Made by a program: the position numbers and the translations under genes. Below, piece after piece: positions 1 to 64,000 of a DNA stretch of 64,000 nt. The stretch comes from Acidihalobacter aeolianus. GTDB lineage: Bacteria > Pseudomonadota > Gammaproteobacteria > DSM-5130 > Acidihalobacteraceae. Where the stretch lies: NCBI RefSeq assembly GCF_001753165.1, contig NZ_CP017448.1, forward strand, positions 62,001 through 126,000. The letters run 5' to 3'. The notes beneath the pieces are model-generated. The model did no database searches, was not told the origin of the DNA, and saw only the letters and a program-made list of their open reading frames with translations. How positions within the stretch are numbered: position 1 is the first letter of the stretch; each line of letters begins with the position of its first letter.

Positions 1-128
1 TCGTCCGCATGAATCCAGGCCACTTGGCGAGCCATGTCTACCTGGTCCCATTGCAGGTAAGACACGTTGCGCTGTCTCAAATTCGTAGTCTTCTCTAACG
101 TCGATCCTAAGTGTTTCAGGGAGATAAG
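1..128 (-). pseudogene. Tyrosine integrase fragment (runs off the left edge)
   Basis: Read on the minus strand, this stretch encodes the segment LRQRNVSYLQWDQVD followed by an AWIHAD motif. This is the R-box region of phage-type tyrosine recombinases (typical form TGLRQRNV..LxWxxVD..RR.AWI). The frame is closed just upstream by a TAG at 129-131, and no integrase N-terminal domain follows, so the piece at hand looks like a remnant unless the gene is rearranged outside the window. It lies at the inner side of an island whose end is the tRNA-Phe fragment near 2.5 kb, which fits an integrase that used that tRNA gene. The rest of the catalytic domain would lie left of position 1 and cannot be judged. 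Confidence 0.7.
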
Positions 129-179
129 CTACTTGATGATTAGGTTTTTCACAGAAGCCTAAATCCTATCCGTTATGTA

Positions 180-651
180 TTAGCAGGTAGTCTTCGCCCT
201 GCGATGCTTGCATAAAATCTCATCGCTCTGCCGCACCTCAGGATTTGGAGTTATGGTTTGCTCAATGTCCTTATCTTCATTAGGCCACTGGTAGTTTGTT
301 TGGGGGACCCAGAACTCAGATAAAGGTCCATTGCAACGTTCATTCACACCATAGCGAGAATGAGTGTCGACCTATCACGGCCCAATGCATGAGTTTGCGG
401 TTTTCGAGGGAAACCCAGATTGCAGGCATGTGGTAGTGGTAATAGTGCTTTGGGTCTGATTCAGAGTCATCGTGCTATTTGTCCAGTAAGAGAGTCGAAC
501 AGAAAAGATGTGCGGCCTCTATTTCATGCATGAGTAGTCGCATGTTGTCGCGAACTGGTAGAGGTAGACGCAGGCGGAAGATATTAGGGTCGTAGCCAGC
601 CCAACGGTGGGAGATTTCCCTAATAGTCAGGGCGTCATTGAGAAGTGACAT
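180..651 (-). pseudogene. Broken hypothetical gene of the island (in-frame stop plus frameshift)
   Basis: A protein-like reading starts at ATG 651-649 with MSLLNDALTIREISHRW. It runs 58 codons to a TAG at 475-477, then continues in the same frame with coding-like text (HYHMPAIWVSLENRKLMHW) to a TGA at 340-342. Coding quality then resumes in another frame (SEFWVPQTNYQWPNEDKDIE) and ends at TAA 180-182. The three pieces read as one former protein of about 157 residues inactivated by a nonsense mutation and a frameshift near 345. I do not recognise its function. Its place next to an integrase fragment suggests a companion gene of the island. Sequencing error could explain one lesion but hardly both. 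Confidence 0.65.
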
Positions 652-671
652 AAAATGTTAGATAGCTCTGG

Positions 672-2321
672 TTACGAATCTTCATCCTGCGCCGAGATAT
701 CGAGATTTCGCCAAAACATAGGATGTATATATACTCTCATATCAGATTTTAAATTAAGTTTTCCTATAATAGAGTGGCTGTTAAAGCTCCATTTCGTACC
801 ATGTCTTGGTCCTTGTTTGATGCCGACCATCCCAACATGGTAGAGAGCGTTAATCAAATCATATCTGAATGAATTTGAGGTTATGCCATGGTTTAGATAT
901 GCGCTTGCGGACGCAGATAAAGAATCAATAATATATTTGTCATCGAATGCTAGTGACATTGAAATCTCATTTAATTGATCCTCTGATATTTCTTGTATTC
1001 TAAATCCGTCCCGCCGTTTTTCTAAGATAGACTTACATATGGCCAAGGATGGATGAATGGATGCCCATTCATGCTCTACGCTCCGAATCCGCTCCTCGCT
1101 ATAATCTTCTTCAGCGGACTGTATTAAATCCACTGTAATAGAGGACTTCCCGGCTGCGCGCTCAAGAACAAAATTCAAATAGCTGATTATGTCTCTTGGC
1201 CTCATGAATGTTCGTTCTATGAGGTAATCAAACGTTTTTCGTTTTCGTATGCTTCCTGGGAAAATAGAATCAAATTGTACAGAGTGGTTCGTGTAATTAT
1301 ACTTTAATAGATGGTTTATTCTTGATTTAACGAGATCTAGAAGATTCTCTTCATTCCACTGTATTGGTAGTAGTAAGTCTCTGTATTTTTCTTCCTGGAA
1401 GCCGGCATCTTTGGTTTTCTCGAAAACATCCTCAAGCAAATCTAGCCACATTGTTATGAGTATTTTCAAGCAACCAATTTTTCTAAATGATTTTATTTCT
1501 TCTATCAAAGCCCTGATTAATTTGTACCGGATTTTCTTAGAAGCCCAGTTTTCGTCGAGTCTATCTATAATAAGATAATGTCTCTGTTGCCCATTTGTGA
1601 AAACGTCCTCCGCCAGGAATTTTATGGCTTCTGCTAAATCCCTGATTTGAATTTCAGAAACCGCCTTTTTCCCTCTTTCAACAATTTCCTGCCTTTGTGA
1701 ATCGGTGAGTGTTTTGGCTGCTTCAGCACTGAGCGTGAAAGTTGGGCTGATACTTTTTACATCGGCTTTTAGTTTGTTCTCTATATTGCTGACTACTTCC
1801 TTAACGCGGAATTCGGTATCCTCCCAGAACTTCTCCCCCCACTGTTTAAGGTATTGAATACCTTTTTGCTTTTGTCTGTCTCTCTTGAGTAGGCCAGTAA
1901 TATTGCTTAGAAACGCTGAAGTAGCGCTTTCATTTTTCAAGTCATATTTATGCTTAAGTAATTCGACTATTAATACATGCTTCCAAAGAAACCTAAACAA
2001 AATGTCTAAATTAAGCCCGGCTTCCTCGAAAAAACTAATTATATTGCTGTTCGATATGTAGTCTAGTGATAAATTCTCGGGAGATATTTCGATGACATTT
2101 TCTTCGCATTCTTTGACTTTTAAAAGTAGTGCGGACTTGCCGGATCCGGTTCTGCCAACGAGAATTGATCTCGGGTTTTTTACGTCTGTGGCAATTTCTA
2201 GGTCGCCTGTATCAATAAAGCAATCCTGTAAAAACTCAGTGTCAAACTCAGCTTGTACCGCACCTATCCTTTGGTGATTTTTAAACTTGAATGTCGATTT
2301 TGACGTTGATTTATTTGCCAT
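672..2321 (-). CDS. Sll1717-type P-loop ATPase, possible island defence or regulatory protein
   Basis: A 549-residue soluble protein with an N-terminal P-loop NTPase domain. The Walker A motif GRTGSGKSA lies about 55 residues in, preceded by an acidic FIDTGDLEIAT segment. A hydrophobic strand ending in LIIDRLDENW, about 270 residues in, is the likely Walker B. This pattern matches the Sll1717-family P-loop ATPases. These often stand alone in genomic islands, and their biochemical role is not established. ATG 2321 is preferred over the TTG at 2354 because a purine-rich GGAAGAG lies ahead of it. The gene is visibly AT-richer than the core DNA right of 2.6 kb, which points to horizontal transfer. 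It could be a one-gene defence system, but nothing here proves that. Confidence 0.75.
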   Translation of the reverse strand: MANKSTSKSTFKFKNHQRIGAVQAEFDTEFLQDCFIDTGDLEIATDVKNPRSILVGRTGSGKSALLLKVKECEENVIEISPENLSLDYISNSNIISFFEEAGLNLDILFRFLWKHVLIVELLKHKYDLKNESATSAFLSNITGLLKRDRQKQKGIQYLKQWGEKFWEDTEFRVKEVVSNIENKLKADVKSISPTFTLSAEAAKTLTDSQRQEIVERGKKAVSEIQIRDLAEAIKFLAEDVFTNGQQRHYLIIDRLDENWASKKIRYKLIRALIEEIKSFRKIGCLKILITMWLDLLEDVFEKTKDAGFQEEKYRDLLLPIQWNEENLLDLVKSRINHLLKYNYTNHSVQFDSIFPGSIRKRKTFDYLIERTFMRPRDIISYLNFVLERAAGKSSITVDLIQSAEEDYSEERIRSVEHEWASIHPSLAICKSILEKRRDGFRIQEISEDQLNEISMSLAFDDKYIIDSLSASASAYLNHGITSNSFRYDLINALYHVGMVGIKQGPRHGTKWSFNSHSIIGKLNLKSDMRVYIHPMFWRNLDISAQDEDS

Positions 2322-2524
2322 AAGAGCAGTCTCTTCCTTGAGTTTTTGCAGCAAAGAAAGAAGTTCGTCTAATCAATGTGTGCAGTAACCAGCTTAGCCC
2401 ATGCGTTGCCGAGATTTATAGGATAGTGTGTATAAGTGAATCGAGTTTTAGATGCAAACTAACCCCTTGTGATGATGTATGCAAACGCCTCAAGTGGCTG
2501 TTAATTAAAGAAATAATGGTATGC

Positions 2525-2566
2525 TTGAAAATCCCCGTGTCCGCAGTTCGATTCTGTCCCTGACCA
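2525..2566 (+). repeat. 3' fragment of tRNA-Phe: island attachment site
   Basis: The sequence from TTGAAAATCCCC through the T-loop GTTCGATTC to the acceptor strand CCTGACC plus discriminator A is the anticodon-loop-to-3'-end half of a tRNA-Phe (GAA). No D-arm or 5' acceptor strand precedes it. DNA to the left (pseudogenes, AT-rich ATPase) differs sharply in composition from the core operon to the right. This is the usual signature of an att site left by a tyrosine-recombinase element that integrated in a tRNA gene. The intact tRNA-Phe should lie beyond the other end of the island, outside the window. Confidence 0.75.
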
Positions 2567-2618
2567 CCCAGAAACATCAAGGGCTTGCGAGCAATCTCAA
2601 GCCCTTTTTGTTTCTGGG
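2567..2618 (+). terminator. Long hairpin terminator downstream of the tRNA-Phe fragment
   Basis: An inner 9-bp stem (AAGGGCTTG / CAAGCCCTT, loop 2588-2597) followed by a T-run is enclosed by an outer 9-bp stem (CCCAGAAAC / GTTTCTGGG). It sits just after the tRNA fragment, so it was probably the terminator of the original tRNA-Phe gene and was copied with the att site. It also lies just beyond the 3' end of sat on the opposite strand and may stop that operon. Confidence 0.8.
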
Positions 2619-2633
2619 TGTCGTGCCGCCGGA

Positions 2634-3806
2634 TCAAGGAGGATTGCTGCCCTGCATGAGCAGTTCGGCGACTTCCGGGCGGGTGAATTCCTCGGGTGGG
2701 CGGATGCCGCGGTGGAGCATGTCGCGGACGCGCGAGCCTGAGAGTTGCAGCCAGGCTTCTTCCGGATGCGGGCAGGTTTTGCGCGTCGCCATCTGCGCGC
2801 ATTCGGTGCAGTAGGCGGCGTTTTCGAAGGGCAGCGGGATGATGCGCAGGTCTTCGGGGGCGAGCGTTTCGAAGATGCGCTGTGCATCGTAGGTTCCGTA
2901 GTAATTGCCGACGCCGGCGTGATCGCGGCCGACGATGAAGTGGCTGCAACCGTAGTTCTGGCGCGCGATGGCGTGTTTGATCGCCTCACGCGGTCCGGCA
3001 TAGCGCATGGCCGCTGGGAACACGCCGAGCAGGATGCGATCCTGCGGGTAGTAGCGCTCCAGGATCACCTCGTAGGTGCGGATGCGCAGGTCGGCGGGGA
3101 TGTCGTCGGACTTGGTCTGGCCCACCAGCGGGTGCACGAACAGCCCGTCCACGCCTTCGAGCGCGACCTTCTGCAGGTATTCGTGCGCGCGATGGATCGG
3201 GTTGCGGGTCTGGAAGGCCGCTATCCTGCGCCAGCCGCGCCGGGCGAATGCCGCGCGGCTTTGCGCCGGCGTGTAGCGGTAGGCCGCGAAGTCGCCGTGC
3301 AGCTCAGGGTTGATCAGATGGACGCGTCCGGCGAGGTAGAACTCTCCGAGGGCACGCACGGCGGTCACGCCGGGGTGCTCGGCGTCGTCCACGCCGTAGA
3401 CCGCGAGCGCTTCCAGCGCCTTGTCGGCGCGGTAGGATTCGGCGATTTCCAGCGTGGCGACCACGCGCCCGTCCCAGCTCAGGGCGATTTCCGCGGCATC
3501 GCCGATTTCGGCCAAGGTCGCCGCATCGGCGTCGAAGACCACCGGAATCGGCCACAGCGTACCGTCCGTCAGACGCATCTCGCGCAGGACCCGCCGATAG
3601 TCGCGTTCATGCATGAAGCCCTCCAGCGGCGAGTACACGCCGGTGGCGAGACATTCCAGGTCGGCCAGCTGGCGAGTGCTCAGCGCCAGCCTGGGCAGGG
3701 TGGCGGCGCGGCGCAGCGCGGCTTCGCGTTCCTCGGGCGGAACGACGAGGTCGATCAGTCGCCCGCCGTGGGGCGCAATGAGTGCGGCGGTGTCGAGCGT
3801 GTTCAT
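2634..3806 (-). CDS. sat: ATP sulfurylase (sulfate adenylyltransferase)
   Basis: Converts sulfate and ATP to APS and pyrophosphate, the first step of sulfate activation in the cytoplasm. The 390-residue protein is of the single-chain Sat type. It shows the nucleotide-binding motif QTRNPIHRAHEYL, followed by HPLVGQTKSDD and VGRDHAGVG, all expected for the family. It is the last gene of the cys operon, 28 bases after cysG. No APS kinase domain is fused to it, in keeping with the APS-type reductase encoded by cysH. The same enzyme could run in reverse in sulfur oxidisers, but its place here argues for assimilation. Confidence 0.95.
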   Translation of the reverse strand: MNTLDTAALIAPHGGRLIDLVVPPEEREAALRRAATLPRLALSTRQLADLECLATGVYSPLEGFMHERDYRRVLREMRLTDGTLWPIPVVFDADAATLAEIGDAAEIALSWDGRVVATLEIAESYRADKALEALAVYGVDDAEHPGVTAVRALGEFYLAGRVHLINPELHGDFAAYRYTPAQSRAAFARRGWRRIAAFQTRNPIHRAHEYLQKVALEGVDGLFVHPLVGQTKSDDIPADLRIRTYEVILERYYPQDRILLGVFPAAMRYAGPREAIKHAIARQNYGCSHFIVGRDHAGVGNYYGTYDAQRIFETLAPEDLRIIPLPFENAAYCTECAQMATRKTCPHPEEAWLQLSGSRVRDMLHRGIRPPEEFTRPEVAELLMQGSNPP

Positions 3807-3834
3807 GCGGATTTCCTGGGTCTCAGGTTGAGGA

Positions 3835-5259
3835 TCAAAGTAGGGCGTACACGGCTTCGTGCCGTTCGCGTTGCGGGCGCGCGATAACCGGCGGAGTGCC
3901 GTACCAATGCAGTCTTTCCGCGAGCGCGGTGGTCTTGCCCACCATCAGCAGGGCAGGTGACGCAATCTCGCGTTGCTCGGCCAGTCGCGGCAGTGTGCTC
4001 AGCGTGCCGAGCAGCACTTGCTGCCCGGCCTGCGTGCCCTCGGCGACCAACGCCGCCGGCCAGTCGGGCGGCAAGCCGTGTGCGGCAAGCTGCGTGCAGA
4101 TGGCGTCCAGTTCGTGCAGCGGCATGTAGAACACCAGGGTGTGCCGGCGCTTGGCCAGGGCGCTCCAATCGTGTTCGCTGCCGTCCGGGTGGGCGCAGCC
4201 GGAGGTGATCACCACGGTGTGCGCATGTTCGCGATGGGTCAGCGGAATGCCGGCGTAGGCGGCGCAGCCGTTTGCGGCGCTGATGCCGGGCACGACCTCG
4301 AAGGCGATGCCCGCGCGCGACAGGGCCTCGGCCTCCTCGCCGCCGCGGCCGAAGACCATCGGATCGCCGCCCTTCAGGCGGACCACGCGCAGCCCCTGGC
4401 GGGCGTAATCGATCATCTGCCGCTGGATCTCATGCTGCGGGGTATGCACGCCGCCGGCCCGCTTGCCGACGAACACGCGCTCGGCCTCCGGGCGTACCAG
4501 CTCCATGATCGGCGCGGATACCAGGGCGTCGTACAGCACCACGTCGCAGCCCTGAATCAGTTGTAATGCCCTGAGCGTGAGCAGTTGCGGGTCGCCGGGT
4601 CCGGCGCCGACCAGCGCGACCGGCGGGGGCGCAGCTTCGGCGCCCTGCTCCAGTTCACGCCAGGCGTCGCGTACCCGGTGCGCGTCGATCAGCGTCAGCT
4701 CGGGGCCGCCCAGCATGCGTTCCCAGAACGCGCGCCGCGCGGGCAGCGTGGAGAAGCGCGCCTTGACCCGCTCGCGCAGCCCGCCCATCAGCTCGGCTGC
4801 GGACGACAGCGAGCGCGGCAGCCGCGCCTCGATCCAGGTCTTGACGTGACGCGCCAGCATCGGTGCCTGCCCGCCGGACGAGATCGCCACGAGCAGCGGC
4901 GAGCGGTCCACGATGGCCGGCAGGATGAAGTCGCAGTGCTGCGGATCGTCCACCACATTGACCGGAACGCCCGCCGCGCGCGCATCGACGGCGACACTGC
5001 GGTTGGTCTCGGGGTCGTCGGTGGCGGCGATCGCCAGATGCCGTCCGCGCAGCACGTCGCCGGCATAGCGGCCGGCGACGTGCGCAATGCGTCCCGCCTC
5101 CAGATCGTCGCGCAGCTCCGCGCCGAGGCGCTCGGCTGCGACGCACACCGATGCGCCTGAACGGAGCAGCGCCCTGACCTTGCGCGCGGCCACCTTGCCG
5201 CCGCCGACCACGAGCACGGAGCGACCGCGCAGGTTCCAGAACACGGGATACCAATGCAT
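3835..5259 (-). CDS. cysG: Siroheme synthase (trifunctional CysG)
   Basis: Makes siroheme for sulfite reductase from uroporphyrinogen III. The N-terminal third (VVGGGKVAARK nucleotide-binding loop, ISSGGQAPMLAR) is the precorrin-2 dehydrogenase/ferrochelatase. The C-terminal part (VGAGPGDPQLLTLRA, VVRLKGGDPMVFGRGGEE, VPGISA) is the SAM-dependent uroporphyrinogen methyltransferase. The protein has 474 residues, close to the E. coli enzyme. Start ATG 5259 gives MHWYPVFW, with VFWNLRGR as the usual opening. The open frame continues upstream only because it overlaps the preceding peroxiredoxin gene, which ends two bases away. Siroheme supply and use are thus encoded in one operon. Confidence 0.95.
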   Translation of the reverse strand: MHWYPVFWNLRGRSVLVVGGGKVAARKVRALLRSGASVCVAAERLGAELRDDLEAGRIAHVAGRYAGDVLRGRHLAIAATDDPETNRSVAVDARAAGVPVNVVDDPQHCDFILPAIVDRSPLLVAISSGGQAPMLARHVKTWIEARLPRSLSSAAELMGGLRERVKARFSTLPARRAFWERMLGGPELTLIDAHRVRDAWRELEQGAEAAPPPVALVGAGPGDPQLLTLRALQLIQGCDVVLYDALVSAPIMELVRPEAERVFVGKRAGGVHTPQHEIQRQMIDYARQGLRVVRLKGGDPMVFGRGGEEAEALSRAGIAFEVVPGISAANGCAAYAGIPLTHREHAHTVVITSGCAHPDGSEHDWSALAKRRHTLVFYMPLHELDAICTQLAAHGLPPDWPAALVAEGTQAGQQVLLGTLSTLPRLAEQREIASPALLMVGKTTALAERLHWYGTPPVIARPQRERHEAVYALL

Positions 5260-5261
5260 GG

Positions 5262-5894
5262 TCAGCTCGGCAGCAGGGTGTAGCGCAGATACGGGCGCGG
5301 CGCTTCCCAGCCCTGCGGGAACAGTTCGCGCGCACGCTCGTCGGAGACCGCCGGCGGGATGATCACGCGCTCGCCCGGACGCCAGTTGACCGGGGTGGCC
5401 ACCGTCGCGCGGTCGCTGGTCTGCAGGGCGTCGACCACGCGCAGGATCTCGTCGAAATTGCGTCCCACCGAGGGCGGATAGGTGAGGCTCAGGCGCAGGC
5501 GCTTCTGCGGGTCGATCACGAACACGGCGCGCACCGTCACCTTGGGGTCCGCCTCGGGGTGCACCATGCCGTAGGCCGTCGACACGATGCGATCCTGGTC
5601 GGCGATCAGCGGGAAATTCAGCGCATGGCCCTGGGTATCGCGGATGTCGTCGGCCCAGCCGAGGTGATCGTCTAGCGGGTCGACGGACAGGCCGATCAGC
5701 TTCACGCCGCGCGCCGCGAATTCCGGCTGCAGGCGCGAGGCCTCGCCCAGCTCGGTGGTGCATACCGGCGTGAAGTCGGCCGGGTGCGAGAACAGAATCG
5801 CCCACTGGTCGCCGATCCAGTCGTGGAAGTCGATGGGGCCTTCGGTGGTCGCGACGCTGAAGTCGGGGACGATCTGATTGAGTTGCAGGGTCAT
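5262..5894 (-). CDS. 1-Cys peroxiredoxin (AhpC/TSA family, Prx6 type)
   Basis: A 210-residue thiol peroxidase. The peroxidatic cysteine lies in [15 protein letters not shown] near residue 45. The long C-terminal region with [17 protein letters not shown] and TPVNWRPGE is typical of the Prx6 group, which reduces hydroperoxides with a single conserved cysteine. The start overlaps the cysI stop (ATGA at 5894-5891), so the two are translationally coupled. A peroxidase between sulfite reductase and siroheme synthase may protect the oxygen-sensitive Fe-S/siroheme centre or respond to oxidants made by it. That role is an inference from position. Confidence 0.92.
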
Positions 5895-7585
5895 GTGCGG
5901 GTTCCTCGTGAGGTGGTTGAAGTGGCCCCGATCAGTTCGAGGCGGTGCAGAAAATCGCCGAAGCCTTCGCCCGCGGCGCGTTCCTCGGCAAAGCGCGCGA
6001 ACAGCGGGCGCAGGGTGTCGACCAGCGCGGCTTCGTCCACGGCTTCGCGCACCCGCGTGTTGAGCCGGGTGCCGGCGCGGTCGCTGCCCAGATACAGGTC
6101 GTAGAGCCCCGGTGCCTTGCCGACCAGGCCGATCTCGGCCAGGTACGGCCGGGCGCAGCCATTGGGGCAGCCAGTCATGCGCAGCGACAGGTCCTCGCGC
6201 GCCAGGCCGAACTCGTCCAGCAGCCCGTTGAGTCGGCGGATCAGTTGCGGCAGGTAGCGCTCGCTTTCGGCCATCGCCAGCGGGCAGGTGGGCAGGGCGA
6301 CGCAGGCCATGGCGCCGCTCTCCAGCGGCGTGAGCCGCGGGGCCAGCTCCAGCGCACGACGGGCGAGCAGCGCCTCGATGCGTGAGCGCGCCTCGGTGGT
6401 GACGCCGACCAGCACCAGATTCTGGTTGCAGGTCAGGTGCAGTTCGCCGCCGTGGGTTTCGACGAGTTCGTCCAGATCGCTCAGCGGCAGGTATTCCGGA
6501 CTGTCGTCCACGATGCGCCCGCCCGGCACGTAAAGCGTGAGGCTGGCCGTGCCGTCGGCATGTTCGACCCAGCCGAACTCATCGCTGGAGGTGTCGAAGG
6601 CGGCGGGCCGTGCCGGCGCCAGTGCGAAACCGCAGCGGTGCGTCACGTCCGCGACGAAGGCGTCCAGCCCCATGCGGTCGATGGTGTACTTGAGGCGGGC
6701 CTGGGCGCGGTCGCTGCGGTTGCCGTGATCGCGCTGCGTGGCGACCACCGCCTCGGTCACGACGAGCACCTGCTCCGGCGCGCAGAACCCGATCACGTCG
6801 GCCACGCGCGGATAGGTCGCCGGGTTGGTGTGGCTGCGCCCCAGCCCGCCGCCGACGGTGACGTTGAACCCGGCGAGGCGGCCGTGTTCCTCGATGGCAA
6901 TGAAACCCAGGTCATGGGCGAACACGTCCACGTCGTTGGACGGCGGGATGGCCAGGGCGATCTTGAACTTGCGCGGCAGGTAGGTCGGTCCGTACAGCGG
7001 CTCGGGTTCCGGCTGCACCGCCGACTCGCCGTCCAGCCAGATCTCGTGATAGGCACGCGATTCGGGCAGCAGGCGTTCGGCGATGCGGCATGCCCAGCCG
7101 TACACCGCGCCGTGCAGGCTGGAGCGGTTCGGATTGGCGCAGGCGATGACGTTGCGGTTGATGTCGCCGCAGGCGCTGATGGTGTCCAGCAGCACGCGGT
7201 CCAGTGCCTGCACGGCCGGCTTGAGGTCCTGCTTGAACAGGCCGTGGAACTGGATGCTCTGGCGGCTGGTGATGCGCAGGCTGCCGTTGCCGTATTCGCG
7301 GGCAATGCGCCCCAATGCCAGCCACTGCGTGCTGCTCAGCACGCCGCCGGGCAGACGCAGGCGGGCCATGAACTGATACTGCGGCTCCAGCTTGCGGCGC
7401 TGGCGCTCGGCGCGCAGGTCGCGGTCGTCCTGCTGGTAGATGCCGTGAAACTTGATCACCTGCGTGTCGTCGGCGTGCACCGCGCCGGTGTGGCCCAGCG
7501 CCAGACTCTCGACCAGACTGCCGCGCAGGCCGCGACTCGCGGCCTTGATGCGCTCGACATCGGAAAGCGGTTTTTCAGTAGACAT
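5891..7585 (-). CDS. cysI: Sulfite reductase hemoprotein subunit
   Basis: Six-electron reduction of sulfite to sulfide at a siroheme-[4Fe-4S] centre. The 564-residue protein shows both cysteine pairs that hold the cluster, TCPLAMAES and [15 protein letters not shown], plus the N-terminal ferredoxin-like half ([12 protein letters not shown]) and the siroheme-contact arginine region [10 protein letters not shown]. The length matches CysI of NADPH-dependent sulfite reductase. It overlaps cysJ by 11 bases and the following peroxiredoxin by 4, so the three genes form a coupled unit. Confidence 0.96.
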
Positions 7586-9365
7586 CGCGGTGGTATCTCC
7601 CGGTGTGCTTGAGGTCCTCGACGTAGCCCTCGGCCCGTTCGGCGGTCAGCCCGCCGGCCGCGCCGACCAGATCGATCAATGCCCGGTGCACGTCATGGCC
7701 CAGCCGCTCCGAGCCGCAGACATAGATCGCCGCGCCTTCTTCCAGCCAGGCATAAACCTCGGCGCCGCGCTCGCGCAGGCGGTCCTGCACGTAGACCTTG
7801 CGCGGCTGGTCGCGCGAGAAGGCCACGTCCAGACGGGTCAGCAGGCCGCCCTCCAGCCAGTGCAGCCATTCGCGTTGATAGAGGAAGTCGGTACGGCGGT
7901 TGCGGTCGCCGAAAAACAGCCAATTGCGCCCCTGCGCGCCCAGCGCCTCGCGCTCCTGCAGAAAGGCGCGATAGGGCGCGACGCCGGTGCCGGCGCCGAT
8001 CAGGATGATCGGGCGCGCCGGGTCTTCCGGCAGGCGGAAGGCTGCGTGTCCTTCGATGAACACAGGCACCTCCCCGCCCTCGGCCAGGCGTTCGACCAGC
8101 AGGGTCGAGGCCACCCCCAGGCGCACCCGGCCGCGGCTCTCCCAACGCACCGGCGCCACGGTCAGATGGGCCTCGTCGGGATAGGCGAGCGGGCTGGAGG
8201 CGATGGAGTAGCGCCGTGCGGGCAGCACGCGCAGCAGGTCGCCGAAATCCTGCGCGGACAGGTCCTGCGCCGGATGCTCATGGATCAGGTCGAGCACGTC
8301 GCGCCCGGTCATCCATGCGGTCAGCGCTTCGCCGTCGCGCGCCAGTCCGCGCAATGCGTCCGAGTCGGCGAGCTCGGCGTAGCGTTCCACCAGGGGGCGC
8401 GTCAGCCGCGAGATTTCGTAGCGCGAGGCGAGCGCCTCGGCCAGCGAGCACTCGCCATGCCGGGTTGCGATCGTGGCGTCGCCGTTCAGACCCAGCCGGG
8501 TCACCAGCGAGTCCACCAGTTCGGGCGGGTTCGACGGCACGATGGAGAGGCAGTCGCCGGCGGCGAAGTCGATGCCCGAGCCGGCCAGATCCAGCTCCAG
8601 GTGCCACACGCGACGGGTCGAACCCTCGGCGGTCAGCGGCAGGCGTTCGAGTAGCGGGGCGGCGAAGGGCCTGTGCCGCGTCCACGAGACCGGTTCAGTG
8701 GCCGCGGACACGGCGGATACCGTCGACGCCCCGCTTCGCGGCTCGTCGAACAATCCCAGGACGCGTTCGGTCCAGACCTGAGCGTCGTCCTCGTAGTCCA
8801 CATCGCAATCGACGCGTTCGGCGAGGCGCGTGGCGCCGGCGGCGACCAACGCCTCATCGAACTCCCTGCCCGTCTGGCAGAAGCGCGGGTAACTCGCGTC
8901 GCCCAGGGCGAGCACGGCGTAGCGCGTGCCGGTCAGGTCCGGCGCGCGCGGTCCGGTCAGCAGCGCGTGCAGCTCCTGTGCGCTGTCCGGCGGCTCGCCG
9001 TCGCCCTGGGTGCTGACGACAACCAGCAGGTTGCGGTCCTCGCGCAGCCGCGCGCGTCGGTAGCTCCGCATGTCCAGGGCCTCGGCCGCAAAGCCGAGCG
9101 CGCTGGCGCGGCGCGCCACGCGTTCGGCCAGGGCCGCGGCGGTCCCGGTCTGCGAGCCGTAGAGCACCGCGAGGCGCACGCTTTCGGTCGCGGGCTGCGT
9201 GGCCGGCAGGGCGGACGTCGAGCCCTGCAGTCCGGCGAGATAGCCGCTGGCCCACAGCAGCTGCTCGGGGTTCAGGGCGTCGGCGAGGCGCCGCAGGTCC
9301 TGAAACTGACGCTCGTTGAGCAGCGGCGCGGAAATCCGCTGAGGCATTTCGACGACCGTGCTCAT
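7575..9365 (-). CDS. cysJ: Sulfite reductase (NADPH) flavoprotein subunit
   Basis: Passes electrons from NADPH through FAD and FMN to CysI. The 596 residues hold an N-terminal flavodoxin domain ([15 protein letters not shown]), an FAD-binding FNR domain (RRYSIASSP) and an NADP domain ([17 protein letters not shown]), ending in the family's RYHRDVY tail. ATG 9365 is chosen because it gives the usual length and overlaps the cysH stop in an ATGA. A longer frame upstream lies inside cysH. Confidence 0.95.
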
Positions 9366-10075
9366 GCGCTCGCGCTCCCGTCGGCGTAACGGTGCAGGCC
9401 GCATTCCTTGGACTCGGGCAACTCCCACCACCAGCGTCCGGCGCGAATATCCTCGCCCTGCGCAATGGCCCGTGTGCAGGGTGCGCAGCCGATGCTGGGG
9501 AAATGGCGGTCGTGCAGCGTGTTGTAGGGCAGCCTGCGGCTGCGGATGTATCCCCAGATTTCAGCCTCGCCCCAGTCGGCCAGCGGGTTGAACTTGAACA
9601 GGCCATTCCCCTCGTCCCATTCGCGCACGTCCAGGCCCTGGCGCGTCACCGACTGTTCGCGGCGCAGGCCCGTCACCCAGGACTTGTATCCATGCAGGGC
9701 GCGGCGCAGCGGCTCGATCTTGCGGACCGCGCAGCAGCGCTTGCGCAGCGCCACGCTGTCGTAGAACGCGTTGGCGCCGAACGCGTTGACGAAGGTTTCG
9801 AGCGCCTCGGTGTCCGGGCAGTGGACGCGCGGAGCGCGGCCGTAGCGCGCGCGCACCCGTTCCAGCAGCGCGTAGGTCTCCGCCGGCAGGCGTCCGGTAT
9901 CGAGCATGAAATCGTCGATCTCGGGCACCTGGCGGTAGATCAGATCCGTCAGCACGATGTCCTCCGCGCCGAGGCTGTTGGCAAAGGTCGCGGGTGCGTC
10001 CGCAGTTGCGGCGAGACGCAGAATCTCGACGCTGTGGGCGATCCGGTTGTGCAGGTTATGGGGTAGCGCAGACAT
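9362..10075 (-). CDS. cysH: Assimilatory APS reductase (CysH family, Fe-S type)
   Basis: Reduces APS to sulfite and AMP with thioredoxin-type thiols. The 237-residue protein carries the C-terminal catalytic ECGLH and the four extra cysteines (RCCAVRKIEPL and GCAPCT) that bind a [4Fe-4S] cluster. This marks the APS-using rather than PAPS-using branch. It agrees with the lack of cysC in the operon. It is followed by a 4-base overlap with cysJ and preceded at 19 bases by a TauE-type permease. Confidence 0.94.
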   Translation of the reverse strand: MSALPHNLHNRIAHSVEILRLAATADAPATFANSLGAEDIVLTDLIYRQVPEIDDFMLDTGRLPAETYALLERVRARYGRAPRVHCPDTEALETFVNAFGANAFYDSVALRKRCCAVRKIEPLRRALHGYKSWVTGLRREQSVTRQGLDVREWDEGNGLFKFNPLADWGEAEIWGYIRSRRLPYNTLHDRHFPSIGCAPCTRAIAQGEDIRAGRWWWELPESKECGLHRYADGSASA

Positions 10076-10094
10076 GAGCGGTCCTCGTGGTCGG

Positions 10095-10850
10095 TCAGGC
10101 GATGAGCGTGATCGAGGCGCCGGCCAGCAACGCGGCCGTGGCAAGGCGCAACCATCGATCGGGGAGGCGGTGCATCAGCTGCCGACCGAGCCAGATGCCG
10201 GGCAGCGAGCCGATCGACAGATCGACGGCGGCGCGCCAGTCGACCTGTCCCGAAAGGAAGTGCGCGCCCGCGGCCAGCGCGGCCAGCGGTACGGCCATGG
10301 CCAGCTCGGTGCCGACGATTTCGGCCAGCGGGCGTTCGGGATAAAGGCGCGTCAGCAGGGCGCCGGTCAGCGTGCCCGCGCCGATGGACGACAGCGTGAC
10401 CAGCACGGCCACGGCGGCGCCGCCGGCGATCAGCCAGCGTCGAATGGCGGCTGGTGGCCTAGCGACATGATCGCGTCGACGCGGCAGCAACATCCCGAGC
10501 GCGCTCAGGGCGAGCACGCAAGCGACCGCGGTGCCGACCAGGCGGTCCTGCAGTGCGGCGTCGTGAAACGAACTCAGGAACAGATGCGCGGCGGCCACGC
10601 CCGGCACACCGCCGGCCAGCAGCCAGCCGACCGTCGCCCAGTCGACGCGGCCGTCACGCGCGTAGCCAAGCAGCGCGCCGCTCTTGGTGAACGTGGCATA
10701 CAGCAGGTCGGTGCCCACCGCGGTGGTGGGCGCAAGGCCGCAGCCGAGGATCAGTGCGGGCGTCATCAGCGAGCCGCCGCCGATGCCGGTGACGGCAATC
10801 AGGGCGGCGACCAGCAATCCGGTGGTGACGAGCGTCCAGTCCATGTCCAT
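10095..10850 (-). CDS. TauE/SafE-family membrane permease, probable sulfate or sulfite transport
   Basis: A 251-residue inner-membrane protein with seven to eight hydrophobic segments and the family loop TGIGGGSLMTPALIL at the N-terminus. TauE/SafE proteins export sulfite or sulfoacetate, and some import sulfate. As first gene of the cys operon it is most likely the sulfate entry route or a sulfite safety valve. Start ATG 10850 (MDMDWTLV) is preferred. A GTG at 10877 would add nine residues, and neither has a clear ribosome binding site. The direction of transport cannot be read from sequence. Confidence 0.85.
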   Translation of the reverse strand: MDMDWTLVTTGLLVAALIAVTGIGGGSLMTPALILGCGLAPTTAVGTDLLYATFTKSGALLGYARDGRVDWATVGWLLAGGVPGVAAAHLFLSSFHDAALQDRLVGTAVACVLALSALGMLLPRRRDHVARPPAAIRRWLIAGGAAVAVLVTLSSIGAGTLTGALLTRLYPERPLAEIVGTELAMAVPLAALAAGAHFLSGQVDWRAAVDLSIGSLPGIWLGRQLMHRLPDRWLRLATAALLAGASITLIA

Positions 10851-10997
10851 GCCTGCGGTGAAGTACGCTGCAGACACTACCGACGATACTTATTCCAAAC
10901 AAAGATCGATTTATTACATGCTTATGCCTGGACGGAATATGCGGCCGGCAGTAGGCTGGATGCTTGTTCAAGCGGTTTCGGTAAGCCGGGTGGCCAG

Positions 10998-11978
10998 ATG
11001 AAGCTCCGTCAGATTCAGTACGTCTGCGCTGTGGTGCAGCAGGGTTTCAGCGTCTCCGCCGCGGCCGAGGCCCTGTATACCTCGCAGCCCGGGGTGAGCA
11101 AGCAGATCAGGATGCTGGAAGACGAGTTGGGCTCGCCGATCTTCGAGCGCAGCGGAAAATCGTTTACCCGGCTGACCGAATTCGGGCAGGCGATCATGCC
11201 CTACCTGGAACGCATTCTGGCCGAAACCGAAAACGTGCGGCGCCGGGCCACCGAGCTCACGTCGCCGGCCTCGGGCACGCTGTCCATCGCCACGACGCAC
11301 ACTCAGGCACGCTACATGCTGCCGCCCATCATCGCCGAGTTCCGCGCACGCTATCCCGACGTGAAACTCAATCTGCACCAGGGCACGCCGGAACAGATTG
11401 CGGAGCTGGCCGTGAGCGGAAAGGTCGATTTCGCCATCGCAACCGAAGGACTCGATCACTTCGAGGATCTGGTGCTGCTGCCCTGCTATAAATGGAACCG
11501 CGCGGTGCTGGTCCCGCACGATCACCCGCTGGCGCATGCCAAGCGCCTGAGCCTGGAAGACATCGCAAAATTTCCGCTGGTGACATACGTCTTCGGTTTC
11601 GACGACCGCTCGGAAATGTCCGCGACCTTCGCCAGAAAACGTCTGCAGCCCAATCTCGTGCTGACCGCCGTCGATGCCGACGTGATCAAGACCTACGTGC
11701 GCACCGGGCTGGGCGTCGGCCTGCTCGCCAGGATGGCGTACGAGCCGGAGCGTGACGGCGACCTGGTCTGTCTGGATGTGCGCCATCTGTTCCCGCACGA
11801 GGTCACCAGCATCGGCCTGCGCCGGGGCCTGGTGCTGCGGGACTACATGTACGACTTCATCCACCGGTTCGCACCGCATCTCGACCGCGTCGCGGTTGAC
11901 ATGATGGTGCTCGCGCACGACCGGCACAAGGAAACCCAGCTATACCTCGCGCATCTTCCATATCTCACCTTGAGGTGA
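10998..11978 (+). CDS. cysB: CysB/Cbl-type LysR regulator of the cys operon
   Basis: A 326-residue LysR regulator that opens with MKLRQIQYVCAVVQQG and a helix-turn-helix (SVSAAAEALYTSQPGVSKQI), followed by an effector domain with the CysB-like signature TTHTQARYMLPP. CysB proteins activate sulfate-assimilation genes in response to N- or O-acetylserine. It is transcribed divergently from the operon across a roughly 150-base gap, which should hold its binding sites. ATG 11000-side reading at 10998 gives the standard length. The open frame upstream is a shadow of the cysH/tauE strand. Confidence 0.93.
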   Translation: MKLRQIQYVCAVVQQGFSVSAAAEALYTSQPGVSKQIRMLEDELGSPIFERSGKSFTRLTEFGQAIMPYLERILAETENVRRRATELTSPASGTLSIATTHTQARYMLPPIIAEFRARYPDVKLNLHQGTPEQIAELAVSGKVDFAIATEGLDHFEDLVLLPCYKWNRAVLVPHDHPLAHAKRLSLEDIAKFPLVTYVFGFDDRSEMSATFARKRLQPNLVLTAVDADVIKTYVRTGLGVGLLARMAYEPERDGDLVCLDVRHLFPHEVTSIGLRRGLVLRDYMYDFIHRFAPHLDRVAVDMMVLAHDRHKETQLYLAHLPYLTLR

Positions 11979-12153
11979 AAAATCGGGCGTATAAAACGGG
12001 TTTGGACGCTGCCCAACGAATGAATAGCGAAAGGAAATAAATGATGTGTGCGCGTGATCGAGCGCAAACAGATATTTACGGAGATTTCCAGACACTTGCT
12101 TATTGGAGAGAAAAGCCGGTCGGGATGGTGATTTAAGAAATCAACGAACGTCG

Positions 12154-12183
12154 CAGCCAACGCGACTTATGCCGCGTTGGCTG
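12154..12183. terminator. Hairpin between convergent genes
   Basis: An 11-bp perfect stem CAGCCAACGCG / CGCGTTGGCTG with an 8-base loop. It lies between the ends of the cysB-type gene and the small membrane protein gene that converge on it. There is no T-run on either side, so termination is plausible but weak. The rest of 11979-12216 shows nothing else that I can name. Confidence 0.45.
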
Positions 12184-12216
12184 GACGGTCTGCAGGAGGA
12201 GAGCTTTTTGGTACGA

Positions 12217-12450
12217 CTAGATATAACCGAGGAAAGCACCTAGCAATGGCATGGATGCGCCAAGTCCGCGCAATTCAGCCATGCTTTTTACCGTATTGAC
12301 ATCGAGTGTGTTATGAAAATACCCAATAGCGGCAACAACCACGAAAATAATCAGCAACGTAGGCCCTGATCCAGTGCCGTCGAATATTGCAGACTTTGTT
12401 GCGGCTGAGTTGGTTTCGTAAGACGAAATATCCTTGGTGATGGAACTCAC
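12217..12450 (-). CDS. Small predicted membrane protein, 77 residues
   Basis: GTG at 12450 is preceded by a near-ideal ribosome binding site (AGAGGAGGT, six bases away), which supports a real gene. The polar, Ser/Thr-rich first 30 residues (SSITKDISSYETN...) lead into a hydrophobic segment PTLLIIFVVVAAIGYF and a second weaker one near the C-terminus (MPLLGAFLGYI). I do not recognise the family. It stands alone, with the cysB-type gene converging on it, at the edge of the accessory zone. Confidence 0.6.
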   Translation of the reverse strand: MSSITKDISSYETNSAATKSAIFDGTGSGPTLLIIFVVVAAIGYFHNTLDVNTVKSMAELRGLGASMPLLGAFLGYI

Positions 12451-12830
12451 GGTCAAACCTCCTCTGGCGGGTTTTTCACCCACTCGATATATGATTATCA
12501 ACAAACGCTTCTGGCACCGCAGGCTTGACGAATCTTAGGTTTCAGAATATTCCAGTCCGATGGATACGCCATCAAGCAGCACTACCGGCTGGCAAAAACC
12601 CTTCAGACAAACTTGCAAACGCAGATGGATCGTAAGGGCTGCGACAGGTTGCGCAATTGACTCCGATCAATAACCACGAAAAGAATGAGGAAATTAAGCC
12701 GGGGCATGCATTCAGCTTATGGGCTTGGCCCCATATCTTTCGTCATGAGTCGCTTACGACCCAAGCGTTCGGCCTTGCTGCGGCCCAGGATTGTGCAGTG
12801 CCCTGCGGCGAGCGAAACGAGCACCTTGTC
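12451..12830. other. Intergenic stretch without a recognised gene
   Basis: About 380 bases between the small membrane gene and the J-domain gene, both on the minus strand. It must hold the promoter of the former, and an AT-rich patch near 12488-12500 (ATATATG/TTGATA-like on the minus strand) is the only candidate seen. Open frames on the plus strand from 12657 onward are antisense to the J-domain gene and lack a ribosome binding site. Confidence 0.5.
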
Positions 12831-13370
12831 TCAGGAAGCGCATTCAAGCAGCGCGTTGCGCGCTTGCGTGATGCGCAGAAACTGTTCGTGGCTGCCGCCG
12901 GAATCGGGGTGCGCCTTCTGGGCGAGTCGGCGGAAGGCCTTTTTGATCTGGGTCGCTTCGAGCCGGCCTTCTGCGGGCAGGTTGAGGGCTTCGCGGTGCC
13001 GTCTTTCGTCGGCGAGATCGAACAGGTTGTCCTGACGCGCGTTGCGGCGCTGGTTGTAGCGCGCGAATTCCTCTTCCATCCGTTCCTGAGCGGCGCGGCG
13101 GAGTCTCAGCGACTCCCGCCTCAGCTCGACCTGATCCGCCTGCCAACGCTGGCGCGACATGACGACGCACGCAGCGAAGGCAATCCGCCCTTTCGTGAGC
13201 AGTTCATCCAGGCTGAACGGTCCGACCATGTCGAACGGCTCTTCCAGCCAGGCCTGTCTGCCCTCAGCTCCCGACTCGACCTCGCCGATGGTCGACGTGG
13301 TGACGAGACCTTGTTCGCCGTTCCAGATGACCCAGAGTTCCTCGTCGTCGAAATCGAGCGCGTCAGACAT
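12831..13370 (-). CDS. J-domain-containing protein
   Basis: A 179-residue protein whose last 45 residues form a J-domain: QIKKAFRRLAQKAHPDSGG, with the HPD tripeptide that stimulates DnaK ATPase, then FLRITQARNALLE. The first 100 residues are acidic and the middle is a charged helical stretch (ESLRLRRAAQERMEEEFARY), possibly a coiled coil. There is no Gly/Phe region or zinc finger, so it is a specialised DnaK co-chaperone with an unknown client. Start ATG 13370 has AGAGGAGCGAGG ahead of it. No operon partner is visible. Confidence 0.8.
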   Translation of the reverse strand: MSDALDFDDEELWVIWNGEQGLVTTSTIGEVESGAEGRQAWLEEPFDMVGPFSLDELLTKGRIAFAACVVMSRQRWQADQVELRRESLRLRRAAQERMEEEFARYNQRRNARQDNLFDLADERRHREALNLPAEGRLEATQIKKAFRRLAQKAHPDSGGSHEQFLRITQARNALLECAS

Positions 13371-13706
13371 GCCTCGCTCCTCTGGCGCCGAGAAGGTTCG
13401 CAGGGAGGTTCGGCACTGGAATGCAGTCGCTCCACAGGTGTAATGCGGAGGCGGAGCTTGCAACAAATGTAGGAAGGCTTGAATGGAACACGACAAGTAC
13501 AGCCTATGAGCCGGAATTGAATGGGCGCCGCAACGCTAGCCATGCCGATGGTTCGTCAGGGTTGTAAGCGAGCAGCGGCTTTTACAGGTTGTGAAGTTGC
13601 AAGATTCGATCCTAATCTGTAACGCGCAGGACGATATTCGAATGCGGTCCGTCGCAGCGTAGACGTTATAAGCGATAATTGAGCTGGGGAGTCTGGAAGC
13701 GGCCAA

Positions 13707-13743
13707 TAACCGCCATTCCGGGTTTCTCGCTGAATGGCGGTTA
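13707..13743. repeat. Perfect 12-bp inverted repeat in a 476-base gap
   Basis: TAACCGCCATTC at 13707-13718 and its exact complement at 13732-13743 flank a 13-base loop. It lies in the gene-free interval 13371-13846, downstream of the cupredoxin gene and upstream of the J-domain gene. No T-run follows on either strand, so it may be a protein-binding dyad or a dispersed palindromic repeat rather than a terminator. Nothing else in the interval is recognisable. Confidence 0.5.
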
Positions 13744-13846
13744 TATGCTGAATTGCTGCCGCTGGTTCCATTCGTTCGACTTATGGCGTCCACTTGATTA
13801 GTGAAACTGATTAGCCGAATTATTCTCTCGCCGACCGAGACTGTAT

Positions 13847-14695
13847 CTACGTGGGTAAAACCACGATTACTCCATCCATGATGAATGGATAGCCCCCATA
13901 ACTCTTGAGTGGATAGAAAGTGTAATCGGTTGCGCTATAGGCCACATGTATTGGGCAGTAGTAATGATGCAAGCCGGGCTGTTTGAGAGTCAGCGTACCG
14001 GCTCCCCCTCTTGAATTAAGTGTAATGGGCGAGATTGAATTCATACGCTGCTGCCACAGCTTATCCTCCATATCAGCCTCGCCGAATTTATGCTTGGGCA
14101 TCAACATCGGCTCAGGCGAAGGCATGACTATGTGTGTATCCATGTCCTTATTGGTAAAGGTGACGGATTCGTTTGCACGGACCACGCATGCCCAAGGTTC
14201 GAAGGTCATGTATGAATCAGGTATGGTAACGCGCCTCGCTGTCGGATTGAGTCCGCCTCCATGGCGATCAGTGACGAGTATCACCATATAAGCTGGCATC
14301 GGAAACTGCCTTGATTCCTTGCGAGCGGCAACTTGTCCGACTTTGGTATCGAAGCGCGTCGTGATCCCGTTATACAAAAGGTAAAGTCCGGGCTTGTTGA
14401 AGCGTAGATGCGCTTTATCCTTCGGTGCGAGCGTCAGATTTATTTTTTCCGGAGTGCTGGGAGCGCTGATCAATTTCAGTATCTCGTTAGACACTGATTC
14501 AAGCTCAAGAACTGCTCCAGTAATAACGTGTGACATCATGGGATAAAAACCATGACCATGAAAAACGACACTGGACTGCGTTGCAGCCGTGTCTGCTGCA
14601 AGCACTTGGCGTGAAGGTACAAGGCTGCTGATCGCCATGCTGCCAATTCCCGCGCCGATACCGCTGAGGAATTTTCTGCGATTGATTTTATTCAT
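13847..14695 (-). CDS. Tat-exported cupredoxin-like protein
   Basis: A 282-residue protein with a twin-arginine signal (NRRKFLSGIGAGIGS, then a hydrophobic run and AAD cleavage region). The C-terminal half is a cupredoxin-type fold with SVTFTNKDMDTHIVMPSP and the metal-site motif LHHYYCPIH, which resembles blue-copper or nitrous-oxide-reductase-like Cys-x-x-His ligation. It would fold with its metal in the cytoplasm and act in the periplasm. Its position just upstream of a copper-efflux block suggests a periplasmic copper-binding or electron-transfer role. The exact family and partner are unknown. Confidence 0.75.
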   Translation of the reverse strand: MNKINRRKFLSGIGAGIGSMAISSLVPSRQVLAADTAATQSSVVFHGHGFYPMMSHVITGAVLELESVSNEILKLISAPSTPEKINLTLAPKDKAHLRFNKPGLYLLYNGITTRFDTKVGQVAARKESRQFPMPAYMVILVTDRHGGGLNPTARRVTIPDSYMTFEPWACVVRANESVTFTNKDMDTHIVMPSPEPMLMPKHKFGEADMEDKLWQQRMNSISPITLNSRGGAGTLTLKQPGLHHYYCPIHVAYSATDYTFYPLKSYGGYPFIMDGVIVVLPT

Positions 14696-14852
14696 TGTGT
14701 GGTGTCCCCAAGATGTAAGGTCTGCACCTGGTTCTTGCAGCTAGGCTCCGTCGTGTGCGAGTGTCATTTACCCGGAGTTAATTGGAGAAAGTAATTCGCC
14801 GAGGTATCAAGACCTTGAGCCAAATCGAAACGCAGCAAAGAACCAATCGTTG

Positions 14853-14936
14853 CCAATCATTAGTACACCTTGTCTGGTTACGCGTTTGATCGTGATTGGT
14901 GATCAATAGACAGGGAATACTAAGTAATCAATTTGG
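14853..14936. repeat. Nested imperfect inverted repeat upstream of the cupredoxin gene
   Basis: The outer arms (CCAATCATTAGTA...CCTTGTCT at 14853-14875, and AGACAGGG...TACTAAGTAATC at 14908-14936) are imperfectly complementary. They enclose a TTGATC-N9-GATCAA dyad (14886-14906). The 321-base gap 14696-15016 contains no gene. The structure could be an operator region or the relic of a small transposable element. Confidence 0.35.
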
Positions 14937-15016
14937 TTGCGTAATGGCGGCCTGAATTGAAGGCATTTCTTGTTGGACAAGATACCGGCACGATGAATGC
15001 CGTCACGCAAGTCTAT

Positions 15017-15379
15017 TCAAGCGTTATCTATGCGCGGAGGTTTGGTAAGCGGGGAAAGATAGCGACCTAGGACAAGAGGCTTTTCCCGGGTTGGTTTCTG
15101 CTTTGAGGAAGCGTAGCTTGCAGCGACATACGTAGAGATCAGGGCTACACATAGTGCCGTGCTGCCATGGCAGCAGTTCCAGCCGATGGAACGGTTTGGT
15201 ACGTGATGTGCCAGTATGGAAGTAATGCTTAGGGTGGTTTGCTGTGAATGATCCGGTGCGGACAAGGGTAAGCCGTGCTGAGCGTTGAGTGCGGAGATGA
15301 TGGCCGTGCTCAGGGGGTTCGCAATCATCACGAACAAGATGAGCAAGAGCACACCACGATGGGACATTCTCGAATGCAT
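15017..15379 (-). CDS. Small Cys/His-containing exported or membrane protein under a MerR-type promoter
   Basis: Up to 120 residues. A hydrophobic N-terminal segment (GVLLLILFVMIANPLS) looks like a signal peptide or anchor. Then come His-rich text (ILAHHVPN) and a Cys cluster NCCHGSTALCV set in a second hydrophobic stretch. Small proteins of this look often accompany copper or mercury resistance genes, but I cannot name a family. The MerR-type promoter ahead would start transcription at about 15380, so the ATG at 15379 would be leaderless. ATG 15367 is the alternative. It is transcribed away from the merR-copA operon. Confidence 0.55.
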   Translation of the reverse strand: MHSRMSHRGVLLLILFVMIANPLSTAIISALNAQHGLPLSAPDHSQQTTLSITSILAHHVPNRSIGWNCCHGSTALCVALISTYVAASYASSKQKPTREKPLVLGRYLSPLTKPPRIDNA

Positions 15380-15386
15380 CCTATCA

Positions 15387-15417
15387 ATGTAAACCCTGTA
15401 CCCAAGTTTAGGGTCAA
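15387..15417 (-). promoter_or_regulatory. MerR-type promoter with 19-bp spacer (leftward)
   Basis: On the minus strand TTGACC (15417-15412) and TTACAT (15392-15387) are separated by 19 bp. This over-long spacer is the hallmark of promoters activated by MerR-family regulators through DNA untwisting. The spacer contains the elements CTAAAC...CAGGGT, also seen in the rightward promoter 90 bp away. Confidence 0.7.
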
Positions 15418-15476
15418 GACCTTAAGGGTCTGAAAGACGAATTTGCTGATCCTCCTCAGAATTTACGCAGGATCGC

Positions 15477-15507
15477 TTGACCCTAAACCTAACAACAGGG
15501 TTTAAGC
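15477..15507 (+). promoter_or_regulatory. MerR-type promoter with 19-bp spacer (rightward, merR-copA)
   Basis: TTGACC (15477-15482) and TTAAGC (15502-15507) are separated by exactly 19 bp. The spacer dyad TAAACCT-AACAAC-AGGGTTTA is the expected binding site of the MerR-family regulator encoded just downstream. Transcription should start near 15514, giving a leader of about 35 bases before merR. Confidence 0.75.
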
Positions 15508-15548
15508 TCCGTACATGCTTGTGTTGCATGCTAAGCATGGAGCGAGAT

Positions 15549-15962
15549 ATGAATACCCCTCTCACGATCGGTGCTTTAGCTCGGCGCGAAGGTGTTACTG
15601 CCGAGGCACTTCGCTATTACGAACGACTGGGGCTCATCGAATCAAGTCGCCGTACGGCCTCGAATTATCGCTTGTATGACGGTGAGGCCAGGCGTCGGTT
15701 ACGGTTTGTAAGACGCGCCCAGGAATTGGGCTTTTCACTGACCCAGATCGGTGAGATGTTGTCACTCCATGCTCGCCCTGAAGCGGATATGAGTGAGGTC
15801 AAGGTTCTGGCCGAGAGCAAGATCGCCGACATTTCCGCCAAGATCAACGATCTGCAACGCATGAAATCAGGGTTGGAAGCCCTCACGGCACATTGCCCAG
15901 GGCACGGCCTGATCGCCGGCTGCCCGATTTTGAATGCATTGCTAAAGGAGGACCCAGAATGA
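15549..15962 (+). CDS. MerR-family metal-responsive regulator
   Basis: A 137-residue regulator. The N-terminal winged helix is [25 protein letters not shown], followed by the dimerisation helix. Its C-terminal metal loop has a cysteine pair ([14 protein letters not shown]), the layout used by Zn/Cd/Pb and Cu(I) sensors. It lies in front of copA with a 4-base overlap (ATGA), and two 19-bp-spacer promoters precede it, so it most likely activates both itself with copA and the divergent small gene. Metal choice (Cu(I) is favoured by the target gene) cannot be settled from the loop alone. ATG 15549 has GGAGCGAG ahead. Confidence 0.9.
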
Positions 15963-18451
15963 GCGCGGTCCCAGAACGGCAATATCAACAAGCCAAACTC
16001 ATGCCCCTGAGATTGGATGTCGAGGGAATGACCTGTGCTTCATGTAGCTCACGCGTTGAGCGAGCATTGAACAAACTGCCTGGCGTTCACGAAGCCGCCG
16101 TCAATCTCGCAACCGAACGAGCTGAACTGGAGTATGACCCGAGCATCGTAACCCCACAGGCGATCTTTTCGACGGTGAGTGAGACCGGCTATACACCCGT
16201 AGACACTGAACTCCAGCTCGCCGTGGAAGGTATGACTTGTGCTTCCTGCGTGGGTCGTGTGGAACGTGCGCTGCAGCGCGTACCCGGCGTGCTTGAGGCC
16301 AGTGTGAATCTGGCAACGGAACAGGCCAAGGTCCGTTTTTTACCCGCCATGACCGATGTGGATGCGCTCACTTCGGCTGTCGCCGAAGCAGGATACAGCG
16401 CGCATACGCTTGACGATGCCAACAGTACCGAAACTGAAGCAGATAAGCGCCAACGAGCGATTCATGCCATGGGTCGTGACGTGCTGATCGCTACAGTGCT
16501 AGGTGTCCTCGTCCTTATTCTGTCTATGGGAGGCACCTTCATCCCTGCCTTCAATCACGCCTTGCGCGCGATCAGTCCATTCCCGCATTTTTGGGATTGG
16601 GTGCAATTCGTTCTCGCGACAGTGGTACTCGTGGTACCTGGAAGGCGTTTCTTTCGCCCCGGCATCATCGCCTACCGCCATCTTTCTCCGGACATGAATT
16701 CCCTGGTGGCAACGGGAACCGGAGCCGCCTGGGCCTATAGTGCTCTGGTACTCATCGCGCCCGCATTGTTCCCGCCAGCGGCTAGACATATTTACTTCGA
16801 TTCGGCCGCCATCGTGATCGCCGCCGTATTGTTCGGCAAGTATCTGGAAGAATTGGCAAAAGGCAGAACCTCGGCGGCAATCCGGAAACTCGTCGATTTG
16901 CAAGCCAAGACAGCCAGAATCCTGGATGCCGATGGCAATGAATCAGAGATCCCGATAGCTCAATTACACGTCGGAGATCGCCTCTCGGTTAGACCTGGCG
17001 AGCGACTTCCCGTTGACGGCAAAGTGGTTGAGGGGCGTGCGCATGTAGATGAATCCATGCTCACGGGCGAGCCCCTACCGGTGGTAAAACAAGCCGGCGA
17101 TGCCGTAGTCGGTGGTACGGTCGATCAGGATGGAAAACTCGTTATCGAGGCAACCTCGGTCGGACGCGACACTGTGCTGGCGCAGATCATCAAGTTGGTG
17201 GAGAGCGCTCAGACCGGCAAATTACCAATCCAGGGTGTTGCCGACCGCGTCGTGCGTGTATTTACGCCGGTAGTGATTGCCATTGCTTTATTAGCCTTTG
17301 TTGTCTGGCTCGTGCTCGGCGCCAATATCAGCGTTGCCTTGGTGGCAGCGGTAGCCGTGCTCGTGGTGGCTTGCCCATGCGCAATGGGCTTGGCGACTCC
17401 GGCGGCGATCATGGTCGGGACCGGTCGCGCGGCTGAACTGGGCGTCCTGTTCCGCAAAGGCGAGGCATTGGAGACGTTCTCGCATGTCGATACGGTATTG
17501 TTCGATAAAACGGGGACTCTGACGGAGGGCCGTCCGACGCTGGTCGATCGAGCTGGGGCGTCGCCAGACGAGGCACTGACTTTGGCTGCTGCCTTGGAAT
17601 CGGCCTCAGAGCATCCATTGGGAAGAGCCATCACCACCGCGGCAAAGGAACAAGGCATTGACGTTCCAGTCGTGCAAGATTTCCGCGCAGTCGCTGGTTA
17701 CGGCATTGAAGGCCGTGTCGGCGAGCGTCTCGTGCGCGTCGGTGCGCGGCGCTTCATGGAACACGAAGGCATCGACCTGGATGAACAGAGTACTCAGGCC
17801 CAAGAACTCGAAGGAGCCGGGCGCACGGTCGTTTATGTGGCGGCTGATGGCAAGCTGCTCGGGCTCCTGGCGATAGCTGATCGCATCAAACCGGAAGCAC
17901 TTGCTGTCGTCAAAGGTCTCATTGCCCGAGGGTTAACCGTCGCCATGGTGACGGGTGATGCACGGCGCACGGCTGAATCTGTTGCCTCTGACCTGGGTAT
18001 TTCCGAAGTGCATGCCGAGGTACTTCCTCAAGACAAGGCGAAGGTGGTCACGGACTTGCAGCAAGCCGGGCGCCGGGTCGCCTTTGTCGGCGATGGTATC
18101 AACGATGCGCCAGCACTGGCCCAGGCGGATGTAGGCATTGCCCTGGCGACGGGGACGGATATTGCCATTGAGGCAGCGGACATCACCCTGACGCGTGGCG
18201 GGCTGGATGAGGTAGTGACTGCGTTGGCTGCGGCACGCAGCACCCTGGGTAATATTCGTGGGAATCTGTTCTGGGCATTTTTTTACAACATCCTCCTGAT
18301 TCCAATTGCAGCTGGCGTAGCTGCCCCGATCGGTATTCACCTTAACCCCATGGTGGCTGGCGTGGCGATGGGACTTTCGTCGGTATTTGTGCTGGGCAAT
18401 AGCTTACGACTCAAGCGATTGAAGGCATTTCATATGCCTGCGACTGCCTGA
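15959..18451 (+). CDS. copA: Copper-exporting P1B-type ATPase
   Basis: An 830-residue Cu(I) efflux pump of the inner membrane. Two N-terminal heavy-metal domains each carry GMTCASC. Eight membrane segments follow, with the transport-site motif [11 protein letters not shown] near residue 470, the phosphorylation site DKTGTLTEG near 516, the TGE actuator loop (LTGEPLP) and the hinge [10 protein letters not shown] near 711. The CPC motif and HMA domains indicate Cu(I)/Ag(I). It overlaps merR by four bases, with DUF302 and a CopZ-type chaperone downstream, giving a complete cytosolic capture-and-export unit. Confidence 0.96.
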
Positions 18452-18486
18452 GCGACTTTCATTCCCTTTAGTGAAGGATTGGATCA

Positions 18487-18882
18487 ATGAGTCAATTCGC
18501 GTTTACGGTAAAGAGCAACAGATCGTTCGACGAGACCGTGGCACAGGTGACCGACGCGCTAAAAACCGAAGGCTTCGGTGTGCTCACTACGATTGATGTT
18601 GCGTCGACGCTCAAAGCCAAGCTGGGCTTGGATCAAGCCCCCTATGTGATCCTTGGCGCCTGCAACCCCAAGTACGCTCACCAGGCTCTCCAGGCCGAAC
18701 CCGATATTGGGGCCTTACTGCCTTGCAACGTGGTGGTGCGCGAAGAAGCCGACAAAACAATCAGTGTTGTGTTCATGGATCCCAAGGCCGTGCTCGGCAT
18801 GGTCGACAACCCGGTCGTCAATCCACTTGCCGATGAAGTCGGGGCAAAGTTGAAGCGCGTGGCTGAAATGCTGTCTGCATGA
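18487..18882 (+). CDS. DUF302 family protein
   Basis: A 131-residue cytoplasmic protein of the DUF302 family: an N-terminal FDETVAQVTDALKTEGFGVLTTIDV, then PYVILGACNPKYAHQAL with one conserved cysteine, and the LLPCNVVV strand. Members recur in metal and sulfur loci and are thought to bind small molecules or metals, but no activity is established. It sits 35 bases after copA with its own ribosome binding site and is followed closely by the copper chaperone, so it belongs to the copper operon. Confidence 0.88.
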   Translation: MSQFAFTVKSNRSFDETVAQVTDALKTEGFGVLTTIDVASTLKAKLGLDQAPYVILGACNPKYAHQALQAEPDIGALLPCNVVVREEADKTISVVFMDPKAVLGMVDNPVVNPLADEVGAKLKRVAEMLSA

Positions 18883-18926
18883 CCGCGGCAGCCATCTATC
18901 GACAATCCCAGGAAAGGAGAACCGAG

Positions 18927-19133
18927 ATGAGTGAGATCAACCTCAAAATTACCGGCATGACCTGCGAACATTGTGTACGTGCTGCGACCAAAGCCCTTGA
19001 ACACGTGCCCGGTGTGGAAAAGGCCGAAGTCACCCTGACGCCAGGTGGCGCAGTGGTGCATGGCACCGCCGATCCTTCCAAGTTGATTACAGCGGTCAAA
19101 GAAGAGGGTTATGAAGCCGAGGTTCAGGATTAA
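18927..19133 (+). CDS. CopZ-type copper chaperone (HMA domain)
   Basis: A 68-residue single heavy-metal-associated domain with the Cu(I)-binding motif GMTCEHCV. It carries Cu(I) in the cytosol to the HMA domains or membrane entry site of CopA. ATG 18927 is chosen over an in-frame ATG 48 bases upstream because AGGAAAGGAGA precedes it and the resulting protein is just the domain. The gene is followed by the glutaredoxin-like gene 16 bases on. Confidence 0.93.
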   Translation: MSEINLKITGMTCEHCVRAATKALEHVPGVEKAEVTLTPGGAVVHGTADPSKLITAVKEEGYEAEVQD

Positions 19134-19149
19134 ATCCCTGCGATCAACG

Positions 19150-19389
19150 ATGGCCAGTGTTCTCCTCTACACCAGTCCTGGGTGTCCTGATTGCGCTGCG
19201 GTCAGGCGATATTTAAATCAACACCATATCGAGTTCACGGAACGCGATGTTACTCAACCTGGGGTGGCTGATGAAGCCAAATCACGTTACGGCGTCCGTG
19301 TAGCGCCGATTACGGTTATCGACAATGTCCCCATCTGGGGTACTTTCGCAGATCAAAAGGCTGAACTCGATACACACTTCGATGTTTAA
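19150..19389 (+). CDS. Glutaredoxin-like protein
   Basis: A 79-residue thioredoxin-fold protein with a CPDC active site (YTSPGCPDCAAVRRYL), the cis-Pro loop VAPITVID and no membrane segment. Such mini-glutaredoxins reduce disulfides or glutathionylated thiols. Within a copper operon the likely job is to keep the CXXC motifs of CopZ and CopA reduced. That is an inference from position. The upstream in-frame ATG at 19111 lies inside the chaperone gene, so ATG 19150 is preferred. Confidence 0.88.
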   Translation: MASVLLYTSPGCPDCAAVRRYLNQHHIEFTERDVTQPGVADEAKSRYGVRVAPITVIDNVPIWGTFADQKAELDTHFDV

Positions 19390-19413
19390 GTAGCGAATGT
19401 AAGGGGGGTAAGC

Positions 19414-19671
19414 ATGTACCACTCAGGAGGCATGTATGGCTTGGGTAGCACGATGTGGGGAATACCGATAGTGGGTTTTCTAGTCATGCTGGCGATTTTT
19501 GCTGTCGTCGTTTGGGTGATTGTGTCGATAGCGCGCTCCGCTGGGGGGCATCGTGACACACCCACGCCGTCAGGGCGTGATCCGGCACTGGATGTATTGC
19601 GAGAACGCTATGCGCGCGGTGAAATCGATAGCCAGACATATGAACGGATGAGGCATGAACTCGAACGCTGA
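19414..19671 (+). CDS. Small SHOCT-domain membrane protein
   Basis: An 85-residue protein with one central membrane helix (IPIVGFLVMLAIFAVVVWVI) and a cytoplasmic C-terminal SHOCT motif (ALDVLRERYARGEIDSQTYE). A Met/His/Gly-rich N-terminus (MYHSGGMYGLGSTMW) could bind copper on the outer face. SHOCT proteins of this form are frequent beside copper and silver efflux genes. An AGGGGGGT ribosome binding site precedes it. Confidence 0.85.
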   Translation: MYHSGGMYGLGSTMWGIPIVGFLVMLAIFAVVVWVIVSIARSAGGHRDTPTPSGRDPALDVLRERYARGEIDSQTYERMRHELER

Positions 19672-19749
19672 ATCTGATGAGAATTAATCGGGTGATGGGT
19701 ATCGATTCGAAGGTTACGCTCCAGCCGCATCAGAGGGTTAAATGACATC

Positions 19750-20262
19750 ATGAAGGCAAAGCCGAAAATATTGTTCATAAGTATCGCCATCCTGGTCACA
19801 ACCAGCATTGTCAGTTGGCTGTTTCTCGGCTCATCCGGTAATCAAGCCCCCAATGTACAAATGACCCTACTTAACGGAAAGAAGCTCGATCTGCGTTCAT
19901 TCCACGGTCATCCGGTTTTAATCAACTTCTGGGCCACAACCTGCCCAGGCTGTGTAGAAGAAATTCCATCTCTAGCCAAACTGTATAAACAACTTTCGCC
20001 ACAGGGTTTTGAGATCATAGGAGTAGCCATGTCCTATGACATCCCATCTCAAGTTAAAACCATGACTCAGGATAAACATATTCCCTATCCAATCACGATC
20101 GATCGGAGCGATAGCATCTCCAAGGCCTTCGGCACGATCCGGCTTACACCGACGTCTTTCCTGATCAATCCGAAAGGGCAAATCGTTTATCAGAAGATTG
20201 GCAACGTGGACACCGCCAAACTAAAAGCACAAGTGGAACAGATGCTTCGGCAAAGCAGCTAA
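19750..20262 (+). CDS. TlpA/ResA-like membrane-anchored thioredoxin
   Basis: A 170-residue protein. An N-terminal signal anchor (ILFISIAILVTTSIVSWLFL) places a thioredoxin domain in the periplasm. The active site is ATTCPGCVEE, and TPTSFLINPKGQIV is the cis-Pro loop and following strand. TlpA-like proteins reduce cysteine pairs in copper chaperones, cytochrome oxidase subunits or apocytochromes. Here it may keep a periplasmic copper protein reduced. It lies in the same direction as the copper genes, with gaps small enough for one transcript. Confidence 0.9.
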   Translation: MKAKPKILFISIAILVTTSIVSWLFLGSSGNQAPNVQMTLLNGKKLDLRSFHGHPVLINFWATTCPGCVEEIPSLAKLYKQLSPQGFEIIGVAMSYDIPSQVKTMTQDKHIPYPITIDRSDSISKAFGTIRLTPTSFLINPKGQIVYQKIGNVDTAKLKAQVEQMLRQSS

Positions 20263-20316
20263 CCGAATTCAACAATGTTCAACTGGAAATGATTCGCTTG
20301 CGAACCTGGAAATAGA

Positions 20317-21213
20317 ATGCCATTGCGTCACAGGAAAAAATGGTCTCTGATTTTTCTGGCAGGCCTGTTTGGGCTTGTGCTCGCGAATTCAGCTTCGGCA
20401 GATGCTGGTATCTCAGTTGGACCTCAAGCTGAAGCCGAGCGTGGAGATGCGATTGCCCAGGAAAAAATCGCGACGGCATATCTCAAAAAGGCAGAAAAAC
20501 TTTCAATATCTGAGCAGCCGAGGAACGCTGGCAGGGCCGCAGATTTATTTCTTAAAGCCATGTCCTGGTACAGGAAATCCGCCGATCAAGGTAACTACGA
20601 TGCGCAATTCCATATGGGAGACGCTTACGCCAAAGGTCTTGGTGCGCCACGTGACAAAACTAAGGCCGCGTACTGGTACAGGAAGGCAATTGATGGGGTA
20701 AGGAAAGCCGCTCAACAGGGTATTGTCGACGCGCAGTACCAGCTAGGACGAGCCTATATGTTGGGCAAGGGTATTTCGCAGGACAAAACCAAGGCTGCTT
20801 ACTGGGTTGCCGTGGCTGCTAAACAGGGCTACGCGAAGGCTCAGTACAGTTTGGGTGAAGACTATATTCATGGATGGGGGTTGCCGAAGAATGATGCCAA
20901 GGCTTACCACTGGTACACGAAAGCCGCGAAGCAGGGATACGACAAGGCTTTGAGCCGGCTTGTGACCGCTTACCAGTACGGCGGCTGGGGGGTGCCAAAA
21001 AACCCCGCCAAAGCCGCCTACTGGCTCAAGCGGGCTGCCGAACATGGCGAAGTCGGTGCAGAGCAGCAACTCGCTGAGGCTTATTACTTCGGCGGATCAG
21101 GCATGGCCAAGAACAAATCCAAGGGTATCTATTGGTACAAAAAGGCAGCTAAACAGGGCGATAAAATCGCTCAGATGGCTCTTGACGAATACCAAGATAA
21201 TCTAAGCCCGTGA
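20317..21213 (+). CDS. Secreted Sel1-repeat protein
   Basis: 298 residues: a signal peptide (LIFLAGLFGLVLANSASA) followed by about six Sel1-like tetratricopeptide repeats of the pattern A..LG..Y..G.G...D..KA.YW..KAA..G (for example YQLGRAYMLGKGISQDKTKA). Such solenoids act as periplasmic adaptor scaffolds. The partner is unknown. It is the last gene of the copper block and may not belong to the resistance function. The terminal motif AKQGDKIAQMALDEYQ closes the last repeat. Confidence 0.88.
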   Translation: MPLRHRKKWSLIFLAGLFGLVLANSASADAGISVGPQAEAERGDAIAQEKIATAYLKKAEKLSISEQPRNAGRAADLFLKAMSWYRKSADQGNYDAQFHMGDAYAKGLGAPRDKTKAAYWYRKAIDGVRKAAQQGIVDAQYQLGRAYMLGKGISQDKTKAAYWVAVAAKQGYAKAQYSLGEDYIHGWGLPKNDAKAYHWYTKAAKQGYDKALSRLVTAYQYGGWGVPKNPAKAAYWLKRAAEHGEVGAEQQLAEAYYFGGSGMAKNKSKGIYWYKKAAKQGDKIAQMALDEYQDNLSP

Positions 21214-21429
21214 TTGTACATTTCGCAAACTCGTTAGAGCGGATGTTTAAACTTAGCGTTAACGTCCCCTATTTGTCTGACAGCGGACTATGCCGCGCAG
21301 TAGACGAAGGACTGCTCAGGGTCCAGGCCGTGTGAAAACGCGATTATTGGGGCACTGCCAGCACGAACGGATTTAATTTCACCATCATTGTTTCATGGCG
21401 TCACTAGAGGCCTGTAATAATTCGTCGGA

Positions 21430-21810
21430 TTATTTATTGTTTTTTTTGTCTTGGTCCAGAAAATGGTCGCCGTTGTCCCGCCGAAAGTCGGCAACGGTCT
21501 TGAAGTCCGGGGCCAGCCGGCCCGTCAATCACATCAACTCGACGTTGCGTTGTGCCTCTCGCTCCAGACGGCGTGAGGACTGCACACGATTGAGATAACC
21601 GTAGATAAACAGCTTGAGCAGCGTCGCCGGATGGTAGCCCGGACGGCCCGTGGCTTCGGCGGTGGTCTTGAAGCCCAGCCCCGACAGACTCAGCTCATCA
21701 ACAAACACATCCACCACGCGAACCGGGTTGTCTTCGGCAACGAACTCATCAAGACTTTCCGGGAACAAGGTCGCCTGCTGACGATGCTCGCCTTCGATAA
21801 ATCGCTTCAT
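21430..21810 (-). pseudogene. IS1182-family transposase, N-terminal fragment with nonsense mutation
   Basis: The frame starts MKRFIEGEHRQQATLFPE and carries the family's N-terminal signature (AEDNPVRVVDVFVDEL, ATGRPGYHPATLLKL, NRVQSSRRLEREAQRNVE). Where intact relatives read W-L-T-G-R, a TGA (21529-21531) replaces the tryptophan codon. The same frame then continues with LTGRLAPDFKTVADFRRDNG until a TAA at 21430-21432. The DDE catalytic core is absent. Dead by both truncation and nonsense mutation. Confidence 0.85.
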
Positions 21811-22077
21811 CTGCAGCCCCGAGTTGCCAACCTATTAATTGGATCATCTGGGGTAGGCTTGGTTTGCGTATTTCGGCGCAACGTGACCGGTCATTTCGCT
21901 CGAACGTGACCGCCCGTTTCGGATCAACGTGACCGGCCATTTCGTTTGATCGTGACCGATTTCGGCTCTTTTTCCGAAATCGGCGGTCACGTTCCTCCGT
22001 CATCTCATCCAAGCCACTGGAATTCTTTCACTTATTCCGGCACAACCGCGCTCCTTTGCTCACTCAAGGAGACAGCG

Positions 22078-23616
22078 GTGCCGGCAGCGAGGATTCCAAT
22101 GAAGCATGTCATCGAGGTGCTGCGCCTCAAATACGCAGCCCAACTCAGCCACGCGCAGATCAGCCGCGCCTGCGGCCTGTCCAAGGGCGCGGTCAACAAG
22201 TACGTCAACCTGGCCAGGGCTCAAGGCATCACCTGGCCGTTGCCTGCGGACATGGACGAGGCCGCCCTGGAGGCACGTCTGTTTCCCGCCAAGGCGCCCT
22301 CGAGCCGGTTCGTCGTCCCCGACGGCTTCCAGATCCATCAGGAACTCAAGCGCAAGGGCGTGACCCTGCAACTGCTCTGGGCCGAGTACTGCGCCGCGCA
22401 CGGCGAGCGCGCGTACGCGTATACCCAGTTCTGTCACCATTACCGGCAGTGGCGAGAGCGGCAGAAGCGCAGCCTGCGCCAGCACCATCAGGCCGGGGAA
22501 AAGGTCTTCATCGATTACTGCGGGCCCACGGTCGACATCGTCGACCGTCACACCGGCGAGGTGCGTACCGCACAGATCTTTGTCGGCGTGCTCGGGGCCT
22601 CCAGCTACACCTATGTCGAGGCTACCTGGACCCAGTCGCTGCCCGACTGGATCGCCTCCCACCAGCGCATGCTGGGCTTCTTCGGCGGGGTGCCGGCGCT
22701 GCTGGTGCCGGACAACCTCAAGGCGGCGGTTCAGCGCGCCGAGCGCTACGCGCCGCAGCTCAACGCCACCTATGCCGAGATGGCGGCGCACTACGGCACC
22801 GCCGTGCTGCCGGCGCGGCCCTACAAGCCCAAGGACAAGGCCAAGGTCGAAGTGGCGGTGCAGGTGGTCGAGCGCTGGATCCTGGCGCGGCTGCGCCACC
22901 ACCGCTTCTTCTCGCTGGCCGAGTTGAACCGGGCCATCGCCGCGCTGTTGCCTGAACTGAACGAGCGGCTCTTCCAGGGTCGCACCGAGAGCCGTCGCGA
23001 CCTGTTCGAGAGCCTCGATCGGCCCGCGCTGCGCCCGCTGCCGGGCGAGGCTTACGTCTACGCCGAGTGGCGACGCGCCCGGCCCGGCATCGACTACCAC
23101 GTCGAGGTCGACAAGCGCTGCTACAGCGTCCCGCATGCCCTGGTCGGCCAGGTGCTGGACCTGCGCATCACCGCCACCACGATCGAGGTGCTGCACCGGG
23201 GTCAGCGCGTGGCCCTGCATCCGCGCCACCACGGCCCGGGCCGCTACGTCACCGTCACCGAGCACATGCCCAAGACCCATCAGGTGCACCGTGACTGGTC
23301 ACCCAAGCGCTTCCTGCGCTGGGCGAGCCAGATCGGCCCCAGCACGGCCGAGGTGGTACGCCGCCAGCTGACCGACCGGCCTCATCCGGAGCACGGCTAC
23401 CGCGCCTGCCTGGGGCTGCTCAGCCTCGCTCGGCGTTACCGCCCGGCGCGCCTGGAGGCGGCCTGCGCTCGAGCCTTGGCCATCGACTCGGCCCGTTACC
23501 AGAGCGTCAAGTCGATCCTCGCCCGCGGCCTTGACCAACAGCCCCTCGATCAGAGCCCGGCCCAGGAGGCACTGCCCCTGCACGCCAATGTCCGCGGCGC
23601 CAACTACTATCACTGA
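22078..23616 (+). CDS. istA: IS21-family transposase IstA
   Basis: A 512-residue DDE transposase. An N-terminal helix-turn-helix (LSHAQISRACGLSKGAVNKYV) is followed by the integrase core. The core begins at KVFIDYCGP (first Asp) and continues through VPDNLKAAV (second Asp) to KPKDKAKVEVAVQVVERW (catalytic Glu). GTG 22078 is selected because AAGGAGA precedes it and it gives the family's usual MPAxRIPMK opening. Works with IstB to transpose the element. Confidence 0.93.
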   Translation: MPAARIPMKHVIEVLRLKYAAQLSHAQISRACGLSKGAVNKYVNLARAQGITWPLPADMDEAALEARLFPAKAPSSRFVVPDGFQIHQELKRKGVTLQLLWAEYCAAHGERAYAYTQFCHHYRQWRERQKRSLRQHHQAGEKVFIDYCGPTVDIVDRHTGEVRTAQIFVGVLGASSYTYVEATWTQSLPDWIASHQRMLGFFGGVPALLVPDNLKAAVQRAERYAPQLNATYAEMAAHYGTAVLPARPYKPKDKAKVEVAVQVVERWILARLRHHRFFSLAELNRAIAALLPELNERLFQGRTESRRDLFESLDRPALRPLPGEAYVYAEWRRARPGIDYHVEVDKRCYSVPHALVGQVLDLRITATTIEVLHRGQRVALHPRHHGPGRYVTVTEHMPKTHQVHRDWSPKRFLRWASQIGPSTAEVVRRQLTDRPHPEHGYRACLGLLSLARRYRPARLEAACARALAIDSARYQSVKSILARGLDQQPLDQSPAQEALPLHANVRGANYYH

Positions 23617-23629
23617 GGAGCTCCACGCC

Positions 23630-24373
23630 ATGCTCAATCAACAGACCCGCCAACAGCTGCGCACCCTCAACCTCACCGGCATGCTCGCCGCCCTCGAGCA
23701 ACAACAGGGCCAACCCCAGACCCATGCGCTGTCCTTCGACGAGCGCCTCGCCCTGCTCATCGAGCACGAGGTGCTGCACCGCGAGAACCGACGCCTCACC
23801 CGCCTGCTCAAGGCCGCCCGCCTGCGCGTGCCGGCCTGCGTCGAGGACATCGACTACCACCACCGCCGGGGCCTGGAAAAGCCCCGCATGGCCCAACTGG
23901 CCAGCCTCGACTGGATACACCAGGCACTGAACCTGTGCCTCACCGGACCGACCGGCTGCGGCAAGACCTGGCTCGCCTGCGCACTGGGCAATCAGGCCTG
24001 CCGGCGCGGCCTGTCGGTGCGCTACCTGCGCCTGCCGGCGCTGTTCGAGCAGCTGCGCATCGCCCACGGCGACGGCTCCTACGTCCGGCTCATGGGCCAG
24101 CTCCTCAAAACCGACCTGCTGATCCTCGACGACTGGGGCATCCAAAAGCTCAACACCGCACAGCGCAACGACCTGATGGAAGTCATCGAGGATCGCCACG
24201 GCCGACGCTCCACCCTGATCGCCAGCCAGTTGCCTATCGAACACTGGCACGACTACCTCGGTGAAGCCACCCTGGCCGACGCTATCCTCGACCGCCTCCT
24301 GCACGGCTCACACCGACTCAACCTGACCGGCGAGTCCATGCGCAAGATCCAGGCTCCGGTTGACGGATCGTGA
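23630..24373 (+). CDS. istB: IS21-family helper ATPase IstB
   Basis: A 247-residue AAA+ protein related to DnaC. Walker A is GPTGCGKTWLA near residue 110, Walker B LLILDDWG, and sensor residues follow (LIASQLPIEHW). IstB assembles on DNA and directs IstA to targets. The gene begins 14 bases after istA, with a GAGGAG ribosome binding site inside that gap (ATG 23630). Both proteins are full length. Confidence 0.93.
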   Translation: MLNQQTRQQLRTLNLTGMLAALEQQQGQPQTHALSFDERLALLIEHEVLHRENRRLTRLLKAARLRVPACVEDIDYHHRRGLEKPRMAQLASLDWIHQALNLCLTGPTGCGKTWLACALGNQACRRGLSVRYLRLPALFEQLRIAHGDGSYVRLMGQLLKTDLLILDDWGIQKLNTAQRNDLMEVIEDRHGRRSTLIASQLPIEHWHDYLGEATLADAILDRLLHGSHRLNLTGESMRKIQAPVDGS

Positions 24374-24749
24374 CCGCTCAGGATAGAAAAACCACTCCAG
24401 TGCGCAACCAATGAGAGCAGCGGTCACGTTCACCGAAATCGGCGGTCACCTTCGACGAAATGCGCATGGTTCACGTTTTCACACAGCCTGGGTCGGAAAC
24501 GGAACGTCCGATAACCTTAATCGGCAAGCTTTCCTTTAGCTCGTTCAAATTAACCGGCGATTTTCTACCCCCTTATTGCCTTGCCTCGCGGGGATGCGAC
24601 TGATTGGGGTCGACCCGGAGGACCCGGGCCGAGCAGCCCGCGCCCGGACGGCGCTTGGCTGCGGCCGCGACCAGACGTATTCACGCGAGGTTGCCCGTAG
24701 GGCCAAGGCGATCCGGGCGAATTTCTTTGGTGACTTTCTTTGTTCGTCC

Positions 24750-26453
24750 GTAACTACTCAGCTAATTCTCAGAGATCGCCAGAGCAAAAGCCGGTAGCTT
24801 GCGATCGAATACTAGGCGCAACGCCTCCGAAGCCGTGACCCCCTGCTTTCGGCAGGTCGATAGATATCCCCGTATGCGGCAAAACATCGCGGCACCCTCC
24901 AGGCTGCGGAAGCAGCCGGAGATCTTCTGCTGCACTTTGGTCATACGGATATCGTTCTCCGCCTGATTGTTCGTGAACGGCACATTGACGTCCACCATGA
25001 AACGCAGCACATCGTCTTCATAGGCCATCAGACGCTCCAGCAGATTGCGGGCCTTGCTCCGCTTGATCCGCCCCCGAGGCTTGTTGTCGGGTGGTTTTTC
25101 CGGCTCAGGGCATTCCAGTTGCCCCGCCTCGAGCACATCTCGGTAGCGCTGCCGGTAAGCATTGGCCTCGGTCAGCGGCAGGATGCCGCCAGCGTTCTCG
25201 ACGGCCTGATGAATCTCTCTGAGCAGCTTGCCCATCGCTTCCGCCCATTGTTGTCCGTCCTGCTCGAATGCTCGTTCCAGTTCGCGCAGGTGGTGGGCAT
25301 TGCACAGGGCATGGGTGCAGTCCCGATAACGGTAATAGGGTTTCCAATGGTCATGACACAGCACACCGCGGAACCGTGGCAGGATCCCGATCGCGTCCAT
25401 CGCCTCCTGGCCTCGCTTACTGTGGACCTGATAATGCGTCCAATCAGCATTGGACAGAGCATGCAGCCAATGGCGTTTGCCATCAATGTTGACCCCGGTC
25501 TCGTCGGCATGAGCGGACACGGCTTTGGCCAATGCCGTTTTGCTGATCGCCTCAAAGGCCGCCAGGCGGGTAAATGCCTCGCGATTGAAGTTCACCAGTG
25601 AACCATCGCTCAAAGGGATGCCCAACTGATCGGCAAAGTAATCCTGGATCCGCTTGTAGGGCAAGAGCTGATATTGGGACAGATAGACGGCATGGGCCTT
25701 GAGGCCGGAACCATACTGCACCTTCTTATCCACCCCTTCCGGGAATGAAGCCACAAAACGTTGGCCTGATTCATTCTCCAGGATCTGCGCCCGATACTCG
25801 GTCACGATCCGGCTGATGTCGATATCAAAAACCTGGCGAGTCTCGAAACCCGCCTCGGTATAGCAGCCTTTCGGCAAGCGACGACGATCGATCTTGAGGA
25901 CCTCGATCTCATCGGGATGCTCGACCGGGCGCAAGGTCTTGCCCACGTGCCCCGGCTGGCCACCGGAAGGTCGGCTTGAGCGCACACGCTGGCTGCGTGG
26001 CCGATTGGGATCCGATGCCGGCGGCTGACTGCTGTTGCGGCTATTGAGCCCGAGACGGTTGAGTAACACGACGAACAACATGAGCATCATCTCGATACTG
26101 GCGCGGAGTGCCGGAGATAGGTCTTTCTCCTGCTCCAGTTGCGCCCTGACCTGTGCCAGGGTGATCTCGATATCGACGCCGTCGATCCGCACGCAAGACT
26201 GCTCCAAAGAAGTAATGAAGCTATTATCTCACGGGTTTTGAAGTGCCAATTTTCTCGTTTGTAAGGCGATCTGGCGGCGTAAAATAATTGACTGACGGTG
26301 GGGCAGTGCCTCGCGTGATGTCGCAAGGAAGACTACGCCTCTGTCGCTTTCGGAGACCAATAATCGCACTCGTTACAGCGCCGCCATATTTTCAAAAAAA
26401 CTACCAAAAACCCTGTCAAGTACTTTTTGTAATTATTTTCACTGAGTAGTTAC
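24750..26453 (-). mobile_element. Complete IS66-family insertion sequence (1704 bp, single-gene type)
   Basis: Perfect 12-bp terminal inverted repeats GTAACTACTCAG (24750-24761) and CTGAGTAGTTAC (26442-26453). An 8-bp target duplication GTTCGTCC (24742-24749 and 26454-26461), the size usual for IS66. It has only the large transposase gene and no tnpA/tnpB, as in the ISBst12 subgroup. All parts are intact. Confidence 0.92.
24762..26207 (-). CDS. IS66-family transposase (TnpC)
   Basis: A 481-residue DDE transposase. An N-terminal helical leucine-rich segment and a basic region SSQPPASDPNRPRSQR precede the catalytic core. The core includes SAHADETGVNIDGKRHW (first Asp), GVLCHDHWKPYYRY (second Asp) and FTNNQAENDIRMTKVQQK (catalytic Glu), with the IS66 C-terminal FRSLEGAAMFCRIRGYLST motif. 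It ends right at the left terminal repeat. It is intact, so the element is potentially mobile. Confidence 0.94.
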   Translation of the reverse strand: MEQSCVRIDGVDIEITLAQVRAQLEQEKDLSPALRASIEMMLMLFVVLLNRLGLNSRNSSQPPASDPNRPRSQRVRSSRPSGGQPGHVGKTLRPVEHPDEIEVLKIDRRRLPKGCYTEAGFETRQVFDIDISRIVTEYRAQILENESGQRFVASFPEGVDKKVQYGSGLKAHAVYLSQYQLLPYKRIQDYFADQLGIPLSDGSLVNFNREAFTRLAAFEAISKTALAKAVSAHADETGVNIDGKRHWLHALSNADWTHYQVHSKRGQEAMDAIGILPRFRGVLCHDHWKPYYRYRDCTHALCNAHHLRELERAFEQDGQQWAEAMGKLLREIHQAVENAGGILPLTEANAYRQRYRDVLEAGQLECPEPEKPPDNKPRGRIKRSKARNLLERLMAYEDDVLRFMVDVNVPFTNNQAENDIRMTKVQQKISGCFRSLEGAAMFCRIRGYLSTCRKQGVTASEALRLVFDRKLPAFALAISEN

Positions 26454-26581
26454 GTTCGTCCAAAGAAAGTCACTCGCCCGCCCGCGCCAAAACTAATTAA
26501 GAACACCGATGCTCAAGGCGTGTGAAACGATACCGCCGAATCCGTGCAAGAACATGCGGCAGTCTTGCTTAAAGGACTGCT
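26208..26581. other. Gene-free stretch at the right edge of the mobile-element zone
   Basis: Contains the upstream part and right terminal repeat of the IS66 element (to 26453), its target duplication and the right arm of the split palindrome. About 100 bases of plain sequence follow before the HAD phosphatase gene ends at 26582. I see no RNA gene or promoter I could defend here. Confidence 0.5.
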
Positions 26582-27256
26582 TTACTCACCCCGCATCACT
26601 GAAATAGCTAACTCAGTAGTCACAGCAACCACCCCGTCCGCCTCTGCCCCCCAAAGCTCTTCCTCGCTTCCATACCCCCACAGCACTCCCAGCGAAGCCA
26701 TCCCATTGACCCGCGCGGCGCGGATGTCCTGGGCGCGGTCGCCGACCATGATGGCGTCCATGGGGTCCATGTCTTCCTGTTCCAGGAGATGCGCGAGGAG
26801 TTTGCGTTTGTCGGCGCGGGTGCCGTCGAGTTCGCTGCCGTAGATGCCATGGAAGAGGCTGGCCAGACCGCAGTGTTCGAGGATCTGCCGGGCATACACG
26901 GTCGGCTTGGAGGTGGCGAGGCATATTCTGGCGCCGCTTTCGGCTATGGCGTGCAGGGCCTCGGGGATGCCGGGGTAGAGTTCGGTTTCGAAGATGCCGG
27001 TGTCGACGTAGCGTTCGCGGTAGAGGCCGATGGCGTCCTGCACGCGGTCGCCGTGCGTGTCGCCGAGCAGCAGCGCGAGAGTCTCGCCGAGCGGCGGGCC
27101 GATGTGGGAGGCGATGCGGTCGGCGGGCGGCGGTTCGACGCCGAGGCGGACTAGCGCGTATTCGACGGAGTTGACGAAGCCCTGCCGGGGATCGACCAGA
27201 GTGCCGTCGAGGTCGAGCAGGACGTTGCGAATGCCGGTGCGCGGTGTGGCGATCAC
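26582..27256 (-). CDS. HAD-family phosphatase, phosphoglycolate-phosphatase-like
   Basis: A 224-residue haloacid-dehalogenase hydrolase. Motif I LLDLDGTLVD holds the nucleophile and acid/base Asp, motif II is LATSKP, the Lys lies in DKRKLLAHLL, and motif IV is IMVGDRAQDI. A helical cap (EYALVRLGVEPP...) puts it in the Gph-like subgroup. The substrate is likely a small phosphate ester, and phosphoglycolate is possible given glcDEF elsewhere in the window. GTG 27256 is chosen: AAGGAG precedes it and it overlaps the stop of the upstream acetyltransferase gene by four bases. Confidence 0.85.
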   Translation of the reverse strand: MIATPRTGIRNVLLDLDGTLVDPRQGFVNSVEYALVRLGVEPPPADRIASHIGPPLGETLALLLGDTHGDRVQDAIGLYRERYVDTGIFETELYPGIPEALHAIAESGARICLATSKPTVYARQILEHCGLASLFHGIYGSELDGTRADKRKLLAHLLEQEDMDPMDAIMVGDRAQDIRAARVNGMASLGVLWGYGSEEELWGAEADGVVAVTTELAISVMRGE

Positions 27257-27831
27257 ATTTCTCCTTGAGGATCTGCGGCGCGGGCGCGTTCCGCCCATTC
27301 CTGTTTGAGAATGCAGTAAAGCTCGATGTCTTCCGGCCGGCCATGCCGGAGGTGGTGCTGGCGGCGGTGGCCTTCGTGGCGCATGCCGAGCTTCTGCATG
27401 ACGCGACCGGAGGCCGGGTTGCGGCTCAGGTGCAGCGCGTGCACGCGGATCAGGCCGAGTTCGCCGAAGACGTGGCGCAACATCGCCTCGCCGGCCTCGG
27501 TGCAGTAGCCGTTGCCCCAGTACGGCCGGCCGATCCAGTAGCCGAGTTCGGCCTGATGGCCGGGTGCGATCTGCATCAGGCTGATGGCGCCGATCAGGTC
27601 GCCGCCGCTGCGCGCCGCGATGGCGAGGCTGAGCCCGGTGCCCTGGGCGAAGGCCTCGGCGCGGGTGGCGATCCAGCTTTCGGCGACGCCGTCCTCATAG
27701 GGGTGCGGGATGTGTGCCGTGGTGTCGGCGATGGCGAAGTCGCCGGCCAGCCGCTGCACGTCCGGCGCGTCGGTCGCGGCGAAGGGGCGCAGGCGCAGCC
27801 GCGGCGTTTCGAGCGTCGGGAGTGGCGACAT
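27253..27831 (-). CDS. GNAT-family N-acetyltransferase (RimJ/RimL type)
   Basis: A 192-residue acetyl-CoA-dependent acetyltransferase with the opening LETPRLRLRPF, the acceptor-site strand ELGYWIGRPYWGNGYCTEA (pyrophosphate-binding region) and the LxxNPASGRVMQKLGM motif. Members acetylate ribosomal protein N-termini or small amines. The target here is unknown. Coupled to the HAD phosphatase by a GTGA overlap, and divergent from the GntR-type regulator. Confidence 0.88.
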   Translation of the reverse strand: MSPLPTLETPRLRLRPFAATDAPDVQRLAGDFAIADTTAHIPHPYEDGVAESWIATRAEAFAQGTGLSLAIAARSGGDLIGAISLMQIAPGHQAELGYWIGRPYWGNGYCTEAGEAMLRHVFGELGLIRVHALHLSRNPASGRVMQKLGMRHEGHRRQHHLRHGRPEDIELYCILKQEWAERARAADPQGEM

Positions 27832-27931
27832 ATGCGCTACCTGTCGGATGCGTGGCGGAGGGTTCGGCGGACCCGAGCATTGTGCTGGAATCGGGCCCGG
27901 CTGGCGATGTGCGGCGCGGCGTTTTTATGTG

Positions 27932-27967
27932 TTGACGATGTGACAAGGCCAACATATCATAACAAGT
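27932..27967 (+). promoter_or_regulatory. Promoter with overlapping operator copy 1 for the regulator gene
   Basis: TTGACG (27932-27937), a 17-bp spacer and TATCAT (27955-27960) make a good sigma-70 promoter 38 bases before the regulator. The motif AACATATCATAACAAG (27951-27966) covers the -10 box. A near-identical motif recurs at 32136 and, inverted, at 35931. Likely autorepression by the GntR/HutC-type protein. Confidence 0.65.
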
Positions 27968-27997
27968 ACATACAAGACATGCTCGGATGAGACAGCG

Positions 27998-28762
27998 ATG
28001 ACGAAGCAAGAAGATTCGAAGTTGGGCGCAAGCGGCCTGAAACTGGTGTCGCCGGTCCCGCTGTATGGCCAGATCAAGGACATGCTGCGCAAGAAGATTC
28101 TCGACGGCAGTTACCCCCCGCACAGCAAGCTGCCTTCGGAAAGCGAGCTGATGGCGCTGTTCGACGTCAGCCGTATCACGGCGCGCCAGGCGATCCGCGA
28201 TCTGCAGAAGGAAGGCCTGGTGTTCACCATCCAGGGCAAGGGCAGCTTCGTCACCAAGCCGAAGGCGGTGCAGGACCTGACCCGCCTGGAAGGCTTCGGC
28301 GAGGCGATGAACAGCAAGGGCTACGAGACCTATTCGCGGCTGATCGGCGCCCGCGAGGTGCCGGCGAGCAGCGAGGTGGCGCACGCCCTGAAGGTGAGCC
28401 GCGACACTCCGGTGATCGAGATCGAGCGCGTGCGCTATCTGAACCGTTCGCCGATCTCGCTCGACGTCAGCTACTTCACGCTGGACGTCGGCCGCCGGCT
28501 GATGGACGAGGATCTGGAGACGCGCGACATCTTCGTGATCCTGGAAAACGACTACGCCTTCCCGCTGGGTGCGGCGGACATCGTGATCAACGCGGCGGTG
28601 GCCGACGAGAAGGAGGCCGAGCTGCTGGCCGTCGAGGCCGGCGCGCCGATCCTGCGCATGGAGCGCCTCACCTTCACCCAGGACGGTCGTCCGATCGACT
28701 ACGAGCACCTGTACTACATCGGTGACGCCTACCAGTACCGCCTGCGCGTCGAACGACGTTAA
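27998..28762 (+). CDS. HutC/FarR-type GntR regulator of the AprAB-like locus
   Basis: A 254-residue regulator. The N-terminal winged helix is SKLPSESELMALFDVSRITARQAIRDLQ with the wing TIQGKGSFV. A UTRA effector domain follows (VIEIERVRYLNRSPISLDVSYF..., ending in YYIGDAYQYRLRVERR). UTRA domains bind small ligands such as histidine-derived, sugar or phosphonate-type metabolites and release DNA. It is the first gene of the locus. Three motif copies at promoters of the locus are its probable operators. The ligand is presumably the imported compound or a product. Confidence 0.9.
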   Translation: MTKQEDSKLGASGLKLVSPVPLYGQIKDMLRKKILDGSYPPHSKLPSESELMALFDVSRITARQAIRDLQKEGLVFTIQGKGSFVTKPKAVQDLTRLEGFGEAMNSKGYETYSRLIGAREVPASSEVAHALKVSRDTPVIEIERVRYLNRSPISLDVSYFTLDVGRRLMDEDLETRDIFVILENDYAFPLGAADIVINAAVADEKEAELLAVEAGAPILRMERLTFTQDGRPIDYEHLYYIGDAYQYRLRVERR

Positions 28763-28781
28763 TTCAAGCGAGGTAACGTTC

Positions 28782-30521
28782 ATGAATGCCCCAACAACGC
28801 CAGCAGAAATCTTCGATACGGACATCCTGGTCATCGGCGGCGGCACGGCGGGCCCGATGGCCGCCGTGGCCAGCAAGGAGCGCAACCCCGAACTGCGCGT
28901 GACGCTGCTCGAAAAGGCCAACGTGAAGCGCAGCGGCGCGATCAGCATGGGCATGGACGGGCTGAACAACGCCATCATCCCCGGCCACGCGACGCCCGAG
29001 CAGTACGTGAAGGAAATCACCGTGGCCAACGATGGCATCGTCAACCAGAAGACGGTGATGGCCTACGCGAAGCGCAGCTTCGACATGATCAACAAGCTGG
29101 ACAGCTGGGGCGTGAAGTTCGAGAAGGACGAGACCGGCGACTACAGCGTGAAGAAGGTCCACCACATGGGCACCTACGTGCTGCCCATGCCGGAGGGCCA
29201 CCACATGAAGAAGATCCTGTACCGCCAGCTGCGCCGCAAGCGCGTCGACGTGGTCAACCGCTTCGTGGTCACCCGTCTGCTCAAGGACGCCAGCGGGCGC
29301 ATCGCCGGCGCGATGATGGTGAACAGCCGCACTGCCGAGATCGCGGTGATCCGCGCCAAGGCGGTGATCCTGGCGACCGGCGCGGCGGGGCGTCTCGGCC
29401 TGCCCGCCTCCGGCTACCTGTTCGGCACCTACGAGAACCCGACCAACGCCGGTGACGGCTACAGCATGGCCTACCGCGCGGGCGCCGAGCTGTCGGGCAT
29501 CGAGTGCTACCAGATCAATCCGCTGATCAAGGACTACAACGGCCCGGCCTGCGCCTACGTGACCGGCCCGCTGGGCGGCTACACGGCCAACTCCAAGGGC
29601 GACCGCTTCATCGAGTGCGACTACTGGAGCGGACAGATGATGCTGGAGTTCTACCGCGAGCTGGAAGGCGGCAAGGGGCCGGTGTTCCTCAAGCTCGACC
29701 ACCTGGCCGAGGAGACGATCCAGGAGATCGAGACCATCCTGCACAGCAACGAGCGCCCGAGCCGCGGTCGCTTCCACGCGCAGCGCGGCACCAACTACCG
29801 CGAGCGCATGGTCGAGATGCACATCTCCGAGATCGGCCTGTGTAGTGGCCACAGCGCGTCCGGCGTGTGGGTGGACGAGAACGCGCGCACCACGGTGCCG
29901 GGGCTGTACGCCGCGGGCGACCTGGCCTGCGTGCCGCACAACTACATGCTCGGCGCCTTCGTCTACGGCGAGATCGCCGGTCACGACGCGGCGGATTACT
30001 GCGCGAGCGTGGACATGCCGGTGCTCGACGAGACCGAGGTCGCCGCCGAGGCCGCGCGCATCCAGGCCCCGCTGAAGGTCGCCGACGGCATCACGCCGTA
30101 CCAGATGGAGTACAAGCTGCGCCGCATGGTGAACGACTACCTGCAGCCGCCGAAGGTCACCACCAAGATGGAAATCGGCCTCGACCGCTTCATGGAGATC
30201 CGCGAGGACATGGCCATGCTGGCCGCGTCCGACCCGCACGACCTGATGCGCGCGATGGAGGTGCACGCCATCCTCGACTGCGCGGAGATGGCCGCACGCG
30301 CCTCGCTGTATCGCACCGAAAGCCGCTGGGGCCTGTACCACTATCGCGTCGACTATCCCGAGCGCAACCAGGACGACTGGTTCTGCCACGTCCAGGTCAA
30401 GCAGGGCGAGAACGGGGACATGACCTGCTTCAAGCGTCCGATCGACCCCTACGTGGTCGAGCTCGACGAGGACGAGACCCAGGCTTACGACAACCTGCGC
30501 ATCGCCGCCACCGCACAGTAA
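28782..30521 (+). CDS. AprA-like flavoprotein (fumarate reductase/APS reductase alpha superfamily)
   Basis: A 579-residue FAD protein. The dinucleotide-binding motif is DILVIGGGTAGPMAA. The stretch KRSGAISMGMDGLNN corresponds to the AprA motif RSGAVAQGLSAIN of dissimilatory APS reductase, ATGAAGRLGLPASG is an FAD-binding turn, and GLYAAGDLACVPHN is the second FAD contact. The C-terminal helical domain ends in a GLYHYRVDYPERN...WFCHVQVK segment that parallels AprA's YYYRGDF...W.C. It is paired with an AprB-like ferredoxin 15 bases downstream. A divergent AprAB-like enzyme is the best description. True APS reduction or oxidation is unproven, since catalytic residues cannot be checked without alignment. 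GAGGT precedes ATG 28782. Confidence 0.85.
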   Translation: MNAPTTPAEIFDTDILVIGGGTAGPMAAVASKERNPELRVTLLEKANVKRSGAISMGMDGLNNAIIPGHATPEQYVKEITVANDGIVNQKTVMAYAKRSFDMINKLDSWGVKFEKDETGDYSVKKVHHMGTYVLPMPEGHHMKKILYRQLRRKRVDVVNRFVVTRLLKDASGRIAGAMMVNSRTAEIAVIRAKAVILATGAAGRLGLPASGYLFGTYENPTNAGDGYSMAYRAGAELSGIECYQINPLIKDYNGPACAYVTGPLGGYTANSKGDRFIECDYWSGQMMLEFYRELEGGKGPVFLKLDHLAEETIQEIETILHSNERPSRGRFHAQRGTNYRERMVEMHISEIGLCSGHSASGVWVDENARTTVPGLYAAGDLACVPHNYMLGAFVYGEIAGHDAADYCASVDMPVLDETEVAAEAARIQAPLKVADGITPYQMEYKLRRMVNDYLQPPKVTTKMEIGLDRFMEIREDMAMLAASDPHDLMRAMEVHAILDCAEMAARASLYRTESRWGLYHYRVDYPERNQDDWFCHVQVKQGENGDMTCFKRPIDPYVVELDEDETQAYDNLRIAATAQ

Positions 30522-30536
30522 CCAGGGAGCACCGAC

Positions 30537-30770
30537 ATGCCGCTTGCCCAGACCAAAACCAGCGTTCCGGTCATCGTGGACAACGAAAAATGCATCGCCG
30601 ACAAGGGGTGCACCGTATGCGTGGACGTCTGCCCGCTGGATGTCCTGGCGATCGATCTGCTCATCAACAAGGCCTACATGAAGTACGACGAGTGCTGGTA
30701 CTGCACGCCGTGCGAGGCCGACTGCCCGACCGGGGCGGTGACGGTGAACATTCCCTATCTGCTGCGCTGA
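30537..30770 (+). CDS. AprB-like two-cluster ferredoxin
   Basis: A 77-residue protein with two CxxC-type cluster motifs: CIADKGCTVCVDVCP and CWYCTPCEADCP. The second closely parallels the C-W-E-C-Y-S-C motif of the AprB beta subunit, and the odd spacing in the first is also AprB-like. It lacks AprB's C-terminal wrapping tail, so it is a minimal beta subunit. It very likely forms a complex with the preceding flavoprotein and passes its electrons on. AGGGAG lies 6 bases before the ATG. Confidence 0.87.
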   Translation: MPLAQTKTSVPVIVDNEKCIADKGCTVCVDVCPLDVLAIDLLINKAYMKYDECWYCTPCEADCPTGAVTVNIPYLLR

Positions 30771-30779
30771 GAGGTCGCC

Positions 30780-31733
30780 ATGGCCATGCTTTTCGATACT
30801 TCCCCGGACCTTGAGGACATCCGCGAGCGGCTGCAGAGCGAGGATGCCGCGGTGCGCCGCATGGCGGTGCTCAGCATCGGCGAGACGGCCGACCCCGATG
30901 CCGTCGGGCTGCTGGTGCAGGCGCTCGGCGACGCGGACGCGGACGTGCGCGCCGAGGCGGCGCGCGTGCTCGACGAATTCGACACGGTCGACGGCGTCGA
31001 GGCGCTGATCGCCGTGCTGTCGGATACGGACGAGGCGGTGCGCACCTCGGCCGCCGAGACGCTGTCCGAGATCAAGTCGCCGGAGGCGGCGCCGTTTCTG
31101 TTGCGCGGCCTGGCCACGCACGACCCCTTCGCCAAGGCCGCGCTGCTGCGTGCGATCAAGCCGCTGCGCGTGCGCGATGCGCTGGAGCCGGCGATGAACG
31201 CCCTCGGCAGCGGCAACGTGCAGGTGCGCCGCGAGGCGGTGGGCGTGCTGGCCTACCTCAAGTCGGAGACCGTGCTGCCGGCGCTACTCGACGTGGCGCG
31301 CAACGACCCGGACGCGCAGGTGCGCCGCGCGGCGGTGGGCGCGCTGGTGTTCGCCGACGGCGGCCGCGTGCGCGAGACCCTGGTGTATGCGCTCACCGAT
31401 GTCGACTGGCAGGTGCGCGAGGAGGCCGCGCTGGTAATCGGCCGCCTGCACGTCGGCGACGCCGTGGACGCGTTGATCGACGCGCTGGACGACGACTACT
31501 GGCAGGTGCGTCAGAAGGCCGCGTGCAGCCTGGGGCAGCTCGGCAATCCGGCCGCGGTGGATGCCCTCGGTGCCGCCTTCGCGCATCCGATCAGCAACCT
31601 GCGCAAGGAAATCGTCGGCGCGATGGGCGAGATCGCGGACGCCGCAGCGACGCCGTATCTCGAAGTCGCGCTCACCGACGAGGACCCGGACGTGCGCAAG
31701 CTGGCGGCCTGGGCGCTGAGCAAGATCGGCTGA
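30780..31733 (+). CDS. HEAT-repeat protein of the AprAB-like locus
   Basis: 317 residues made of about ten consecutive HEAT/PBS-lyase-type repeats of some 31 residues (for example [20 protein letters not shown], and [20 protein letters not shown]). No signal peptide and no cysteines for a cluster. HEAT solenoids bind proteins or cofactors. Here, embedded between two ferredoxin genes and starting 9 bases after the first, it is probably an assembly or docking factor for the redox complex. This is an inference. Two tryptophan-centred repeats (VDWQVRE, YWQVRQ) are the most distinct. Confidence 0.88.
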
Positions 31734-31794
31734 ACGCCCCCCGGATGGAACGAACCGCCACGGCGACGTGGCGCAACTGCAAAGGACCGAAGAC

Positions 31795-32136
31795 ATGACG
31801 TACGTGGTGACCGACAACTGCATCCGCTGCAAGTACACCGACTGCGTGGACGTGTGCCCGGTGGACTGCTTCCACGAGGGGCCGAATTTCCTGGTGATCG
31901 ATCCGGCGGAGTGCATCGACTGCTCCCTGTGCGTGCCCGAATGCCCGGTGGATGCGATCTACGCCGAGGGCGACCTGCCGGACGAATTCGCCGATTTCAT
32001 CAAGATCAACGCGGACCTCGCCGGGCGCTGGCCGGTCATCGCAGCCAGCCAGGAACCGCTGCCGGAGGCGGAGCGCTGGGCCGAGGTGGAAGGCAAGCGA
32101 CAATTTCTGGAGCTGGGCGACTCTGTCGACGTCTAA
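31795..32136 (+). CDS. FdxA-type 7Fe ferredoxin
   Basis: A 113-residue ferredoxin with one [3Fe-4S] and one [4Fe-4S] site: [18 protein letters not shown] and [16 protein letters not shown]. The C-terminal extension ([19 protein letters not shown]) is typical of FdxA. It is likely the soluble electron carrier between the AprAB-like pair and the large flavoprotein encoded next. ATG 31795 follows AAAGGA. Its TAA stop overlaps operator copy 2. Confidence 0.92.
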
Positions 32137-32151
32137 CATATTATGACAAGT
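32136..32151 (+). promoter_or_regulatory. Operator copy 2, before the large flavoprotein gene
   Basis: ACATATTATGACAAGT differs from copy 1 (27952-27967) at two positions, and the flanking A and TA match as well. It contains TATTAT in the register where copy 1 holds its -10 box. It lies 36 bases ahead of the 1148-codon gene and overlaps the ferredoxin stop, so that gene may have its own regulated promoter. Confidence 0.6.
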
Positions 32152-32186
32152 AATGCCGTGAGGTCCGGCCGCGCGAGAGGTGCTCC

Positions 32187-35100
32187 ATGGAACAGGTGTT
32201 GACACTGAACTTGCCCGGATTCGGGTACGAGGATCTGTACCGTGCGGAACGTCTGCCGGCGCTCGACCGTGCGTTCGCGACGTATCTTGAGGCCCATGAC
32301 GCGGAGCTGGCGGCGAGCTTCGCGCGTTATCGCGCGCAGGCGGCGTTCGAGGCCGGTGCGGAGTCGGAGCTGCTGATTGCCGTCGCCGGGGTGCTGGAGG
32401 ATTTCATCGCCGAGGTCTTCGGCGTGCGTCGCGAGTGCGACGCGCTGGGCGGACATGCCGGCAGGAGCGCGCTGGTGTGGGCGTTCAAGAACGACTTCGT
32501 GAAGCGCAGCCTGCAGGCCGCCGGCGACGCGCAGGCGCACGACTTCGCGGCGCTCGACGCCTGCGTGGACGCCTGGCTGGGCGAGGTCGGCGGCGCCGAC
32601 CGCGAGTACGCGGTGGCGCAGCTGTGGCGCCATGCGGCGGACGCGGGCGACGAGCAGCGCATCGCCACCCTGGCGGCCTGGGTGCGTGCGGCGGCCACCT
32701 GTGAGGCCGGTCGCGCGGCGACCGCCGGCTGGGGCAGTTTCCGTTTTCCGGCGAGGCGCGATTTCGCCGCGCTGGTGCGCACCGAGTTGCAACCGGCGGC
32801 CCGCGGCTGCGGCGTGGAGGTGAAGCCGGCGGCGCGCCGGCAGCGCGACGGCTTCGCGCTGACCGATATGCGCTACGCGCGCGGCGAGGTGCTCGATCAG
32901 GTGCATTACTGCAAGTTCTGCCATTCGCACCAGGGCGATTATTGTTCCAAGGGCTTTCCGGGGAAGGGCGAGGAAAAGACGCGCAGCAATCCCCTGGGCG
33001 TGCCGCTCGAAGGCTGCCCGCTGGAGGAGAAGATCTCCGAGGCCAATGCGCTGATGCGCGACGGCCACACCCTCGGCGCGCTGGCCACGATCATGATCGA
33101 CAATCCGCTGGTGCCGGCGACCGGGCACCGCATCTGCAACGACTGCATGAAGAGCTGCATCTACCAGAAGCAGGACCCGGTCGACATGCCGCAGATCGAG
33201 ACGCGCATCCTCGACGACGTGCTGAACCTGCCCTGGGGCTACGAGATCTATTTCCTGCTCACCCGCTGGAATCCGCTGAACCGCGAGCGCCCGTACACCC
33301 TGCCCTATCACGGCACCGACGTGCTCTGCGTGGGCGCGGGCCCGGCGGGCTTCAACCTGTCGCATCACCTGCTGCAGGCGGGCTTCGGCGTGGTCGGCGT
33401 GGACGGCCTCAAGATCGAGCCGCTGCCGGCGGATCTGACCGGCGCCGACGGGCGGACGCCGCGGCCGGTGCGCGAGGTGGCGGCGCTGCGCGAGTCGCTG
33501 GACGAGCGCGTGATGGCGGGTTTCGGCGGCGTGGCCGAGTACGGCATCACCGTGCGCTGGGACAAGAATTTCCTCAAGATCATCCACCTGACGCTGGCGC
33601 GCAGCCGGCACTACCGGCTGTACGGCGGCATCCGCTTCGGCGGCACGCTGACCATCGACGATGCCTGGGACTACGGTTTCGAGCACATCGCGCTGGCCAT
33701 CGGCGCAGGCCGGCCGACCATCGTGCCGGTGAAAAACCATCTCGCCCGCGGCATCCGCCAGGCGAGCGATTTCCTGATGGGCCTGCAGCTGACCGGCGCG
33801 GCCAAGCGCGCGAGCCTGGCGAACCTGCAGGTCCGCCTGCCGGCCGTGGTGATCGGCGGCGGGCTGACCGCGATCGACACCGCCACCGAGGTGCAGGCCT
33901 ATTACATCCGCCAGGTGGAAAAGCTGCTCGAACGCTGCGAGACGCTGGGCATGGCCGCGGTTGAGCGGACGCTGGACGGCGAGGAAGCGGCCATCCTGGA
34001 AGAATTCCTCGCCCACGGTCGCGAGGTCAAACGCGAGCGCGAGCGCGCGCGGCGGCTGGGCGTCGCACCGGATTTCGCCGGGCTGGTCGACCGTTGGGGC
34101 GGCGTCACCGTAGCCTACCGGCGGCGCATGGGCGATTCGCCGGCGTATCTGCGCAATCACGAGGAAATCGAAAAGGCGCTGGAGGAAGGCATCCGCTATG
34201 CGGAGGGCCTGAATCCGCGCGAGGCGCTGGTGGATCGCAACGGCCACGTGCGCGCGATGGTCTTCGACGGCGCGGACGGCGAGCGGGTGGATCTGCCCGC
34301 GCGTGCCGTGCTCATGGCCGCGGGCAGCGTGCCCAACACCAGCTACGAGCGCGAACACGCGGACACCTTCGAGATGGACGGACGCTTTTATGCGGCCTAT
34401 GGGCTCGACGGCGAACGCGCCGCGGCCGGCGACCGCGAGGCGGTGTTCACCTCCTACCGCAAGGACGGCCGGCGCATTTCCTTCCTGGGCGACAACCATC
34501 CCGTCTACAGCGGCAGCGTGGTGCGCGCGATGGCCTCGGGCCGGGCGGGAGCGCGGGCGCTCGTGCGCCTGTTCGCGGAACGCATCGGCGACGGCGGATA
34601 CGCGACGAAGTGGGATGCGCTGTGCGCGCGGCTCGACGAAAACCTGCGCCCGCGGATCGTGGCGGTGACGCGCCTGGCCGAGCATCTGGTGAGCATCGCC
34701 GTGCATGCACCGCAGGCCAGCCGCAACTGGCAGCCGGGGCAGGTCTACCGGCTGCAGAATTTCGAGACGCGGGTGGCGCGCGGCCTCGGCACCGCCCTGC
34801 AGATGGAGGGCATGGCGGTGGACGGCGTGCAGGTGGACAAGGCGCAGGGGCGCATCCATCTGCTGATCAACGAGGTGGGCACTTCCAGCCGGCTGGCCGG
34901 TGCCCTCGCCGCGGGCGATCCGGTGGTCCTGATGGGCCCGACCGGCACCTCGCTGCCGATGCCGGCGGGCCAGACGATCACGGTGATCGGCGGACATTCC
35001 GCGGTGACCAGCATGATCGACGGCAGTCACGCCTGGAAGGAGGCGGGCAACCGCGTGCTGATGGTCGCGCACCTGGCCGAACGCCAGCGCGCCGGGGCGC

Positions 35101-35633
35101 TGCAGACGCTGGTGCAGGAAGCGGCCGACGAGGTCGTGTGGGTGCTCGACGGCGACGAGCCGCTGGACGGCCTGCGCGCGCAGGACCGCTGCGTCACGGG
35201 TGGCATGGCAGCCTATCTGCGTGCGGTGGCGGCAGAAGGCGGCGACACCGGCGGGTGGGTCGAGGCCAGCGACCAGTTCGTGATTTCCGACCGACCGGAC
35301 GTGATGGACCTGCTGGTGACCGCGTTCAAGGGCGATCTGGCCGCGCGGCTCAAGCCCGGGGCGCACGGCACCGCCGTGGTCAACAGCCCGATGCAGTGCA
35401 TGCTCAAGGAGGTCTGCGCGCAGTGCCTGTGCCAGCACCGGCGCGGCGACGACCCCGACGCTGCGCCGAAGACCGTGTTTTCCTGCTTCAACCAGCACCA
35501 GCCGCTGTTCGACGTCGATTTCGACAACCTGCGCCTGCGCCAGCGGCAGAACGCGCTGCAGGAGCGCATCGCCTCGCTGTGGCTGAGCCACGTGCAGTCG
35601 TCCGCCCCCACGGCGCTGGCCGAGTCCCGCTAG
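32187..35633 (+). CDS. Large Nfn/GltD-like flavoprotein oxidoreductase, 1148 residues
   Basis: A multidomain electron-transfer protein. Residues 1-230 have no recognised domain. A cysteine-rich section with HYCKFCHSHQGDYC (near 240) and GHRICNDCMKSC (near 315) resembles the Fe-S domain of GltD/NfnB. A two-dinucleotide reductase domain follows, with VGAGPAGFNLSHHLL near 380 and VIGGGLTAIDTATE near 557. From about 820 an FNR/PyrK-like domain has VIGGHSAVTSM near 934 and a C-terminal CMLKEVCAQCLCQ iron-sulfur motif. It looks like an NfnB-NfnA-type fusion that could move electrons between NAD(P)H and ferredoxin, perhaps by bifurcation. A strong terminator follows. Partners are probably the ferredoxins upstream. 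Confidence 0.82.
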   Translation: MEQVLTLNLPGFGYEDLYRAERLPALDRAFATYLEAHDAELAASFARYRAQAAFEAGAESELLIAVAGVLEDFIAEVFGVRRECDALGGHAGRSALVWAFKNDFVKRSLQAAGDAQAHDFAALDACVDAWLGEVGGADREYAVAQLWRHAADAGDEQRIATLAAWVRAAATCEAGRAATAGWGSFRFPARRDFAALVRTELQPAARGCGVEVKPAARRQRDGFALTDMRYARGEVLDQVHYCKFCHSHQGDYCSKGFPGKGEEKTRSNPLGVPLEGCPLEEKISEANALMRDGHTLGALATIMIDNPLVPATGHRICNDCMKSCIYQKQDPVDMPQIETRILDDVLNLPWGYEIYFLLTRWNPLNRERPYTLPYHGTDVLCVGAGPAGFNLSHHLLQAGFGVVGVDGLKIEPLPADLTGADGRTPRPVREVAALRESLDERVMAGFGGVAEYGITVRWDKNFLKIIHLTLARSRHYRLYGGIRFGGTLTIDDAWDYGFEHIALAIGAGRPTIVPVKNHLARGIRQASDFLMGLQLTGAAKRASLANLQVRLPAVVIGGGLTAIDTATEVQAYYIRQVEKLLERCETLGMAAVERTLDGEEAAILEEFLAHGREVKRERERARRLGVAPDFAGLVDRWGGVTVAYRRRMGDSPAYLRNHEEIEKALEEGIRYAEGLNPREALVDRNGHVRAMVFDGADGERVDLPARAVLMAAGSVPNTSYEREHADTFEMDGRFYAAYGLDGERAAAGDREAVFTSYRKDGRRISFLGDNHPVYSGSVVRAMASGRAGARALVRLFAERIGDGGYATKWDALCARLDENLRPRIVAVTRLAEHLVSIAVHAPQASRNWQPGQVYRLQNFETRVARGLGTALQMEGMAVDGVQVDKAQGRIHLLINEVGTSSRLAGALAAGDPVVLMGPTGTSLPMPAGQTITVIGGHSAVTSMIDGSHAWKEAGNRVLMVAHLAERQRAGALQTLVQEAADEVVWVLDGDEPLDGLRAQDRCVTGGMAAYLRAVAAEGGDTGGWVEASDQFVISDRPDVMDLLVTAFKGDLAARLKPGAHGTAVVNSPMQCMLKEVCAQCLCQHRRGDDPDAAPKTVFSCFNQHQPLFDVDFDNLRLRQRQNALQERIASLWLSHVQSSAPTALAESR

Positions 35634-35664
35634 ACACCTCTTTCCTCGTCGTTTCCCCCTTCTT

Positions 35665-35701
35665 CCCGCCGGTCACTGCGTGCGTGCCGGCGGGTTTTTT
35701 T
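35665..35701 (+). terminator. Rho-independent terminator after the large flavoprotein gene
   Basis: An 8-bp GC stem CCCGCCGG / CCGGCGGG followed by a run of seven T (35695-35701). It separates the oxidoreductase genes from the transporter genes, which have their own promoter region in the 392-base gap 35634-36025. Confidence 0.85.
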
Positions 35702-35898
35702 CGTGGTCGGATCCGATCGGCCGGCGTGGGCGGGGCCCGGTCCGGCCGCCGGCGGTGCGCGGGGCACAGAAACTGTGCGGATATGCACCGGGATCACCAA
35801 AGTGGGGCGCTCGCGGGCGGTCGTCTGCAGGGGCTGAATTCGGATTTATCCCAATAAAAAACAATCGCTTGGCTTCGATCAATCGAGGCGGACTTTAT

Positions 35899-35947
35899 TG
35901 GCACAATCCGTGCTGTCTTTTGATGACCTGTCCTGTTATGACATGTT
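35899..35947 (+). promoter_or_regulatory. Sigma-54-like promoter followed by operator copy 3
   Basis: TGGCACAATCCGTGCT (35899-35914) has the GG-N10-GC layout of a -24/-12 promoter, with one mismatch in the TTGC part. Copy 3 of the locus motif, AACATGTCATAACAGG on the minus strand, lies at 35932-35947, about at the expected start site and roughly 80 bases before the binding-protein gene. A repressor bound there would block transcription. The sigma-54 assignment is tentative. Confidence 0.5.
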
Positions 35948-36025
35948 GTCGGGAATTGAGGGGCGGTGGGCTTACGCCAGGGTTATAGACATCGTTTATT
36001 CGATCAATCTGGGAGGGTGTGTGTC

Positions 36026-37396
36026 ATGCGAATGCTTGGGAAAAACGGGGTGCGCGCGTCGCTGATGGCGCTTTGCGCCGCAGCAGGGGTCGCCGCGACG
36101 CCTGCGTACAGCAAGACGATCACGATCGGTATCGGCATCCAGAATATGTGCACCGACACGTATCAGGGCGGGACGATCATCCGCGGCCTCAAACTGCTGC
36201 CCAAGTATCTGCCGCACGACGGCAAGTACAAGGACGTCAAGTACAAGATCGTCTGGCGCAACTACGATTCGGGCGGCCCGATCACCAACATGATGATCGC
36301 CGGCAAGCTCGCGTTCGGCGTGATGGGCGATTACCCGCTGGTGGTCAACGGCGCGAAATTCCAGCAGACACGCGGCGAGCGCTCGCTGATGATCTCGTTC
36401 ACCGCCTACAACCTCGACGGCGCCGGCAACGGCATCGTGGTGCCGGTGAAGTCCGACATCTACAGCGTCGATCAGCTCAAGGGCAAGACCGTGTCGGTGC
36501 CGGTGGGCAGCGCGGCCTGGGGCATGCTCTTCAACATGATGAAGGAAAAGCATTACCCCAAGGATTATTTCCACATGATCAACCAGGGCCCGATGGTCGG
36601 CATCGCGGCGATCGCGAACGACAAGGTCGCCGCCCACGCGGACTTCTGTCCGATGTCCGAGCTGATGGAATACAAGGGCACCGGCCGCATGATCTACAAC
36701 GGCGCCGAGGCCGGCATTCCGTATCTGCACGGCGTGGTGGTGCGCAAGTCCTTCGCCGAGAAATATCCTGAAGTCGTGGTCGGTTATCTCGAGGCGCTGA
36801 TCAAGGCCGGCCAGTGGGTGCAGGACGATCCGCAGCATGCCGCGAAGATGATCTCGAAGTGGACGATGATCCCCAAGGAAGTGCTGTACCTGTACTTCAG
36901 CAAGGGCGGCTATCTGACCCCCGATCCGACCTTCAAGCCGAAGTTCATCAAGACCCTGGCCTACGATCACGAGGTCCTGATGAAGTACGCCAATATGCCG
37001 CCGCTCGACTTCAAGCCGTGGGTGGCGCCGCAGTATCTCAAGGCGGCCTACAAGAAGCTCGGTCTGAATTACGAGCAGCAGCTCAAGACCTTCTACCACC
37101 CGAAGGAAAACATCCATCTGCCCGACGAAATCTGGATCAACGGCGAGAAGATCCATCAGTACGCGAACGTGGCCGAGATGCTCAAGAGCTACGCGCAGTA
37201 CAAAAAGGCGGGCAAGACGATCGACGCAACCTACGTGTACGACCAGAAGACCGGTCTGAAGCTGTTCGGCAAGAACGCCTTCTACGTGGAGGACGGCAAG
37301 ACGTTCGATGCCTTCATGCTCAAGAGCGAGGCCGACAAGTACGCCAAGGCGCACGCGGGCAAGGTGATGACCTTCGCGGAGGTCACCAAGGCCTGA
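36026..37396 (+). CDS. ABC-transporter substrate-binding protein with NosL-like C-terminus
   Basis: A 456-residue periplasmic protein with a signal peptide (SLMALCAAAGVAATPAYS). The main domain is of the SsuA/NrtA/TauA type (IGIQNMCTDTYQGG..., KLAFGVMGDYPLVVNG, LKGKTVSVPVGSAAWGML), which binds sulfonates, nitrate, cyanate and similar anions. After about residue 370, a KLFGKNAFYVEDGK...AFMLKSEADKYAKAHAGKVMTF stretch resembles the NosL copper-binding/accessory fold. ATG 36026 has GGGAGGG ahead. The ligand is not evident. The company of an AprAB-like enzyme suggests a sulfur oxyanion or organosulfonate. Confidence 0.83.
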   Translation: MRMLGKNGVRASLMALCAAAGVAATPAYSKTITIGIGIQNMCTDTYQGGTIIRGLKLLPKYLPHDGKYKDVKYKIVWRNYDSGGPITNMMIAGKLAFGVMGDYPLVVNGAKFQQTRGERSLMISFTAYNLDGAGNGIVVPVKSDIYSVDQLKGKTVSVPVGSAAWGMLFNMMKEKHYPKDYFHMINQGPMVGIAAIANDKVAAHADFCPMSELMEYKGTGRMIYNGAEAGIPYLHGVVVRKSFAEKYPEVVVGYLEALIKAGQWVQDDPQHAAKMISKWTMIPKEVLYLYFSKGGYLTPDPTFKPKFIKTLAYDHEVLMKYANMPPLDFKPWVAPQYLKAAYKKLGLNYEQQLKTFYHPKENIHLPDEIWINGEKIHQYANVAEMLKSYAQYKKAGKTIDATYVYDQKTGLKLFGKNAFYVEDGKTFDAFMLKSEADKYAKAHAGKVMTFAEVTKA

Positions 37397-37405
37397 TCTG
37401 AATGC

Positions 37406-37434
37406 GGGCCGGCGGGAGGTTTCTCCGCCGGCCC
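37406..37434 (+). terminator. Intercistronic hairpin after the binding-protein gene
   Basis: A 10-bp perfect stem GGGCCGGCGG / CCGCCGGCCC without a T-run, just after the binding-protein stop. Such hairpins commonly protect the upstream message or attenuate read-through, so that binding protein exceeds membrane components. Confidence 0.6.
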
Positions 37435-37502
37435 GGACGGGCAAAACGGCTGCGGCGGCGTCCGCAGCCGTCGTACCTCACGCAGCGATGACGGGTGATG
37501 CA

Positions 37503-38348
37503 ATGAGCAGCGATGTGCAGACGGATTCCAACATGGTCGTGCGCAAGTTATTCGACCTCGACCGGGAGATGGTGCTGGAGCGGCTGAAGCGCCATTCCAT
37601 TCAGGTGCTCTCCCTGGTCGTCGGCGTGGTGATCTGGCAGATACTGACCGTCAAGGGCGTGCAGTTCATCCTGAATTTCAACAATCTGCCGACACCGGTG
37701 CAGGTCGGGCAGCAGTTTTACCAGCTGATCGGCACGAAGACGTTTTATATCGATATCGGCACCAGTCTGCGCCGTATCGGGATTTCGTTTCTGTTCGCGG
37801 TCGTGATCGGCATGACGGCGGGCATCGCGATGGGGCGTTCGCGCCTCGCGCGCGACATCATCTTTCCCTACATCGAAATCCTGCGCCCGATTCCTGCGGT
37901 GGCATGGATTCCGCTGTCGATCATCATGTGGCCGACCAACGAGGCCAGCATTCTTTTCATCACCTTCCTGGGTGCGGTGTTTCCCATCGCCATCAACACC
38001 ATGCAGGGCGTGCAGCAGACCCCCGAGCTGCTGATCCGCGCGGCGGCCACGCTGGGCGCGAAGCGCTTTTCCGTGCTGCGCCACGTGATCCTGCCGTCGG
38101 CGCTGCCGAGCATCTCGACCGGGCTTGCGGTCGGTATGGGCGTTTCCTGGTTTTCGCTGCTCGCCGGCGAAATCATCAGCGGCCAGTACGGCATCGGCTA
38201 TTTCACCTGGGAATCGTACGAGCTGATCCGCTACCCGGACGTGGTCGTCGGCATGGTCACGATCGGCGTGCTCGGCACGCTGTCGACCAGCCTGGTACGC
38301 CTGGCCGCGCGGCTGCTGCTGCGCTGGGTGCCGCCGGAACAGCGCTGA
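37503..38348 (+). CDS. ABC-transporter permease (SsuC/NrtB/TauC family)
   Basis: A 281-residue inner-membrane permease with about six membrane helices and the EAA-type cytoplasmic loop LLIRAAATLGAKRFSVLRHVILPSALP that contacts the ATPase. It closely follows the sulfonate/nitrate permease pattern (LRPIPAVAWIPLSIIMW; LLAGEIISGQYGIGYF). Two ATGs (37488 and 37503) are possible starts, and neither has a strong ribosome binding site. It forms the importer with the flanking genes. Confidence 0.9.
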   Translation: MSSDVQTDSNMVVRKLFDLDREMVLERLKRHSIQVLSLVVGVVIWQILTVKGVQFILNFNNLPTPVQVGQQFYQLIGTKTFYIDIGTSLRRIGISFLFAVVIGMTAGIAMGRSRLARDIIFPYIEILRPIPAVAWIPLSIIMWPTNEASILFITFLGAVFPIAINTMQGVQQTPELLIRAAATLGAKRFSVLRHVILPSALPSISTGLAVGMGVSWFSLLAGEIISGQYGIGYFTWESYELIRYPDVVVGMVTIGVLGTLSTSLVRLAARLLLRWVPPEQR

Positions 38349-38387
38349 TCCCCGCTCCGTCCACGCATCGAACCGAGAGACGCGACG

Positions 38388-39290
38388 ATGAACAATTCAC
38401 CGCAGGTGGTAGCCTTGAACGCCAAACACGAACACGCGCAAGCCGCTCACCGCAACGGCAAGTTTTTCCAGGCCGCGATCACCCTGGACGAGGTCTCGGT
38501 CGCCTTCGGTCCCGAGAAGCGCAGGAAGACCATCCTGTCCTCGCTGACCATGCACGTCGAGCCGGGCGAATTCGTGGCCCTGCTCGGCCCAAGCGGCTGC
38601 GGCAAGTCGACCGTGCTCAACCTCGTCGCCGGCTACCTGAAGCCGAGCACCGGCGCCGTGCTGGTGGACAGCAAGCCCGTGGCCGGGCCTGATCCGCAGC
38701 GCGGGATGGTGTTCCAGCAGCACACGCTGTTTCCGTGGAAGACGGTGCAGGAAAACGTCGAATTCGGCCCGAAGATGGCCGGTCAGCCGAAGGCGACCGC
38801 CGAGGCCACGGCGCGCACCTTTCTCGACATGGTGGGTCTCAGCAAGGTCGCCGACCACTATCCGTCGCAGCTCTCGGGCGGCATGCAGCACCGCGTGGAG
38901 ATCGCGCGCGCGCTGGCCAACTATCCGGGTGTGCTGCTGATGGACGAACCCTTCGGCGCGCTCGACGCGCAGACGCGGCTGGTGATGCAGGACGGTCTGC
39001 TCAAGCTGTGGGAACAGCTCAAGCCGACGGTGCTGTTCGTGACCCACGACATCGACGAGGCGGTGCTGCTGGCCGACCGCATCCTGATCATGGGCGTCTC
39101 GCCCGGCCGGGTGATTTCCGAGATCGAGGTCGACATCGAGCGTCCGCGCAACGTGCGCGCGATGACCGATCCGCGTTTCGGCCGCCTCAAGGGTCAGTGT
39201 CTGGACCTACTGGAGCGCGAGAGCCGCAAGGCCTTCGGCCTGCAGGACGACGACGATACGGACGACGAGGCCAGCCCGCTGCGCGCGTAA
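38388..39290 (+). CDS. ABC-transporter ATPase (SsuB/NrtD/TauB family)
   Basis: A 300-residue ATPase with Walker [13 protein letters not shown] near residue 70, Q-loop [11 protein letters not shown], signature [15 protein letters not shown], Walker [14 protein letters not shown] and switch [15 protein letters not shown]. An acidic C-terminal tail ([10 protein letters not shown]) follows. It is the last gene of the locus, 39 bases after the permease. An importer with this ATPase type usually takes up sulfonate, nitrate, cyanate or bicarbonate-like anions. Confidence 0.93.
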
Positions 39291-39308
39291 GGCGCAGGCG
39301 ACCGGCGC

Positions 39309-39410
39309 TCAGGGTGCGAGGCCGGCGCCCTGGGCCTTCTGCGCCACTTCGAGCAGCAGAATGACAAAGACGACCACGGCGTAGATCAGGTACGTCGATA
39401 CGGGTTTCAT
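39309..39410 (-). CDS. Predicted 33-residue single-pass membrane protein
   Basis: ATG 39410 (minus strand) opens a 33-codon frame encoding [20 protein letters not shown], followed by a short charged tail EVAQKAQG, a classic small membrane protein. GGGGGAAAT lies ahead as ribosome binding site. It converges on the ABC-transporter gene and is downstream of ppsA, both by short gaps. The function is unknown. Confidence 0.5.
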
Positions 39411-39593
39411 GCGATTTCCCCCAGCGGCGTGTCCGGTTGCTGGTTGCCTCCGAGTACGGCCGTTGTCGGCCGCGTGTACTACCTAAGCACGCAGCGTCGC
39501 GGGCTCGCGTTTCATTGAAATAATTGATTGCCGGATGAGCGGCGGGGGTGCGGCGACGGCGGGGGAGCGCCCGTGGCGGGTGCTCCCGGGGGG

Positions 39594-41975
39594 TCAGCTT
39601 GCGCCGGCGGTCTCGGCCAGGCGCAGCCAGGTGGGGATGACGGTGTCGGGGTTGAGCGAGATGCTCTCGATACCCTGGGCCATCAGCCACTCGGCGAGAT
39701 CCGGGTGGTCGGACGGTCCCTGGCCGCAGATGCCGACGTACTTGCCGGCCTTGCGGCAGGCCTCGATGGACATGCCGAGCAGGCGCAGCACCGCCGGGTT
39801 GCGCTCGTCGAACAGCCCGGCGACCACGCCCGAGTCGCGGTCGAGGCCCAGGGTCAGCTGGGTCATGTCGTTGGAGCCGATCGAGAAGCCGTCGAAGTAT
39901 TCGAGGAAGTCGTCGGCGAGCAGCGCGTTGGACGGCAGCTCGCACATCATCATCACCTTGAGTCCGGCCTGTCCGCGCGCGAGGCCGTTGGCGGCCAGCA
40001 GCTCGGTGACCTGGCGTGCCTCGTCCACGGTGCGCACGAAGGGGATCATGATCTGCACGTTCGTAAGCCCCATGGTCTCGCGCACATAGCGCACCGCGCG
40101 GCACTCCAGCTCGAAGCAGGGACGGAACTCCTCGGAGATGTAGCGCGAAGCGCCGCGGAAGCCGAGCATTGGGTTTTCCTCGTCCGGCTCGTAGCGGTGG
40201 CCGCCGAGGAGGTTGGCGTATTCGTTCGACTTGAAGTCGGACAGGCGCACGATCACCGTTTCCGGCGCGAAGGCCGCGCCGATGGTGGCGATGCCCTCGG
40301 CGAGACGGCGGACGTAGAACTCGATCGGATCGCCGTAGGCCTCGATGCGCTCGCGGATCTCGTCCTGCAGCTCGCTGGGCAGGCGCTCGAATTCGAGCAG
40401 CGCCTTGGGATGGATGCCGATCATGCGGTTGATGATGAACTCCAGCCGGGCGAGGCCGACGCCGCGGTGCGGGATGCCGGCGAAAGCGAAGGCACGGTCG
40501 GGGTTGCCCACGTTCATCATGATCTTGACCGGGACCTCGGGCATGGCGCCGGTGCTGATCTCGTCCACCGAGAAGTCCAGTCGGCCCGCGTAGACGTAGC
40601 CGGTGTCGCCCTCGGCGCAGGAGACGGTGACCTCGGTGCCGTCCACGAGCTGCTCGGTCGCCTGCCCGGTGCCGACCACCGCCGGGATGCCCAGCTCGCG
40701 CGCGATGATGGCGGCGTGGCAGGTGCGGCCGCCGCGGTCGGTGACCACCGCCGCCACGCGTTTCATCACCGGCTCCCAGTCGGGGTCGGTCATGCCGGTG
40801 ACGAGCACGTCGCCGTCGCGCACCTTGTCCATCTCGCTGAGGTCGTGGATCACGCGCACGGTGCCGGCGCCGATGCGGTCGCCGACCGAGCGGCCCTCGG
40901 TGAGCACCTTGCGCGGGCGCTTGTCGTTGAGCTGGTAGCGCATCATCGACTGTGCGCTGTGGCTGTGCACGGTCTCGGGCCGCGCCTGCAGCACGTAGAC
41001 CTGGCCGTCGTGACCGTCCTTGCCCCACTCGATGTCCATCGGCCGGCCGTAGTGCCGCTCGATCAGCAGCGCCTGGCGGGCCAGCGACTCGACGTCGGCG
41101 TCGTCGATGCAGAAGCGGCGGCGCTCGGCAGGATCGGTGTCGACGGTGACCACGGTTTCGCCGTGACCGGCGGGGGCGTACACGATCTTGGAGGCCTTGC
41201 CGCCGAGGGTGCGGCGCAGGATGGCGGGCCTGCCGGCCTGCAGCGTGGGCTTGTGCACGTAGAACTCGTCCGGGTTGACCGAGCCCTGCACCACCGCCTC
41301 GCCGAGGCCGTAGGAGGCGGTCACGAAGACCACGTCGCGGAAGCCGGATTCGGTGTCGATGCTGAACATCACGCCGCTGGCGCCGATGTCCGAGCGCACC
41401 ATGCGCTGGATGCCGGCGCTGAGGGCGACCTCGCTGTGCGCGAAGCCCTTGTGCACGCGGTAGGAGATGGCGCGGTCGTTGAACAGGCTGGCGAACACGG
41501 TGCGCACCGCGTCGAGGATGGCGTCGATGCCGCTGACGTTGAGCAGGGTCTCCTGCTGGCCGGCGAAGGAGGCGTCGGGCAGGTCCTCGGCGGTGGCCGA
41601 TGAGCGCACGGCGAAAGACGGCGCGGGGCCGCTTTCCGCCTTCAGGCGGGCGAAGGCCTCGCGGATGGCGGCTTCCAGCGCCGGCGGGAAGGGCTGGGCC
41701 ATGAGCCAGCTGCGGATCTCCGCGCCAGCCGCCGCGAGGGCGTTGACGTCGTCGACGTTCAGGGGCTCCAGCCGCGCACGGATGCGCGCGTCCAGGGATT
41801 CGTGGGCGAGGAATTCGCGGTAGGCGTCGGCGGTGGTGGCGAATCCGTTCGGCACCTGCACCCCGAGTTCGCTCAGATGGCTGATCATCTCGCCCAGCGA
41901 GGCGTTCTTGCCGCCGACCTCGCCGACTTCGCGCATGCCGACCTGGTTGAACCAGAGCACGTATTCAGTTCCCAT
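39594..41975 (-). CDS. ppsA: Phosphoenolpyruvate synthase
   Basis: Converts pyruvate, ATP and water to PEP, AMP and phosphate. The 793 residues match E. coli PpsA in length. The N-terminal ATP-grasp domain is recognised by [20 protein letters not shown], the swivelling phosphohistidine domain by [21 protein letters not shown] (catalytic His), and the C-terminal PEP/pyruvate barrel by [19 protein letters not shown] and [14 protein letters not shown] 41975 gives the standard MGTEYVLWF start with GGAG ahead. Read divergently from its regulator, as is usual in gammaproteobacteria. Confidence 0.96.
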
Positions 41976-42044
41976 GTGCCATCTCCTATGCTTTTGCGTT
42001 CGTATGCAACGGTTGGTGCCGGCTAAATGGAGGCGGACAGAGGG

Positions 42045-42866
42045 ATGGGCAAGGTGCGCGGGGTTTTCTTTCTGTCCGACCGGACCGGCATTACCGCGGA
42101 AACGCTGGGGAACATGCTGCTCACCCAGTTCTCGGGGGTGCAGTTCGATCGGATCACCATACCCTTTATCAACTCGGCGGCAAAGGCAGAGGAGACCGTG
42201 CGGCGCATCAACGCTTACCGCGACCGGCACGGCGAGCCGCCGCTGATCTTCAGCACCGCCGTCGACGACGACATCCGCGCCATCCTGGCGACCGCCGGCG
42301 GCGTGTTCATGGACTTCTTCGAGTCCTTCATCGCCCGCCTGGAGGACAGCCTAGGCGCGCCCGCCTCGCACTCCGTGGGCCTGGCCCACGGCGCCAACCC
42401 CGGCACCTACCAGCGGCGCATCGAGGCGGTGAACTTCGCGCTGGCGCACGACGACGGCGCGCGCATGGACCACTACGCCGAGGCCGACCTGATCCTGCTC
42501 GCGCCCTCGCGCTGCGGCAAGACACCCACCTGCCTGTATCTCGCTCTGCAGCACGGCCTGCGCGCGGCCAATCTGCCGCTGACCGAGGAGGTGCTGGAGG
42601 CCGAGCGGCTGCCCGAACCGCTGACCCGCTTCCGCAGCAAGCTGTTCGGGCTGACCATCGACGCCGAGCGGCTGGCGCAGATCCGCAGCGAGCGCCTGCC
42701 GAACAGCCGCTACGCCTCGCGCGAACAGTGCGCCCGCGAGCTGCGCCTCGCACAGGGCGTGTACCGCCGGCTGGGCACGCCGTCGCTGGACGCCACGCAC
42801 GTTTCCGTCGAGGAGATCGCCACCCACATCATTCACCAGATGGGGCTGAAGACGATTCTGCGCTGA
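42045..42866 (+). CDS. ppsR: PEP synthase regulatory kinase/phosphorylase (PpsR, DUF299)
   Basis: A 273-residue bifunctional enzyme that inactivates PpsA by ADP-dependent phosphorylation and reactivates it by phosphate-dependent removal. The family opening [19 protein letters not shown] and the P-loop [15 protein letters not shown] are present. A start at 42027 would add six residues. 42045 is preferred from the family's usual MGKxRxVFFLSD opening, though the ribosome binding site is not decisive. It lies divergent to ppsA. Confidence 0.93.
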
Positions 42867-42881
42867 GCGACGAGAATGTGC

Positions 42882-42929
42882 TTGTCAATGTTCGATGGAT
42901 GTTCTAAATTGGCCTCGCCATCGAACATT
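42882..42929 (+). promoter_or_regulatory. Promoter and operator dyad of the lexA-like gene
   Basis: TTGTCA (42882-42887), a 17-bp spacer and TAAATT (42905-42910) form a sigma-70 promoter. A perfect 12-bp inverted repeat, AATGTTCGATGG (42887-42898) and CCATCGAACATT (42918-42929), brackets the -10 box with centres 31 bp apart, about three helical turns. It does not look like the E. coli CTGT-N8-ACAG box. Probable self-repression site. Confidence 0.6.
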
Positions 42930-42943
42930 CATGGGACGTTCTC

Positions 42944-43531
42944 ATGCATCCGCGCCAATACGAAATCCTGCAGTGCATTCGCGACCACGTCGCCCGCCAT
43001 GGCCGCTCGCCCACCCTGGCCGAGATCGGCGCCGCGCTGGGCGTCGGCCGCAACACCGTGCACTACCACGTGCAGTCGATGCTTGCCGCCGGTCTGCTGG
43101 AGCAGGAATCCGGCTGGCGCGGCCTGCGCATCCCGCAGGATCCGGCCGGCCCCTACGCCATCCCGCTGGCCGGGCGTATCGCCGCCGGCCGCCCGATCGA
43201 GGCGATCCCGGGGCAGGAAAGCATCGACCTCGCCGCGCTGCTGCTCGGCCCCGGTCGCTATGCCCTGATCGTCAAGGGCGATTCGATGATCGACGCCGGC
43301 ATCTTCGACGGCGACTACGTGGTCATGGAGCGGCGCGACAGCGCCGAGGACGGCGACATCGTCGCCGCGCTGATCGACGGCGAGGAGGCGACCCTCAAGC
43401 GCCTGCGTCGTACCAGCGGCGGCGAGGTGCTGCTGATCCCGGAGAACGTCGACATGGCGCCCATGCACTTCGACCCCCGCCGCGTGAGCATCCAGGGCGT
43501 CCTGGTCGCCCAGCTCCGCCGCTACCGCTAG
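42944..43531 (+). CDS. lexA: LexA-family repressor/autoprotease
   Basis: 195 residues. The N-terminal winged helix (SPTLAEIGAALGVGRNTVHYHVQSML) is followed by the Ala-Gly cleavage site in PLAGRIAAGRPIEA, the catalytic serine in KGDSMIDAGIFDGD and the catalytic lysine in EEATLKRL. The HTH reads differently from classical LexA (RNTVHYHV), in keeping with the unusual operator. It is 11 bases ahead of a Y-family polymerase gene, so cleavage after DNA damage should release that polymerase. It may be a second, specialised LexA. Confidence 0.9.
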   Translation: MHPRQYEILQCIRDHVARHGRSPTLAEIGAALGVGRNTVHYHVQSMLAAGLLEQESGWRGLRIPQDPAGPYAIPLAGRIAAGRPIEAIPGQESIDLAALLLGPGRYALIVKGDSMIDAGIFDGDYVVMERRDSAEDGDIVAALIDGEEATLKRLRRTSGGEVLLIPENVDMAPMHFDPRRVSIQGVLVAQLRRYR

Positions 43532-43542
43532 AGGACGCCGCC

Positions 43543-44802
43543 ATGCGCACAACCGCCACAACGCCCGACAACGACATCGACCGCCGCTGGTCGCGGGCCA
43601 TCGTCCTGGTCGACATGAATGCCTTCTTCGCCTCGATCGAGCAGCTCGACAACCCGTCGCTGCGCGGCCGGCCGGTGGCCGTCACCAACGGCGACCAGGG
43701 CACCTGCATCATCACCTGTTCCTACGAGGCACGCGCCTTCGGCATCCACACCGGCATGCGCCTGCCCGAGGCGCGGCGACGCTGCCCCGAGCTGGTCCGC
43801 ATCACCGCGCGCTCGACGCGCTACGCGGAGATCTCGGCGCGCATCATGTCCGCGCTGGAGGCGATCACGCCCGACATCGAGGTGTTCTCGGTGGACGAGG
43901 CCTTCCTTGACGTCACCCACGTGCAGCGTCTGCACGGCGCCCCACCGGTGATCGCCAAGATGGTGCAGCGGCTGGTGCGCGAGGTTTCCGGGCTGCCCTG
44001 TTCGGTCGGCGTCGCCGGCGACAAGACCACCGCCAAGTGGGCGGCCAAGCAGCGCAAGCCGGAAGGCCTGACCGTGGTGCCGCCGTGGGAGACCGCGCTG
44101 CGTCTGCACGACGTGCCGGTCACCGAGCTGTGCGGCGTCGGTCGCGGCATCGGCAACTTCCTCGCCAGCCGCGGGGTGGTCACCTGCGGCGACATGGCGC
44201 GTCTGCCGGTGAGCGAACTGGCGCAGCGCTGGGGCAACATCGGCCGGCGCATCTGGCTGATGGCGCAGGGACGCGATCCGGAGCCGATCAGGCGCGACGT
44301 CGCCGACCCCAAGAGCGTCGGTCACGGCAAGGTGCTGCCGCCGGCGACGCGCGATCCGCAGCTGCTCGCGGCCTACCTCGAACGCATGGCGCACAAGGTC
44401 GCCACGCGCCTGCGCCGGCACGGCCTGGAGGCGCAGCAGTATTTCATCGGCCTGCGCACCGACGACGGCTGGCTCGGCGGGCGCCACCTGACGCCGCGGC
44501 CGAGCGACGACGGACATGCCATCGCGGCCCTGTGCCGGCGGGTGCTGGCGCGCGCCTGGGAGGGTCAGGGCGTGCATCAGGTACAGGTCACCGCGCTCGA
44601 TCCGGTAAAGGCCGACTGCCAGCTGGAGCTTTTCGGCGAGCCCGCCGAGCCGCGGCGCCAGGCGGTCAATCGCGCCGTCGACCGCGTCAACCGCCGTTTC
44701 GGCGATCAGGCGCTGTCGCCCGCCTCGCTGCTCGGTCGCGTGCCGCTGCACGACGTCATCGCCCCCGCCTGGAAACCCGACGGCATCCGCCGCACGGTGT
44801 GA
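43543..44802 (+). CDS. Y-family DNA polymerase (DinB/UmuC-like)
   Basis: A 419-residue translesion polymerase. The palm has IVLVDMNAFFASIEQLDNP (first metal Asp) and EVFSVDEAFLDVTH (Asp-Glu pair). CSVGVAGDKTTAKWAAKQ and a helix-hairpin-helix (CGVGRGIGNFLASRGV) follow, then a little-finger domain. It lacks a canonical beta-clamp tail of the QL[SD]LF type, but CQLELFG near residue 360 is a possible clamp-binding motif. The ATG at 43543 follows GAGGA. Co-transcribed with the LexA-like gene as an SOS-type mutagenesis unit. Confidence 0.93.
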   Translation: MRTTATTPDNDIDRRWSRAIVLVDMNAFFASIEQLDNPSLRGRPVAVTNGDQGTCIITCSYEARAFGIHTGMRLPEARRRCPELVRITARSTRYAEISARIMSALEAITPDIEVFSVDEAFLDVTHVQRLHGAPPVIAKMVQRLVREVSGLPCSVGVAGDKTTAKWAAKQRKPEGLTVVPPWETALRLHDVPVTELCGVGRGIGNFLASRGVVTCGDMARLPVSELAQRWGNIGRRIWLMAQGRDPEPIRRDVADPKSVGHGKVLPPATRDPQLLAAYLERMAHKVATRLRRHGLEAQQYFIGLRTDDGWLGGRHLTPRPSDDGHAIAALCRRVLARAWEGQGVHQVQVTALDPVKADCQLELFGEPAEPRRQAVNRAVDRVNRRFGDQALSPASLLGRVPLHDVIAPAWKPDGIRRTV

Positions 44803-44847
44803 CCCGAGCGCGCTTGCGCGCGCATTCAAAAGCGCGGCCTCCTGCGT

Positions 44848-44864
44848 GTAAACTGCCTGTTTAC
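44848..44864. promoter_or_regulatory. Small palindrome upstream of glcD
   Basis: GTAAAC-TGCCT-GTTTAC, extended on both sides by CGTG and CACG with one-base offset. It lies 70 bases ahead of glcD in a 131-base gap and is a plausible operator for the glycolate genes. No assigned regulator gene is adjacent. Confidence 0.35.
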
Positions 44865-44933
44865 CACGCGCCCGGCACGTCCCGCCGGCGCGTGGCGCCA
44901 CAAGATAGCGACGGGGCGGCAGGAGGAGACAAG

Positions 44934-46421
44934 GTGGCGCAACACAGCGAGGGGCCGGCAGCGGGGGTCGATCGCGAGCGCCTGATCGAGGCGCTCGAGG
45001 CAGTGGTTCCGGAGTCCGCCCTGCTTATTTCCGAGGAGGAGCGGCGGCCCTACGAGTGCGACGGGCTGACCGCCTACCGGCGCCTGCCGATGCTGGTGGT
45101 GCTGCCCGAGACAGTCGAGCAGGTGCAGGCGGTGCTGCGCATCTGCCATCAGCAACAGGTTCCGGTGGTGGCGCGCGGTGCCGGTACCGGGCTGTCGGGC
45201 GGTGCACTGCCGCATGCCGGCGGTGTACTGTTGTCGCTCGCCAGATTCAACCGCATCCTCAAGATCGACACGCTGGCGCGCACCGCGCGCGTGCAGCCCG
45301 GTGTGCGCAACCTCGCGATCAGCGAGGCGGCGCGTCCCTACGGCCTCTACTACGCCCCCGACCCCTCGTCGCAGATCGCCTGCAGCATCGGCGGCAACGT
45401 CGCGGAAAACGCGGGTGGGGTGCACTGCCTGAAGTACGGCCTGACCGTACACAACGTGCTGAAGCTCGAAATGGTCACCATCGAGGGCGAGCGGATCACG
45501 CTGGGCGGCGATGCACTGGATGCGCCGGGCTACGATCTGCTCGCGCTGATGCACGGTTCGGAGGGCATGCTCGGGGTGATCGTCGAGATCACCGTGCGTC
45601 TGCTGCCGGTGCCCGAGCGGGCGCAGGTGGTGATGGCCGCATTCGACAGCGTGGCCGCCGCCGGCGCCGCGGTCGGTGCGATCATCGCGGCGGGCATCGT
45701 CCCGGCGGGTCTGGAGATGATGGACGGTTTCGCGATCGAGGCGGCGGAGGCCTTCGTGCACGCCGGCTATCCGCTGGACGCCGCGGCCATCCTGCTGGTC
45801 GAGCTCGACGGTACCAACGAGGAGGTGTCCGACCAGATCCTCCAGATCCACGACCTGCTCAAGCAGGCGGGGGCGACCGGCCTGCGCACGGCGCAGGACG
45901 AGGCCGAGCGCCAGCGCCTGTGGCTAGGGCGCAAGGCGGCCTTCCCCGCTGTCGGGCGGCTGTCGCCGGACTACTACTGTATGGACGGGACCATTCCGCG
46001 CGGCCGCCTGCCCGAGGTGCTGAACGGCATCGCCGCGCTCAGCCGCGAATACGGCCTGCGCGTGGCCAACGTGTTCCACGCCGGCGACGGCAACCTGCAC
46101 CCGCTGATCCTCTACGACGCCAACGTGCCCAGCGAACTGGACAGTACCGAGGAATTCGGCGGCCGTATCCTGGAGCTGTGCGTAGCCGTCGGCGGCACGG
46201 TGACCGGCGAACATGGCGTCGGCGTGGAGAAGATCGACCAGATGTGCGTGCAGTTCGCCAGCGCCGAGCTGAGCCAGTTCCATGCCGTCAAGGCGGCCTT
46301 CGACGCGGCGGGCCTGCTCAATCCGGGCAAGGCCGTGCCCACCCTGCAGCGCTGTGCCGAATTCGGCGCCATGCACGTGCACGGCGGCGCGCTGCCCTTC
46401 CCCGAACTGGAGCGCTTCTAG
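44934..46421 (+). CDS. glcD: Glycolate oxidase subunit GlcD
   Basis: FAD-linked catalytic subunit that oxidises glycolate to glyoxylate at the membrane. In 495 residues it shows the FAD_binding_4 segment (VPVVARGAGTGLSGGALP, NRILKIDTLARTARVQPG, SIGGNVAENAGGVHC). It also has the C-terminal FAD-oxidase domain with NVFHAGDGNLHPLILYD and VTGEHGVGVEK. Start GTG 44934 has an AGGAGGAGAC ribosome binding site and the normal length. In an autotroph this salvages phosphoglycolate from photorespiration. Confidence 0.94.
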   Translation: MAQHSEGPAAGVDRERLIEALEAVVPESALLISEEERRPYECDGLTAYRRLPMLVVLPETVEQVQAVLRICHQQQVPVVARGAGTGLSGGALPHAGGVLLSLARFNRILKIDTLARTARVQPGVRNLAISEAARPYGLYYAPDPSSQIACSIGGNVAENAGGVHCLKYGLTVHNVLKLEMVTIEGERITLGGDALDAPGYDLLALMHGSEGMLGVIVEITVRLLPVPERAQVVMAAFDSVAAAGAAVGAIIAAGIVPAGLEMMDGFAIEAAEAFVHAGYPLDAAAILLVELDGTNEEVSDQILQIHDLLKQAGATGLRTAQDEAERQRLWLGRKAAFPAVGRLSPDYYCMDGTIPRGRLPEVLNGIAALSREYGLRVANVFHAGDGNLHPLILYDANVPSELDSTEEFGGRILELCVAVGGTVTGEHGVGVEKIDQMCVQFASAELSQFHAVKAAFDAAGLLNPGKAVPTLQRCAEFGAMHVHGGALPFPELERF

Positions 46422-46422
46422 G

Positions 46423-47487
46423 ATGGCGGACTCGGACATCGCCGCGGCATTGGCCGACGAGGTGCGTGCGGCCGCCGAAGCCGGGCGCGGCCTGCAGATC
46501 GTCGGCAGCGGCAGCAAGGGTTTTCTCGGACGCTCCGGCGCCGAGATCGCGCTCGCGGTCGGCGGACATTGCGGTATCGTGCACTACGAGCCGGTGGAAC
46601 TGGTGCTCACCGCACGCGCCGGCACGCCGCTTGCGGAGATCGAGGCCGCGCTGGCCGAACACGGCCAGATGCTGCCCTTCGAGCCGCCGCACTTCGGCCC
46701 CGATGCGACCCTGGGTGGCACGCTGGCAACCAATCTTTCCGGTCCACGGCGGCCTTTCGCCGGTGCCGCGCGCGACTTCGTGCTCGGCACCCGCGTGGTC
46801 AATGGCCGCGGCGAGGTGCTGCGCTTCGGCGGCGAGGTGATGAAGAACGTCGCCGGCTACGACGTGTCGCGCCTGATGGCCGGCAGCCACGGCACCCTGG
46901 GCGTGTTGCTGGAGGCCAGCCTCAAGGTGCTGCCGCGTCCGCAGGTCGAGATGACCCTGCGCCAGGAGTTCGCGCCCGCGGAGGCGATCCGCCAGCTCAA
47001 CCTCTGGGCCGCTCAGCCGCTACCGTTGAGCGCCGGTGCCTACGACGGCGAGCACGTCTACGTCCGGCTTTCCGGTACCGAAACCGGGGTGCTGGCCGCG
47101 CATCGGCGGATCGGCGGCGAGGCGGTGGCGGACGGCAAGGCCTACTGGCGCCGGTTGCGCGAGCACGAACACGCCTTTTTCGACCATCCGGGACCACTGT
47201 GGCGGTTCAGCGTGGCGCCGACCGCCGCCCCGATCGAGCTGCCCGGACACTGGCTGGTCGACTGGGCCGGGGCCCAGCGCTGGTACAGCGGCGACGCGGA
47301 ACCCGGCGCGGTGCGCCAGGCCGCGGCGCGCGCCGGCGGGCATGCCACGCTGTGGCGCGGCGAGGTCGACGCGCCACGCTACACGCCGCTGGCCCCCGCG
47401 CTGCTCGCGCTGCACCGGCGGGTGAAGGCCGCCCTGGACCCGTTCGGCATCTTCAATCCGGGCCATCCCCTGTATCCGCAGGCCTAG
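46423..47487 (+). CDS. glcE: Glycolate oxidase subunit GlcE
   Basis: A 354-residue FAD-binding subunit. GGHCGIVHYEPVELVLTARAG and PPHFGPDATLGGTLATNLSG show the FAD_binding_4 fold, ending in FGIFNPGHPLYPQ. It begins one base after the glcD stop, so translation is coupled. The reduced ridge of the GlcE family (no catalytic C-terminal domain) fits its accessory role. Confidence 0.92.
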   Translation: MADSDIAAALADEVRAAAEAGRGLQIVGSGSKGFLGRSGAEIALAVGGHCGIVHYEPVELVLTARAGTPLAEIEAALAEHGQMLPFEPPHFGPDATLGGTLATNLSGPRRPFAGAARDFVLGTRVVNGRGEVLRFGGEVMKNVAGYDVSRLMAGSHGTLGVLLEASLKVLPRPQVEMTLRQEFAPAEAIRQLNLWAAQPLPLSAGAYDGEHVYVRLSGTETGVLAAHRRIGGEAVADGKAYWRRLREHEHAFFDHPGPLWRFSVAPTAAPIELPGHWLVDWAGAQRWYSGDAEPGAVRQAAARAGGHATLWRGEVDAPRYTPLAPALLALHRRVKAALDPFGIFNPGHPLYPQA

Positions 47488-47514
47488 CGCCGTGACGATC
47501 CTGCGAGGAGCTTC

Positions 47515-48732
47515 ATGCAGACCCATCTGAGCCAGGCATTGCTGAACACCGCCGACGGGCGCGAGGCGGAATCCATCCTGCGCGCCTGCGTGCACTGCGG
47601 CTTCTGCAACGCCACCTGTCCGACCTACCAGCTGCTCGGCGACGAACTGGACGGTCCGCGCGGGCGCATCTACCAGATCAAGCAGATGCTGGAAGGTGAG
47701 CCGGCCGGCCCGCAGACCCGGCTGCATCTCGACCGTTGCCTGCAGTGCCGAGCCTGCGAGACCACCTGTCCCTCGGGGGTGCACTACGCGAGGCTGGCCG
47801 AAATCGGACGTGCCGCGATCGAACTTCAACAGCCGCGAGGCTGGCGCGCCGCGCTGTTCCGTTGGGGGCTGCGCCGGGTGCTGCCGTATACGGGCCGCTT
47901 CGCCGCCCTGCTCTGGCTGGGCCGCATGGCCGAGCCGTTCATCCCGCGCCGGATACGCCCGACCCTGCCCCAGGTTCGACCGGCCGGCGCGTGGCCGCGC
48001 ATGCGTCACGACCGGACGATGCTGCTGCTGGACGGCTGCGTGCAGCCGGCAGCCACGCCGCTCACCAATGCGGCCACGGCGCGCGTGTTCGAGCGCCTGG
48101 GCATCCGCCTGGAGCGGCCGTCGGGTCAGGGCTGTTGCGGCGCGGTCAGCTACCACCTCAACGCGCGCGAGGAAGGGCTCACGCATGCAAGACGCAATAT
48201 CGACGCCTGGTGGCCGGCGATCGAAGCCGGTGCCGAAGCGCTGGTGATCACGGCGAGCGGTTGTGGGCTGCAGGTCAAGGAATACGGCGAGCTGCTGCGC
48301 GAGGACCCGGCGTATGCCGAAAAGGCCGCACGCATCAGCGCGCTGGCGCGCGACGTGGCCGAGGTGCTGACGGTCGAGGACCTGTCGTCCCTGCCCCGCG
48401 GCGACGGGCGGCGCGTCGCCTTTCATGCGCCCTGCACGCTGCAGCACGGACAGCGCCAGAACGGCACGGTAGAGGGCATCCTGCGCAGGCTGGGCTACGA
48501 ACTGACGCCGGTGGCTGACGCACACCTGTGCTGCGGCAGCGCCGGAACCTACTCGATCCTGCAGCCGGAACTCTCGCGGCAGCTGCGCGACGGCAAGCTG
48601 CGCGCGCTGACCGCGGGCGAACCGGAAGTCATCGCCACCGCCAACGTCGGCTGCCAGCTGCACCTGCAGCAGGGCTGCAACAGCCACGTGCGCCACTGGA
48701 TCGAGTTGCTCGACCCGGCACCGCCGGGCTGA
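47515..48732 (+). CDS. glcF: Glycolate oxidase iron-sulfur subunit GlcF
   Basis: 405 residues with two ferredoxin-type clusters, CVHCGFCNATCPTY and CLQCRACETTCPSG, and two CCG-type domains (SGQGCCGAVSYH; CCGSAGTYS). It passes electrons from GlcDE to the quinone pool. AGGAG lies before ATG 47515. The trio is complete and in the standard order D-E-F. Confidence 0.94.
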   Translation: MQTHLSQALLNTADGREAESILRACVHCGFCNATCPTYQLLGDELDGPRGRIYQIKQMLEGEPAGPQTRLHLDRCLQCRACETTCPSGVHYARLAEIGRAAIELQQPRGWRAALFRWGLRRVLPYTGRFAALLWLGRMAEPFIPRRIRPTLPQVRPAGAWPRMRHDRTMLLLDGCVQPAATPLTNAATARVFERLGIRLERPSGQGCCGAVSYHLNAREEGLTHARRNIDAWWPAIEAGAEALVITASGCGLQVKEYGELLREDPAYAEKAARISALARDVAEVLTVEDLSSLPRGDGRRVAFHAPCTLQHGQRQNGTVEGILRRLGYELTPVADAHLCCGSAGTYSILQPELSRQLRDGKLRALTAGEPEVIATANVGCQLHLQQGCNSHVRHWIELLDPAPPG

Positions 48733-48742
48733 GATCGCGCGT

Positions 48743-49276
48743 TCACGGCGTCTGGCGCCATTCTCCGGGCACCAGCCCATCCAGCGTCCACGAGCCGATG
48801 CGGTAGCGGATCAGGCGCAGCGTGGGGTGGCCGACCGCGGCGGTCATGCGGCGCACCTGGCGGTTGCGGCCCTCGTTCAGCGTGAGCAGCAGCCAGCTGG
48901 TGGGAATCGCGCGGCGCACGCGGATCGGCGGGTCGCGCGGCCACAGGATTGGCGGCACCTCGATGCGCACCGCCTTGGCCGGCAGCGTGAGGCCGTCGCG
49001 TAGCTCCACACCGCTGCGCAGCAAGGCGAGCGCGGCCTCGTCGGGCTCGCCTTCCACCTGCACCCAATAGGCCTTGCTCATCTTCTGCGCCGGGTCGGCG
49101 ATGCGATGCTGCAGCGAGCCGTCGTCGGTGAGCAGCAGCAGGCCCTCGCTGTCGCGGTCCAGGCGCCCCGCGGCATACACGCCGGGCACGGGGATGTAGT
49201 CCGCCAGCGTCTGCCGGCCGTCCCCATCGGTGAATTGCGGCAGCACCCCGTAGGGCTTGTTGAACAGGATCAGCAC
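48743..49276 (-). CDS. 23S rRNA pseudouridine synthase, RluE-like
   Basis: A 177-residue Rsu-family synthase without an S4 domain, the size of RluE. It opens [14 protein letters not shown], and the catalytic Asp lies in [16 protein letters not shown]. The C-terminal RNA-contact motif is [22 protein letters not shown]. RluE modifies U2457 of 23S rRNA. The position is assumed from the family. It is ten bases from the convergent glcF stop and ahead of lspA. Confidence 0.9.
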
Positions 49277-49286
49277 GGCGCCCGCC

Positions 49287-49754
49287 TCAGCGGCGGAACA
49301 GCGTGCGGACGACGAGGATGGCGGCGCCGACGGTGATGGCCGAATCGGCGAGGTTGAACACCGGCCAGTGCCACTGTTTGTAATACAGGTCGATGTAGTC
49401 GATCACGTGATCGCGCACCACCCGGTCGAGGGCGTTGCTCAGCGCGCCGCCCAGGATCAGCGACACGGCGGCGCCCACCCAGCGCTCGCGCGGGCCGAGC
49501 CGGAGCAGCCAGGTCACCAGCGCGAGGGCGACGACCGCGGCCAGCGCGATGAACAGCCAGCGCTGCCAGCCGCCGGCGCCGCTCAGCATGCTGAACGCGG
49601 CGCCGGTGTTGAACACCAGGGTGAGGTTGAAGCCCGGGAGGATCGGCACCGGCCGGCCGTAGGGCAGCGCCTGCAGGGCCAGCCACTTGCTCGCCTGATC
49701 GAGGGCGATGACGATCGCGGCGAGCCAGAGCCAGCGTAGCCCGCGACGGTTCAT
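49287..49754 (-). CDS. lspA: Lipoprotein signal peptidase (signal peptidase II)
   Basis: A 155-residue inner-membrane aspartyl protease that cleaves signal peptides of lipoproteins. Four hydrophobic helices; the [10 protein letters not shown] loop and the catalytic aspartates in [11 protein letters not shown] and VFNLADSAI are present. ATG 49754 overlaps the ileS stop by four bases, a common ileS-lspA coupling. Confidence 0.95.
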
Positions 49755-52594
49755 GCGAAACGCCGCGTTTCGCCGTCGCCGGCCACGTTCTCGACGCAGC
49801 GCCCGCACAGCTCAGGATGCGCGGCATCCTGGCCGATGTCGGCGCGATGATGCCAGCAGCGCGGGCACTTGGCGTGCGCACTGGCCGTCGCGACGATGTG
49901 CAGCGTCTCGCCGTTGGCGAGGGTCTGCGCCGCGGCGTCGGCCGGTGCGGGCTCGCGGCTGACCGCAGCCTCGGAGGTAATCAGCACGAAGCGCAGCTCG
50001 TCGCCCAGGCGCGCCAGCGTCTCGGCGGTCTGCGGGCCGCAGTGCAGCGTCACCTCGGCGTCGAGGTTGGCGCCGATGGCGCCGCCCTGGCGCAGGCCTT
50101 CCAGCACCTTGTTGACCGCCTCGCGCACCTCGATCACCGCGTCCCAATAGGCCGGATCCATGTCCGCGGGCAGCACGCTGGCGTCGGCCAGCCTCGCCGG
50201 GAAGTCGTACCAGGTGGCGAGCAGTACCGAGTCGGCGCGTTCGCCCGGCACGTGGCGCCAGATCTCCTCGGCGGTGAAGCTCAGGATCGGCGCCAGCCAG
50301 CGCGGCAGCGCCTCGGCGAGGTGGTACAGCGCGGTCTGCGCCGAGCGCCGCGCCAGGCTGTCGGCCTGGGTGGTGTACTGACGGTCCTTGATGATGTCGA
50401 GATACAGCGAGCCCAGTTCGACCGAACAGAAGTTGTGCACCTTCTGGTAGATCAGGTGGAACTCGTAGCGCGCGTAGGCCTCGCGCAGCTCGCTCTGCAG
50501 GGCCGCGGCGCGGCTGCAGATCCAGGCGTCGAGCGGCAGCATGTCCGTCGGCGCGACGAGGTTGGCCGCGGGATCGAAGCCGGCCAGGTTGGCGAGCAGG
50601 AAGCGCGCGGTGTTGCGGATGCGCCGGTAGGCGTCCGACATGCGTTTGAGGATCTCGTCGGACACGGCCATCTCGCGGCGGTAGTCGCCGGAGGCGACCC
50701 ACAGGCGGATGATGTCGGCGCCCAGCGTGTCCACCACCTTCTGCGGCGAGATCACGTTGCCGAGCGACTTGGACATCTTGCGGCCCTTCTCGTCGACGGT
50801 GAAGCCGTGGGTGAGGACGCCGCGGTAGGGCGGCACGCCGCGCATGGCCACCGAGGAGAGCAGCGAGGACTGGAACCAGCCGCGGTGCTGGTCCGAGCCT
50901 TCAAGGTAGAGGTCGGCGGGGAAGCCGAGCTCGGGGCGGCGGTCGAGCACGCTGGCGTGGGTGGTGCCCGAGTCGAACCACACGTCGAGGATGTCGGTGA
51001 CCTTTTCGTAATCCGCCACCTCGGCGCCCAGCACCTCGGCCGGGTCGAGGTCGAACCAGGCGTCGACGCCGCGCTGCTCGACGCGCTCGGCCACCGCCTC
51101 GATCAGGCGCGGCGTGTCGGGGTGCAGCTCGCCGCTGATGCGGTGCACGAACAGCGCCAGCGGCACGCCCCAGTTGCGCTGGCGCGAGATGCACCAGTCG
51201 GGTCGGTTGGTGACCATGCCGGCGAGGCGCTCGCGCCCCCAGTCCGGGGTGAACTGGATGTCGGGCAGGGCCGCGAGCGCGGTGGCGCGCAGGCCTTCCT
51301 TGTCCATGCTGATGAACCACTGCGGCGTGGCGCGGAAGATCAGCGGGGTCTTGTGGCGCCAGCAGTGCGGGTAGCTGTGGCGCAGCTTCTCGGCGTGCAC
51401 CAGCGTCCCTCTGTCGCGCAGCACCTCGATCACGTGGGTATTGGCGTCGAATACCTTTTCGCCGGCGAAAAACGGCGTGTCGGCGCGGAAGCTCCCGTCC
51501 GGGCCGACCGGATGGTCGACCTCGAGGCCGTAGCGCAGGCCGGCGACATAGTCCTCCTGGCCGTGGCCGGGTGCGGTGTGCACGGCGCCGGTGCCGGCAT
51601 CGAGGGTCACGTGATCGCCCAGGATCACGGGTACCACGCGGTCGAGGAAGGGGTGGTGCAGCTTCACGCCTTCGAGGTCGGCGCCGCGGCAGCGCGCGAC
51701 CGTGCGCCAGGTCTCGATGCCCCAGCGCTGCAGGGCCGATGCGGCGAGTTCGGCGGCGAGCAGCAGGCGTTCCACGCCGTTCGGTCCCTCGCAGGCGACG
51801 ACCGCATAGTCCAGCTCGGCGTTCAGCGCCACGGCCTGGTTCGCCGGCAGCGTCCACGGCGTGGTGGTCCAGATCACCACCGACAGCGGACCCGTCGCGC
51901 CGGTATCTTCGACCTGGCAGCGGCGCAGCAGGTCGTCGGCGTCGACGGCGGCGAAGCGCACATCGATCGCCGGCGAGGTCTTGTCCTCGTATTCCACCTC
52001 GGCCTCGGCCAGCGCCGAGCCGCAGTCCACGCACCAGTGCACCGGCTTGTAGCCCTTGATTACGTGGCCGCGTTCGATGGTGCGGCCGAGCGCGCGGATG
52101 ATATCCGCCTCGGTGCGGAAATTCATCGTGAGGTAGGGCTCGTCCCAGTCGCCGACGATGCCGAGGCGCTTGAAATCGCGGCGCTGGCCTTCGATCTGCC
52201 CGGCGGCGTACTCGCGGCAGGCCTTGCGGAAGGTGTCCGGCTCGATGCCTTCGCCGACCTTGCCCACGGTCTGCTCGACCTTGTGTTCGATGGGCAGGCC
52301 GTGGCAGTCCCAGCCGGGGACGTAGGGCGCGTCCAGCCCGTCGAGGCTGCGGCTCTTGACGATGATGTCCTTGAGCACCTTGTTGACCGCGTGGCCGATA
52401 TGGATATCGCCGTTGGCGTAGGGCGGACCGTCGTGGAGAATGAAGCGCTCACGCCCGGCGCGCTCGCGGCGCAGCCGATGGTAAATGTCCAGCTCGGCCC
52501 AGCGCGTGAGGGTGTCTGGCTCGCGTCGGGCGAGGTCGCCGCGCATCGGGAAATCCGTCTGCGGGAGATTAAGCGTGTGCTTATAGTCGGTCAC
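49751..52594 (-). CDS. ileS: Isoleucyl-tRNA synthetase
   Basis: A 947-residue class I synthetase. The HIGH motif is [14 protein letters not shown] and the KMSKS loop is [11 protein letters not shown]. The CP1 editing domain includes [13 protein letters not shown] and [17 protein letters not shown]-terminal zinc ribbon CPRCWHH...CGRCVENV marks the bacterial type. The start is GTG 52594 (reads [11 protein letters not shown] like relatives), though no strong ribosome binding site is seen. The open frame extends upstream into the ribF region without coding logic. Confidence 0.95.
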
Positions 52595-52635
52595 GAGGGT
52601 GTCTGCCGTCTGGTCGTCGTCGGGTTCGGAAGTGG

Positions 52636-53568
52636 TCAGGTGTCTTGGGCCAGCAGGGCCTCGGCGAGGCTGGCGTCGTGGCGAATCTGGTGCATCAGGG
52701 CATCGAGCGATTCGAAGCGTTTTTCGTCGCGCAGCTTGTGACGTAGGGTCACGCACAGGTGCTGGCGGTAGAGGTCGCCGCTGAAGGACAGTACATGGAC
52801 TTCCAGCAGCAGGTGCTGCCCGTCCACCGTCGGTCGGGTGCCGATGTTGGCGACCCCGTTGGCGTTCAGGCCGGCGTCGGAGGTGACACTGACGGCGTAG
52901 ACGCCGCGCAGCGGGGTGCTGTTCCGGGGCAGCGCGATGTTGGCGGTGGGAAAGCCGATGCTGCGTCCGCGCGCGGCGCCGCTGCGCACGCGCCCGCTGA
53001 AGGCATAGGGACGGCCGAGCAGTCTATGGGCGGCTTCTAGATCGCCTTCGGCGAGGGCCTGGCGGATACGCGTGCTGCTCACCCGAGCGCCGTCCTGTTC
53101 GAAGGTCTCGTGCTTGATGACCTCGAAGACATGTGCCTCGCCGGCGGCGCGCAGGGTGGCGAAGTCACCGGCGCGGTCGCGACCGAAGCGGAAGTCGTCG
53201 CCGACGATCATCGCGCGCACGCCGAGACCGTCTACCACCACGCGTTCGACGAAGTGGTTCGCTTCGAGGCCCGCGAGCTTGCGGTCGAAGCGCAGCAGCA
53301 GGACGCGGTCGACGCCGTGGCGGGCGAATTCGCGCAGGCGTTCGCGCAGCCCGGTCAGGCGCGCGGGGGCGTGCGTGCCGCGGAAGAACTCGTGCGGCAG
53401 CGGCTCGAAGGTGATGACGGCGCTGGGCAGGCCCCGCGCGTCGGCCTCGCGGCGCAGCTGTTCGAGGATGGCCTGATGTCCCAGGTGCACCCCGTCGAAG
53501 TTGCCGATGGTGGCCACGCAGCCGCGATGCTGCGCACGCAGATTGTGGGCACCGCGTATGAGCTCCAT
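52636..53568 (-). CDS. ribF: Bifunctional riboflavin kinase/FAD synthetase
   Basis: 310 residues. The N-terminal FAD-synthetase domain has [17 protein letters not shown] and [14 protein letters not shown]. The C-terminal riboflavin-kinase domain has [13 protein letters not shown] and GVYAVSV. It makes FMN and FAD in the cytosol. Gene order ribF-ileS-lspA is standard in proteobacteria. ATG 53568. Confidence 0.95.
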
Positions 53569-53691
53569 GACAGGCGCGCGTCTCCGGGTAGGGTAAATGC
53601 CCGATTATACGCAGGCCGGAGCGGGGACTTTAAGGGTTTCGCCGCAATCGGATGTCCGGCGTGCGACGGCTGCCGCACGCCGGGAGCAGGG

Positions 53692-54297
53692 TCACTTCCT
53701 GAGCTGGGACGCCAGGCCGGTCATCAGACGCAGGGCGTCGAGGGTCTGCGGGTCGCGGGCGACGCGCAGCATCTCTCCCAGGCCGCCGCTCGAAGGCGGT
53801 GCCGAGCGCAGTTCGGCGCGGGCTGCGCCGAGCCCTTCGAGCAGCGTGGCGAGGGTATCCAGCACCCCGTCGCGTTCGAGCAGGGCGAGCAGGTGCGGCA
53901 CGGCCGGCGAGCGTGTGACGCGGTCGGCGAGCGCTAGGCCGTCGGCGGCCAGCCCCGCCAGCCGTCCGATCATGTCGTCGGTCAGCGCGTCCTCGGCCGA
54001 GCCGAGCAGGCGGGCGAGATGGGTGATGCGCTCCAGGTCGCCATTGTCGACCATCGCGGCGATCGCCGGCAGGGCGCGGATCACGCCGCTGCGGTTGACC
54101 CGGTCGAGCATGTCGAGGCCGTCGCCGGCGATGCCGGCCAGGCGGCCCACCATGTCGTCGGTGAGCGCATCCTGCGCCGCCCCGACGAGGCGCGCCAGAT
54201 GCACCAGGCTGTCGAGATCGCCGTTGTCGACCAGTTCGCCGACCAGCGCATCGATGCGTGTCCGCGTGTCCGCGGTCTTGTCTGCGGTTTCGGTCAT
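53692..54297 (-). CDS. DUF1641-family protein of the sulfur cluster
   Basis: A 201-residue protein with two internal repeats (LVHLARLVGAAQDALTDDMV and ITHLARLLGSAEDALTDDMI), each followed by GRLAGxAxDGL, in the DUF1641 pattern. DUF1641 genes are often adjacent to sulfide:quinone-reductase genes, where the protein may anchor or regulate the enzyme. No membrane segment. It is the last gene, 10 bases after the sqr-like gene. Confidence 0.87.
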   Translation of the reverse strand: MTETADKTADTRTRIDALVGELVDNGDLDSLVHLARLVGAAQDALTDDMVGRLAGIAGDGLDMLDRVNRSGVIRALPAIAAMVDNGDLERITHLARLLGSAEDALTDDMIGRLAGLAADGLALADRVTRSPAVPHLLALLERDGVLDTLATLLEGLGAARAELRSAPPSSGGLGEMLRVARDPQTLDALRLMTGLASQLRK

Positions 54298-54307
54298 GGT
54301 GATCTCC

Positions 54308-55441
54308 TCACAGCAGGCCGCGGGCGGAGGCCCAGTAGAGCTGGTTATAGGCCATCTTGAACCAGTGCACGGCGCGGTTCGGCGGCTTCGGCGCGGGCGG
54401 CTGGTTGTAGTTGAACATGGCGTAGGTGGCGCGGTCGCTGCCGGCCTCGATGAAGCAGAACACCTTGCCGTCGTAGTCGCGCACCGGCTCGCCTAGCTTG
54501 ACGATGGCGGCCAGGTTCTCGGCCAGCGCTTCGGCCTCGAAGTGGGCGGTGGAGCCGGCCTTGGAGATCGGCAGGTTGGTGGTGTCGCCGAGCACGTAGA
54601 CGTTGTCGCGCCCTTCCATCTTCAGGCTGTGGCGGTCGGTGGGAATCCAGCCGCTCTGGCCGAGGCCGTTCTCCTCGATCACCGCCATGCCCTTGTGCGG
54701 CGGCACCGCGACCAGCAGGTCGTAGTGGCTCTGGGTGCCCTCCTCGCTGTGCACCACCTTGTTGGCGCCGTCGACCTCCTTCATGTTGAACAGGGTCTCG
54801 TACTGGATGCCCAGGCGGTCGAACTCGCCCTTGGCCCATTCGCCGACGGGCGCCAGCGAATGGATGCGGCCGATCGGATAGGTGTACTGGAACTTGACCT
54901 TGTCGAGGATGCCGCGCTCCTTGAAGTAGTCGTGCAGCACGAAGGTGACTTCCAGCGGGATCATCGGGCACTTGTGCGGTACGCCGACGGCGATGGTCAC
55001 GGTGCCGCCCTGGAACTCGCGCACCTGACGCCACATCTCGATCGCGTTGGCCTCGGTGTAGCAGTTGACTGAGTTCTCGGCCAGCCCCGGGATGGTCTCG
55101 GGCATGGCGCGCGAGCCGGTGGCGATGACCAGCATGTCGTAGCCGTAGGTCTTGCCGCTCTGCGTGGTGACCTGGTTCTGGTCGAGCGTGAAGGTGGTCA
55201 CAGGGTCGACGTGGAACTCGATCTCCGGCTCCAGCAACGAGGTCTGTTCGCGGTAGAGCGCGTCGGTGGCCATGCGGCCGATACTGACGTAGAGCAGTCC
55301 GGGCTGATACATGTGCCGGTCGCTGGCCGACAGCATGGTGATCTGCGCCTTGCCCTGCTTGAGCTCGTGCTTGAGGCGATGTGCGAGGTTGTTGGCGAGG
55401 ATGGTGCCGCCCATCCCGCCGCCGACGATCAGTATCTTCAT
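54308..55441 (-). CDS. Sulfide:quinone-oxidoreductase-like flavoprotein
   Basis: A 377-residue FAD enzyme of the SQR/FCSD family. N-terminal FAD loop ILIVGGGMGGTILAN, second contact MLVIATGSRAMPE and C-terminal VYVLGDTTNLPISKAGSTAH. Only one cysteine (PHKCPMIPLEV) lies in the redox-active neighbourhood, with a second at NCYTEANA. Canonical SQR uses two or three cysteines, so sulfide as substrate is likely but not certain. A C-terminal amphipathic helix (HWFKMAYNQLYW) could bind the membrane. Cotranscribed with tusA and dsrE-like genes. Confidence 0.85.
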   Translation of the reverse strand: MKILIVGGGMGGTILANNLAHRLKHELKQGKAQITMLSASDRHMYQPGLLYVSIGRMATDALYREQTSLLEPEIEFHVDPVTTFTLDQNQVTTQSGKTYGYDMLVIATGSRAMPETIPGLAENSVNCYTEANAIEMWRQVREFQGGTVTIAVGVPHKCPMIPLEVTFVLHDYFKERGILDKVKFQYTYPIGRIHSLAPVGEWAKGEFDRLGIQYETLFNMKEVDGANKVVHSEEGTQSHYDLLVAVPPHKGMAVIEENGLGQSGWIPTDRHSLKMEGRDNVYVLGDTTNLPISKAGSTAHFEAEALAENLAAIVKLGEPVRDYDGKVFCFIEAGSDRATYAMFNYNQPPAPKPPNRAVHWFKMAYNQLYWASARGLL

Positions 55442-55504
55442 GGCCTTCTCCTTTGGCTTTGCGTTGTCGCTGTTGTCGCGCTCCCGCGCTGCGGGGCGCC
55501 GGTT

Positions 55505-55735
55505 CTACTTCGACTTGCGGACGACGACGTGCCAGACGTCGCCGTTCTGGAAGCTTTCAACCATCTCGTGCCCCACCTTCTTCACCCACTCCGGGATGTC
55601 GTTGGCGGAACCCTCGTCGGTGGACAGCACCTCGAGTTCGTCGCCTACCTCCGCCTGTTTGATGCGTGCGATGAGTTCCATTAGGGGACCCGGGCAGAAA
55701 CTGCCGCGGGCGTCGATCGTTTGTCGTTCTGACAT
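55505..55735 (-). CDS. tusA: TusA-family sulfur carrier
   Basis: A 76-residue protein with the conserved persulfide cysteine in DARGSFCPGPLMELI and the hydrophobic tail HVVVRKSK. TusA proteins accept and pass sulfane sulfur. Here it probably takes sulfur from the DsrE-like protein or the sqr-like enzyme. Start ATG 55735. Confidence 0.92.
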   Translation of the reverse strand: MSERQTIDARGSFCPGPLMELIARIKQAEVGDELEVLSTDEGSANDIPEWVKKVGHEMVESFQNGDVWHVVVRKSK

Positions 55736-55760
55736 TGCCGGCTCTCCGTGCGGTGTGGAT

Positions 55761-56147
55761 TTAGAAACTCCAGGTCTGTGCGCCCTGTGCCTCGCTCAGG
55801 AACTTGGTCAGCCCGAGCGGTGCACCGAGGAACGGCAGCAGGTCGTCGCGTCCCACGCCCATGACATCCATCGCCATGGAACATGGATGGACTTTGGCAT
55901 CGCCAAGTTCCACGGCCTGCTCGAAAAGCTGCAGGAAGGGCGGGGCCTTCTTGTCCAGCAGCAACTGGCCGAACGGGCCTTCGTCGGTGATCGCGTCTGC
56001 GCCGTCCTTGAGGAACGGCGCCAGCGCGTTCATCGACAGAAACACCAGCACGTCGCTGCCGCTGACCGCTCCGACCGAAGCGAGCATGCCGGCCATCTGC
56101 AGTTTTTCGCGGGCGGACGAGGTGACGAGGATGCAAATCCTTTCCAT
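55761..56147 (-). CDS. DsrE-family sulfurtransferase-like protein
   Basis: A 128-residue DsrE-fold protein with one probable persulfide cysteine in [13 protein letters not shown] and the N-terminal strand [18 protein letters not shown]. Such proteins hand sulfur to TusA. First gene of a four-gene operon (dsrE-like, tusA, sqr-like, DUF1641), about 42 bases from a sigma-54 promoter. Confidence 0.88.
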
Positions 56148-56188
56148 TGTGTCGACTCCCTGCTTGTACGAATTGTCGAACCTTTCTA

Positions 56189-56204
56189 CTCAAGACTTGT
56201 GCCA
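56189..56204 (-). promoter_or_regulatory. Sigma-54 promoter of the dsrE-tusA-sqr operon
   Basis: On the minus strand TGGCACAAGTCTTGAG matches the -24/-12 consensus (TGGCACG-N4-TTGCW) except at the C of TTGC. GG and the -12 G are ten bases apart. It lies 42 bases ahead of the dsrE-like gene and opposite the gene for a sigma-54 activator, which gives the assignment good support. Confidence 0.65.
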
Positions 56205-56265
56205 GCCCGGCAAGGCTGACGCTGCCTGGGTTTGCGCGTATGCTTTGACCTATTGCTGTCACTTT

Positions 56266-56292
56266 TGACATGACGAAACTGACGGGTGTGAC

Positions 56293-56302
<10 letters not shown>
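56266..56302. promoter_or_regulatory. Probable activator-binding dyads overlapping the regulator start
   Basis: GTGTGACATGTCAACAC (56286-56302) is a near-perfect palindrome centred on TGACATGTCA. A related half-like site TGACATGACG occurs at 56266-56275. The first overlaps the ATG of the regulator (56293), and both lie 60 to 100 bases upstream of the sigma-54 promoter, the right distance for enhancer sites. Binding there would also block the activator's own expression. Confidence 0.55.
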
Positions 56303-57651
<1,349 letters not shown>

Positions 57652-57657
<6 letters not shown>

Positions 57658-57669
57658 ACCGGTTCAGCC
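57652..57669. terminator. 18-bp perfect palindrome shared by two convergent stop codons
   Basis: GGCTGAACCGGTTCAGCC spans the junction of the activator and murJ genes. The TGA of each gene lies in one arm (57655-57657, and 57664-57666 on the minus strand). It could act as a bidirectional pausing hairpin. No T-run is present. Confidence 0.45.
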
Positions 57670-59277
57670 GCGGGGGCGTCCGAGCAGCGCGCGCGGGCGC
57701 ACGCCGAGCAGCCACAGCGGTATCGCATAGGCCAGCGCGCCGGCGCCGACCAATCCGCCGAGATGCAGCGCGCGATGCAGCGCATCCCACCCCGTCCAGG
57801 CCGTGGCCGGCGGCGTCAGCCAGTACAGGCAGCCAGCCATGGCGGCACCGGAGACCAGCGCGCGCCAGCCGTAGCCGCCCCAGCGCGGGGTGGCATACAC
57901 GCCGTCGTGGCGCAGCCGGCGGTATAGCAATCCGGCGTTGAGATAGGCGGCCAGCGAGGTGGACAGCGCCAGCCCGGCGTGCGGTCCCGGCAGTTTGAGC
58001 AGATACCAGGGCGTGACGATCAGCGCGGTCAGCGCCATGTTGACCAGCATCGCGACGATGCCGATGCGCACCGGTGTGCGCGTGTCCTGACGGGAATAGA
58101 AGCCGGGAGCGAGCACCTTGATGAGCATGAACGCCGGCAGGCCGCTGGCGAAGGCGGCAAGGCTCATCGAGGCCATGCGCGCGTCCTCGGCATTGAAGGC
58201 GCGGTATTCGATCAAGGCGGAGAGAATCGGGCCGGACAGCAGGGCGAGCCCCAGCGCGGCGGGCACGGCGACGACCAGCGCGATGCGGATCGCCCATTCC
58301 AGGGTCGCCTCGAAATCGGCGGCCGCGCCCTGCGCCTTGTGCTGCGAGAGTTGCGGCAGGATCACGGTGCCGAGCGCGATGCCGAACAGCGCCAGCGGCA
58401 GCTCGACGAATCGATCCGAGTAATACAGCCACGAGATGCTGCCGGCGGCCAGGAACGAGGCCACCAGGGTGTCGAACAGCAGGTTGACCTGCACCACCGA
58501 AGATCCGAACAGCGCCGGCACCATCAGGCGCATGATCCGACGCACGCCCTCGTGCGCCCAGGCAAGCCGGGGGCGCGGTAGCAGGCCGAGACGCAGCAGG
58601 AACGGCAACTGGAAGAGCAGCTGCAGCACGCCCGCGATCAGCACGCCGATGGCCAGCGCGACCACCGGTTCGTGCAGGTGCGGCGACAGCCACAGGGTGG
58701 CGCCGATCAGCGAGAGGTTGAGCAGCACCGGGGTCACCGCGGGCACCGCGAAGCGGCCGAAGCTGTTGAGCACGCCCCCGGCCAGCGCGGTCAGGGCGAT
58801 GAACAGCAGATACGGGAAGGTGATGCGCAGCATCTCGCTGGCCAGCGCATAGCGCGCCGGGTCCGTGGTGAAGCCCGGCGCGAACACGAAGATCAGCACG
58901 GGTGCCGCGACGACGCCGAGCGCGGTGACCACGAACAGCACGCCGCTCAGGGTACCCGCGGTGCTGGCTAGCAGTTCGCGCAGCTCCTCTGGCGACTGGC
59001 GTTCCTTGTACTCGGTGAACACCGGCACGAAGGCCTGCGAGAAGGCACCCTCGGCGAACAGTCGGCGCAGGAAGTTGGGGATGCGGAAGGCGACGAAGAA
59101 GGCGTCGGTCGCGCCGTTGGCGCCGAAATAGACCGCAAGCACCATGTCGCGCAGATAACCGAAGATCCGTGAGACCAGCGTCATGCCGCTGACGACGGCG
59201 GTTGAGCGGAACAGCTTGCGGCTCAGGGGCGTGTCCTCGATGCTCTGGATGGTGGCGCGGTCCGCGCAGGGCGACAC
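57664..59277 (-). CDS. murJ: Lipid II flippase MurJ
   Basis: A polytopic inner-membrane protein (about 14 helices) that flips lipid II for peptidoglycan synthesis. The family opening KLFRSTAVVSGMTLVSRIFGYLRD is followed by GATDAFFVAFRIPNFLRRLF and AFSQAFVPVFTEYK. The start is uncertain: no ATG precedes this opening, and GTG 59277 (537 residues) is the nearest frame start without a clear ribosome binding site. A CTG at SRKLF is the alternative. Divergent from rpsT, the common arrangement. Confidence 0.9.
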   Translation of the reverse strand: MSPCADRATIQSIEDTPLSRKLFRSTAVVSGMTLVSRIFGYLRDMVLAVYFGANGATDAFFVAFRIPNFLRRLFAEGAFSQAFVPVFTEYKERQSPEELRELLASTAGTLSGVLFVVTALGVVAAPVLIFVFAPGFTTDPARYALASEMLRITFPYLLFIALTALAGGVLNSFGRFAVPAVTPVLLNLSLIGATLWLSPHLHEPVVALAIGVLIAGVLQLLFQLPFLLRLGLLPRPRLAWAHEGVRRIMRLMVPALFGSSVVQVNLLFDTLVASFLAAGSISWLYYSDRFVELPLALFGIALGTVILPQLSQHKAQGAAADFEATLEWAIRIALVVAVPAALGLALLSGPILSALIEYRAFNAEDARMASMSLAAFASGLPAFMLIKVLAPGFYSRQDTRTPVRIGIVAMLVNMALTALIVTPWYLLKLPGPHAGLALSTSLAAYLNAGLLYRRLRHDGVYATPRWGGYGWRALVSGAAMAGCLYWLTPPATAWTGWDALHRALHLGGLVGAGALAYAIPLWLLGVRPRALLGRPRG

Positions 59278-59419
59278 GATAGGCAGCGCAACCCCGGCGC
59301 GCAAGTGCCGCCGCTGACGATATCGGCATCCGCCGCCGCTGGAGCATTGACAGGGAGCCCGCTCCCGAGCAAAATACGCGACCTTTCGCTTCACCCAGAA
59401 TTCAGCTTAGGAGTTTCCC

Positions 59420-59680
59420 TTGGCCAACATCGCCTCTGCCAAGAAACGCGCCCGTCAGGCCGTGGTCCGCCGCGAGCACAACGTCATGCTCACCTCGCGC
59501 ATGCGCACCGCCGTGAAGAAGGTCATCAAGGCCATCCACTCCGGCGACAAGAGCGCCGCCGAGCAGGCCTACCGCTCCGCCATGCCGGTGGTCGACAGTT
59601 CCGTGAACAAGGGACTGATCCATCGCAACAAGGCTGCGCGCCACAAGAGCCGCCTGAACGCCCGCATCCGCGAGATGTGA
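59420..59680 (+). CDS. rpsT: Ribosomal protein S20
   Basis: An 86-residue ribosomal protein that binds 16S r[23 protein letters not shown] and the C-terminal [12 protein letters not shown] are canonical. The start codon is TTG (59420-59422) after TAGGAG, matching the UUG start used by rpsT in E. coli, where S20 represses its own translation. The unusual start is therefore likely functional. Confidence 0.96.
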
Positions 59681-59714
59681 TCGCGCCTCGCCGGCGCTTG
59701 CCGTCGGCGAAGCA

Positions 59715-59754
59715 GCAAAGAGGCCCTGCAGGGAATCCTGCAGGGCCTCTTTGC
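59715..59754. terminator. Strong bidirectional terminator between rpsT and proB
   Basis: A perfect 18-bp stem GCAAAGAGGCCCTGCAGG / CCTGCAGGGCCTCTTTGC with a 4-base loop, ending in T-rich text on the rpsT side and A-rich on the other. It serves rpsT on the plus strand and probably proB on the minus strand. Confidence 0.85.
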
Positions 59755-59767
59755 GTTTGTCCGCGGC

Positions 59768-62051
<2,284 letters not shown>

Positions 62052-62309
62052 TCAGACGGGCAGTACGTTGACGTACTTGCGATTATTGGGGCCCTTCACC
62101 ACGAAGCTGACCTGACCGTCGATCTTGGAGAACAACGTATGGTCACGTCCCAGGCCGACGTTGAGGCCGGGGTGAAACTGGGTGCCGCGCTGACGGACGA
62201 TGATGCTGCCGGCGCTGACAACCTGGCCGCCAAAGCGCTTGACGCCCAGGCGTTTCGATTCCGAATCGCGGCCGTTACGCGTGCTGCCGCCTGCCTTTTT
62301 ATGTGCCAT
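62052..62309 (-). CDS. rpmA: Ribosomal protein L27
   Basis: An 85-residue protein with the conserved N-terminus [20 protein letters not shown] that reaches the peptidyl-transferase centre. [22 protein letters not shown] completes the signature. Downstream of rplU by 27 bases. Confidence 0.97.
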
Positions 62310-62336
62310 TTCCGATTACCTCTCGCGTTTCGCCGC

Positions 62337-62648
62337 TCAGCCCTGGATGGCGCCGATCTGAACTTCGGTGTAGTCCTGACGATGCCCCATCTGCTTGCGA
62401 TGGTGCTTGCGTCGACGCATTTTCACGATTTCGATCTTTTCGCCGCGGCCGTGCTTGCGCACCGTGGCAGCGACCTTGCCGCCATCGATGTAGGGCTTGC
62501 CCACGGTGACGTTCTCGCCGGCGCCGACCATCAGCACCTTGTCGAACTCAACTTCGCCGCCGACATCCACGGCCAGGCGTTCGACCTGAATCACGTCGCC
62601 TTCCGCGACTCGGTATTGCTTGCCGCCCGTAGCGATCACCGCGTACAT
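62337..62648 (-). CDS. rplU: Ribosomal protein L21
   Basis: A 103-residue 50S protein: [20 protein letters not shown] start and [19 protein letters not shown] end. ATG 62648 is chosen over a longer open frame because it gives the canonical start and length. Divergent from ispB, as is general in proteobacteria. Confidence 0.97.
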
Positions 62649-62748
62649 GATGGAATCTCCGCAACTGCTGCCAAAAAAGAGGCGGGATTCTAGCTCGCCA
62701 CGCACATCAGGGTCAATGCCCGCAAGCGTGACCGACTCCGCGGTACGC

Positions 62749-62777
62749 TTGACACCCTGGCCACCCCTCCCTAGCAT
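62749..62777 (+). promoter_or_regulatory. Predicted sigma-70 promoter of ispB
   Basis: TTGACA (62749-62754), 17-bp spacer and TAGCAT (62772-62777) lie about 70 bases before ispB in the divergent rplU/ispB interval. A perfect -35 and a 4-of-6 -10. Confidence 0.55.
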
Positions 62778-62845
62778 GCGCGGACCGCGCCAATATTAAA
62801 CTTCGACTTATTTCCATAACACGAGCAAGGCCGTACTTTAAATCT

Positions 62846-63814
62846 ATGGAGCTGAGCGCAATTCGTTTGCTGGTCGAGGCCGAGATGCGGGCCGTGGACG
62901 AGCACATCATTCGCCATCTGCGCTCCGATGTGATCCTGATCAACCAGTTGGGCAGCTACATCGTCGATAGCGGCGGTAAGCGCCTGCGCCCCCTGTTGGC
63001 TCTGCTCAGTGCCAAGGCCTGCGGCTACGCCGATACGGGGCATATCGGCCTGGCAGCCATCATCGAGTTGATCCACACGGCCACGCTGCTGCACGACGAC
63101 GTCGTCGACGATTCGCAGCTGCGCCGCAACCGCGAAACCGCCAATGCCATCTGGGGCAACGAGGCCGCCGTGCTGGTCGGCGATTTTCTCTATACTCGTG
63201 CCTTCCAGATGATGGTCGACCTCGGCAGCATGCGAATTCTGGATATTCTCGCCCAGGCAACCAACACCATTGCCGAAGGCGAAGTGCTGCAATTGCTCAA
63301 CTGCAACGACCCGGACACCACCGAGGCGAGCTACATGGAGGTCATCCACTCCAAGACCGCCAAGCTGTTCGAGGCTGCGACGCAGATCGGCGCGGTTCTG
63401 GCCGGGCGCCCCGAGGCCGAGGAACAGGCACTGGCTGCCTACGGGATGCACGCGGGCACCGCATTCCAGCTCATCGACGACGTCCTAGACTATCGCGCCT
63501 CGGCCGAGCAGATGGGCAAGAACGTGGGCGACGATCTGGCCGAGGGCAAGCCGACCCTGCCACTGATCTACGCGATGCGCAGCGGCAACGAAGCGCAGCG
63601 TGATGTCATCCGCAAGGCGATCGAACAGGGCGGTCTGAATCGGCTGGACGAGGTGCTTGATGCCATTGAATCGACCGGCTCTATTGCGTACACTGAGTCG
63701 GTTGCGCGGCGCGAAGCGCAGCTTGCCGCCTCACAGCTCGATGTCCTGCCGGATTCCCCGTACAAGGAAGCGCTGGTCTCGCTGACACGCGTGGCCGTGG
63801 AGCGGCAATCCTGA
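62846..63814 (+). CDS. ispB: Octaprenyl diphosphate synthase
   Basis: A 322-residue trans-prenyltransferase that makes the side chain of ubiquinone. The first Asp-rich motif is LLHDDVVDDSQLRR, the second is FQLIDDVLDY, with GGKRLRPLLALLSA before. The chain length is not readable from sequence, and octaprenyl is the family default in gammaproteobacteria. Stop is 25 bases ahead of tRNA-Pro. Confidence 0.94.
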   Translation: MELSAIRLLVEAEMRAVDEHIIRHLRSDVILINQLGSYIVDSGGKRLRPLLALLSAKACGYADTGHIGLAAIIELIHTATLLHDDVVDDSQLRRNRETANAIWGNEAAVLVGDFLYTRAFQMMVDLGSMRILDILAQATNTIAEGEVLQLLNCNDPDTTEASYMEVIHSKTAKLFEAATQIGAVLAGRPEAEEQALAAYGMHAGTAFQLIDDVLDYRASAEQMGKNVGDDLAEGKPTLPLIYAMRSGNEAQRDVIRKAIEQGGLNRLDEVLDAIESTGSIAYTESVARREAQLAASQLDVLPDSPYKEALVSLTRVAVERQS

Positions 63815-63838
63815 GCGTCGGGCGGTAAAATTTAGATT

Positions 63839-63915
63839 CGGAGTGTAGCTCAGCTTGGTAGAGCACTGCCTTCGGGAGGCAGGGGTCGAAGGTTCGAATC
63901 CTTTCACTCCGACCA
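63839..63915 (+). tRNA. tRNA-Pro (CGG)
   Basis: A full cloverleaf: acceptor CGGAGTG pairs with CACTCCG, followed by discriminator A and an encoded CCA. D-arm GCTC/GAGC, anticodon stem CTGCC/GGCAG around loop TTCGGGA (anticodon CGG) and T-loop TTCGAAT. A terminator follows. Confidence 0.96.
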
Positions 63916-63925
63916 AATCAGCAGT

Positions 63926-63964
63926 AACGAAGAAGCCCCGGCCCTGTGCCGGGGCTTCTTCGTT
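63926..63964 (+). terminator. Rho-independent terminator of tRNA-Pro
   Basis: A 17-bp perfect stem AACGAAGAAGCCCCGGC / GCCGGGGCTTCTTCGTT with a five-base loop, placed ten bases after the tRNA. Confidence 0.85.
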
Positions 63965-64000
63965 TACGGCGTTCAGGCCTGCGTGCAGCGGCGTGCCTGG

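Follow-up and report, generated by a model that had tools for sequence, protein, structure and literature searches.

Fused homologues of the Nfn flavoproteins, in arrangements designated patterns B, C and D, have been described by Liang et al. 2019 (PMC6405883), among which Pattern C, with its NfnA part at the C-terminus, occurs in Actinobacteria and Proteobacteria and was stated to be uncharacterised (PMC6405883). Individual residues have been assigned in better-described members of the group: the bifurcating FAD of T. maritima NfnB is bonded at N5 by Arg187 (PMC6405883), and in P. furiosus NfnL the proximal cluster has E126 as its Glu ligand (PMC9503767); bifurcation itself cannot be told from sequence (PMC6405883). 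Another P. furiosus enzyme, NfnII, has been reported to have NAD-independent ferredoxin:NADP+ activity along with a divergent NADH domain.

The stretch of the Acidihalobacter aeolianus genome analysed here (the window, 64,000 nucleotides) contains at 32187-35633 (+) an intact open reading frame, with an ATG start and a TAG stop, for a single-chain Nfn-like flavoprotein of 1148 aa that we refer to as NfnBA. A 91% identical copy in a same-genus genome marks it as a true gene and not a chance reading frame, and tblastn confirmed at least 578 relatives in a scan of 84,980 species genomes. Nearly all of the matches listed span the full length, and among them are sequences from Proteobacteria, Acidobacteria, Planctomycetes, Chloroflexi, Bacteroidota and Myxococcales. 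These hundreds of relatives, together with the published fused homologues (PMC6405883), take away the novelty that a preliminary description of the window had seen in a one-chain Nfn. An antisense frame of 1152 aa covering the whole gene (32133-35591, -) was rejected as a by-product of high GC; longest-ORF calling favours antisense frames in GC-rich loci, where genes were called by tblastn and codon-position GC instead. Scans for promoters and terminators returned no more than chance.

Domain anatomy and cofactor residues

Two modules are fused in NfnBA, an NfnB-like part (residues 187-800) followed by an NfnA/PyrK-like part (823-1120), so that the single chain with an Nfn-like double module anticipated in the preliminary description is borne out by sequence and by an AlphaFold2 model (mean pLDDT 89.1, pTM 0.91, from a 50-sequence alignment). 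The NfnB-like part comprises an Fe-S domain at residues 213-345 (32823-33221, +), with C242, C245, C253, C277, C317, C320, C324 and E338 and two predicted [4Fe-4S] clusters, and GltD-like FAD and NADP(H) domains at residues 375-800 (33309-34586, +), assigned from sequence and model; a long helical insertion is modelled at ~568-636. Residues 187-798 of the model superpose on P. furiosus NfnL (5jfc_L) with Z 28.9 and rmsd 2.2 A over 432 aligned residues at 27% identity. An FNR module of the NfnA/PyrK-like type follows at residues 823-1010 (34653-35216, +), identified by sequence and fold match, and the modelled C-terminal part reaches a TM-score of 0.85 (by target) against NfnS, giving it the NfnA/FNR-type fold on which the original assignment depended. 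Pfam recognises only Pyr_redox_2 and a sub-cut-off piece of Fer4_20 along the chain.

Residues 1-180 (32187-32726, +) form an all-helical domain that is predicted at high confidence, with pLDDT mostly above 90, whether modelled alone or in the whole chain. A fold search of the PDB gave nothing usable (Foldseek best E 4.9, VIA best Z 4.0), a sequence search of the PDB gave no match, and no Pfam family was found in the 47 members scanned, which yielded single chance matches only. The N-terminal region was initially thought to resemble nothing known, and for PDB and Pfam this holds, but the domain is shared with NCBIfam NF005128/PRK06567, which matches NfnBA from residue 23 on and is collinear with residues 23-963 (579 bits, below its cut-off of 1072). 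NCBIfam models of NfnA/NfnB fusions match more weakly than NF005128, and GltD models match weakly.

Eleven Cys are invariant in 79 aligned sequences, seven of them N-terminal (242, 245, 253, 277, 317, 320 and 324) and four C-terminal (1071, 1077, 1080 and 1100), as are Glu338, which aligns with E126 of P. furiosus NfnL, and Arg457, which aligns with Arg187 of T. maritima NfnB. The spacing of the clusters in the Fe-S domain departs from the canonical Nfn motif. Judged by its residues, with seven Cys, Glu338 and Arg457 in place, the NADPH-to-ferredoxin branch is predicted to be complete in outline.

The C-terminal half is different. The iron-sulfur motif CMLKEVCAQCLCQ noted at the outset is present at residues 1071-1083, and the four Cys of the cluster (35397-35486, +) are joined in the clade of operon-linked sequences described below by an extra Cys1082, which occurs elsewhere in few other sequences. 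The ERxPxT strand, which in NfnA binds the NfnA FAD, is absent across the family (the window protein reads EGMAVD here and most relatives read EGLALT, with EG[LM]A shared by most members), and where the Nfn-type [2Fe-2S] cluster has an Asp ligand (DGTGMCGxCR), each of the 79 sequences has Cys. In the operon clade the nucleotide motif GGGLGNAV is altered as well, to GGHSAVTS in the window (residues 935-942; 34989-35012, +) and to GGHSAVT, with variants GGPSAVT and GHRAAFT, in the clade as a whole, whereas GGGLGNA or a form related to it stands in most solitary relatives; His1104 also takes the place of an Asp in this clade. The NfnA-like half is kept but altered, and its role as an NAD+ branch has probably been lost. 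Loss of ERxPxT, substitution of the Asp ligand and, in the operon clade, loss of GGGLGNA make classical NAD-linked bifurcation unlikely, and a protein that lacks two residue features of bifurcating NfnA should not, on this reading of its motifs, be filed as a bifurcating Nfn. A lost motif is nonetheless no proof that NAD binding has gone, and sequence is an unsafe guide to NAD specificity.

A conserved operon in which NfnBA, Rnf and Fpr alternate

NfnBA lies within a nine-gene operon (27998-39290, all on the + strand), called from strand, spacing and conserved gene content. A GntR/UTRA regulator (27998-28762), whose place is conserved in operon loci, is followed by an AprA-like flavoprotein of NF006131/PRK08275 (28782-30521; 1080.6 bits, cut-off 587), a small AprB-like ferredoxin of 77 aa (30537-30770), a HEAT-repeat protein (30780-31733), similar to a HEAT part that is fused to the flavoprotein in NF010374, and the ferredoxin FdxA (NF045490, 31795-32136; 161.6 bits, cut-off 135). 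Downstream of NfnBA are an ABC substrate-binding protein of NMT1/SsuA-like type fused to a NosL domain (35966-37396), an ABC permease (37488-38348) and an ABC ATPase (38388-39290). The C-terminal fusion of NosL to a binding protein of this type is an unusual pairing, and might be a clue that the ligand is linked to a metal or a thiol. A connection of the operon to the organometal system 'Sao' had been considered from weak ABC matches and was rejected, all of them being below cut-off. A literature search found no paper describing the operon.

The nine genes of the window recur in further loci (L003-L005, L007-L010, L073, L095, L096 with L140, and L099), and genes of the operon are found in Thiobacillus, Halothiobacillus, Hydrogenophilales and other proteobacterial genomes, with NfnBA mostly last. 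The 15 operon-linked NfnBA sequences group in a single clade (FastTree, local support 100); one genome (G030) has both forms, and its solitary copy is the sister of the operon clade. Most other relatives are solitary, with no operon genes nearby. Dedication to one locus, as originally suggested, is therefore a property of the operon clade, and does not extend to a family that is spread widely and whose genes are mostly solitary. A Mu/rve-type integrase and an IS66 transposase lie immediately upstream of the operon, at 21946-26207 of the window, and a same-genus genome (G002) has neither NfnBA nor the AprA-like gene; from these the operon looks accessory or mobile. In one locus (L096, 687-5540, -) NfnBA and the ABC ATPase are separated by an amidase-like gene, a second NMT1-type binding protein, a permease and an M20-like peptidase, assigned by eye, which hints that an amide compound might be processed close by.

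In the PDB, the AprA-like flavoprotein finds its best relative in the PAPS reductase alpha subunit from M. thermolithotrophicus (8a8o; PMC10322725). The flavoprotein scores 178.7 bits against the AprA model TIGR02061, far below the cut-off of 641.75, and canonical AprA was not found in the host genome. All 32 of 32 AprA-like sequences have Leu where A. fulgidus AprA has Arg265, which we take to be its catalytic residue. The low score and the Leu suggest that the substrate is probably neither APS nor PAPS, and gene order points to a compound that would be imported by the adjacent sulfonate-type ABC system. In the NF006131 sequences of the window and 31 other loci, a segment EC.QINPLIKDYNGP.CAYV is also strictly conserved, and a CSGHSASG motif is present. 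Beside the AprA-like module in several genomes is a small protein bearing Cys, which by eye could be DUF971-like (L122 4047-4331, -; L130 8492-8914; L131 7700-8053, -), the one copy scanned having no NCBIfam match.

Among 31 loci with an AprA-like gene, NfnBA is present in 11 (including L096, at ~10 kb), rnf in 2 and Fpr in 8, with none of these within the stretch covered in the other 10; two of the three are never found together (0/31). Where rnf is present, rnfABCDGE directly follows FdxA (L097, 12490-17600; L098, 12236-17362), and both genomes have a second rnfA elsewhere. These swaps point to a ferredoxin link for the AprA-like flavoprotein module, and offer a handle on an unnamed uptake-and-redox system of sulfur oxidisers and other proteobacteria.

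A corresponding pattern is seen for the solitary form. In an even but limited sample of 274 gammaproteobacterial genomes, solitary NfnBA occurs in 50 and Fpr in 86 (counted for the NF008178 type alone, with E up to 1e-20), and the two coincide in 3 of the 50 against 15.7 expected (Fisher p 2.9e-6); by genus, the level at which kinship was corrected, they coincide in 2/38 (p 2.1e-5). Solitary NfnBA and Fpr are, in large part, mutually exclusive. The genomes of this set that have the operon form only (G000 and G242) both also have Fpr. Taken with the replacement of NfnBA by Rnf or Fpr in the operon, the exclusion of Fpr by the solitary form is most simply read as the mark of a ferredoxin:NAD(P) reductase, housekeeping where solitary and dedicated in the operon of the window. 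A large family, often found where Fpr is missing, thereby gains a concrete proposal for its function.

Proposed electron flow and competing readings

We hypothesize that NfnBA, a one-chain member of the Nfn superfamily, acts as a pyridine-nucleotide:ferredoxin oxidoreductase that specifically serves its own operon, and regard this as probable, if some way from certain. NADPH would reduce the FAD of the NfnB module, from which electrons would pass through the proximal cluster (predicted to be held by three Cys and Glu338) and the distal [4Fe-4S] cluster to FdxA, the putative partner, then to the small AprB-like ferredoxin and on to the AprA-like flavoprotein, which would reduce the compound delivered by the adjacent ABC importer. 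Two observations weigh against this proposal. The 10 of 31 loci with no reductase nearby imply that the AprA-like module can draw electrons from elsewhere, and the host genome already has two Fpr-like genes, so that a further ferredoxin reductase would not be strictly needed.

The preliminary description had proposed a bifurcating or transhydrogenating enzyme. As a true Nfn-type bifurcating transhydrogenase, NfnBA would split the electrons of NADPH between ferredoxin and NAD+, the latter at the C-terminal module. Retention of both Nfn modules, of all clusters and of E338 and R457 is consistent with this, as is the GGGLGNA or related form in most solitary relatives; with ERxPxT changed to EG[LM]A, Cys for the Asp ligand in 79/79 sequences and the nucleotide motif gone from the operon clade, we nonetheless think it unlikely, and a non-NAD ferredoxin reductase the likelier function. 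A variant that sidesteps the missing NAD features would have operon-clade NfnBA bifurcate from NADPH to ferredoxin and to a high-potential acceptor other than NAD, for example the operon flavoprotein or the small ferredoxin, docked at the C-terminal four-Cys module, with the N-terminal domain coupling the two. The C-terminal module has been both retained and remodelled in the operon clade, and P. furiosus NfnII, likewise NAD-independent, is suspected of using another acceptor. If so, sulfur-oxidising bacteria that are mostly aerobic would have a bifurcation pairing that is new; we rate this reading as quite unlikely, given that Fpr, a simple one-FAD enzyme, takes the slot of NfnBA in other operons and that the acceptor itself is hypothetical.

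Electrons might also run the opposite way, with NfnBA passing them from ferredoxin back to NAD(P)+ as the flavoprotein oxidises its substrate. In principle Nfn, Rnf and Fpr are all reversible enzymes, and the exchange of NfnBA with Rnf and Fpr is compatible with either direction. The usual direction of Fpr and of proteobacterial Rnf is towards ferredoxin, however, and the operon bears no sign of a strongly reducing substrate, leaving reverse flow a rather improbable alternative. Least credible of all is a plain glutamate-synthase small-subunit-like protein (GltD): GltD models do match, if weakly, and GltD folds rank next to NfnL, but the extra N-terminal domain and the full NfnA-like module rule it out for practical purposes, in keeping with the ferredoxin, Rnf and Fpr context, and no GltB partner is found among the operon genes.

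NfnBA among the Nfn enzymes

Fpr and Rnf occupy the same operon place as NfnBA with other architectures, although Fpr shares the FNR fold with its C-terminal module. The nearest family model, NF005128/PRK06567, includes the N-terminal domain in its collinearity, with NfnBA scoring below the equivalog cut-off. PDB 9n5u 'NfnA' (963 aa) was considered as a single-chain relative and set aside, being a subunit of Thermococcus sibiricus NfnABC that matches only the NfnB part.

With the NfnAB/NfnSL enzymes (T. maritima 4ylf; P. furiosus NfnI, 5jca/5jfc) NfnBA shares the NfnB fold, two predicted [4Fe-4S] clusters with a Glu ligand, the N5 arginine, the NADP(H) domain and an NfnA-like FNR module with its cluster. 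It differs from them in being one chain in B-A order with a helical N-terminal domain, a helical insertion and a four-Cys C-terminal cluster, and in lacking ERxPxT and, in the clade of the window, the NAD motif. Among fused forms, NfnBA corresponds to Pattern C in its single chain, C-terminal NfnA, extra length and gammaproteobacterial occurrence, a match by domain order to the published description of a pattern whose type protein is from M. curtisii. Pattern C is distinguished by being ~200 residues longer than other fusions, and NfnBA is nearly 400 longer than a 757-aa pattern B fusion.

The best PDB sequence match of NfnBA is 5vj7, which we take to be P. furiosus NfnII/Xfn. NfnII is archaeal, consists of two subunits and has no N-terminal domain, yet by analogy it would be the best functional precedent for NfnBA, and the remodelled NAD half of NfnBA amounts to a natural experiment on what makes an Nfn bifurcate.

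Follow-up and report, generated by a model that had tools for sequence, protein, structure and literature searches.

A NosL-fold domain without the copper motif at the C-terminus of an ABC-type binding protein from Acidihalobacter aeolianus

The locus and the family of fused proteins

The window, a stretch of 64,000 nucleotides of contig NZ_CP017448.1 of Acidihalobacter aeolianus, harbors a gene cluster that starts with a GntR regulator and continues with an AprA-like flavoprotein, an AprB-like ferredoxin, a HEAT-repeat protein, the ferredoxin FdxA, an 1148-aa FAD/NAD(P) protein and, finally, the binding protein, permease and ATPase of an ABC transporter. The features of the cluster, including the parts of the binding protein, are as follows.

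27998-28762, plus strand: GntR/UTRA regulator at the head of the cluster (Pfam)
28782-30521, plus strand: APS-reductase-alpha-like flavoprotein (NCBIfam NF006131, 1081 bits, cut-off 587)
30537-30770, plus strand: APS-reductase-beta-like two-cluster ferredoxin, 77 aa
30780-31733, plus strand: HEAT-repeat protein (Pfam)
31795-32136, plus strand: ferredoxin FdxA (NF045490, 161.6 bits, cut-off 135)
32187-35633, plus strand: 1148-aa FAD/NAD(P)-type oxidoreductase, PRK06567-like, a possible electron donor module
36026-37396, plus strand: 456-aa binding protein ending in a NosL-fold domain (ORF, Pfam and profile comparison)
36026-36112, plus strand: probable signal peptide, residues 1-29 (by inspection)
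36113-37015, plus strand: type II binding-protein core, approximately residues 30-330, with Q39, G83 and H235 invariant
37016-37105, plus strand: linker, approximately residues 331-360 (alignment)
37106-37393, plus strand: residues 361-456, a NosL/MerB-fold domain in which the CxM copper motif is absent
37488-38348, plus strand: ABC permease, TauC/SsuC-like (BPD_transp_1, 89 bits)
38388-39290, plus strand: ABC ATPase, SsuB/TauB-like (Pfam, NCBIfam)

The binding-protein ORF is read from the ATG at 36026 to the stop codon at 37394-37396; the mechanically delimited ORF opens further upstream, at a GTG at 35966. A preliminary description of this DNA had proposed a binding protein fused to a NosL-like C-terminal domain, and such a fusion is indeed encoded at this place, its fold being borne out by sequence as well as by a structure model (see below). 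The boundaries need small corrections. The first ~370 residues had been assigned to the SsuA/NrtA pattern; the protein is of the SsuA/TauA type, and its binding-protein portion ends at around residues 330-350 and is followed by a variable linker, which in another branch of the family is longer and contains one Cys according to the alignment. Conversely, the NosL-like part is not limited to the final 85 residues but comprises about 96 (residues 361-456). Pfam NMT1 matches residues 131-272 of the binding protein with 39.7 bits (cut-off 20.5). As judged by eye, the window protein has no classical lipobox. The N-terminus of one relative (L026, 1402-2847) displays, again by eye, a lipobox-like SIIGC motif, and some family members may thus be lipoproteins.

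Of 398 genomes sampled from the phylum, 20 encode a relative of the protein, as do three of 56 near-relative genomes; the genome of origin is included in both counts. The threshold applied (E <= 1e-30) can be reached by the core alone, but the matches in all of these genomes (20/20 and 3/3) extend to query residue 452 or beyond. Tailed members come from five phyla, tails being found also in Pseudanabaena (Cyanobacteria) and Tsukamurella (Actinobacteria), and three Planctomycetota or Bacteroidales MAGs carry relatives at 57-58%. Among plasmids, 312 records contained a match of any kind and 41 of these a match covering at least 80% of the query; no relatives were found on viral contigs. The IS-interrupted copy in L029 apart, the tail is retained in all 33 members examined, a set that was picked by whole-protein similarity and therefore favors tailed proteins. 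Core and tail distances are in close agreement (Mantel r 0.92, none of 2000 permutations as high, n=33), and the tail is the more variable of the two, with a mean pairwise identity of 40% versus 54% for the core. Both features would be expected if a tail without catalytic function had been acquired once and long ago, and a single ancient fusion event is the simplest reading of these sequences.

The gene cluster is likewise conserved and recurs in soil bacteria, symbiotic bacteria and acidophiles. An AprA-like gene is present in 25 of 28 other loci (as a fragment in one of them, L029), and AprB-like and HEAT genes in 24; the three loci in which no AprA-like gene was found are L002, which is a 4-kb contig, L030 and L079, and the neighborhood of the closest relative, L025, lies outside these counts. 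GntR/UTRA homologs adjoin the AprA-like gene in several other loci. When neighbors were counted over 32 loci, including the window and the source locus of each query, a DUF971-domain gene was found in 22 (three of them query source loci), a ferredoxin-NADP reductase in 10 and relatives of YeiH ('putative sulfate export') in six, source locus L086 included, and a minority of the 32 contained other sulfur-related neighbors, namely an arylsulfatase (1), SulP (2), TSUP (1) or flavin monooxygenases (2). The query LysR_L086 matched all 32 loci; these hits were taken as ABC ATPase matches and ignored. In L030, genes for an arylsulfatase, a formylglycine-generating enzyme and SulP follow the transporter, and there is no reductase block. 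In Pseudanabaena (L086), a YeiH-family gene (219.9 bits, below the cut-off of 232.6) lies next to the block, together with a gene that is annotated as sulfite exporter and is scored weakly by NCBIfam.

Just upstream of the cluster in the window, an IS21-like transposase/helper pair (21946-23616 and 23531-24373) and an IS66-like transposase (24762-26207, minus strand) were recognized by eye. Since similar clusters are carried by Acidithiobacillus caldus plasmids, the block may be mobile. On those plasmids (L029, 11944-14114, and L084, 17767-20324), the gene of the binding protein is broken up, by interruption or fragmentation, next to the ISL3 element ISAtc1; in plasmid pLAtc3 (L029) the match stops at residue 322 beside the ISL3 element, and only a fragment of the flavoprotein is left.

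Fold and metal ligands of the C-terminal domain

Against the Pfam NosL profile (PF05573), the whole protein scores 27.3 bits (curated cut-off 24) over residues 353-455, and the last 91 residues alone (366-456) score 28.7 bits, so that the C-terminal part exceeds the family cut-off by itself. The match covers profile positions 17-128 of 131, whereas the matches of the best true NosLs begin between positions 1 and 7. Of 33 family members, 22 contain NosL by Pfam at E <= 0.01; the single-sequence score of the other 11 is weaker. When a profile of 29 tails was aligned with 30 true NosLs, hhalign returned a probability of 99.0 over 131 columns, with an E-value of 6e-17 that holds for that one comparison. 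An AlphaFold2 model of residues 348-456, computed together with three relatives, has a mean pLDDT of 87.4 and shows two beta-beta-alpha-beta units, as in NosL itself (7og7, 2hpu) and in the NosDFYL entries (7osf, 7osg). Its only PDB match with E < 0.001 in Foldseek was NosL 7og7, followed by four NosDFYL entries, and VIA also ranked 7og7 at the top (Z 10.9, rmsd 2.7 over 95 residues), ahead of NosDFYL (8.9-9.6) and the NMR structure of NosL, 2hpu (8.6); MerB reached Z 8.1, other MerB entries 5.9-6.3, and unrelated chains appeared from 5.5. The NosL fold of the tail is well beyond chance. As the preliminary description had anticipated, it is thus NosL topology that leads both structural lists, rather than that of an extension of the binding-protein lobes. 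A full-length model based on four sequences (pLDDT 41.7, pTM 0.35) was discarded and offers no basis for domain packing.

The tail nevertheless differs from NosL in several respects. NosL is a stand-alone lipoprotein with an N-terminal Cys anchor, whereas the tail is fused to a binding protein of ~360 residues. NosL has been reported to bind Cu(I), probably via a CxM motif, and to contain one other Met that is absolutely conserved (PMC6530538). We found CxM in each of the 30 best-scoring NosL matches from 299 genomes, a count that covers these best matches. To find their reading frames, we used a profile made from 19 of the 30, chosen by a pattern that itself includes CxM. In contrast, CxM occurs in none of the tails, neither in the wider set (0/33) nor in that used for hhalign (0/29), and the second NosL Met loop (GGMG, AMG; [GA]MG) is missing from the tails in the hhalign alignment; the regular expression for this loop matched one of 29 tails, that of L025, by eye a chance match. 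The conserved tail positions are W370 (33/33 tails), G396, Y403, G410 and K412 (32/33 each for the latter two), and A436, with no Cys, His or Met; as read from the alignment, none of these residues is a usual copper ligand. The window tail contains no Cys at all. In one family branch, a Cys (FCKKPI) lies close to where NosL has its motif, one column off in the hhalign alignment, and a second occurs in SSxxCTL; the window branch has neither. The metal link that had been suggested for the tail in the preliminary description is therefore not upheld: CxM is found in 0/33 tails and 30/30 NosLs, the loop Met is gone, and no Cys, His or Met is conserved. Some periplasmic role of the tail, raised as the other option, is possible and is part of our own reading as well.

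No connection with N2O reductase came to light. No nos genes are listed in the annotated neighborhoods seen, and no NosL was found elsewhere in the own genome, where the tail is the sole NosL match. Among other genomes encoding the protein, five (G000, G054, G058, G062 and G095) likewise match NosL through the tail alone, and two (G111 and G146) have a strong NosL match elsewhere. A search of the own genome for NosZ (PF18764) gave no match but was uninformative, as no control matched either. At 15893-18451, ~18-20 kb upstream of the binding protein, a P-type ATPase of the copper type was recognized by eye; it contains two CASC motifs. The NosL/MerB fold has been traced to treble-clef zinc fingers that were duplicated and lost their zinc, which makes a metal-free member plausible, and the loss or reuse of metal sites is a described theme within this fold group (PMC4999995). 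The present tail shares the duplicated fold of the group; it differs in being joined to a binding protein and in having no NosL copper motif and, in the window, no Cys.

The cargo site and the flavoprotein

The best solved relatives of the family profile are TauA 6ssy (6e-26) and SsuA 3uif (8e-22); the fourth-best, 3e4r, was deposited as a nitrate transport protein. With SsuA and TauA the window protein shares the type II core and the SsuBC/TauBC-type permease and ATPase encoded alongside, and it differs from them by ~100 extra residues that form the NosL-fold domain. Neither of the corresponding NCBIfam models reaches its cut-off, TIGR01728 (SsuA) scoring 95.2 bits (cut-off 163.5) and TIGR01729 (TauA) 63.5 bits (cut-off 304). 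SsuA-type relatives include nitrate and bicarbonate binders. For the comparison of binding sites, TauA residues carry what we take to be the numbering of the E. coli protein on the aligned chain.

In TauA, the sulfonate has been reported to be contacted by the side chain of Gln30 and by the main chain of Gly61, Gly79 and Thr132, whereas Glu106, Thr132 and Asp205 bind the amine (PMC6906117). The counterparts of Gln30 (Q39, aligned via chain 3e4r) and Gly61 (G83, profile alignment to TauA) are Gln and Gly, respectively, in 34 of 34 members. The position of Gly79 (G101) is Gly in 20 members and Ala in 14, and that of Thr132 (A163) is Ala in 19, Thr in 14 and Ser in one; the adjacent S162 pairs with TauA Ser131 and was not counted as a sulfonate ligand. 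Both amine-binding acids of TauA, Glu106 and Asp205, are replaced, by N135 and H235 in 34/34 members each according to the profile alignment, while a single-sequence alignment places I137 rather than N135 opposite Glu106. The anion side of the site thus appears compatible with a sulfonate, and both acids that would hold taurine's amine are gone. The retained Gln is not diagnostic, however, because 3e4r has a Gln in the same alignment position. In addition to the invariant H235, H204 is kept in 33 of 34 members. Cys42 (36149-36151) and Cys208 (36647-36649), which likely line the cleft, are present in six and seven of the 34 members, respectively, the window branch included, and would not be needed by a plain sulfonate binder.

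The model that matches the flavoprotein, NF006131, bears only the name 'fumarate reductase/succinate dehydrogenase flavoprotein subunit', and the aprA model gives 178.9 bits, below its cut-off of 641.75. The closest solved chain is the alpha subunit of the PAPS reductase of Methanothermococcus thermolithotrophicus, 8a8o (2.9e-67, residues 11-566). The window protein shares 59-78% identity with its AprA-like counterparts from 29 loci. The active-site positions of AprA are Asn74, Arg265 and His398. The first and the last of these are kept in 30/30 AprA-like proteins (the pairing of His398 was read from the 8a8o alignment), whereas the position of Arg265 is Leu in all 30 and Arg in 8a8o. This substitution implies that the flavoprotein is not an APS reductase and that it may not act on sulfur; as judged from its sequence, it is APS-reductase-like. 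AprAB (2fja) and 8a8o thus have in common with the window pair the association of a flavoprotein with a two-cluster ferredoxin and the two retained positions, and differ from it by the Leu and the score far below the aprA cut-off. The best NCBIfam match of the small ferredoxin is aprB (TIGR02060; 37.6 bits, below the cut-off of 135.65). For the PAPS reductase of Methanothermococcus thermolithotrophicus, an attack of the flavin N5 on sulfur has been proposed (PMC10322725).

Among the NCBIfam matches of the ATPase and permease are SaoA (243 bits, cut-off 360) and SaoP (140 bits, cut-off 295), and SaoX matches the binding protein with 28 bits (cut-off 300). An organometal reading of the MerB/Sao kind was considered on account of the shared MerB fold and the SaoA and SaoP matches, and was abandoned, as no Sao score reaches its cut-off and Cys is absent from the window tail.

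Possible function of the fused importer

We propose, with a probability of roughly one half, that the cluster specifies an importer whose cargo, an anion resembling a sulfonate or sulfate ester, feeds a ferredoxin-driven, APS-reductase-like enzyme, and that the tail serves as a metal-free module for docking or closure. The periplasmic binding protein of this SsuABC/TauABC-type importer would capture an oxidized-sulfur anion, either a sulfonate or a sulfate ester. The NosL/MerB-fold tail, presumably fused once long ago, would act as a metal-free structural module that may pack beside the binding cleft, dock the loaded protein on the permease, or both. Lacking a copper site, the tail is probably a structural or docking part. 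Docking on the permease is proposed by analogy, since NosL docks on the NosDFY transporter and occurs in complex with it according to the titles of PDB entries. After import, the APS-reductase-like flavoprotein and the AprB-like ferredoxin would take over the cargo; electrons could pass from NAD(P)H through FdxA and the large FAD protein to this AprA/AprB-like pair, which would then release sulfite. A bolder and rather doubtful version would have it that the cluster accomplishes an oxygen-independent and hitherto undescribed stripping of sulfite by attack of the flavin N5 on R-SO3 or R-O-SO3, fed by NAD(P)H and ferredoxin and requiring neither oxygenases nor sulfatases, with a metal-free NosL-fold domain for docking. 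Searches of an open-licence library turned up neither a report of a binding protein with a NosL tail nor a published test of the substrate of the cluster.

The nature of the cargo could well be different, and we regard it as a tentative but serious possibility that the importer takes up nitrate, bicarbonate, an organic anion, or a metalloid or organometal, the flavoprotein pair being the oxidoreductase for that compound. A chain deposited as a nitrate transport protein ranks fourth among the solved relatives, and nitrate and bicarbonate binders belong to the SsuA type; the SaoA and SaoP matches and the universal Leu at the position of AprA Arg265 point in the same direction, and H235, H204 and, in the window branch, Cys42 and Cys208 could hold a soft ligand. 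The family is nonetheless closest to TauA and SsuA among solved structures and has kept two residues of the sulfonate site of TauA, the Gln and the first Gly; SaoX hardly matches the binding protein, and aprB is the best match of the small ferredoxin, all of which speaks against another cargo.

As for the tail, it might be nothing but a stabilizing extension that has no partner and no effect on transport. Its evolution, faster than that of the core, would fit such a role, but its retention in 33/33 members from five phyla (in a sample favoring tailed members) and the near-complete conservation of W370, G410 and K412 make it unlikely. Very improbable is that the tail still handles metal, binding Cu(I) or another metal through residues other than CxM and thereby coupling capture to metal delivery. 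To be sure, the domain has the fold of a copper chaperone, a copper-type ATPase gene lies upstream, and one branch has a Cys near the NosL motif and another in SSxxCTL. However, these two Cys could equally be a disulfide pair, and the complete lack of CxM and of any conserved Cys, His or Met in the tails, the Cys-free tail of the window and the lack of nos genes from the annotated neighborhoods seen are difficult to reconcile with metal delivery. Whatever its partner, a metallochaperone fold that lacks its metal motif and is part of a nutrient importer in five phyla suggests that the NosL/MerB fold can serve beyond metal handling, and a name derived from the NosL annotation would mislead for this tail. 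If the proposed uptake of a sulfur anion is true, the cluster would represent a widespread route for scavenging organic sulfur.

The nearest known parallel is the asfRABC system of Pseudomonas putida S-313, in which a binding protein, an ABC transporter and a reductase/ferredoxin have been reported to be needed for aromatic sulfonates (PMC4267179). Both clusters encode a binding protein, an ABC transporter and a reductase/ferredoxin pair together; they differ in the regulator, which is the LysR-type asfR in asf and a GntR protein at the start of the window cluster. In Cupriavidus metallidurans, AsfA/AsfB have been given as Rmet_4334/5 (PMC2864759). The candidate AsfA of strain CH34 (L082, 28217-29863), assigned from its place and neighbors as the record carries no annotation, is 27% identical to the window flavoprotein (tblastn) and scores 56 bits with NF006131 (cut-off 587), and the adjacent binding protein, at 348 aa, leaves no room for a tail. 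The first match on a C. metallidurans megaplasmid (30%, 549-aa ORF) was rejected as AsfA, being by eye of the SdhA/FrdA type with a 2Fe-2S partner. An equation of the window flavoprotein with AsfA was likewise given up, since the CH34 candidate with fitting neighbors is only 27% identical, and asf was kept as a parallel.

Some minor observations concern the other redox proteins of the cluster. The 1148-aa protein scores 579 bits with PRK06567 (cut-off 1072) and has no Pfam match at E 0.1 before residue 275; a relative at 56% is encoded in L081, and plasmid pTcM1 (L084) carries a gene for a similar-sized FAD-dependent oxidoreductase after fdxA. In Tsukamurella (L087, 8959-11640), a single annotated gene of 2682 bases spans the match to the flavoprotein and is long enough to include the HEAT part as well, and NCBIfam PRK13800, which has the same flavoprotein plus HEAT arrangement, matches the two window proteins separately.
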